From: Candidatus Kerfeldbacteria bacterium CG08_land_8_20_14_0_20_40_16
GTDB lineage: Bacteria; Patescibacteriota; Patescibacteriia; UM-FILTER-42-10
Assembly (NCBI GenBank): GCA_002774635.1
Contig: PEXU01000011.1
Coordinates: 1 to 32,836, forward strand
Direction: 5' to 3'
Length of the DNA: 32,836 nt
Shown here in pieces: positions 1 to 32,836 of this stretch; the stretch's first letter is position 1; each line of letters starts with the position of its first letter. The position numbers and the translations under genes are program-made. The notes under the pieces were generated by a model, which worked only from the letters and a program-made list of their open reading frames with translations, made no database searches and was not told the DNA's origin.

Positions 1-28
1 ACAAGAGTAATAAAATAATTATAAAACT

Positions 29-1237
29 ATGGCCACTTTTGAATATACCGTAATCGATCTAGAAAATACCATCCGTCGCGGCTCAGTCCGCGGCTGGACA
101 AGAAAGCACGTTTCCCGGCAATTAATAGAACTGGGAGTCTCTATTGTCACTTTGAATAAAGTTAAAAATCAGACTTCTTTCTGGAAAGGAATCTTAAGGC
201 ACGTTTCCCGCATTGACCGGATCGTCTTTTTAAGGAATTTGATGACCATGATGAAAGCGGGTTTGAATTTGCCGGAAGCATTAGCTTCTTCACGGGAACA
301 AACCGTTAATCCAACTATGAAGCGAATAATTTCCGATGCCGAAAAAACGGTTCTTTCCGGACAACCTCTATCTTCGGCGTTGCAGCGCCATATCAATGTG
401 TTTTCTCCTATTACCGTCGCTATGATCAAAATAGGAGAACACGGTGGTAAGTTAGTTGAAACTCTAGAGTTTCTTGTGAAGCAGCAAGAGGGAGACTTCC
501 GTTTATCGCGCAAAATCCGTAATGCTTTAGTTTATCCCGCCATTATTTTTCTAACAATGATTGCCATTGTGGTAATGATGATGATCTATGTCATTCCTAA
601 AATTGCTAATATCTATGAAGAGGTTTCCGCCGAGCTCCCGATTTATACCAGAATCTTAATTGAACTTAGCAACTTTTTCGTGAACTGGGGAATTTATTTA
701 GCAATCATTCTCGTTTTACTTTTCTTCTTGCTTAAATCCATTTTGAAGGTTTCGCCGAAGTTCAAAAAGTTTGTTCACCGCCTAATCTTGAATCTGCCTT
801 CCATTGGGCTGGTGATTAAAAAACTTAATTTGTCCCTAATTTCCCGCTCCTTGCATATGTTGACCAAAGCAGGAGTTTCAATTGACGAAGGTTTGATACT
901 AGCCAGCAATGCGGCTAGCAATGTCAATTACCAAGAGGCGATCCGAATCGGGGAAAACTTTGTAAAAAGAGGAGTAATGCTTTCCGATATTTTTAAAGGA
1001 AAGCCAAAGCTATTTTTGCCTATCTTCCAGAAAATGATCCGAACCGGTGAAGAAACGGGCTATTTAGACGATATGTTCCAGCATGTTTCTAAGTATTACG
1101 ACGAAGACATTCAGAACTGGACTTCCAACCTTTCCACCATGATTGAACCGATTTTGCTGGTTATTACCGGCGTAGTGGTGGGTGGTGTTGCCCTTGCCGT
1201 TATGTTCCCGCTTTGGAATTTTGCAAACGTATTATGA
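29..1237 (+). CDS. pilC: Type IV pilus / type II secretion inner-membrane platform protein PilC (GspF family)
   Basis: 402 residues, the usual PilC/GspF length. In this family the protein sits in the cytoplasmic membrane, binds the assembly ATPase and drives pilin polymerisation. The sequence shows two related cytoplasmic T2SSF domains (about residues 65-185 and 270-395), each followed by hydrophobic stretches: about 165-190, 215-238 and a C-terminal segment 370-397. The second domain carries a TGEETGYLDDMF-type motif, matching the G-E-x-x-G signature seen as KIGEHGGKLVETLEF in the first. The start is the first ATG and only 28 bases of upstream sequence are visible, so the ATPase genes that normally precede it would lie outside. 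Its TGA stop overlaps the next ATG (ATGA), so it is coupled to three prepilin genes. The family call is secure; pilus versus pseudopilus use is inferred from the neighbours. Confidence 0.93.
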   Translation: MATFEYTVIDLENTIRRGSVRGWTRKHVSRQLIELGVSIVTLNKVKNQTSFWKGILRHVSRIDRIVFLRNLMTMMKAGLNLPEALASSREQTVNPTMKRIISDAEKTVLSGQPLSSALQRHINVFSPITVAMIKIGEHGGKLVETLEFLVKQQEGDFRLSRKIRNALVYPAIIFLTMIAIVVMMMIYVIPKIANIYEEVSAELPIYTRILIELSNFFVNWGIYLAIILVLLFFLLKSILKVSPKFKKFVHRLILNLPSIGLVIKKLNLSLISRSLHMLTKAGVSIDEGLILASNAASNVNYQEAIRIGENFVKRGVMLSDIFKGKPKLFLPIFQKMIRTGEETGYLDDMFQHVSKYYDEDIQNWTSNLSTMIEPILLVITGVVVGGVALAVMFPLWNFANVL

Positions 1238-1674
1238 AAAATAATAATAAACAACTGGGATTTACCGTAGTCGAAGTCCTGATCGTAATAACCGCAGTCA
1301 GTTTGCTGGCGGGGATTGCCACGATCTCTTTGTCTAAAGGGAAGCAGGGGGGCCAAGTTTCAGGAGAAAGCGAAAAAATGATGCAACTGATTCGGGAAAT
1401 TCAGAACAAATCGCTTGTCGCTGAAGACGGCAAAGCTTGGGGCTTGCAATGTGATGATAGTGACGTTGAGACATTTTCCTACATCCCCCTGAACGTCACC
1501 GAAACCTATCAGCTTCCCGATCGATTTACCTGTAACACTACCAGCAACGGAATCAGATTTGAGAAATTAACGGGAATATCCCAGGATGATGACTTAATGA
1601 TAGTAGAAGACGGCGTAGATGTTGCTCGAATTGAGGTTAGGGCTCCCGGTACAATAACATTGATAAAACTATGA
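1234..1674 (+). CDS. Type IV prepilin-like protein (minor pilin or pseudopilin)
   Basis: 146 residues from the ATG that overlaps the pilC stop. The start 21 bases further upstream would add seven residues inside pilC and spoil the short basic leader, so I reject it. The N-terminus is a class III signal: basic leader, then G|FTVVE with Gly at -1, Phe at +1 and Glu at +5, followed by about 20 hydrophobic residues (LIVITAVSLLAGIATISL). Prepilin peptidase would cut after the Gly and the helix would pack into the pilus core. Two cysteines in the globular part (QCDDSD and FTCNTT) could form a disulfide. The small size and its place among three similar genes suggest a minor pilin like FimT/GspH rather than the main subunit. 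The next gene overlaps it by four bases. Confidence 0.85.
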   Translation: MKNNNKQLGFTVVEVLIVITAVSLLAGIATISLSKGKQGGQVSGESEKMMQLIREIQNKSLVAEDGKAWGLQCDDSDVETFSYIPLNVTETYQLPDRFTCNTTSNGIRFEKLTGISQDDDLMIVEDGVDVARIEVRAPGTITLIKL

Positions 1675-2162
1675 GAAGAATAAACAATAAAGGAAGTTTA
1701 ATTATTGAAGTGCTGATCAGCATTGCTGTTGCTACCACTTTTTCTTTGGCGATAGGATCATTGGCGCTAACGAACAACCGGATGATTACCGTTGCCCAGC
1801 AGGAGATTAAAGGAACCGCTTTAGCAAAAGAATCAATGGAGCAGATTTTTGCCATAAAACAGGAAAGTTGGGCGGCGCTGGGGAATTTAGATGAAGGCCA
1901 TTATCTGATAAGGGAGAACGGAAGTAATTATGAACTGTATCTGCCTTCTGATCCCGCGCATCCGGAAGAAGAAATTGATGGAAATTTCCATCGCAAAATA
2001 ACAATCAGTAAAGGATACCGAGATTCAGACGGAGAAATCAGCGATAGCGGGCAAGAAGATCCCAATACCCGCAGAATAGACGTAACGGTAAGCTGGAATG
2101 AGCTGGGAAACCCAAGAGAAATAAATTTAACCGGTTATTTAACCAATTGGAAAGGACAGTAA
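1671..2162 (+). CDS. Type IV prepilin-like protein, PilV/GspI-like
   Basis: 163 residues. The leader MRRINNKG is cut-ready: G|SLIIE has Gly at -1 and Glu at +5, then a hydrophobic helix (VLISIAVATTFSLAIGSLAL). The KGSLIIEVLISIAV start is typical of the PilV/GspI group of minor pilins, which form the tip-initiating complex. The globular region (about 40-163) has no cysteines and is predicted beta-rich from its alternating pattern. It overlaps the previous gene by ATGA and the next ATG follows its TAA by one base. I assign the subgroup only tentatively; prepilin identity is firm. Confidence 0.82.
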   Translation: MRRINNKGSLIIEVLISIAVATTFSLAIGSLALTNNRMITVAQQEIKGTALAKESMEQIFAIKQESWAALGNLDEGHYLIRENGSNYELYLPSDPAHPEEEIDGNFHRKITISKGYRDSDGEISDSGQEDPNTRRIDVTVSWNELGNPREINLTGYLTNWKGQ

Positions 2163-2163
2163 A

Positions 2164-2676
2164 ATGACTTTGATTAGAAAAAATGAAAAAGGAATCACCC
2201 TAGCAGAGCTGGTAGTTTATCTTGGTATTTCGGGATTGGTAACTTTGATCTTAACCTCCTTTTTAGTACAGAGCACCAAGCAGAGAATCGAGACCAATAA
2301 CCAGCAGCTGGCTCAACATACAACCCGCCAAGTTTTGGAGAAAATGAGCCACTCGCTCCGCAATGCCTATGACGTTGATGTTTTAGCAGGAGGAGATGGA
2401 ATCAATATATATTCCAAAATCTACAGTATTTCGGGAGATCCCCAAACCGAGATTACCACCTATCGGGTGATTGACGAAAAAATATATTACGACGAAACGC
2501 TTGGATTACTTCCTGATTTTAGCGAGCTTAAGCCGATTACCGATGAAGGTATCATAGTAAATGCTGTCCAATTTAGGAAAATATCTTCTTCCCTAAAGAT
2601 TGAAATGCAAATTACGAAAGGGAATAGAGAAGCTACGCTTGATTCAACGATATTTTTTAGGCAACAGAATATATGA
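2164..2676 (+). CDS. Type IV prepilin-like protein, PilW/GspJ-like
   Basis: 170 residues. Class III signal G|ITLAE (Gly -1, Glu +5) followed by LVVYLGISGLVTLILTSFLV. The pattern GITLAELVVYLGI is common in PilW/GspJ-like minor pilins. After the helix come an amphipathic stretch rich in Gln/Thr and a beta-rich globular domain containing an FRKISSSLKIEMQITKG strand pair typical of this group. No cysteines. It is coupled to the VWA pilin by an ATGA overlap. Together with its two predecessors and the following gene it gives the H-I-J-K-like minor-pilin set that primes pilus assembly. Confidence 0.82.
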   Translation: MTLIRKNEKGITLAELVVYLGISGLVTLILTSFLVQSTKQRIETNNQQLAQHTTRQVLEKMSHSLRNAYDVDVLAGGDGINIYSKIYSISGDPQTEITTYRVIDEKIYYDETLGLLPDFSELKPITDEGIIVNAVQFRKISSSLKIEMQITKGNREATLDSTIFFRQQNI

Positions 2677-3710
2677 GGAATTCAGACCACAATCAACCTA
2701 AAGGAAGTATCACCATATTGATGGTTTTTTTCACCATGATTGTGTTATTCCTGTTTGTTTTTGCCAGCAACGTTACGGCAATCAAAGAAAAAATAATGTC
2801 CCAAAACGACCTTACTACTGAAAAGGCCTTTTATGCCGCCCAAAGTTGTTTAGAAGAAGGATATCTGCAATTGAGAGCGGATGTCAATTATGCCGGAGGA
2901 ACAATCGATGTGGAAGATGTTTCTTGTTCAATCAGCGCCAACCACTTCGGAGCAGATTCGGGAGAACTGGTTGGCACCGGCATAAAAGAAGATAAAATAC
3001 GTTCTATTACCACTTATTATGTTGGAGCCGGCCCTTCTCAAACCAGAAACAATTCCACTATTTACCATATTCTGGATCGCTCTGGCAGTATGGCCAATGA
3101 TGGTAATGGATGCACCCTACCTACTTCTATTGATGTTTTAGATTGTATAGCTAACGGCGGAGTGTGGGGCCTTAGACCAATGATTTTTGTTCAAGAATCA
3201 GCAAAGTTGTTCATTGACCAATTGGATCCCGGTTTCGATGATATCGGAATCGTTTCTTATAATGATGGTCCCTCAGTAGATTTCACAGCATCTGCTGATT
3301 ACAACCAGGCGAAATATGCAATAGATCACCTGCCCCAACCCGCTAGTCAAACCAACATCGGTGATGCAATAAATATAGCAACCCAACAGATTCAAACATA
3401 TTCTACGCCAGATGATGTTAAAGCTGAAATACTACTTACCGATGGAGTAGCTAATCGGCCGTTTCCTGAAAGTGCAGCTGAAATCTATGCTATTAATAAA
3501 GCACAAGAGGCCAAAGATCAAGGAATCATCATTTTTACTATCGGTCTGGGCACCGCCGTTAATCAGGATTTTTTGCGCAGTCAGATTGCATCGGATCCTG
3601 GTTATTATTTCTTTGCTCCCAATACCTCGGATCTTGAAGACATCTACCAGCAAATAGCGAATATCATCACTTCCTTTAATATCAGTCAACAAGCTTGGTT
3701 TGAAGAATAA
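2673..3710 (+). CDS. PilX/GspK-like pilin fused to a von Willebrand factor A domain (candidate tip adhesin)
   Basis: 345 residues. The N-terminus reads KG|SITILMVFFTMIV: a prepilin-like Gly and hydrophobic helix (about 12-32) but no Glu at +5, as in the GspK/PilX class that caps the pilus. A conserved-looking EKAFYAAQSCLEEGYL helix follows (50-65), also PilX-like. From about 128 to 335 it is a VWA domain: MIDAS DRSGS at 135-139, Thr227 in SQTNIGDAI and Asp257 in LLTDGVANR complete the metal site. A loop right after the MIDAS carries two cysteines (147, 158) that may form a disulfide. Modular pilins with VWA heads are known tip adhesins in Streptococcus sanguinis pili, so adhesion is a reasonable inference. 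Last gene of the coupled operon that begins with pilC. Confidence 0.85.
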   Translation: MRNSDHNQPKGSITILMVFFTMIVLFLFVFASNVTAIKEKIMSQNDLTTEKAFYAAQSCLEEGYLQLRADVNYAGGTIDVEDVSCSISANHFGADSGELVGTGIKEDKIRSITTYYVGAGPSQTRNNSTIYHILDRSGSMANDGNGCTLPTSIDVLDCIANGGVWGLRPMIFVQESAKLFIDQLDPGFDDIGIVSYNDGPSVDFTASADYNQAKYAIDHLPQPASQTNIGDAINIATQQIQTYSTPDDVKAEILLTDGVANRPFPESAAEIYAINKAQEAKDQGIIIFTIGLGTAVNQDFLRSQIASDPGYYFFAPNTSDLEDIYQQIANIITSFNISQQAWFEE

Positions 3711-3807
3711 AGCGTTAAAATAGGATGGTTAAAGGAAAGAATTTTAGCCATTTTATCTCAATTATTTTACCTAATAACCAACTGAATTTAGAATTTCTTT
3801 CAAAAAA

Positions 3808-3816
3808 TGGTATACT
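3808..3816 (+). promoter_or_regulatory. Extended -10 promoter (TGG TATACT) for the Cys-rich surface protein
   Basis: TG at 3808-3809, one base, then TATACT at 3811-3816 gives an extended -10 element. The -35 position (3788-3793, TTAGAA) is poor, which is normal for TGn promoters. The start site would fall near 3823, leaving a leader of only about 10-25 bases before any usable start codon. The 120 bases between the VWA pilin stop and the next gene show no terminator. Confidence 0.55.
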
Positions 3817-3840
3817 AAAAATGGTTCATAATTGATTCAG

Positions 3841-6800
3841 ATGGTTATGAAAAATTTAAAAAAGACCATCCCGATTTTTGTTTCTCTAGTAGCTATTTTG
3901 CTACTTTTTTTATTTATCAATTATGCTCGAGAAACTCTGGCCGGACAAACAAGAGATATGCAGTTTGGCTGGGGATCTGGATATAGTTATGACGATATTT
4001 ATCAGCTGTCAGTCCCTTCTAGTTATCAAGGATGTTTTGTAAAAATTTATGGAACTCAGTATTGCTACGATACAACTGATGGTTCCTCTGGCCGAGACGA
4101 ATCTTTGTTGGTATCGGTTAAGGGATGCCTCAATCGAACAGAATGTATTATTAGTGCTGATCCCGGAGAAGTAATGAATGTAGTATTCGATGAAACAGGA
4201 AATCAATACTGTGATCCCTCTTACTATAATTCCACAATGTGGGATTATGAAGTTAAGAAATATGGTTATTGCGGTGATGGTACTTGTGGTACCTCAGCGG
4301 ATCAAATAGGTACCTGTGTTAATGGCAAGATAGCAACAGAAGATTGCTCTAGCTGTCCAAGTGATTGTGGACAGTGTGAGCAGGAACAAAAGAGTGATGG
4401 TGAAAGCTGTTCTAGTGATTCCGAGTGTCTTTCGGGATTCTGCGTACACGGTATCTGCCGTTACGAAATGTATTACGGTGATGATGGCTATTGTGACCGA
4501 GGATCAAAATTTGAATATGAGGAGCCGTGCATGTTTAATGACTGCCAGAATACTTCAGAGTGCCAGGCGGCGGAAGGAAAAACCTGCAGTGATGCAACAA
4601 ATTGCCCGGGAATGTATTGCGTGCAGGGTTATTGCCGCTTTGAACCAATTTATTGCGGAGATGACTATTGTGACGAAATAAATGGTGAAACCGCTTCCAG
4701 CTGTCCTGCGGATTGCGCCGAGCAGAAAAAGCCGGATGGCGCTGCCTGTTCTATTTGGACGGAATGCGAAGGCGGACATTGTGTTCACAGCGTCTGCCGC
4801 TCCAGCCGTACTTATTGTGGAGACCAGGCTTGTGATTCACAAGATGGAGAAACCTGTTCAGACTGTCCCGCTGATTGCAGGGAATGTGCTACCGGTCCGG
4901 AATGCGGTAACGGCACCTGTGAGTCCGGAGAAACCTGCTCTAATTGTGCTCAGGACTGCGGTGTTTGTCCTGAAACTGAAGAAACGGAACCAGAAGAGGG
5001 AGAAGAAGAGATTTTGGATGAAACAAAACTGCCAGACTTAAGGGTGTTCATCTACGGAACGGTAGATGTTTTTCCCGGTACGGATAAGATTGGCACTCTT
5101 ATCCTAGAAAATGAGGGCGAAGGTACCGCTAAAAACGTAAAAGTAAAAATCTATGTTGACCGAGAAAATTTATTAACGATTACGCCAACGGAAATTGAGG
5201 TTGGGGATATTGCCGCTGGTCAGGAGAAAAATGAAGCGATCACTATTTCCGCTGATGGCCAGATGTTTGGAACGGCTCATCTAATGATAAAAGTTGACGG
5301 AAATTTTGGCACCAAAGTGGAGTTTGTCAGAGCGAGAGTGATGCCATTTTTGGAGCTTAAGGTACCGGAGTCAATAATACTCCAGCCCCAGGAAACCAAA
5401 GAGTTTGCCGCTTCCGTTACTAATCAATCTAATGAACGTATCCTAGTAAAATCACTAACTCTAGAAAGCAGCGACACTTCCGTGGTATCAATTGATACTG
5501 GGCAAACCATGGAAGTAAAAGGCCAGGGCGAGGGGATTGAACCAGAAGAGTCTTTTAGCACCGAAAGTGATAATTTATTAGAATCCCTCTACCCTAAACC
5601 TAAAATCAAAGCGGAAGGTATTGGCGAAACCATGCTGTATTTCCGGTTAAATTACGGGTTTCCGGAAAACACCGCCAAAGAAGGATCTACTCTCGTAGTG
5701 CCGGTAGAAATAAAAGTGGCTGATTCGCTTGGAGGAAAAAAAGCCTCCGTTGATTTTGAAGTGATTCCTTCGGCAATCATGATTGAGAGGTTAGAGGCAA
5801 GAGAAATTAAATTAAAAATAGAAAACACAGGAAGCGAATACATTAAAAACGGTTCCATTACCATTAAGGAGGATTCGGACAAGTTTGACGCTACAGAAAA
5901 AGCTGAATTCGGCTTTATTGCTCCTGGTGATGAAAGAACAGCCACGATAGATGTAATGGGAAACAATGTCAATCTGGAAGGGGATTTTATTGATACTTTA
6001 GAGTTCAACGGTAAATACTATACCATTGATGATCGAGAATATTACTTCTCAAAAAATATCCAGATGACTCTGGTTAAAGAAAGGCAAGGATGTGACGCCG
6101 GGGACCAGGACTGTGTTCAAGCCATGGCTTGCCTGATGGAGTTATCAAATAAAATGAGCTGTTCTCTAGAAGTAGCCGATGTCATTCCTTATTTTGACAA
6201 ACCAGTTGCAGCAGTACTAGCGACATCAGATTTTTGTGAGATTAAAAATAGAGCTGCTTCTGGTGATAGTATTGGTGCCGCAATCAGTACAATCTTCACT
6301 TCCGCTGATTTAGCTGATAATGGCGCTGATGCCGTGCCCGGGGCGGGCAATCTTGTCTCAGTAATCTCAGACATAGTAGAAGGCGCAGCAGATTGTACCG
6401 AGGGTTATGTTTATGATATTGTAAATGAATACTGTGCTAGCGGGAAGGGTTACACCGGTTGTGCTGAAGAAATATTTAATACCTTTGCAGAGTTTACCGG
6501 TCAATCTGATAAAACTGAAGCTACTAAAAGAGTAATGGTGATAATGGTAGGCTCACCTGTTTTTGTGGAAATGCTTGATGATGCCAATAATGAACTTACT
6601 CCTCTAGAGGGAATCTCGATATATCAAAAAGAAGATCTTAAGTTAGTGTTCATTGAAGATCCTGATCAACTTAAGAATGGTTATAATCTTAAACTGTCCA
6701 GTTATAGTAATGGCCAGTATAGTATTCATGTCGCTTTAATTGATAGTGGAACGGTCATAGAGAAAAAAGTGATCGGTGACCAATCCATCAATAAAGATGA

Positions 6801-6975
6801 AACAGTAAGTTATTCTTTAGGCACTAAATCTTCCAGCGGTAGTCTAGAGGCAATAGTAATTAATAAGAAACCTGGAATATACTGGGTGATTTATATTGCA
6901 ATCGGAATTGGTGCACTTCTGTTAGTAGCAGCTGTCATTCTAATTGTTAAAAAGCGAAAGAGGAAGGGTTTTTAA
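3841..6975 (+). CDS. Large secreted, membrane-anchored Cys-rich repeat protein with CARDB-like domain
   Basis: About 1,044 residues. A basic start and hydrophobic segment (IPIFVSLVAILLLFLFI) form a signal peptide or signal anchor; the C-terminus has a TM helix (IYIAIGIGALLLVAAVILIV) and a KKRKRKGF tail, so the bulk is outside the cell. Residues about 145-380 hold two alternating Cys modules. Type A is CG(D/N)xxC...CxxCxxDC(G)xC (four clear copies, for example CGNGTCESGETCSNC). Type B is CxxxxxCxxxxCVxxxCR (three copies). An acidic Glu-rich linker (380-397) leads to a CARDB-like beta domain (PDLRVFIYGTVDVFPGTD, about 398-500), further beta regions, and a helical Cys-containing part (about 760-880). 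I chose the ATG at 3841; a TTG at 3832 and ATG at 3847 are alternatives and none has a clear Shine-Dalgarno. Probably a surface stalk or attachment protein; function unknown. Confidence 0.8.
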   Translation: MVMKNLKKTIPIFVSLVAILLLFLFINYARETLAGQTRDMQFGWGSGYSYDDIYQLSVPSSYQGCFVKIYGTQYCYDTTDGSSGRDESLLVSVKGCLNRTECIISADPGEVMNVVFDETGNQYCDPSYYNSTMWDYEVKKYGYCGDGTCGTSADQIGTCVNGKIATEDCSSCPSDCGQCEQEQKSDGESCSSDSECLSGFCVHGICRYEMYYGDDGYCDRGSKFEYEEPCMFNDCQNTSECQAAEGKTCSDATNCPGMYCVQGYCRFEPIYCGDDYCDEINGETASSCPADCAEQKKPDGAACSIWTECEGGHCVHSVCRSSRTYCGDQACDSQDGETCSDCPADCRECATGPECGNGTCESGETCSNCAQDCGVCPETEETEPEEGEEEILDETKLPDLRVFIYGTVDVFPGTDKIGTLILENEGEGTAKNVKVKIYVDRENLLTITPTEIEVGDIAAGQEKNEAITISADGQMFGTAHLMIKVDGNFGTKVEFVRARVMPFLELKVPESIILQPQETKEFAASVTNQSNERILVKSLTLESSDTSVVSIDTGQTMEVKGQGEGIEPEESFSTESDNLLESLYPKPKIKAEGIGETMLYFRLNYGFPENTAKEGSTLVVPVEIKVADSLGGKKASVDFEVIPSAIMIERLEAREIKLKIENTGSEYIKNGSITIKEDSDKFDATEKAEFGFIAPGDERTATIDVMGNNVNLEGDFIDTLEFNGKYYTIDDREYYFSKNIQMTLVKERQGCDAGDQDCVQAMACLMELSNKMSCSLEVADVIPYFDKPVAAVLATSDFCEIKNRAASGDSIGAAISTIFTSADLADNGADAVPGAGNLVSVISDIVEGAADCTEGYVYDIVNEYCASGKGYTGCAEEIFNTFAEFTGQSDKTEATKRVMVIMVGSPVFVEMLDDANNELTPLEGISIYQKEDLKLVFIEDPDQLKNGYNLKLSSYSNGQYSIHVALIDSGTVIEKKVIGDQSINKDETVSYSLGTKSSSGSLEAIVINKKPGIYWVIYIAIGIGALLLVAAVILIVKKRKRKGF

Positions 6976-7125
6976 AGAGTAGTAGGCGTATTGCTAAAGA
7001 GATAAAGGAGGGCAGAATTTAGCCTTGATTAATTCAATAAAATTTTCCAGTTTCGCGTCATTAAATTCCAAAAAATACTATAAATCCAAAAGACAATTTC
7101 CACACTATTAATTTGCGCTAAAATT

Positions 7126-7148
7126 AGCCAAAAAATTAGGCTTTTTTT
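7126..7148 (+). terminator. Weak intrinsic terminator after the surface-protein gene
   Basis: AGCC (7126-7129), a 9-base A-rich loop, GGCT (7139-7142), and a run of seven T. The stem is only 4 bp, so strength is doubtful. It lies in the 303-base gap 6976-7278, which holds no credible gene; apart from this hairpin it contains the promoter at 7216 and the leader hairpin at 7247. Confidence 0.4.
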
Positions 7149-7215
7149 GATTTTTCCGCTTTCCTTTTTGGAATTTCTCCGGTTCTGTTTTCCCCTTCAC
7201 TTATTCCCTAAAATC

Positions 7216-7224
7216 TGGTATTAT
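7216..7224 (+). promoter_or_regulatory. Extended -10 promoter (TGG TATTAT) of the pheS operon
   Basis: TG at 7216-7217 and TATTAT at 7219-7224. No good -35. The transcript would start near 7231, giving a leader of roughly 48 bases that contains the hairpin at 7247-7267. It would serve the small membrane protein and pheS, which are 5 bases apart. Confidence 0.55.
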
Positions 7225-7246
7225 ATTAAGTGAAATTCTCCTAAAT

Positions 7247-7267
7247 AAGCTTAAAGGAGATAAGCTT
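7247..7267 (+). promoter_or_regulatory. Leader hairpin presenting a Shine-Dalgarno in its loop
   Basis: AAGCTTA (7247-7253), loop AAGGAGA (7254-7260), TAAGCTT (7261-7267), then three more T. The only Shine-Dalgarno for the gene at 7279 sits in the 7-base loop, 18 bases before its ATG, farther than usual unless the stem is bypassed. The T run makes it also resemble a short terminator, so attenuation is possible. Seen directly; role inferred. Confidence 0.45.
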
Positions 7268-7278
7268 TTTCTTTACCT

Positions 7279-7668
7279 ATGTCGCTTAGAAAATACTTAC
7301 TAATAATGGGGTTCGGAAGCGTAATCTGCTGGAGTGCCTGCTTTTTAGTGATTTTTAAGATCGACCCTTATAGTTCCGGATGGGTTGGACTGGCTTCTTT
7401 TTATCTTATTCTTTTTCTGGCTCTTTTAGGCACTTTGTCGCTAATCGGCTTTTTTGGGCGTATGATTTTTTTGAGAAGATCCGTTCTTTTTCATCACATT
7501 GGAATTTCTTTAAGACAAGCGATTTTATTTTCTATTTTGATAACCATCTCGCTCTTGCTCCAGGCTAATCGGCTGTTCACCTGGTGGAATGCGATTCTTT
7601 TAGTATTAAGTTTCACCCTCCTGGAATTTTTCTTTCTTTCCCGAACAGCAAGAGAGGAGGGTCAATAA
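7279..7668 (+). CDS. Small four-helix integral membrane protein, unknown function
   Basis: 129 residues, almost wholly hydrophobic, with about four membrane helices (near 7-29, 34-58, 76-93 and 97-118) separated by short basic loops (GRMIFLRRS, RTAREEGQ). No catalytic motif is visible. It lies five bases before pheS and shares its promoter. Genes of this shape upstream of pheS recur in Patescibacteria as I recall them, but I know no function. The start at 7279 follows a Shine-Dalgarno at 7254-7260 at an unusually long distance; no nearer start fits. Confidence 0.7.
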   Translation: MSLRKYLLIMGFGSVICWSACFLVIFKIDPYSSGWVGLASFYLILFLALLGTLSLIGFFGRMIFLRRSVLFHHIGISLRQAILFSILITISLLLQANRLFTWWNAILLVLSFTLLEFFFLSRTAREEGQ

Positions 7669-7673
7669 TTAGA

Positions 7674-8720
7674 ATGAAAGAACAGTTAGAACAATTAAAA
7701 AACAAGGTGCTAGAAGAGATCAAGAAAATTCAGGATCCCAAACTTTTAGGCAATCTGGAAAAGGAATATCTGGGCCGCAAAGGCAAGCTGACCAAAATTT
7801 TGCGCAAAATCAAGGATGTTTCGGCGGAGTTGCGGCCAGTCGTAGGCAAGCTGGCCAACGAAATTAAAAAGGATGTGTCAGCGGCTTTTCAAGAAGCGGA
7901 AATAAAACTTAAAACTCGCTACCAAAACAGTTCGGAATTTTTCGATCCCACTTTGCCCGGCATTGTTCCTCCTTCCGGCCATCTTCACCCTATCACCCAA
8001 ATGCTGGAAAGAATCTGGGAGGTCTTTCGTTCCATGAACTACGATTTGGTTTTGGGTCCGGAAATCGAAAATGATTACTACAACTTCCAGGCCTTAAATG
8101 TGCCGCCGGACCATCCGGCCCGCGATATGCATGATACTTTTTATTTGAAAGGAGCTAGAGGAGTAAAAAGGGAAAGAGGAAAATATGGAGATTTGCTGCT
8201 TAGAACCCATACCTCATCCATCTCCCAGGTGCGAACGATGGAAAAAAGAAAGCCGCCGATCCGGATTATGGCCACGGGAAAATGCTACCGCCGCGATGAT
8301 GATATTTCCCATACACCCATGTTCCATCAGTTTGACGGCATTGCCATTGACCATAACATCACTTTTGCCGATTTGAAGGGAACTTTGCACTACGCCATGC
8401 GGGAACTTTTGGAAGAAGAGGTAAAAGTCCGCTTCCGAATTTCCTATTTTCCCTTTGTCGAGCCGGGCGCCGAATTTGACGTTACCTGCACTATTTGTGG
8501 CGGCCGGGGCTGCCCGACCTGCAAAGGAACGGGCTGGTTAGAAATGGGCGGCTGCGGCATAATTCATCCCAATGTGATGAAGGCGGCCAAATATGATTCC
8601 AAAAAATGGAAAGGATTTGCCTTTGGTTTTGGAGTAGAGCGGCCGGCTATGGTTAAGCACCGCATTTCCGATATCCGCGCACTTTTTGAGAATGATTTAA
8701 GATTTTTGAATCAATTTTAG
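7674..8720 (+). CDS. pheS: Phenylalanine-tRNA ligase alpha subunit
   Basis: 348 residues. Class II synthetase catalytic subunit; pairs with PheT as an alpha2-beta2 enzyme that charges tRNA-Phe. The N-terminal 90 residues form the tRNA-binding coiled coil (EYLGRKGKLTKILR). Motif 2 is visible as RTHTSSISQVRTM...RIMATGKCYRRD, the amino-acid pocket includes FHQFDGIAID, and motif 3 is GFGVERPAMVKH. A four-Cys insertion, CTICGGRGCPTCKGTGW, sits before motif 3 and probably binds zinc; it is found in a subset of bacterial PheS. I chose ATG 7674 because upstream in-frame sequence lies in the preceding gene and does not resemble PheS; GAGGAGG at 7653-7659 serves as Shine-Dalgarno. Slightly longer than the 327-residue E. 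coli protein. Confidence 0.95.
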   Translation: MKEQLEQLKNKVLEEIKKIQDPKLLGNLEKEYLGRKGKLTKILRKIKDVSAELRPVVGKLANEIKKDVSAAFQEAEIKLKTRYQNSSEFFDPTLPGIVPPSGHLHPITQMLERIWEVFRSMNYDLVLGPEIENDYYNFQALNVPPDHPARDMHDTFYLKGARGVKRERGKYGDLLLRTHTSSISQVRTMEKRKPPIRIMATGKCYRRDDDISHTPMFHQFDGIAIDHNITFADLKGTLHYAMRELLEEEVKVRFRISYFPFVEPGAEFDVTCTICGGRGCPTCKGTGWLEMGGCGIIHPNVMKAAKYDSKKWKGFAFGFGVERPAMVKHRISDIRALFENDLRFLNQF

Positions 8721-8722
8721 AA

Positions 8723-8820
8723 ATGTCATTTCAAGCGGAGACAAGTTTAGCTTGTCGGAGTCGAGAAATCTAAGATCTCTCCATTCCGTCCCGCGTCCGC
8801 GGGATTCCAGTCGAGATGAC
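8723..8820. repeat. Composite palindromic intergenic repeat (ATGTCAT...ATGAC ends)
   Basis: Starts ATGTCAT (8723-8729) and ends ATGAC (8816-8820), so the ends are inverted. Inside are GACAAG/CTTGTC (8740-8745 with 8751-8756) and TCCCGCG/CGCGGGA (8789-8795 with 8798-8804, 2-base loop). It fills almost the whole pheS-pheT gap and even supplies a misleading ATG at 8816 in the pheT frame. A related element lies at 30373-30477. Non-autonomous; resembles REP/MITE-type repeats. Confidence 0.75.
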
Positions 8821-8833
8821 CAATAACAAAAAA

Positions 8834-11248
8834 ATGAAAGTATCTCTAAATTGGCTAAAAGACTACGTCCCAATTGAACTAACTCCAGAAAAACTGGCAG
8901 AAGAGTTGACTATGCGCTCGGTAGAGGTTAATGCGATTGAAAAAGCCAATCCGGGGCTCGACAAGGTGATTGTCGGCAAGGTGCTTAAAGTGGTTAAACA
9001 TCCCAATGCCGATAAACTGAATTTGGTTACGGTTGACCTTGGCAAGAAAAAACTGGAAGTAGTCTGCGGTGGATCCAATATTACCGCCCAATCGGTCGGA
9101 TGGAAAGTACCAGTCGCCTTAGTCGGATCCGAACTGCCCGGCGGACTAAAAATCACCAAGGCCAACATTCGCGGCGTAAATTCCCACGGCATGCTTTGCT
9201 CCGCCGAAGAACTAGGCTTGCCGAAACAGGGCGAGCGGGAAATTATGGTTTTGGATTCCCCAGCCCGGATAGGGGAAAAAGTAGGCGAAACGCCGGCGTT
9301 TCGCCTACAGAATCTGCAAGACACCGTTTTGGATTTAGACGTATTGGCCAATCGCCCAGATTTATTCAGCCATCTGGGAGTGGCCCGCGAGATCGCCGCT
9401 ATCACTAAAAAGCCGTTTAGATTTAAAAATAAAGAAACAAAAGAAGAGCCTCGCCATCAAAAAGAGGTGAAAATTTTAGTAAAAGACAAAAAGCTATGCC
9501 CGCGCTATTCCGCCCTGGTGTTAAGCGGTATCAAAATCGGGCCTTCGCCCCAGTGGCTGGCGAGCCGGCTGGAAGCGGTGGGAATTCGCTCCCTAAACAA
9601 CGTGGTTGACCTGACTAACTATATTATGATGGACCAGGGCCAGCCCCTGCATGCCTTTGATTACGATAAGATAATGGGAAAAACCATGGTGGTTCGTGGC
9701 GCTAAGCAAGGTGAGCGGGTCAAAACACTGGATGGTAAGACTTGGCAGTTAAACAAAGGGATGGCCATTATTGAGGATGGGAAGAGATTGATTGATCTGG
9801 CCGGAATTATGGGCGGTGCTAACAGCGAGGTGAACGCTAATACCAAGACCATCATTCTGCAAGCCGCGGTATTTGATTCCACTAATATCCGTCTAACTTC
9901 TCGCGCTTTAGGCCATCGGACCGAGGCGGTAGCGCGCTACGAAAAAGCGGTTGATTTAACCCAAACGCTGGCAGTCTTGGTTTATTCCTATTCCTTGTTG
10001 AAAAAACTGATTCCTTCGGTGGTTCTAGAGCAGGTGATCGATATCGGGGACTGGAAACTTGTGAGCAAGAGGATTAAGTTTGAATTTTCGGCCGTTGATC
10101 AGTTAATAGGCCTTAAAATTCCGCCCGCTGAAATTACTGCAATTCTGGAGTCACTGGGGCTCAAAGCGGTGAAAAAGGGAAAAACGGAAGTTACTTGGGA
10201 AATTCCTTCTTTTCGGCCCGATCTTAATATTCCGGAAGATTTAATCGAAGAAGTGGGCCGGGTCTGGGGCTACAATAGGATTCCCGAAACGGTTCCCTTA
10301 GGAGAATTAAAACCTCCTCTAAAACCGCCTTTACTTACCTTAAGCAGCAGAATCAAGCAGATACTAAATGGCAAAGGTTTTCAGGAAGTTTACAACTATT
10401 CTTTTATTAACAAAGATTTATTTACTAAAGTGGGTTTGGCGCCGGCCCAGCATGTTGAAATTGAAAATCCGCTTTCCCAAGATCAGCAGTATCTGAGAAC
10501 CGAACATATTTCCGGCTTGCTCCAGAACGTGATCCATAACTTTAAAAACTACGATCAGATCAACCTGTTCGAGCTTTCTGAAGTCTATTTTCCTGAAGGC
10601 TCTAAACCTCCCCGCGAAGCCAGCCTATTAAGCGGAGTAATGGCCGCGCCGGAAGGAAAACAAGATACCTTCTTTCTATTGAAGGGGGTTGTCAGAGAGC
10701 TTCTGAACGAACTGAATGTGGAAGCGGAAAGTGATTTGTTGCAGAAAGAAGGAAAAGGGGAATGCCCTTATTGGAAAATGTATGATCAGAAAATATCCTT
10801 GAAATTCATTTCCAAAAGAAAAATCATTGCCACCTTGGCCAGTGTCTCTAGGAGGGTATTAGAAAAATTTGACCTTGATCGGGAAGTTTGCTTTTTTATC
10901 GTTTTTATCGAAGAGCTTTTGAAAACCAGAACAGCGGTTAAAACCTTTGAGGCCTTGCCCCGCTTTCCCAGCGTCATGCTGGATTTGGCCTTCATTATTG
11001 ATCAGAAAATTTTGTACCGCGACCTAAAAACACTAATTGAAAAAACGGGCAAACCTTTGCTTAGAAACGTGGAGCTGTTTGACGTTTATACTGGAAAGCA
11101 GATGGCGCCCCATAAAAAAAGCATGGCGGTACATTTGCAGTATCGTTCGGAAGAGCGCACTCTCTCTTTAGAAGAGGCTCAGGCAGTCCATCTAAAAATA
11201 ATCAAAGCTTTAGAAACTAACTTTAAGGCTCAAATCAGAGCCAAATAA
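8834..11248 (+). CDS. pheT: Phenylalanine-tRNA ligase beta subunit
   Basis: 804 residues, the usual bacterial PheT length. Domains in order: N-terminal [16 protein letters not shown]-like tRNA-binding OB fold (about 40-150, [10 protein letters not shown] and VCGG), B3/B4 editing region (about 205-385, with [11 protein letters not shown] and [12 protein letters not shown]), B5 (about 400-475, [24 protein letters not shown]), inactive catalytic-like core, and C-terminal FDX-ACB anticodon-binding domain (about 710-804, [13 protein letters not shown]). I chose ATG 8834; the ATG at 8816 lies inside the intergenic repeat and adds MTNNKK. A perfect 28-bp palindrome (9281-9308) falls inside the frame and encodes residues 150-158, just where the protein is about five residues longer than typical PheT between the OB fold and DTVLDLD. 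Confidence 0.95.
9281..9308. repeat. 28-bp perfect palindrome inside pheT (GTAGGCG...CGCCTAC family, copy 1)
   Basis: A 14-base arm beginning GTAGGCGAAACGCC is followed at once by its exact reverse complement ending CGCCTAC. The copies at 18816-18843 and 31492-31519 have the same length and nearly the same outer seven bases but different, self-complementary centres. Here it is read in frame as VGETPAFRL within PheT. Confidence 0.85.
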
Positions 11249-11261
11249 ATAGGAGGAAACT

Positions 11262-11621
11262 ATGATTTACGAAGTAAAAAAATTAGACGTTACATCCTTA
11301 GCCAAAACAATGGCTGCAATTTTGGGATCAGTAATGGTGGTGGTAGGGGTGCTTTGGATTATTATGGCGATTGTTGCCGGGGTAATCCGATCGGCGTACG
11401 GCACCACCCCTTACCCAGGAACGGGCATTGGCTATAGTGTGGGTTCGGGCCTGATTATTCTTATTTTCGGAGCCGTCATCGGAGCGGTTGTCGGATTAGT
11501 ACTGGGAGCGGTGGTGGCTTCTATCTACAATATGATTGTTAATCACGTGGGCGGCCTGCATTTAGAGCTGGAAGCGCCTAAAAACAACTCTGCTAAAAAT
11601 AATAAAAAACAGCTAAAATAG
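11262..11621 (+). CDS. Two-helix membrane protein, DUF3566-like
   Basis: 119 residues. Two long hydrophobic segments (about 14-40, TMAAILGSVMVVVGVLWIIM; about 58-92, GLIILIFGAVIGAVVGLVLG) with a Gly/Pro/Tyr-rich loop between them, and a C-terminal IYNMIVNHVGGLHLELE followed by a basic tail. The start LDVTSLAKTMA and the end YN..N..GGL.LELE resemble DUF3566 membrane domains, which in actinobacteria sit beside gyrA/gyrB; here gyrB follows 36 bases downstream, the same kind of neighbourhood. Strong Shine-Dalgarno AGGAGG at 11251-11256. Family placement is by pattern only; function unknown. Confidence 0.65.
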   Translation: MIYEVKKLDVTSLAKTMAAILGSVMVVVGVLWIIMAIVAGVIRSAYGTTPYPGTGIGYSVGSGLIILIFGAVIGAVVGLVLGAVVASIYNMIVNHVGGLHLELEAPKNNSAKNNKKQLK

Positions 11622-11654
11622 TCCACTATTTAAATCCTAAAAAGGCGAAGCTAA

Positions 11655-13790
<2,136 letters not shown>

Positions 13791-13866
13791 ATCAACCGTC
13801 TCAAAGGCAAAGATAGGAAGCTTCTTTCTTGGGGGCTCTTGCCAAAATTTTAATTTCGGGATATCC

Positions 13867-13872
13867 TATAAT
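13867..13872 (+). promoter_or_regulatory. -10 box (TATAAT) before secE
   Basis: Consensus TATAAT at 13867-13872. A TTGCCA lies at 13839-13844 but the 22-base spacing is too long, so only the -10 is convincing. Transcription would begin near 13879, just before the hairpin at 13884-13903. It would drive secE-nusG and onward. Confidence 0.45.
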
Positions 13873-13883
13873 TACATTAATTT

Positions 13884-13904
13884 AAAGGCCCGAAAGGGCT
13901 TTTT
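13884..13904 (+). terminator. GAAA-tetraloop hairpin between gyrB and secE
   Basis: AAAGGCCC (13884-13891), loop GAAA, GGGCTTTT (13896-13903) gives an 8-bp stem with one G-T pair and a short T tail. Placed 94 bases after gyrB, it can be the gyrB terminator. Being downstream of a TATAAT, it would also be the 5' end hairpin of a secE transcript. The T tract is largely used in the stem, so termination may be weak. Confidence 0.5.
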
Positions 13905-13915
13905 AAAGACCAAAA

Positions 13916-14110
13916 ATGAGCTTAAAAGACAATCGAATATTTCGCTATTTTAAGGAGTCGAAAGACGAGCTGAAAAAAGTGATCTGGCCGACCAGAGCCG
14001 AAGCAATTAAGCATACCTTGATTGTAATCGGAGTAAGTGTGGGAGTGGCCGTTTTTCTAGGATTGGCCGATTACCTGCTCAATACTGGCTTAGAACAATT
14101 AATTAAGTAA
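13916..14110 (+). CDS. secE: Preprotein translocase subunit SecE
   Basis: 64 residues, the short single-helix bacterial form. The amphipathic cytoplasmic helix RYFKESKDELKKVIWPTRAE carries the WPTR signature, followed by one membrane helix (about 34-58, TLIVIGVSVGVAVFLGLADY). SecE clamps SecY in the Sec translocon. It lies six bases before nusG, the classical order, but no tRNA-Trp gene precedes it as in many bacteria. Confidence 0.93.
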   Translation: MSLKDNRIFRYFKESKDELKKVIWPTRAEAIKHTLIVIGVSVGVAVFLGLADYLLNTGLEQLIK

Positions 14111-14116
14111 ATCTTT

Positions 14117-14662
14117 ATGCCAAAACAAACTGCCCAACTAGGAAAAAGATGGTATGTTCTGCATACCTATTCCGGCTATGAAGAAAACGTAGCCCGTAAC
14201 CTACGCCAGAGGATCGAGTCAATGGATATGGAGGATAAAATATTCAATGTTTTGATCCCTACTGAGAAAAAGATTAGAATCAAGAACGGCAAGCGTAAAA
14301 TAGTAACGGAAAAAATATTTCCCGGTTACGTACTGGTAGAAATGATCGTCACTGACGAATCGTGGTACGTGGTGCGCAACACCCCCAACGTTACCGGCTT
14401 TGTCGGTACCGGAACCACCCCTACCCCCATTTCGGAAGAAGAGGTGAAAAATCTCCAAAAGCGAATGGGCATTGAAGAACCCAAGTATAAAATTGACGTT
14501 ACCGTGGACGAGCCAGTGCGGATTGTAGACGGTCCCTTTAAAGAAATGGAAGGAAAAATTTCTGAAATCGATGAAGCCCGCGGCAAAGTTAAAGTATTGG
14601 TGTCTATGTTCGGACGAGAAACGCCGGTAGAACTGGATTCCTTACAAATTAAAAAAATCTAG
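14117..14662 (+). CDS. nusG: Transcription termination/antitermination factor NusG
   Basis: 181 residues. NGN domain (about 10-115): RWYVLHTYSGYEENVARNLR, IFPGYVLVEM and RNTPNVTGFVG; then a KOW domain (about 125-178): EPVRIVDGPFKEMEGKISEI. NusG binds RNA polymerase and couples it to Rho or the ribosome. Complete and normal. Downstream, where rplK usually follows within tens of bases, 436 bases intervene and hold the four-helix-bundle element. Confidence 0.95.
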   Translation: MPKQTAQLGKRWYVLHTYSGYEENVARNLRQRIESMDMEDKIFNVLIPTEKKIRIKNGKRKIVTEKIFPGYVLVEMIVTDESWYVVRNTPNVTGFVGTGTTPTPISEEEVKNLQKRMGIEEPKYKIDVTVDEPVRIVDGPFKEMEGKISEIDEARGKVKVLVSMFGRETPVELDSLQIKKI

Positions 14663-15095
14663 TTTAGGTTGTAGGTTTTAGTTTCTAGGTTTTAGATTTA
14701 TGAAAATTACTTCGTATAGAGATTTGACTGTATGGCAGAAAGCGATGAGATTAGTTAAGGCTGTGTATGATTTAACAAGTATGTTTCCTAAAAGCGAATT
14801 ATATACTTTAACATCTCAGATACGTCGTTCGGCAATTTCCATAGCATCAAATATTGCTGAAGGAAAAGCCAGAGGAACAAGAAAAGATTATCGCCATTTT
14901 CTTCTTAACGCCTATGGTTCCTGGGCTGAATTGGAAACCCAAATCGAAATTTCAAAACAATTACCTTTTAACAAAGAATTAAATTTTAAAGAAATAGATG
15001 GATTATTAGATGAAACAATGAGAATGTTGAATGTTCTTATAAGTAAGTTGAAGTAATCAAAAAATAACCTAATAACCTAACAACCTAAAACCTAC
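14663..15095 (+). mobile_element. Four-helix-bundle (23S-IVS-type) gene with inverted TAGGTT-rich flanks
   Basis: Begins right after the nusG stop and ends three bases before the rplK ATG. The left flank (14663-14698) is a run of TAGGTTT-like units; the right flank (15066-15095) is its approximate reverse complement. The best match is GTAGGTTTTAG at 14671-14681 against CTAAAACCTAC at 15085-15095, and similarity continues inward to about 30 bases with a few mismatches. The enclosed ORF is richer in A+T than its neighbours. No transposase is encoded. I infer a non-autonomous insertion in the nusG-rplK junction. Confidence 0.6.
14700..15056 (+). CDS. Four-helix-bundle protein of the 23S rRNA intervening-sequence (IVP/S23) family
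   Basis: 118 residues, the usual family length. Hallmarks: YRDLTVWQKAMRLVKAVYDL at the start, FPKSELYTLTSQIRRSAISI, SNIAEGKARGTRKDYRHFL and AYGSWAELETQIEISKQL. The family was named from ORFs inside intervening sequences of 23S rRNA and is related to the Avd accessory protein of diversity-generating retroelements; it forms a pentameric, basic bundle that may bind nucleic acid. The start codon directly follows the left repeat with no Shine-Dalgarno. It is unlike the ribosomal genes around it in base composition, with many AAT, ATA and TTA codons. Cellular role unknown. Confidence 0.88.
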   Translation: MKITSYRDLTVWQKAMRLVKAVYDLTSMFPKSELYTLTSQIRRSAISIASNIAEGKARGTRKDYRHFLLNAYGSWAELETQIEISKQLPFNKELNFKEIDGLLDETMRMLNVLISKLK

Positions 15096-15098
15096 CCT

Positions 15099-15521
15099 AT
15101 GGCCAAGAAAGTAAAAACAGTGATCAAGCTTCAGATTCCGGCAGGTAAAGCAAACCCCGCCCCGCCCATCGGGCCGGCCTTGGGTCAGCACGGCCTGAAC
15201 ATTCAGGAATTCTGCACCAAGTTCAACAACGCTACTAAAGATAAAGGCGGCGATATTACCCCGGTCGAAATCACGGTTTATGAGGACCGAACTTACACCT
15301 TTGTTTTGAAAACCCCGCCGGCAGCCGAACTTTTAAAGAAGGCAGCAGGCATCCAAAAAGGATCCGGCAATCCCTTATCCCAAAAGATAGGCAAAGTGAC
15401 CAAAGTTCAAATTAGAGAAATTGCCGAAAAGAAAATGCCGGACCTGAATGCTAAAGATATCGAGGGAGCAATGAAAATTATCGAAGGCACCGCCCGCCAG
15501 ATGGGACTGGAAATAAAATAG
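15099..15521 (+). CDS. rplK: 50S ribosomal protein L11 (uL11)
   Basis: 140 residues, the normal length. N-terminal [20 protein letters not shown] and [21 protein letters not shown]-terminal rRNA-binding domain with [18 protein letters not shown] and a [20 protein letters not shown] ending. It builds the GTPase-associated centre with 23S rRNA. Its ATG lies three bases after the right flank of the four-helix-bundle element, so the element has displaced whatever leader it had from nusG. Shine-Dalgarno is not evident (CCTACCCT upstream). Confidence 0.95.
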
Positions 15522-15584
15522 CTCACCATTTTCTAGAAATAGTAAGAAATACCCTAAGAAGCTAATTAACTAATATATAAACAT

Positions 15585-16550
15585 ATGAACTTTCTCACCA
15601 TGATTTTTATGCCCATGAGTTCTATCTTGGCGATTGGGATAATTATCTTTTTTATCTTAGCGATAATCCAAGAAGGTAAAAGAAGAGAAGAAGGAAAGTC
15701 TATCTTAAGGGAAGCGTTTTTTTACATTGTTGCTTTTCTAATGATCGGATTCGTGGTTGGATCCGGCGTCATTCTGGTCCAGCTGGGTCTGAAATCATTT
15801 GTTCTGACCGAGGCAAAAACGCAAACCGTTTCTTCTCCACCAGCACTTTCCCTGAATATGGAAACTATGAAGGAACCAGTGGACAGTAATACCATTTATA
15901 CCTGCGCTGACCAATGTGAATTCACTGAGACTGATAAACAGAATGTGGGGTATTGGAAAAACGATTATAATCGTTGGAAAAACACCGAGCAGGACAGCAG
16001 TCAGACTCGCCAGCAACAGGCAGCTACCGCCCTCTCATTTTTAATTGTTGCTCTGCCTTTGTATTTTCTCTTTTTCAGAAAACTTCAAAAGGAACATAGG
16101 GCATTCTCGGCGGAAGGATCAAGGCGCAACATAATTCGTTCAGTTTATTTTTACACGCTTTCTTTGGCCGGTTTATTGTTAATTGTTGTTCCGCTCGCCT
16201 TCATTATAAACATCGGCTTAACCACCTGGATTTTTCCCAAAGCGGATTTAGCCAGTGAAGATGCGGTCAATAAACCCTATTCTGTCGTGGCGGAAAAAAA
16301 TGGTGCGCAGAGTATTATCAACTGTGCAGGGAACTGCAATTTCACCGAAGACGAGGTGTCATTAGCGCAAGAATGGCTGGTAGATTATAATCAATCCAAC
16401 CAGCCTCCTTCTAACAAAGCAGCCAAGCAGAACCGGCTGGCCACGGGCATTGCTTTTCTGGCCTTTGGCATTCCGCTGTTTGCTTATCACTTTAAAGAAG
16501 TAAAGCAAGAAAGGAAAAATAAAAAAGAGGAACCAATATCCAGTTCATAA
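15585..16550 (+). CDS. Internally duplicated membrane protein, DUF5671-like, between rplK and rplA
   Basis: 321 residues with about five to six membrane helices. Two units of the same plan: a helix ending in a charged loop, a REAFFYIVAFLMIGFVVGSG-type helix pair (about 41-75; second copy RSVYFYTLSLAGLLLIVVPL at 185-212), an outside loop with CxxxCxF (CADQCEF 107-113; CAGNCNF 247-253) plus a W/DYN helix (YWKNDYNRW; EWLVDYNQ), and a closing helix (LSFLIVALPLYFLFF 150-164; GIAFLAFGIPLFAYHF 288-303). The REAFFY helix resembles the DUF5671 membrane domain common in Patescibacteria. It sits where rplK and rplA should be adjacent. Function unknown; the paired cysteines suggest an extracytoplasmic disulfide in each unit. 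Confidence 0.7.
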   Translation: MNFLTMIFMPMSSILAIGIIIFFILAIIQEGKRREEGKSILREAFFYIVAFLMIGFVVGSGVILVQLGLKSFVLTEAKTQTVSSPPALSLNMETMKEPVDSNTIYTCADQCEFTETDKQNVGYWKNDYNRWKNTEQDSSQTRQQQAATALSFLIVALPLYFLFFRKLQKEHRAFSAEGSRRNIIRSVYFYTLSLAGLLLIVVPLAFIINIGLTTWIFPKADLASEDAVNKPYSVVAEKNGAQSIINCAGNCNFTEDEVSLAQEWLVDYNQSNQPPSNKAAKQNRLATGIAFLAFGIPLFAYHFKEVKQERKNKKEEPISSS

Positions 16551-16565
16551 ATTAATTCAATCAGA

Positions 16566-16600
16566 AGTGGGATCTCGCAAACGCGGGAGCTAGCACCACT
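16566..16600 (+). promoter_or_regulatory. Candidate ribosomal protein L1 binding site (autoregulatory hairpin) on rplA mRNA
   Basis: Outer stem AGTGG (16566-16570) with CCACT (16596-16600); asymmetric loop GA (16571-16572) against GCTAGCA (16589-16595); inner stem TCTCGC/GCGGGA (16573-16578 with 16583-16588) closed by AAAC. The GUGGGA on one side and ACCAC on the other repeat the shape and key bases of the L1 stalk site of 23S rRNA (helices 76-78) and of known L1-regulated mRNAs. The Shine-Dalgarno AAAGGAG (16601-16607) begins at the very next base, so L1 bound here would block translation. Confidence 0.65.
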
Positions 16601-16612
16601 AAAGGAGTAATT

Positions 16613-17296
16613 ATGACCAAAAGAAGCAAGCGCTATCAGGAGGCTTTGAGTAAAATAGACAAAACCAAACTTTATCCGATAGAGGAAGCGATTAAATTAG
16701 TAAAGGACACGACCAAGACAAAATTTGATTCCTCGATGGAGGTTCATATTAGATTGGGCATTGATACTAAAAAGGCGGATCAGATGGTTCGAGGCACGGT
16801 TTCCTTGCCTCATGGTTTGGGAAAAGAACGCAAAATAATTGCTTTTGTTACAACTGCTAAAGAAAAAGTGGCCAAAGATGCTGGCGCTGATATCATTGGT
16901 GATGAATCCGTGATTAAGAAAATCAAGGAAACTAAAAAATGCGATTTTGACATTGCTGTAGCCGAGCCGGCGCTGATGAAAAATTTAAGCCAGGTTGCCA
17001 AAATAATGGGTCAGAAGGGCTTAATGCCTAACCCTAAAACAGAAACCATTTCGCAGGACATTTCGAAAATGATTAGCGAGCTAAAGGGGGGTAAAGTGAT
17101 GTTTCGTTCTGATGATTCTGGTAATGTGCATCAGATGATCGGAAAATCCTCTTTTGATGAGCAAAAACTGAAAGAAAATTACCAAGCTTTCCTAGAAGCG
17201 GTAAAAAAATCAAAACCAGAGGGGATGAAAGGAACTTATATCCTTTCTATCCACCTTTCCAGCTCGATGGGCCCGAGCGTTAAAGTTAGCTTATAA
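16613..17296 (+). CDS. rplA: 50S ribosomal protein L1 (uL1)
   Basis: 227 residues, normal length. Starts KRSKRYQEALSKIDKTKLYP; the signature KIMGQKGLMPNPKTETI and GKVMFRSDDSGNVHQMIGK are present. L1 forms the mobile stalk of the 50S subunit and in many bacteria represses its own operon. Some Parcubacteria lack L1, so its presence excludes that subgroup. A clear AAAGGAG lies five bases before the ATG, directly attached to an L1-site-like hairpin. The next gene follows 17 bases downstream, so the nucleotide genes may share its transcript. Confidence 0.95.
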   Translation: MTKRSKRYQEALSKIDKTKLYPIEEAIKLVKDTTKTKFDSSMEVHIRLGIDTKKADQMVRGTVSLPHGLGKERKIIAFVTTAKEKVAKDAGADIIGDESVIKKIKETKKCDFDIAVAEPALMKNLSQVAKIMGQKGLMPNPKTETISQDISKMISELKGGKVMFRSDDSGNVHQMIGKSSFDEQKLKENYQAFLEAVKKSKPEGMKGTYILSIHLSSSMGPSVKVSL

Positions 17297-17313
17297 TTTT
17301 AAATAGAAAGAAA

Positions 17314-17781
17314 ATGTCTAAACGCCAAAACTACATCTCTTGGGATGAATGCTTCATGCGTATTGCTCATGTGATTGCGGAACGTTCCAAAGACCCCAAC
17401 ACTCAGGCGGGAGCAGTGATTGCCAATGAGCAAAACGTCGTCGTAGGTTTGGGTTATAATGGTTGGCCAAGGGGTATTGATAACGATGCTTTGCCTTGGA
17501 GGCGAGAAGGCAACTTGTATGATACAAAATATGCCTATATTGTTCATGCGGAAGAGAACGCAATTTATAATGCCAACGCCAAAACCAGAGGTTGCCGTAT
17601 TTATAGTACTCTTTTTCCCTGCAATGAGTGCGCAAAAACTATTATTCAAAATGGGATAACCGAAGTAATCTATGCTAGCGATAAATATAACGACCAGGAA
17701 ATTTGGAAGGCGTCCCGTCGGCTTTTTGATTTGGTAGGGGTTAAGTATCGCCAGTATGAGTCTATTGGGGGTAGCAAATAA
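17314..17781 (+). CDS. comEB: dCMP deaminase (ComEB family)
   Basis: 155 residues. Zinc cytidine/deoxycytidylate deaminase that turns dCMP into dUMP for thymidylate synthesis. Catalytic motif HAEENAI (His78, Glu80) and PCNEC (Cys103, Cys106) are complete; the early SWDECFMRIAHVIAERSKDP is typical of the dCMP branch, as is GYNGWPRG. It opens a run of dTTP-supply genes. Some proteins of this group deaminate other substrates, but the context with dut, thyA and tmk supports dCMP. Confidence 0.88.
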   Translation: MSKRQNYISWDECFMRIAHVIAERSKDPNTQAGAVIANEQNVVVGLGYNGWPRGIDNDALPWRREGNLYDTKYAYIVHAEENAIYNANAKTRGCRIYSTLFPCNECAKTIIQNGITEVIYASDKYNDQEIWKASRRLFDLVGVKYRQYESIGGSK

Positions 17782-17795
17782 AAACTCTATTTAGA

Positions 17796-18389
17796 ATGCC
17801 AAAGTCCAAAAAAAAAATAATTGCCTTAGTAGGAATGCCGGGGGCGGGAAAAACAGAGGTAGCTCGTTTTTTAATCAACCGGAATTTTAAGTTTATTCGC
17901 TTAGGTCAATTAACTCTGGATGAAGTAAAAAGGCGAGGTTTGGAGCCGGGTGAAGCAAGCGAAAAGCCAATTCGTGAAGAATTAAGAAGAAAGCACGGAA
18001 TGGCCGCGTTTGCCATTTTAAATTTTCCCAAAATTGATGAGCTATTAAAAAAAGGAAATGTGGTGGTGGACGGTCTTTATAGTTGGGAAGAGTATTTGGC
18101 TTTTAAAAAAAAGTACGGTGAGCAGGTGATTATCATTGCTGTTTATGCTTCTCCCAAAACGCGTTATGCCCGTTTAGAAGCCCAGCAGTATGACAAAGCA
18201 AAGGATATTAATATTACTCGTCGCCACTATCACAAAGAAGAAGCTCAAAGCAGAGATCGATCGCAACTGGAGAACATCCACACCGGTGGTCCCATTGCCA
18301 TGGCCGATTACATTGTTGTGAATGAAGACGGAATTAAGGAGCTGATCAAACAGGTAGAAAAGATAAGGAAAAAGCTGGATGAAAATTAA
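17796..18389 (+). CDS. P-loop nucleotide kinase-like protein, UPF0200 family
   Basis: 197 residues. Walker A GMPGAGKT at 13-20; then IRLGQLTLDEVKRRGLEPGE, a REELRRKHGMAAFAI segment, Walker-B-like VVVDGLYSWEEY (about 90-101), YASPKTRYARLEAQ, and a C-terminal IAMADYIVVNEDGIKEL. This order matches the UPF0200 proteins best known from archaea, which resemble dephospho-CoA and adenylate kinases. It overlaps dut by 11 bases and follows dCMP deaminase by 14, so it is embedded in thymidylate metabolism; a deoxynucleotide kinase role is an inference. No member has a firmly known substrate as far as I recall. Confidence 0.75.
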   Translation: MPKSKKKIIALVGMPGAGKTEVARFLINRNFKFIRLGQLTLDEVKRRGLEPGEASEKPIREELRRKHGMAAFAILNFPKIDELLKKGNVVVDGLYSWEEYLAFKKKYGEQVIIIAVYASPKTRYARLEAQQYDKAKDINITRRHYHKEEAQSRDRSQLENIHTGGPIAMADYIVVNEDGIKELIKQVEKIRKKLDEN

Positions 18390-18801
18390 AATCAAACGTT
18401 TTCACTCAGAGGTCAAAATTCCCCAGTATGCCCATCTTGGAGATGCCGGGTTGGATCTCTATTCCCTGGAAGATAAAGTTTTGAATCCGGGCGAGCGATA
18501 TCTTTTTAAACTGGGATTTGCCCTAGAGCTGCCGGAAGGATACGTCGGTTTGATCTGGGATAAAAGCGGGCTGGCAGCTAATTCCGGAGTAACCAATTTA
18601 GGAGGAGTAATCGACAGTAATTATCGAGGCGAAGTGGGAGTAATTTTGCTCAATGCTAGCAGCAGTGCGGCTACGATAAAAAAAGGCGACCGGATTGCTC
18701 AATTATTGATTCAAAAAATCGAAACGGTGGAAATTGAAGAAGTGACAGAACTATCCGATTCTCCTCGCGGAACAGGAGGATTCGGAAGTACGGGAAAATG
18801 A
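18379..18801 (+). CDS. dut: dUTP diphosphatase (dUTPase)
   Basis: 140 residues, a standard trimeric dUTPase. Hydrolyses dUTP to dUMP and PPi, keeping uracil out of DNA and feeding ThyA. The five motifs are visible: DAGLDLYS (22-29), the [11 protein letters not shown] loop, [18 protein letters not shown] with the uracil-binding region, GDRIAQLLI, and the C-terminal [11 protein letters not shown] arm that closes over the phosphates. Its ATG lies inside the end of the upstream kinase gene, implying coupled translation. Confidence 0.93.
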
Positions 18802-18815
18802 TGGTTATAATAAAC

Positions 18816-18843
18816 GCAGGCGAATTTGGACAAATTCGCCTAC
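18816..18843. repeat. 28-bp near-palindrome before thyA (GTAGGCG...CGCCTAC family, copy 2)
   Basis: AGGCGAATTTG (18818-18828), loop GA, CAAATTCGCCT (18831-18841) is a perfect 11-bp stem; the outer G and C at 18816 and 18843 also pair and one position (C18817/A18842) does not. A TATAAT at 18806-18811 would start a thyA transcript at about 18818, so the palindrome would form its 5' end hairpin. Confidence 0.8.
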
Positions 18844-18862
18844 TAAAATCCGAATTTTAAAT

Positions 18863-19675
18863 ATGAAACAATATTTATCCTTACTACAAAAAATACTGGA
18901 TAAAGGGGTGGATAAAAAAGACCGCACCGGGGTCGGCACGCGGAGTCTTTTTGGTTACCAGATGCGTTTTAATCTGCAGGAAGGATTCCCTTTAGTAACT
19001 ACTAAAAAGGTTCACTTAAAATCAATTATTTATGAATTGCTGTGGTTGTTGAAAGGGGATACCAACATCAAATATCTCAATGATCATGGCGTTACTATTT
19101 GGGATGAATGGGCCGATGAAAACGGCGATTTAGGACCGATTTACGGCCAGCAATGGCGAAGATGGAAAGGATATAACGGGGAAGAGCTTGACCAAATCTC
19201 CTACGTTGTGGATCAAATCAAAAATAATCCTGATTCGCGGAGAATTATTGTCAGCGGTTGGAACGTAGCTGATTTGCAGGGATTGATTAAAGGCAAGAAA
19301 ACAGCTCCGCCGCCTTGCCATACGATGTATCAATTCTACGTGGCGAATAACAAACTATCCTGCCAGCTTTATCAACGAAGTGCGGATGTCTTTTTAGGCG
19401 TGCCTTTTAACATCGCCTCCTATTCTCTATTAACCATGACGTTGGCTCAAGTGACCAATCTGGATTTAGGCGATTTCGTGCATACTTTCGGTGATGTTCA
19501 TATTTACAATAATCATTTTGATCAAGTTAAAACCCAGCTTAGTCGCGAACCCCGACCGCTTCCGACCATGAAAATCAATCCGGAAGTAGAAGATATCTTT
19601 ACTTTCCAATACGACGATTTTAAGCTGGAAAATTATAATCCTCATCCGGCAATTAAAGCGCCCATTGCCATTTGA
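18863..19675 (+). CDS. thyA: Thymidylate synthase (ThyA type)
   Basis: 270 residues, near the E. coli length of 264. Methylates dUMP with methylene-tetrahydrofolate to give dTMP and dihydrofolate. Catalytic Cys152 in [12 protein letters not shown]; dUMP-binding [33 protein letters not shown] phosphate loop; C-terminal [10 protein letters not shown] closing the active site. Followed at 70 bases by folA, which regenerates the folate. The early ATG at 18863 gives the canonical [12 protein letters not shown] start. Confidence 0.96.
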
Positions 19676-19708
19676 AATTTCCAATTTTCAATTAATAACC
19701 AAATGTCC

Positions 19709-19730
19709 CAATCTTCAATCTTGAAGATTG
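19709..19730. repeat. Short palindrome between thyA and folA
   Basis: CAATCTTCAA (19709-19718), TC, TTGAAGATTG (19721-19730): a perfect 10-bp inverted repeat with a 2-base centre and no T tract after it. AT-rich filler surrounds it. It shares the short-centre design of the other palindromes in the window but not their ends. Confidence 0.6.
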
Positions 19731-19744
19731 ATAATTAATTTTTC

Positions 19745-20230
19745 ATGAAAAAAAATAAAATCAGCATAATCTGTGCGCTTGCGGAAAACGGAGCCATTGG
19801 CAAGAATAATAAACTCCTCTGGCATATTCCGGAAGATTTAAAGCGGTTTAAAACTATAACCATGGAACATCCGGTAATCATGGGCCGCAAGACCCGCGAA
19901 GCGATCGGAAAACCTTTGCCGAACCGGACTAATATTGTGGTATCCCAGAGTTTGAAGGCGATCAAAGGAGGCTATATTTCATCTTCCTTGGAAAACGCGA
20001 TTAAGTTTGCTCAAAAACAGGAGGGTGGTGAAGAGGTTTTTATTATTGGCGGCGGAGAAATTTACCAACAGGCCCTGCCGCTGGCGGATAAGCTTTATTT
20101 GACTTTGATCAAAGGGAGTTTTGATGCCGATACTTTTTTCCCGGATTATTCTGGGTTTCAGAAGGTAACGGTAAAAGGAAACGGCCAGTGCCATAACCTT
20201 CAATATACTTTTTTAGAATTAGAAAGATAA
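19745..20230 (+). CDS. folA: Dihydrofolate reductase
   Basis: 161 residues. NADPH-dependent reduction of the dihydrofolate produced by ThyA. Motifs: ALAENGAIGKNNKLLWHIPE (substrate and Met20-loop region; IPEDLKRFK holds the catalytic acid), VIMGRKTREAIGKPLPNR (cofactor), and FIIGGGEIYQQALPLADKLY. The usual LPW is LLW here, a conservative change. The tmk ATG follows the stop by one base, so the two are cotranslated. Confidence 0.94.
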   Translation: MKKNKISIICALAENGAIGKNNKLLWHIPEDLKRFKTITMEHPVIMGRKTREAIGKPLPNRTNIVVSQSLKAIKGGYISSSLENAIKFAQKQEGGEEVFIIGGGEIYQQALPLADKLYLTLIKGSFDADTFFPDYSGFQKVTVKGNGQCHNLQYTFLELER

Positions 20231-20231
20231 A

Positions 20232-20915
20232 ATGAAGAAGAAAGGAAAATTAATCGTTATTGACGGTTTAGACGGATCAGGAAAAGCCACCCAAACCAAG
20301 CTTTTGGTTCAAAGGCTGAAAAAAGAAAAATACCAAGTGGCGGTTACTGATTTTCCCCAATACTACACCAGTTTTTTTGGCAAAATGGTGGGTCGTTATT
20401 TAGCTGGTGAATTCGGAAAAGCCAATCAGGTTAATCCCTATCTCGCTTCCATTTTGTACGCCCTTGACCGTTTTGAAGCCAAAGAAAAAATGAAAAAATG
20501 GCTTTCGGAGGGAAAAATCGTCATCTCTAACCGGTATGTTTCGGCCAATCAAATCCATCAGACCGCTAAAATAAAGGGGAAGAAAGAAAAAGAAAAGTTT
20601 CTAAAGTGGCTGGATCAGATGGAATACAAGGTTTTTGGAATTCCTCGTCCCAATTTGATTATCTTTCTTAATATTCCCTTTAGAATCGGCCAGCGTTTAG
20701 TAATTAAAAAAGGGACCAGAGGCTATTTGAAAGGAGTGAAAAGGGACATCCATGAATCCTCTAAGAGCCATTTATCCGCCGCGCAAAGGCAGGTTTTGGA
20801 TTTAGCCAACAAATATACCAAATGGAAAAAAGTGGACTGCGTTAAAGGAAATAAGCTTCTTTCTAAAAAGGAAATCTCTGAAGCAGTTTGGGAAATAGTA
20901 ATGAAAGTATTATAA
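20232..20915 (+). CDS. tmk: Thymidylate kinase (dTMP kinase), NRY variant
   Basis: 227 residues. Phosphorylates dTMP to dTDP. P-loop GLDGSGKAT (12-20), TDFPQYYTSFFGKMVGRYL phosphoryl-acceptor region, LYALDRFEAKEKMKKWL, then ISNRYVSANQIHQ where the common bacterial enzyme has DRY. The NRYVSxN form belongs to a branch found in several bacteria including Patescibacteria as I recall. A long basic lid segment (IKKGTRGYLKGVKRDIHESS) follows. It ends the dTTP cluster; a promoter for the next gene overlaps its last codons. Confidence 0.88.
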   Translation: MKKKGKLIVIDGLDGSGKATQTKLLVQRLKKEKYQVAVTDFPQYYTSFFGKMVGRYLAGEFGKANQVNPYLASILYALDRFEAKEKMKKWLSEGKIVISNRYVSANQIHQTAKIKGKKEKEKFLKWLDQMEYKVFGIPRPNLIIFLNIPFRIGQRLVIKKGTRGYLKGVKRDIHESSKSHLSAAQRQVLDLANKYTKWKKVDCVKGNKLLSKKEISEAVWEIVMKVL

Positions 20916-20917
20916 TA
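20889..20917 (+). promoter_or_regulatory. Sigma-70-type promoter for the phosphotransferase gene
   Basis: -35 TTGGGA (20889-20894), 17-base spacer, -10 TATAAT (20912-20917), overlapping the end of tmk. Predicted start near 20924, 20 bases before the next ATG. Confidence 0.6.
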
Positions 20918-20943
20918 AATTATCTCAACTCTCTCGGTTTTAT

Positions 20944-21909
20944 ATGATTCAAAAACCAAAATTAGTCCAGATCCAAAAAGTGGTTAAAAATGTCTTTCCA
21001 AAGGCCAAAGTTATAAATTTTAAACGGACAAGCTTAGGAAATATTAATTGGGTCTACGTGGTAAAAGTTGCCAATCCCTCTAAAAAAATAATATTAAAAG
21101 TCGTATACCGGAAAGATCGGGAGGAACAGGAAATACTGGCAAAAGAAAATAAAATTATTGGCATACTTAACGATAAAAAAATCGAGGGCATTCCAAAAGT
21201 GATAGATTTTAATCACAGCAAAAAAGATGTGCCGTGGGTTTATATGATAGAAAGCTATTTAGACGGATATCCCATAATTGAACGGCAGGCCAGTATTAAA
21301 GGGCGGGATTTTAAAGGAATTATCAAGAAATTGGCGAAAATTATTACAGGTTTCCATAAAATAAGATATAAAAAAATTACCGAATTTGAAAAATTAAGGC
21401 CAGAATTCACCTCCTTTCCGGTTTATTTAGAGGCTTATTTAGAAAAGTATTGCCTGATCTGCAATGCCTACAGTAAAATGCCCAAACAGCTTATTCAGGA
21501 CGCCAATGAATTCTTGCTAAGAGAATCGCCTAAAATTAAAGATAAACAGTTTGTCTTAAACCATTGTGACGCTAGTTCCCATAATATTTTAATTAAGGGT
21601 AATAAATTTGTGGGCTTAGTTGATTTTGAAGCTGCCCAAACTATGACTCCGGAATTTGATTTAGTTACTTGTTACCATGAATTTTTATGGCGTTATCCCA
21701 AATTATGGCAGCTTCTTTTGAAAGAATATGTAAAATATAACAAAATTCCTAAAGATTTCAAAGAAAGATTAAATATAGTCATGGGTTACCGATCGTTAAG
21801 GTATTTATATATAGCGGTAAAAAATAAAATTTTTCAATATATGGAAGGCGATATTCAAAGAATGAAAGAAGTATTAGATGGGTCTTTTTTAAAAACGATT
21901 AAATTCTAA
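20944..21909 (+). CDS. Aminoglycoside-phosphotransferase-fold (APH/choline kinase-like) kinase
   Basis: 321 residues of the protein-kinase-like APH fold. N-lobe Lys in IILKVVYRK (about 52) with an EILAKENKIIGIL helix; hinge-like WVYMIESYLDG; catalytic loop HCDASSHNILI (His207, Asp209, Asn214) in place of the usual HGD; metal site LVDFE (Asp227). The family phosphorylates small molecules such as aminoglycosides, choline, homoserine or sugars. The high AT content and Lys richness set it apart slightly from the enzymes around it. It has its own promoter and no pathway partner nearby, so the substrate cannot be guessed. No resistance role should be assumed. Confidence 0.78.
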   Translation: MIQKPKLVQIQKVVKNVFPKAKVINFKRTSLGNINWVYVVKVANPSKKIILKVVYRKDREEQEILAKENKIIGILNDKKIEGIPKVIDFNHSKKDVPWVYMIESYLDGYPIIERQASIKGRDFKGIIKKLAKIITGFHKIRYKKITEFEKLRPEFTSFPVYLEAYLEKYCLICNAYSKMPKQLIQDANEFLLRESPKIKDKQFVLNHCDASSHNILIKGNKFVGLVDFEAAQTMTPEFDLVTCYHEFLWRYPKLWQLLLKEYVKYNKIPKDFKERLNIVMGYRSLRYLYIAVKNKIFQYMEGDIQRMKEVLDGSFLKTIKF

Positions 21910-21960
21910 AATCTTATTCTAAATGTAAGACACTTGTTATCTAGCCTACGATAATAAATA

Positions 21961-21969
21961 TGCTACAAT
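21961..21969 (+). promoter_or_regulatory. Extended -10 promoter (TGC TACAAT) of gatB, probably leaderless
   Basis: TG at 21961-21962 and TACAAT at 21964-21969. The expected start site, about seven bases downstream, coincides with the gatB ATG at 21976. There is no Shine-Dalgarno, so a leaderless mRNA is the simplest reading. Confidence 0.55.
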
Positions 21970-21975
21970 AACCTT

Positions 21976-23469
21976 ATGGATCTAGAACCAATCATCGGTT
22001 TGGAAATCCATCTTCAGCTTAAAACTAAAAGCAAGTTTTTTTGCCGTTGCCAAAATAAAAGTGAAAATGCTAAACCGAATACCAATATCTGCCCAATCTG
22101 TTTGGGGCATCCTGGTACCCTGCCAGTGATTAATTATCAGGCTGTCGAATGGGGATTATTGGCCGCCCTGGCTCTGCACTGCAAAATTAATAATTATTCT
22201 CGTTTTGACCGCAAGAACTATTTTTATCCTGATCTGGCCAAAGGATATCAGATTACCCAAGCACACCAGCCAATTGGATTAGCCGGGCGTCTGATCATCA
22301 CTTTTGGCGAGCAGAGAAAAAGAATCGGAATTACCAGATTGCACCTAGAAGAAGATGCGGCAAAATCAATCCATCCGAAAAAAGAAGATCACAGTCTGGT
22401 TGATTTTAATCGAGCCGGAACTCCTTTAATTGAAATAGTCACCGAACCGGAGATCAAAACTCCGGAAGAAGCCAAAGTTTTTTTGCAGGAACTAAAATTA
22501 ATCATGCAATATCTTGACCTTTCCGATGCCGATATGGAAAAAGGCCAGTTGAGATGTGATGCTAATATTTCACTAAGGCCGCCGGGCGACAAGAAGCGAT
22601 ATCCTAAGACAGAAATAAAAAACATGAATTCCTTTCGATCGGTGGAGCAGGCTTTGAAATTTGAGATTGATCGCCAAAAGAAATTATGGGAAGAAGGAAG
22701 TCCTCCCAGCGAGCAATCAACCAGGGGCTGGGATGACGAAAAAGGGGTAACTATTGAACAAAGAACAAAGGAAGAGTCGCATGATTACCGTTATTTTCCT
22801 GAGCCTGATTTACCACCCCTTCATTTTACCAATAAGCAAATTGAAAAATTGAAGGAAAAATTGCCGGAATTACCCGATGAAAAAAGAAAACGCTTTCATC
22901 TCCAATTGGGAATTCCCTATTCCCAGGCCTTAGTGGTTAGTGTTTCTAAACCGCTTGCTCATTTCTTTGAAGAAACGATAACTGAACTAAAAGCCTGGGT
23001 TAAAAGCAAGGAAGGAAAAGGGTATTTGGAGGAAAATACTGAAAGAAAACTGATCAAATTGACGGTTAACTGGATTACCACCGAAATATTAAAATTACTG
23101 CGGGAACATCGCCAAGAACCGGCAGATTTAAAAATAACTCCAGAAAACATGGCGGAATTGATTGCCATGGTCTATAAAGATGAAATTAATTCCTCAGCCG
23201 CCCAGACGGTATTAAGAATTATGTTTGAAAAAGGATCTGATCCTTCCCAGATTGTAGAAGAAAAGGATTTAGGTCAGATGAGTGATGTAAACCAAATAGC
23301 GAAGGTGGTCAGAAAAGTGATTTCCGAGAATGCCCCAGTGGCAGAAAGCTATAAAGCGGGCAAAAAAAATGCTTTACAGTTTCTAATCGGCCAGGTGATG
23401 AAAGAAACTAAAGGAAAAGTCAATCCTAAGGTGGCATCGGAATTGTTGGTAAAAAAATTGAAAGAATAG
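21976..23469 (+). CDS. gatB: Asp-tRNA(Asn)/Glu-tRNA(Gln) amidotransferase subunit B
   Basis: 497 residues. Kinase-like subunit of the GatCAB complex that converts misacylated Glu-tRNA-Gln or Asp-tRNA-Asn. Motifs: EPIIGLEIHLQLKTKSKFFC, a four-Cys zinc site (Cys23, 25, 39, 42; ICPICLGHPGTLP), YFYPDLAKGYQITQ, RLHLEEDAAKSIHP, DFNRAGTPLIEIVTEP and RCDANISLRP; the C-terminal Yqey-like tRNA-binding tail (about 350-497) ends KVNPKVASELLVKKL. gatC and gatA are not adjacent. Stands alone between its own promoter and a pair of hairpins. Slightly longer than average because of loop expansions around KAWVKSKEGKGYLEE. Confidence 0.95.
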   Translation: MDLEPIIGLEIHLQLKTKSKFFCRCQNKSENAKPNTNICPICLGHPGTLPVINYQAVEWGLLAALALHCKINNYSRFDRKNYFYPDLAKGYQITQAHQPIGLAGRLIITFGEQRKRIGITRLHLEEDAAKSIHPKKEDHSLVDFNRAGTPLIEIVTEPEIKTPEEAKVFLQELKLIMQYLDLSDADMEKGQLRCDANISLRPPGDKKRYPKTEIKNMNSFRSVEQALKFEIDRQKKLWEEGSPPSEQSTRGWDDEKGVTIEQRTKEESHDYRYFPEPDLPPLHFTNKQIEKLKEKLPELPDEKRKRFHLQLGIPYSQALVVSVSKPLAHFFEETITELKAWVKSKEGKGYLEENTERKLIKLTVNWITTEILKLLREHRQEPADLKITPENMAELIAMVYKDEINSSAAQTVLRIMFEKGSDPSQIVEEKDLGQMSDVNQIAKVVRKVISENAPVAESYKAGKKNALQFLIGQVMKETKGKVNPKVASELLVKKLKE

Positions 23470-23481
23470 TATGGGACTATA

Positions 23482-23545
23482 CCAGGGCATTTACTGTAAA
23501 ATGCCTGGGCTGTGCCCGTTGCAGTTTCTTTGAAACTACACGGGC
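23482..23545 (+). other. Two consecutive hairpins after gatB
   Basis: First: CCAGG (23482-23486) with CCTGG (23504-23508) continuing through CATTT/AAATG with a bulged G. Second: GCCCGT (23514-23519), TGC, AGTTTC (23523-23528), loop TTT, GAAACT (23532-23537), AC, ACGGGC (23540-23545). Neither has a T tract, so they are not standard intrinsic terminators; they may protect the gatB 3' end or be a repeat remnant. Confidence 0.55.
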
Positions 23546-23571
23546 TGTGGAAAACTTTGCTAAACCAAGCT

Positions 23572-23600
23572 TTGACAACCGTTTTAATCCTTGCTATCCT
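23572..23600 (+). promoter_or_regulatory. Strong promoter of the pyrBI operon
   Basis: Consensus -35 TTGACA (23572-23577), exact 17-base spacer, -10 TATCCT (23595-23600) preceded by TGC, so an extended -10 too. It is the best promoter in the window. Start expected near 23607, leaving a 160-base leader that contains the leader peptide and attenuator. Confidence 0.75.
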
Positions 23601-23611
23601 AATATTTGGAT

Positions 23612-23662
23612 ATGAAAAAAAATTACACCGACAATCAATTCCTCCACCTGAACGGACGGTGA
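23612..23662 (+). CDS. Candidate pyrBI leader peptide (16 residues)
   Basis: ATG at 23612 about five bases after the predicted start site, encoding MKKNYTDNQFLHLNGR and stopping with TGA at 23660-23662, three bases before the terminator stem begins. It occupies the position of PyrL in enteric pyrBI attenuators. There is no Shine-Dalgarno, so translation would be leaderless-like. No codon bias of obvious regulatory meaning is visible. It could be a chance ORF. Confidence 0.45.
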   Translation: MKKNYTDNQFLHLNGR

Positions 23663-23665
23663 AAT

Positions 23666-23691
23666 ATTCCCTGAAAAAGGGAATTTTTTTT
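23666..23691 (+). terminator. Intrinsic terminator in the pyrB leader (attenuator)
   Basis: ATTCCC (23666-23671), a 7-base loop, GGGAAT (23679-23684), and eight T (23684-23691). It lies downstream of the strong pyrB promoter and 76 bases before pyrB, so transcripts must read through it for pyrB to be expressed. Confidence 0.75.
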
Positions 23692-23767
23692 ATCCCTTGC
23701 ATTATCACTCCTAATTCGCACATCTAAAAAGCTAACCGAATTTAAACTCAAAATAAATTTATTACCA

Positions 23768-24694
23768 ATGGCCAAAGTCAATTTCAAAAACCGAGACATT
23801 ATATCAATTAAGGATTTTTCCAAAGAAGAAATTCTGCATGTTTTAAATACGGCCAAAAGATTCAAAGAAAAGACCCATCCCAATCTGTTAAAGGGAAAAA
23901 TATTAGCCAGTTTGTTTTTTGAGCCGTCCACCCGCACCCGTTTTTCGTTCGAATCCGCTATGGAACGTTTAGGAGGCTCGGTAATTACCCTAGCGGAAGC
24001 CAAAGTCAGTTCTTCGGCCAAAGGCGAATCCTTGTCCGATTCCATTCGGATTGTCGAAAAATACTGTGATGCGATAGTAATGCGTCATTCTTTAGAAGGT
24101 TCGGCCCGCTTAGCGGCAGAAGTATCCAACAATCCGGTAATCAACGGTGGGGATGGTGCCAATCAGCATCCCACTCAAACTTTTCTGGATTTATTTTCCA
24201 TTTTGGAAACTCAAAAAAAGTTGAATTGCTTAAACATTGCTTTGGTGGGAGATTTAAAATATGGTCGGACGGTCCATTCTTTGGCTTACGCTCTCTCTCT
24301 TTTTGGCTGCCGTCTCTATCTTGTCTCTCCTAAATCGCTTTGTATGCCCGACTATGTGCTTACCGAGCTGAAAGCGAACAAGACTCACTATTCGGAACAT
24401 CTTAGGCCAGAGAGAATTATGAACAAAATTGATGTCTTTTATGCTACCCGCATTCAAAAAGAGCGTTTTGCCGATGCCATTGAGTACGAGAAAGTGAAAG
24501 ATGTTTACATTATTAATAAATCGCTTTTAGTGAACGTTAAGAAAAATTTTCGCATTCTTCATCCCTTGCCGCGGGTGAATGAAATTAATTATGAGGTGGA
24601 TGAAACGCCTTATGCCTATTATTTTCAACAGGCCTCCAATGGTTTATGGGTCAGGCAAGCTTTATTAGCCTTAGTTTTAGGAGGAAAAATATGA
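23768..24694 (+). CDS. pyrB: Aspartate carbamoyltransferase catalytic subunit
   Basis: 308 residues, matching E. coli PyrB in length. Condenses carbamoyl phosphate and aspartate. Carbamoyl-phosphate loop EPSTRTRFSFE (STRTR 54-58), the SSSAKGES loop (normally SLxKGE), RHSLEGSARLAA, GDGANQHPTQTFLDL, GDLKYGRTVHSLAYAL and HPLPRVNEI. The pyrI ATG overlaps its TGA (ATGA) with a strong AGGAGG ahead, so holoenzyme subunits are made together. carAB, the source of carbamoyl phosphate, are not in the window. Confidence 0.95.
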   Translation: MAKVNFKNRDIISIKDFSKEEILHVLNTAKRFKEKTHPNLLKGKILASLFFEPSTRTRFSFESAMERLGGSVITLAEAKVSSSAKGESLSDSIRIVEKYCDAIVMRHSLEGSARLAAEVSNNPVINGGDGANQHPTQTFLDLFSILETQKKLNCLNIALVGDLKYGRTVHSLAYALSLFGCRLYLVSPKSLCMPDYVLTELKANKTHYSEHLRPERIMNKIDVFYATRIQKERFADAIEYEKVKDVYIINKSLLVNVKKNFRILHPLPRVNEINYEVDETPYAYYFQQASNGLWVRQALLALVLGGKI

Positions 24695-25143
24695 GAGTAT
24701 TTAAGGTTTATGCCATAAAAAATGGAACGGTAATTGATCACATCCCTCAAGGGAAAGGATTAAAAATCATTCACCTTTTGGGTCTGGATAAAAGCTGTAA
24801 TAATATCGTTACCCTGGGAATGGGTTTTGACAGCAAACGCTATAGCAAGAAGGATATCGTTAAAATAGAAAAAAGAGAATTGACTGCGGAAGAAGTAAAT
24901 AAAATTGCGGTTATTGCCCAAACTGCCACGCTGAACATCATCCGCAACTATAAAATAGTTAAAAAACACCAGGTTGCCATTCCTGAGATTTTAGAAAAAA
25001 TAATTCGGTGCCCGAATCCTAATTGTGTAACCAACCACGAACCAGGAAAAACAAAATTTTTGGTAATTAAGAAAAAGCCAATCCAGCTACATTGTTATTT
25101 TTGTGAAAGAACATTTGCGATAGAAGAAATTACTATTCAGTAA
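24691..25143 (+). CDS. pyrI: Aspartate carbamoyltransferase regulatory subunit
   Basis: 150 residues. N-terminal allosteric (CTP/ATP) domain starting RVFKVYAIKNGTVIDHIPQG, with GLDKSCNNIVTLGMGFDSKR; C-terminal zinc domain with Cys107, Cys112, Cys135 and Cys138 (CPNPNC...CYFC), the same CX4C-X22-CX2C spacing as the E. coli protein, which docks on PyrB. I chose ATG 24691 because of AGGAGG at 24679-24684 and the canonical start; an upstream in-frame ATG lies inside pyrB. Presence of PyrI implies feedback-regulated ATCase. Confidence 0.95.
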   Translation: MRVFKVYAIKNGTVIDHIPQGKGLKIIHLLGLDKSCNNIVTLGMGFDSKRYSKKDIVKIEKRELTAEEVNKIAVIAQTATLNIIRNYKIVKKHQVAIPEILEKIIRCPNPNCVTNHEPGKTKFLVIKKKPIQLHCYFCERTFAIEEITIQ

Positions 25144-25286
25144 ACCCCGTTAGAAAGTTAAATTAAAAGTCCAATATTCTAACCAGGCCAATAAAGTTTC
25201 ATCTAAAAATAAAAATTTCTAACTGGGTAAAGGAAGGTCTGTTACAATGCCTATTTACAAAGAACGAAGCTTTCTAACGGGGTAAA
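25144..25286 (+). promoter_or_regulatory. Repeated TTCTAAC motifs and long inverted repeat around the pyrD promoter
   Basis: ACCCCGTTAGAAAG (25144-25157, directly after the pyrI stop) is the exact reverse complement of CTTTCTAACGGGGT (25270-25283, just before pyrD). A third copy in the forward direction, TTTCTAACTGGGTAAA (25216-25231), differs from TTTCTAACGGGGTAAA (25271-25286) by one base, and TTCTAAC occurs again at 25177-25183. One forward copy covers the -35 position and the other lies between the start site and the ATG, as in a repressor operator pair; alternatively the long stem in pyrI read-through RNA would hide the pyrD ribosome site. Confidence 0.6.
25240..25248 (+). promoter_or_regulatory. 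Extended -10 promoter (TGT TACAAT) of pyrDKCE
   Basis: TG at 25240-25241 and TACAAT at 25243-25248, with no -35 consensus. Start expected near 25255, 34 bases before pyrD. The flanking TTTCTAAC motifs straddle it. Confidence 0.55.
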
Positions 25287-25288
25287 TT

Positions 25289-26203
25289 ATGGTGGATATT
25301 ACAGCTAACATTGCGGGATTGAAGCTAAAAAATCCTACTATTTTAGCTTCCGGAATTCTTGGGGTGACCAAGGATTCTTTAAAATACGCAGTCCAAAACG
25401 GAGCGGGCGCTTGCATCATCAAATCAATCAGCCGGGAAGAAAGAAAAGGACATAACGCTCCTAATATGCATGCCATTGAAGGCGGCTTTATGAACGCGGT
25501 AGGTTATTCTAATCCCGGTTTGGAAAAAGCCAAAGAGGAATTTCAAAATTTAAAAGAGGTGGGGGCGCCAGTGATTGCCAGCATCATTGGTCAGGATGCC
25601 GATGAGTTTGGCTATATGGCCGAAAAATTTTTATCCGATGAGTTTGCCGCGGTTGAAGCGGTTTTATCTTGCCCGCATACTCCCGGCTACGGCACTTTGG
25701 CCGGTCAGGGAACTCCCCAGGCTACCGAGGAAATTACCAAAAAAGTGCGCTCCAAAACAAAGCTCCCGCTTTTTATTAAAATATCGCCCGAAAGTCAACC
25801 GATTGGTGAAATTGCCAGAGCCGCCGAAGCGGCCGGCGCCGATGCCATCACAGCAGTGAATACTATGGGTCCTGGTATCCATTTGGATATCTATGCCCGA
25901 AAACCCGTACTCCATTTCGGCAGAGGGGGAGTGTCTGGCCCGGCCCTGCGTCCGATTGCTGTCCGTTGCATCTCCGATATCTACCAGTCGGTCAAAATCC
26001 CGATTATCGGCTGCGGAGGAGTTACGACCGGCCGAGATGCCATTGAAATGTTTATGGTTGGAGCTTCTACGGTTCAAATTGGAACCGGGGTTTATTATCG
26101 CGGTCCGGAAGTTTTTCAACTGGTCTGTGATGAAATAAAGGCGTTTATGGAAGAAGAAGGATTCAAAGACATTAAAGAAATGGTGGGGGTTGCTAATAAT
26201 TAA
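25289..26203 (+). CDS. pyrD: Dihydroorotate dehydrogenase, class 1B catalytic subunit
   Basis: 304 residues. FMN TIM barrel oxidising dihydroorotate to orotate. NIAGLKLKNPTILASGILG start, KSISREERKGHNAPN, catalytic Cys128 in LSCPHTPGYGTLAGQGTP, PLFIKISPE, ITAVNTMGPG, GGVSGPALRPIAVR and GCGGVTTGRDAIEMFMVGAS (FMN phosphate). A Cys rather than Ser base and the pyrK partner downstream mark it as the NAD-linked class 1B. GGGG at 25279-25282 serves as a modest Shine-Dalgarno. Confidence 0.94.
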   Translation: MVDITANIAGLKLKNPTILASGILGVTKDSLKYAVQNGAGACIIKSISREERKGHNAPNMHAIEGGFMNAVGYSNPGLEKAKEEFQNLKEVGAPVIASIIGQDADEFGYMAEKFLSDEFAAVEAVLSCPHTPGYGTLAGQGTPQATEEITKKVRSKTKLPLFIKISPESQPIGEIARAAEAAGADAITAVNTMGPGIHLDIYARKPVLHFGRGGVSGPALRPIAVRCISDIYQSVKIPIIGCGGVTTGRDAIEMFMVGASTVQIGTGVYYRGPEVFQLVCDEIKAFMEEEGFKDIKEMVGVANN

Positions 26204-26270
26204 TTTTTAATTTACAATTTTCAATTAATTACTAGATATTGAAAATTGAAAATTCAATGAAAATTGATAA

Positions 26271-27095
26271 ATGAAAATTGAAAATTATTTGGACAAACTA
26301 GATAAGCCCATCATGCTAAAAATAGCGGATCGGGTAAAAGAAACCAGCAACGTGGATACTTTTTACTTTAATTATTGCCTGAATTCTCAGCCCGGACAGT
26401 TTGTGATGCTTTGGCTGCCGGGAATCAACGAGAAACCGTTTAGTATTGCCTATGATACGGGCGAACTATTTGGATTAGCGATTGCCCAAGTTGGTGCTTT
26501 CACGGAAGAATTATTCCAAAAGAAAGTGGGCGAGCGAGTAGGAATTAGAGGCCCCTACGGCCGGCCTTTCTGGAAGGAAAAAGACGCTAAAAATGTGGTA
26601 ATGGTCGGCGGAGGTTACGGCGTGGCTCCCTTGGCCACTTTGGCGGAAGAACTGACTACTAAAGGAGTGAAAGTCCATTTTATTAACGGTGCCCGTTCTA
26701 AAGGTTTGCTTTTATTTACAGATCGTCTCAAACAGCTGGATGTTAAACTATATACTACTACTAATGATGGATCCTATGGTGAAAAAGGGATCGTGACTGA
26801 TTCGTTTAAAAAAATATTAAAGCAGGAAAAAATTGATTTAGTATACTGCTGTGGAAAGGAACAGATGGAAAAGGCGATGTTTGATTTATGCGAGGAGGCG
26901 GGAGTGAATGCCCAAATCAGCGTGGAGCGGTATATGAAATGCGGAATCGGAATCTGCGGTGCCTGCTCGGTTGACGGGACTGGAGCGCCTACCTGTCAAA
27001 AAGGTCCGGTGCTGGAAAGCGCGACCTTAAGGAAGATCACCGAATTCGGAAAATATCACCGCGGCGGTTCTGGAAAAAAGGAGTATTTTAGATGA
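26271..27095 (+). CDS. pyrK: Dihydroorotate dehydrogenase electron-transfer subunit (FAD, 2Fe-2S)
   Basis: 274 residues. Passes electrons from PyrD to NAD. N-terminal FAD barrel with GQFVMLWLPGINEKPFSIAY; FNR-type NAD domain with VGGGYGVAPLATLA and CCGKEQM; C-terminal 2Fe-2S cluster Cys224, 229, 232 and 242 (KCGIGICGACSVDGTGAPTC). The 67 bases before it are repeated AAAATTGA/TCAATTTT filler with small inverted repeats and no clear Shine-Dalgarno, so the exact start (26271) is the first plausible ATG. Its stop overlaps pyrC (ATGA). Confidence 0.93.
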   Translation: MKIENYLDKLDKPIMLKIADRVKETSNVDTFYFNYCLNSQPGQFVMLWLPGINEKPFSIAYDTGELFGLAIAQVGAFTEELFQKKVGERVGIRGPYGRPFWKEKDAKNVVMVGGGYGVAPLATLAEELTTKGVKVHFINGARSKGLLLFTDRLKQLDVKLYTTTNDGSYGEKGIVTDSFKKILKQEKIDLVYCCGKEQMEKAMFDLCEEAGVNAQISVERYMKCGIGICGACSVDGTGAPTCQKGPVLESATLRKITEFGKYHRGGSGKKEYFR

Positions 27096-28387
27096 GCTTA
27101 ACACTAAAGGATTGCATTTTTGATAATCAAATAACGGATGTTTTAATTAAAGCAGGAATAATCGCCAAAATCGGGAAACACCGGGATGTCGGTAAGGTGA
27201 TCGATTGCCAGGGACTAGTTTTGTTGCCCGGGTTAATTGATGGCCACGTCCATTTTCGGACGCCCGGTTTTGAATACAAAGAGGATTGGCTGACCGGATC
27301 CCGCGCGGCCGCTAAGGGAGGAGTAACTGCCGTTCTAGATATGCCTAATACCAATCCGGCTACGGTTGATTATAAGGCGCTCGAGCAGAAACGGAAGCTG
27401 GCCCAAAAAAGCTTAGTCAACTTTGGGTTTCATTTTGGAGCTACTGGGGAAAATATCCCCCTGGCTAAAGAAATAACGGGAGTAGCTGGAATCAAAGTAT
27501 ACGTCGGCTCTTCTACTGGAGCGCTTCTGTTAAGTAATCCAGATGATTTAAAACAGCTATTTTCTAATACTAATCAGCTTTTCTTGGTACATGCTGAAGA
27601 CGAACAGTTTATTCAGGAGCAAGCAGAAAAATATAAGAATGAAACCAATCCTAAAATCCATACCAAAATCAGGGCACCCGAGGCGGCCGCGCGATCAGTA
27701 GCAATGCTTCTGGAATTAGCGGAACAGACTGGAGCCCGGATCCATTTTTGCCACGTCAGCACCGCAAAGGAACTGGAGTTAATCGCTAAAGCAAAGCAGA
27801 AAGGTTTATCCGTTACTTGCGAAGTAACTCCCCATCATCTTTTTCTGACCGAAGAAGAATACGACAAAAAAGGGAATTGGGTCAAAATGAACCCGCCTTT
27901 AAGATCAGAGGTAGACCGCCAAGCGCTTTGGCAGGGAATCAAAAATGGGGTAGTGGACACCATTGGCACGGATCATGCTCCTCATACCCGTAAGGAAAAA
28001 CAAAAAGATTATTGGCAGGCTCCTGCCGGCGTGCCAGGAGTAGAAACAATGCTGCCTTTACTACTGAATGTGGTTTCGCAAAGTAGGCTGGAACTGGAAC
28101 GATTAATTCAGCTGACCAGTACTAATCCTGCTCAGATATTCAAAATCCAAAACAAGGGAGAAATAAAAGAAGGTTTTGATGCTGATTTGGTACTAGTAGA
28201 TTTAAATGCGAGGAGTAGAGTAATCGAAAACGAATTAGAAACCAAATGCGGCTGGTCACCCTTTGTTGATTGGCAACTCACCGGCTGGCCCAGAAAAACA
28301 GTTGTTGGCGGCAATTTAATCTATGATGATCATATAATTTCTAATAATTTAACGGCAAAGGAGGTTCAATATTATGAGCGACTATAA
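27092..28387 (+). CDS. pyrC: Dihydroorotase (class I)
   Basis: 431 residues. Cyclises carbamoyl aspartate to dihydroorotate. Amidohydrolase metal ligands are in place: DGHVHFRTPG (His52, His54), Lys134 in GIKVYVGSS for the carboxylated lysine, His166 in VHAED, His220 in HFCHVST, Asp293 in GTDHAPH. DMPNTNPATV and KMNPPLRS are the substrate motifs. Length and motifs fit class I (the longer, ancestral form). Overlaps pyrK by four and pyrE by 14 bases. Pathway order is thus pyrB-I-D-K-C-E. Confidence 0.94.
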   Translation: MSLTLKDCIFDNQITDVLIKAGIIAKIGKHRDVGKVIDCQGLVLLPGLIDGHVHFRTPGFEYKEDWLTGSRAAAKGGVTAVLDMPNTNPATVDYKALEQKRKLAQKSLVNFGFHFGATGENIPLAKEITGVAGIKVYVGSSTGALLLSNPDDLKQLFSNTNQLFLVHAEDEQFIQEQAEKYKNETNPKIHTKIRAPEAAARSVAMLLELAEQTGARIHFCHVSTAKELELIAKAKQKGLSVTCEVTPHHLFLTEEEYDKKGNWVKMNPPLRSEVDRQALWQGIKNGVVDTIGTDHAPHTRKEKQKDYWQAPAGVPGVETMLPLLLNVVSQSRLELERLIQLTSTNPAQIFKIQNKGEIKEGFDADLVLVDLNARSRVIENELETKCGWSPFVDWQLTGWPRKTVVGGNLIYDDHIISNNLTAKEVQYYERL

Positions 28388-29048
28388 AAAAGAGTTTATT
28401 GACTTTTTAGTAAAGTCCGAAGCTCTAAAATTTGGCGAGTTTACCTTAAAAAGCGGCCGGAAGTCCCCCTACTTTTTCAGCACGGGCAACTTTAACACCG
28501 GTGCTTCAATCTATAAACTGGGCTATTTTTACGCTTCCAAGGTGGCGGAAGAAAAGATTGATTTTGACGTGATTTTTGGCCCGGCTTACAAAGGAATTCC
28601 GTTGGCAGTTTCAACCGCCATTGCTTTGGCGAAAGATTTTAACCGGGATAAAAGCTATCTTTTTGATCGCAAGGAAGTGAAGGATTACGCGGATAAAAGT
28701 GCCTTTGTCGGCTACGAACCAAAAGAAAAAGAAAAAGTGCTGCTAATTGATGACGTAATGACCACTGGAAAAACTAAAGAAGAGGCGATTGAAAAAATAA
28801 AAGCACAGTTCCCCAAAGTAGTTTTCAGCTGCCTGCTGATTGCTTTTAACCGCCAAGAAGTGGATGGGGAGGGCAATAACGCGATTGAGGAGTTTGAGCA
28901 GAAATTCAGTATTCCGGTTAAAGCAATTGTTACGGTAAAAGAAGTGATTGACTATCTGCACAACCAAGAAATTGAGGGGCGAGTATATCTGGACAATAAA
29001 ACAAAAAGCCGTTTGGAAGATTATTTAAAAAAGTATGGCGTATCATAA
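28374..29048 (+). CDS. pyrE: Orotate phosphoribosyltransferase
   Basis: 224 residues. Joins orotate and PRPP to give OMP. FTLKSGRKSPYFFSTGNFN start, FGPAYKGIPLAVSTAIAL, catalytic loop DRKEVKDYADKS, and PRPP-binding VLLIDDVMTTGKTKEEAI. The chain FNRQEVDGEGNNAIEEFEQK follows a pattern seen in the E. coli-type enzyme. Shine-Dalgarno AAAGGAGG at 28358-28365 inside pyrC. Overlaps the nudix gene by 14 bases. Confidence 0.94.
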   Translation: MSDYKKEFIDFLVKSEALKFGEFTLKSGRKSPYFFSTGNFNTGASIYKLGYFYASKVAEEKIDFDVIFGPAYKGIPLAVSTAIALAKDFNRDKSYLFDRKEVKDYADKSAFVGYEPKEKEKVLLIDDVMTTGKTKEEAIEKIKAQFPKVVFSCLLIAFNRQEVDGEGNNAIEEFEQKFSIPVKAIVTVKEVIDYLHNQEIEGRVYLDNKTKSRLEDYLKKYGVS

Positions 29049-29478
29049 AAACAAAAAACATCCAATACCGGTTGTCGGTGCGTATGTCTTTAATAAACAG
29101 GGAAAAATTCTATTGATTAAGTCCAAGAAATACAAGGATAAATACGGCGGACCAGGTGGCCATATTGAATTTGGCGAGACTATAGAGCAGGCGCTCAAAC
29201 GTGAATTGTTTGAAGAAACTGGTTTATTAGTATCTAATCCTAAGCTTTTTGATATTAAAGAGTTAATTAATTCTAAAGAATATAAAAAAAGCGGCCATTT
29301 CGTTTCTTTTAGATTGTATGGCTGTGCTTTTTCTGATAAGGTCAAGCTGGATCCAAAAGAGGCTTATGAATATGTTTGGGTTTATCCCAAAAAAGCTCTG
29401 AAAATGAACGTAATGGAACCCACCAAGCAGTCAATTAAAAAATTAATTAAGCTAAAAAAAGATGGAGAACTATCTTAA
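29035..29478 (+). CDS. Nudix hydrolase inside the pyr operon
   Basis: 147 residues. Complete Nudix box: GGHIEFGETIEQALKRELFE followed by ETGL (G-x5-E-x7-RE-x2-EE-x-G pattern with E-L-F-E-E). Starts PVVGAYVFNKQGKILLIKSK, the common beta-strand lead-in. Nudix enzymes cleave X-linked nucleoside diphosphates; specificity cannot be read. Its ATG sits in the end of pyrE and pyrF follows after 40 bases, so a nucleotide-sanitising or PRPP/UDP-related job is possible but inferred. No other domain. Confidence 0.87.
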   Translation: MAYHKNKKHPIPVVGAYVFNKQGKILLIKSKKYKDKYGGPGGHIEFGETIEQALKRELFEETGLLVSNPKLFDIKELINSKEYKKSGHFVSFRLYGCAFSDKVKLDPKEAYEYVWVYPKKALKMNVMEPTKQSIKKLIKLKKDGELS

Positions 29479-29518
29479 GGAATACGGAGCAAATAAATAA
29501 TCATTTATTTTAAATTTT

Positions 29519-30340
29519 ATGAGCAATTTAGAACAAAGACTAAAGCTTACTTACCAAGAACGGGCAGTTTTAGCAAAAAATCCAGTTTCTTCCCGCTTGC
29601 TGAAATTGATTGGGGAAAAAGAAACCAATCTCTGCTTAGCGGTGGACGAGCCGGAAGCGGAACTGGTATTAGCGCTGGCCGATAAAGTAGGTCCGGAAAT
29701 CTGCGTGTTAAAAACTCATATCGATATTATTGAAGAATTCAAGCCGTCCTTAATTAGGGAGTTAAAAAGCCTTGCAGAAAAACATCAGTTTTTGATATTT
29801 GAAGACCGCAAGTTTGCCGATATCGGCAATACCGTAAAAATGCAGTATGAGAAAGGGGTTTATAAAATTGTGGAATGGTCTGATTTAACCAATGCCCATG
29901 TTATTCCGGGCCCGGGCATTATTGAGGGACTCCAGGAAGTAGCCAAAGAGAAAGGATTAGAGCGGGGACTGATTCTACTAGCACAAATGAGTTCTAAGGA
30001 CAATTTAGCTACTGATGATTACACTAAAGCAGCGGTCAAAATGGCCGAAGAATATTCTGATTTTGTGGTCGGATTTATTGGTAACGGCGGTCAGGTGGAA
30101 GAATTAAAGAAACTATCGGATTTAGCCGATCCCAAGTTCAGTATTATGACTCCCGGTGTGAAGTTGGGCGGTGGCAAAGATACTCTCAAACAGCAGTACA
30201 CCACTCCAGCGGATGTAATCAAAGCAGGCTCCGACATTATCATTGTTGGAAGGGGAATCTATGGTGAGGATGATCCGCAAGAAGCCGCTAAAGAATATCG
30301 GCAAGCGGGATGGAAATCGTACCAAGAGAGATTAACATAA
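29519..30340 (+). CDS. pyrF: Orotidine 5'-phosphate decarboxylase, eukaryote (URA3)-like type
   Basis: 273 residues. Last step to UMP. Substrate strand NLCLAVDEPEAE, KTHIDIIEEF, and the catalytic DxKxxD as FEDRKFADIGNTVKMQYEKG (Asp96, Lys98, Asp101). WSDLTNAHVIPGPGIIEGL, FVVGFIGNGG, MTPGVKLGGGKD, QQYTTPADVIKAGSDIIIVG complete the barrel. The FEDRKFADIGNT form and the ITNAH/LTNAH-G-PGI stretch are those of yeast URA3 and human UMPS, not of the DLKFHDIPNT bacterial enzyme. Sits behind the nudix gene with a 40-base AT-rich gap. Confidence 0.93.
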   Translation: MSNLEQRLKLTYQERAVLAKNPVSSRLLKLIGEKETNLCLAVDEPEAELVLALADKVGPEICVLKTHIDIIEEFKPSLIRELKSLAEKHQFLIFEDRKFADIGNTVKMQYEKGVYKIVEWSDLTNAHVIPGPGIIEGLQEVAKEKGLERGLILLAQMSSKDNLATDDYTKAAVKMAEEYSDFVVGFIGNGGQVEELKKLSDLADPKFSIMTPGVKLGGGKDTLKQQYTTPADVIKAGSDIIIVGRGIYGEDDPQEAAKEYRQAGWKSYQERLT

Positions 30341-30372
30341 AATGTATAATTTATCGAATGATTCCTGTTTAA

Positions 30373-30477
30373 ATGTCATTCCCGCGAAAGCGGGAATCCA
30401 GAACTATAGAATAAAGAAATCACTAATCAAAATTAAAATCCTTTGGTCTGGATGCCGCATCAAGTGCGGCATGACAT
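30373..30477. repeat. Composite palindromic intergenic repeat (ATGTCAT...ATGACAT ends)
   Basis: Ends ATGTCAT (30373-30379) and ATGACAT (30471-30477) are exact inverted copies. Inside: ATTCCCGC-GAAA-GCGGGAAT (30378-30397) and ATGCCGCA-TCAAG-TGCGGCAT (30452-30472), with CCAGA and TCTGG facing each other around an AT-rich middle. It fills most of the 184-base gap between pyrF and argF. Same ends and design as 8723-8820. REP/MITE-like, not a CRISPR: only two hairpins and no spacers. Confidence 0.75.
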
Positions 30478-30524
30478 AAGAAGAAACATTATATAACTAT
30501 TATCCAAAATAATATAAATCAAAT

Positions 30525-31460
30525 ATGAAACATCTATTAACGCTCAAAGATTATTCCAGGGGAGATATTGAAAAAATAATCAACCAGGCGATTGAAATTA
30601 AGGCTAATCCTAAAAAGTACGCTGATCTTTTACAGAACAAAACGTTGATCATGCTGTTTCAAAAAACATCCACGCGCACCAGATTAAGCTTTGAGGCGGG
30701 AATGACCCAACTGGGAGGCCACGCCATTTTTCTGGACAGCCGCACCAGTCAATTTGCCCTGACCGATTTCAAAGATGAAATCAAAGCCGTGATGCGCTTT
30801 GGCGATATTCTGATGTTCCGGGCCAGAAAATTTTCAGACGTGGAATTAACCGCTTCTTTAAACCAAATTCCGGTTATTGATGCCTGTTCCGAAAAATACC
30901 ATCCCTGCCAGGCCTTGGGTGATATTTTGACCATGGCCGAAAGCGCCGGTGGGCTTTCTAAAATCAAAAAAGTGGTTTGGTTAGGCATTGAAAATAACGT
31001 CAGCAATACCTTGAAACTGGCCTGCGCAAAACTGGGAATCAATGTTTATCTAGTAACTCCCAAGGCTCACGAAATCAGCGTTGATGAGGAATTAAATGCC
31101 ATGGCCGAGGAGACTGGCCATGTTCGCAAAACCTTGGATTTAGCCGCTGCCATGACTGATGCTGACTTTGTGCATACCGATACCTGGATGGATATGGAAT
31201 TTTTTGAAGAAGGAGAGGTAAAACCGGAATTCAAAGAGGAATACGAAGCAAGAATCAAAATGTTCCAGCCATATCAATTAAATGCCGCACTGGTAAATCA
31301 ATATGGCGGTAAAGCTAAAATAATGCACTGCATGCCCTGCCACGTCGGCTATGAAATAACCCGCGACGCCATTGACCATCCCAATTCCTTAATTTTCTCC
31401 CAAGCAGAAAATCGCCTCCATATTCAGAAGGCGATCATGTTGTATTTATTGAAAGGATAG
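30525..31460 (+). CDS. argF: Ornithine carbamoyltransferase-like protein, divergent substrate site
   Basis: 311 residues of the ATCase/OTCase fold. Carbamoyl-phosphate side is intact: STRTR (49-53), HPCQ (126-129; usually HPTQ), HCMP (268-271; usually HCLP). The amino-acid side departs from OTCase: the DxxxSMG ornithine loop reads DTWMDMEFF (219-227), and HCMPCHVGYEI replaces HCLPxHRGxEV. It might be OTCase, or use another amine such as putrescine or an acetylated ornithine. No arginine genes are nearby. Its last 50 coding bases before the end (31390-31439) recur at 32491-32540, and the final LLKG codons differ from the stranded copy, so the current end was supplied by the inserted segment. 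Confidence 0.8.
   Translation: MKHLLTLKDYSRGDIEKIINQAIEIKANPKKYADLLQNKTLIMLFQKTSTRTRLSFEAGMTQLGGHAIFLDSRTSQFALTDFKDEIKAVMRFGDILMFRARKFSDVELTASLNQIPVIDACSEKYHPCQALGDILTMAESAGGLSKIKKVVWLGIENNVSNTLKLACAKLGINVYLVTPKAHEISVDEELNAMAEETGHVRKTLDLAAAMTDADFVHTDTWMDMEFFEEGEVKPEFKEEYEARIKMFQPYQLNAALVNQYGGKAKIMHCMPCHVGYEITRDAIDHPNSLIFSQAENRLHIQKAIMLYLLKG
31390..31439 (+). repeat. 50-bp direct repeat, left copy (argF 3' end)
   Basis: Identical over all 50 bases to 32491-32540, exactly 1,101 bases apart. It encodes LIFSQAENRLHIQKAIM of ArgF. Similarity continues weakly on both sides (TTCC before; TATTTATT against TACTTATT after), as expected for two orthologous gene ends and not a fresh duplication. Confidence 0.9.
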
Positions 31461-31491
31461 AAAATCTTGATAACTTATTTACAACGTCAAC

Positions 31492-31519
31492 GTAGGCGCG
31501 ATTCGCGAATCGCGCCTAC
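31492..31519. repeat. 28-bp perfect palindrome (GTAGGCG...CGCCTAC family, copy 3)
   Basis: Arm GTAGGCGCGATTCG followed directly by its reverse complement CGAATCGCGCCTAC. No T tract follows. Lies 31 bases after the argF stop, inside the insertion. Confidence 0.85.
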
Positions 31520-31558
31520 AACTGATGGCCATTTTTAGCAAGTGTGTAGGAAATACCC

Positions 31559-31587
31559 TTGACAATTTCGTTATTTAGGTGTACTTT
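31559..31587 (+). promoter_or_regulatory. Promoter of the inserted gene
   Basis: Consensus -35 TTGACA (31559-31564), 17-base spacer, -10 TACTTT (31582-31587). The -10 keeps only T, A and final T of the consensus. Start near 31594, giving a leader of about 170 bases. Confidence 0.5.
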
Positions 31588-31645
31588 TAATTGCTCTTTC
31601 AAAATAAGTAAAACCATACCTCTATAGAATAGGTTCTAAAATAAA

Positions 31646-31742
31646 GCCGCAGCTTTAAGGGTGAAAAACAGTTGCACTTTTGAAGCTGCGGCCGGTTATG
31701 CCAAAGCTCGCCTACCCGAGACGATTTTCTCGGAAAAACGTC
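31646..31742 (+). promoter_or_regulatory. Structured leader with mutually exclusive hairpins
   Basis: GCCGCAGCTT (31646-31655) pairs with AAGCTGCGGC (31683-31692), a 10-bp stem. Further on, CCGAGA (31716-31721) can pair with TCTCGG (31728-31733), or GACGATTTT (31720-31728) with AAAAACGTC (31734-31742, one A-A mismatch). The two share bases and cannot form together. The Shine-Dalgarno AAAGGAGG starts ten bases later (31752). This looks like a switchable leader or a protein-binding site. Confidence 0.5.
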
Positions 31743-31766
31743 CTTATTACAAAAGGAGGAACAGCC

Positions 31767-32405
31767 ATGTCAAAAGAAAAACATGGAACAGCCTCATCCC
31801 TAAAAGAAGGACAACTTGCTGAATTCGTGGGAGCAGGAACTAAAGCTCTTATTCTGATCTCAGCCAAACTCGGCCCGAGACTCACTCATATTTGGGCCAA
31901 CAACGGAAAGGCAATGGAGCATGCTTTCTTGTCGGTTTTCGCATCACCGCCCCCTGGGTTTCTCAAGAGAATCACTGACAAACCCCTTATCCTGGACTCA
32001 ACCGACGGGTCGGAAATCCTACCGGATGCGGATGTATTCGCTCGCATCCTCTGTGATTTAGACATTGGTGAGGCAGGAGCGGCAACGGAAGCGACGCCCG
32101 TGCATGTGTATGAGATAGTGAATGATGCAACTTTTAAACAAATGTTTGGCTCCCTGAACGCAGACGTAGAGAAAGTCTGCCTTACCCAAGCCCAAATCAA
32201 GGGCTTTATAAAGAAACACCATCAGTGGCTGAGGCGCTACGACTGTTCAACATTATTTCTGTTTAAATCACATGGCAAGTTTTTCGTTGCCCAGGTGTGT
32301 ATAAGTTCTAGTGGTAAGCTCGCATTGGACGCCTACTGGTTAGAGAACTTGCACCTTTGGGACGCTGAGTGTTGTCATCGTTTGGTGGCTCCGCAACTGA
32401 ACTGA
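31767..32405 (+). CDS. Uncharacterised 212-residue cargo protein of the argF insertion
   Basis: 212 residues from ATG 31767, chosen for its strong AAAGGAGG (31752-31759); an upstream in-frame ATG at 31680 would run through the leader structure. No signal peptide or membrane helix. N-terminus GTASSLKEGQLAEFVGAGTK, a KLGPRLTHIW stretch, SPPPGFLKRI, an acidic middle (DADVFARILCDLDIGEAGAA), and a C-terminal part with WLRRYDCSTLFLFKSHGKFF, VAQVCISSSGKLALDAYW, ending HRLVAPQLN. I do not recognise the family; similar C-termini (HRxVxPQL) occur in hypothetical proteins of Parcubacteria as I recall, so it may belong to a dispersed cargo family. Codon use is richer in CTC, CGC and GCG than the AT-rich neighbours. 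Own promoter, leader and terminator make it a one-gene cassette. Confidence 0.75.
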   Translation: MSKEKHGTASSLKEGQLAEFVGAGTKALILISAKLGPRLTHIWANNGKAMEHAFLSVFASPPPGFLKRITDKPLILDSTDGSEILPDADVFARILCDLDIGEAGAATEATPVHVYEIVNDATFKQMFGSLNADVEKVCLTQAQIKGFIKKHHQWLRRYDCSTLFLFKSHGKFFVAQVCISSSGKLALDAYWLENLHLWDAECCHRLVAPQLN

Positions 32406-32433
32406 CCTTTAGGTTTTTTCTCTCAGGCAATTT

Positions 32434-32476
32434 ATCCCTTGGATTTCAAGCATTAAAGAATCTAAGGGATTTTTTT
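32434..32476 (+). terminator. Intrinsic terminator of the inserted gene
   Basis: ATCCCTT (32434-32440), G, GATT, a 14-base loop, AATC, T, AAGGGAT (32464-32470), then six more T. A good stem of 11 pairs with one mismatch, 28 bases after the stop codon. Confidence 0.8.
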
Positions 32477-32486
32477 AACAACCCAC

Positions 32487-32564
32487 TCCCTAATTTTCTC
32501 CCAAGCAGAAAATCGCCTCCATATTCAGAAGGCGATCATGCTCTACTTATTAGAAAAAATTTAA
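32487..32564 (+). pseudogene. Stranded 3' end of an argF gene
   Basis: Reads, in frame to a TAA at 32562-32564, SLIFSQAENRLHIQKAIMLY then LLEKI, the same as the ArgF end but finishing LLEKI instead of LLKG and using other codons for Leu and Tyr (CTC TAC against TTG TAT). Upstream similarity stops abruptly next to the terminator. Its stop codon touches the stop of the convergent gene at 32565, which suggests this is the original end of argF before the insertion. Confidence 0.8.
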
Positions 32565-32699
32565 CTATTTTACAGGATTAATCAGCAAATAAATAATTGC
32601 AAACCCGACCGCAATGGCGGATAAAACATACATCACGATGAGCAAATCCTGATGGGTGCCGGTTTTGGTTTTTTCTTTGACTTTTTCTTCTTTAGGCAT
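32565..32699 (-). CDS. 44-residue single-pass membrane microprotein
   Basis: Minus-strand ORF starting MPKEEKVKEKTKTGTHQDLL and continuing with a hydrophobic helix (IVMYVLSAIAVGFAIIYLLI, residues 21-40) and NPVK at the end. The Lys/Glu-rich cytoplasmic-looking head plus one helix is a common plan for small membrane proteins. A good promoter (32726-32754) lies just upstream on the same strand with a leader of about 20 bases and no Shine-Dalgarno. Its stop abuts the stranded argF end. Too short for many gene finders. Function unknown; the only minus-strand gene in the window. Confidence 0.65.
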   Translation of the reverse strand: MPKEEKVKEKTKTGTHQDLLIVMYVLSAIAVGFAIIYLLINPVK

Positions 32700-32725
32700 A
32701 GTAATTGGCTAGCTCTTATGTTTTT

Positions 32726-32754
32726 AGTCTACTCTTTTTATATTGAAAAGGCAA
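32726..32754 (-). promoter_or_regulatory. Promoter of the minus-strand microprotein
   Basis: On the minus strand: -35 TTGCCT (32754-32749), 17-base spacer, -10 TAGACT (32731-32726). Start expected near 32719, 20 bases before the ATG. Confidence 0.55.
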
Positions 32755-32764
32755 TTCTATGTAC

Positions 32765-32816
32765 AGTTAACACCTAGGGGTGACACTTGGTATAGTTAGG
32801 GGTAACACCTGTTAAC
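32765..32816. repeat. Repeat cluster at the right edge (TAGGGGTRACAC twice, AGTTAACA inverted ends)
   Basis: TAGGGGTGACAC (32775-32786) and TAGGGGTAACAC (32797-32808) are 22 bases apart and differ at one base. They are enclosed by AGTTAACA (32765-32772) and TGTTAACT (32810-32817) in inverted orientation, with ACACCT next to each. Could be an operator upstream of the microprotein promoter or the end of a transposable element; the window stops 19 bases later. Confidence 0.6.
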
Positions 32817-32836
32817 TATTAACCAAACCCATCTAA

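Follow-up and report, generated by a model that had tools for sequence, protein, structure and literature searches.

A predicted orphan target gene of a diversity-generating retroelement between duplicated ends of argF in a Kerfeldbacteria genome

The argF end and the insert

The window analysed here is a stretch of 32,836 nucleotides (positions 1–32,836 of contig PEXU01000011.1, assembly GCA_002774635.1) from Candidatus Kerfeldbacteria bacterium CG08_land_8_20_14_0_20_40_16, whose small genome (G000) is 96.4% complete. It was compared with its congener Ca. Kerfeldbacteria CG_4_10_14_0_8_um_filter_42_10 (G001) and with a class-wide set of 381 genomes in which G000 is included. The argF gene (30525–31460, forward strand) encodes an ornithine carbamoyltransferase-type protein of 311 aa with Pfam OTCace_N and OTCace domains, and its 3′ end is the insertion site described below. 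Upstream of argF (23768–30340) lies a run of pyrimidine-type genes encoding a second carbamoyltransferase, a dihydroorotate dehydrogenase, an amidohydrolase, a phosphoribosyltransferase, a NUDIX protein and an OMP decarboxylase.

The end of argF is present twice on the forward strand, as two copies of an exact 50-bp sequence (31390–31439 and 32491–32540) that start 1,101 bases apart, enclose an insert of ~1.1 kb and form the perfect part of a 70-bp repeat with 91% identity. Copy 1, which contains an imperfect inverted repeat (31410–31436), terminates argF, and copy 2 reads on in frame through a stranded argF tail (MLYLLEKI and stop, 32541–32564, forward strand) to a stop codon at 32562–32564 that touches the stop (CTA, 32565–32567) of a convergent gene of 44 aa (32565–32699, reverse strand). 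In G001, argF (90% amino acid identity) has a single 3′ end, and this convergent gene comes immediately after it, which identifies the stranded tail as the original one, the convergent gene as the ancestral right neighbour of argF and the G001 locus as an empty site. Because this site is empty, the 1.1-kb segment is best read as a lineage-specific insertion or, less simply, as a segment lost in G001. Integrative elements that use gene 3′ ends are marked by a direct repeat matching the end of the gene and by an empty site in a relative, and the argF locus shows both. The sequence-only reading had described the exact repeat with its spacing, taken the downstream copy as the older end, proposed an insertion with reconstitution of the gene end and suggested looking for an empty argF locus in close relatives; the present analysis bears it out on each of these points. 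It had also regarded the upstream tail as foreign, in agreement with the last 21 bases of argF (31440–31460), which are element-derived and resemble G001 more than the stranded tail does, and with the palindrome of the sister species beside them.

On the forward strand of the insert, an element-borne argF 3′ untranslated region resembling that of G001 (31461–31490; local alignment, shuffle p = 0.007, a weak similarity) is followed by a perfect 28-bp palindrome (31492–31519, no strand assigned) and by a leader with a stable hairpin (31646–31692, 18-bp stem). The predicted leader fold is much more stable than those of shuffled sequences (z = −4.7), and the leader had no Rfam match. Next comes the gene for a protein of 212 aa (P0001; 31767–32405), preceded by a AAAAGGAGG ribosome-binding site, and behind it a hairpin-terminator (32431–32476) and 10 bases immediately left of copy 2 (32481–32490) that are argF-like and in frame, encode THS and differ from the host's codons, a feature that is weak on its own. 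The insert had been called a complete expression unit with a promoter and a switchable leader, a description that stands for the palindrome, the reading frame with its ribosome-binding site and the terminator, and for the leader as a stable fold, but not for the promoter, as a search of the insert for a consensus sigma-70 promoter found none. Promoter or leader modules apparently shared with two other genomes of the set (G035 and G008) were rejected, the matches being short, due to chance and located in regions of unrelated genes. As already noted from the sequence, the insert contains no integrase, the 1.1 kb holding only one gene; the single Phage_integrase match in G000, a tyrosine recombinase in a frame of 327 aa, lies on another contig.

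A family of retroelement targets and an orphan copy

The 212-aa protein matched no Pfam or NCBIfam family, a pattern search of GTDB contigs returned no close relatives, and relatives were encoded in 22 of the 381 class genomes, G000 counted. In several of them the last ~110 bp of the gene are repeated after it, the second copy being rich in Asn codons. A diversity-generating retroelement (DGR) comprises Avd, a reverse transcriptase (RT) and a template repeat (TR). A scan for template/variable pairs yielded six, from the loci L047 (G024:C32), L048 (two pairs), L057 (G215:C5), L058 and L059, in which 92 of the 102 differences fall at template adenines (12/13, 14/15, 16/16, 17/17, 19/20 and 14/21 per pair); their neighbours encode Avd (Pfam bAvd) and an RT. 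Because of this adenine pattern and the adjoining Avd and RT genes, we assign the family to DGR targets and 39 codons of the window gene (32283–32399, forward strand), which align ungapped with the L047 template repeat, to a variable region (VR). Homology to genes beside complete DGRs thus makes the window gene a DGR target. This identity accounts for its variable C-terminus, its conserved hairpin-terminator and its patchy distribution. The earlier suggestion of a gene family scattered in Patescibacteria holds for the distribution but missed that these genes are DGR targets.

The hairpin-terminator is conserved across the family, lying 30–110 bases behind the stop in nearly all targets whether or not an RT is linked to them; 5 of its 11 pairs show compensatory changes, and it differs from the hairpin that follows template repeats. 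The window copy carries this element behind its VR as its RT-linked relatives do. The element may serve as a terminator alone or as a retrohoming signal as well. The C-type lectin fold is common among DGR targets. The AlphaFold2 model of the 212-aa protein was poor (pLDDT 58) and gave no significant fold match, and the best hit in a search of solved structures was not significant (E = 0.11). At L219 (IMG/VR UViG 3300050821_006364), a target homolog (4292–4960) is found on a phage-like contig with large ORFs that by eye resemble terminase and portal genes, and no template repeat was seen in the part of this contig that was examined. At L047, a gene of the Y1 (IS200-like) transposase family (1505–2047) adjoins the DGR target and template repeat.

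The VR of the window copy shows a pattern suggestive of adenine-directed change when set against the L047 template, which is that of a relative and not its own. Nine of the 10 template-Asn codons are changed, with the C or T at the third base kept in 8 of the 10, and changes occur at 16 of 30 adenine sites versus 24 of 87 others (p = 0.014). Across eight VRs of the family, seven of them without a template repeat in the DNA examined, the template-Asn columns are more variable than the rest (2.50 versus 1.16 bits, p = 2.7e-6). Because the window copy's own template was not found, it is from its relatives that we infer past DGR mutagenesis of this copy itself.

The window copy is an orphan DGR target. 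Searches of G000 gave neither an RVT_1 match nor an RT of the DGR type, and the VR turned up only once in this genome, so that a template repeat was not found either. The VR cannot be rewritten in G000 unless an RT and a template repeat are unassembled or are later acquired. Among the 22 genomes that encode the target family, nine show no RT, some of these absences possibly reflecting assembly gaps, and 163 of the 381 class genomes have an RT.

Donor and route of the insert

The 28-bp palindrome has 13 copies in G001 and a single one, within the insert, in G000, and is present in 4 of the 381 class genomes in all; it is a lineage-specific REP-like element that is nearly absent elsewhere in the class. 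The element-side argF tail has 13 consecutive bases in common with G001, the stranded tail being less similar, and the element-side arms to the left and right, when joined through the 50-bp core, make up one donor-type argF end. Because the insert has its own argF end and a palindrome that is repeated in the sister species (13 copies) but has no other copy in G000, it probably came from a Kerfeldbacteria relative; G001 itself has no target gene.

We consider it likely, with a probability of about 0.6, that the insert represents a DGR target without RT, gained by horizontal transfer, that arrived as a small integrase-less circle and recombined with the argF end. The circle would have come from a related Kerfeldbacteria lineage and would have carried one contiguous donor argF 3′ end (32481–32540 joined to 31440–31490), followed by the palindrome, the leader, the target gene and the terminator. 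One crossover inside the 50 bp common to donor and host argF would then have inserted it, the two copies of the core marking the left and right junctions, so that argF was completed again by the tail of the element while that of the host became stranded. A circle with a single donor argF segment and a crossover in the shared 50 bp would explain both boundaries of the insert. Since the insert has no recombinase, this would have acted in trans, a tyrosine recombinase being slightly favoured over RecA. The protein is presumed to bind a ligand and may represent a single frozen variant, its C-terminal VR once rewritten by mutagenic retrohoming.

No circle or parent element was seen, and what counts against such a circle is that a duplicated gene end is missing from the flanks of 39 other DGR loci and of most RT-less targets. 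The sister-species type of the argF tail and palindrome and the lack of an integrase would also fit plain homologous recombination by RecA, for which 50 bp of identity may suffice, in competent cells that took up sister-species DNA already bearing the target behind argF, with no mobile element involved. A linear fragment, however, would hardly place a further, incomplete argF end of donor type after the terminator, G001 lacks the gene and the same footprint is seen at another gene in the genome G215 (below), so that we regard this route as rather doubtful. Less probable still is that the target came in with a larger integrative element or prophage, from which deletions then removed the integrase, the RT and other genes. 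The phage contig at L219 does encode a target homolog, and phages and mobile elements are known to carry DGRs (PMC10907252, PMC8144416), but the 1.1 kb contain no phage or integrase remnant and the 3.2-kb insert of G215 likewise has no integrase. The argF core was not found in viral contigs.

The repeat is short and sits 270 bases from the contig end, where strain variants might have been joined through it into an assembly chimera. This is very improbable, as both outer flanks are ancestral neighbours in G001 and a second argF end is needed on any path. A chimeric join via the 50-mer could at most alter the sequence after copy 2, and would leave untouched the reality of the additional, incomplete argF end that follows the terminator of the insert.

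A second insertion at gyrA and relation to known systems

G215 (L057) contains a complete DGR with the same type of target (target, TR, Avd and RT) within 3.2 kb, flanked by perfect 41-bp copies of the gyrA stop and terminator (5331–5371 and 8557–8597). In G405, of the same genus as G215, the site is empty, with the order gyrA, terminator, rpmF, and the 3.2-kb insert of G215 has no integrase. The argF and gyrA cores both hold an inverted repeat with arms of 10–12 bp and a spacer of 6–7 bp, a layout typical of tyrosine-recombinase sites and also of any terminator. Because the two insertions have left precise footprints with empty sites, the responsible recombinase becomes a testable question.

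One-gene cassettes with matching 3′-end duplications had been envisaged at other gene ends, an expectation that found no support in general, the window and G215 being the only cases among the family loci tested. Flanking direct repeats were absent at 39 of 40 DGR loci, G215 being the exception, and direct repeats around DGRs were rejected as a general rule. Imperfect duplications around other RT-less targets were likewise set aside, as none was convincing and the strong ones were tandem targets or terminators. For an orphan in G285, no empty site was found within its genus, where the flanks did not match. A role of argF as an insertion hot spot was rejected, as 80 argF loci were free of target homologs and showed no clear duplication of the tail.

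DGR targets have mostly been studied beside an RT. Remote targets, and targets in CPR bacteria that are unannotated or have no known domain, have been reported (PMC8144416), and horizontal movement of DGRs is known (PMC8144416, PMC10907252). The window copy resembles these CPR targets in that its 212-aa protein lacks a known domain, as reported for targets in CPR (PMC8144416), in that it is homologous to targets beside an RT, Avd and a template repeat and in that it has a VR at its 3′ end with apparently adenine-directed differences, but differs in that G000 yielded neither an RT nor a template repeat and the gene stands alone in an insert with a duplicated gene end. Integrative elements of the tyrosine-integrase type at gene 3′ ends and their integrase-less, att-flanked derivatives such as CIMEs share with it a repeat equal to the gene 3′ end, a restored gene and an empty site in a relative, whereas the present insert has no integrase or conjugation genes, a single cargo gene and no parent element that we could find. 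In Thiohalocapsa PB-PSB1, transposons and MITE-like arrays reshape DGR loci and leave incomplete loci and trans-targets (PMC10907252); the likeness is that parts of DGRs are relocated by mobile DNA, but this involves IS elements and MITE-like repeats there, whereas here a gene-end duplication is present and no transposase or terminal inverted repeats were seen. DGR targets as such are thus known, and a gene-end-flanked, integrase-less carrier form looks new, no such insertion of DGR targets having been found in the literature searched, the coverage of which is incomplete.

We tentatively raise the idea, which we hold to be improbable, that DGR targets, with or without an RT, travel in Patescibacteria as integrase-less circles carrying a host gene end, insert via a host recombinase and give frozen binding-protein variants to DGR-less cells. 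If the presence of targets in genomes without a detectable generator is general, DGRs would be factories whose products are common to several species as fixed variants.

At L053 (G351:C4), two target copies (6113–6622 and 8491–8922), 2.4 kb apart, have identical VRs and 3′ flanks. The pair reflects a recent duplication, no template repeat lying near this target, and a third, diverged target copy lies on another contig of G351.
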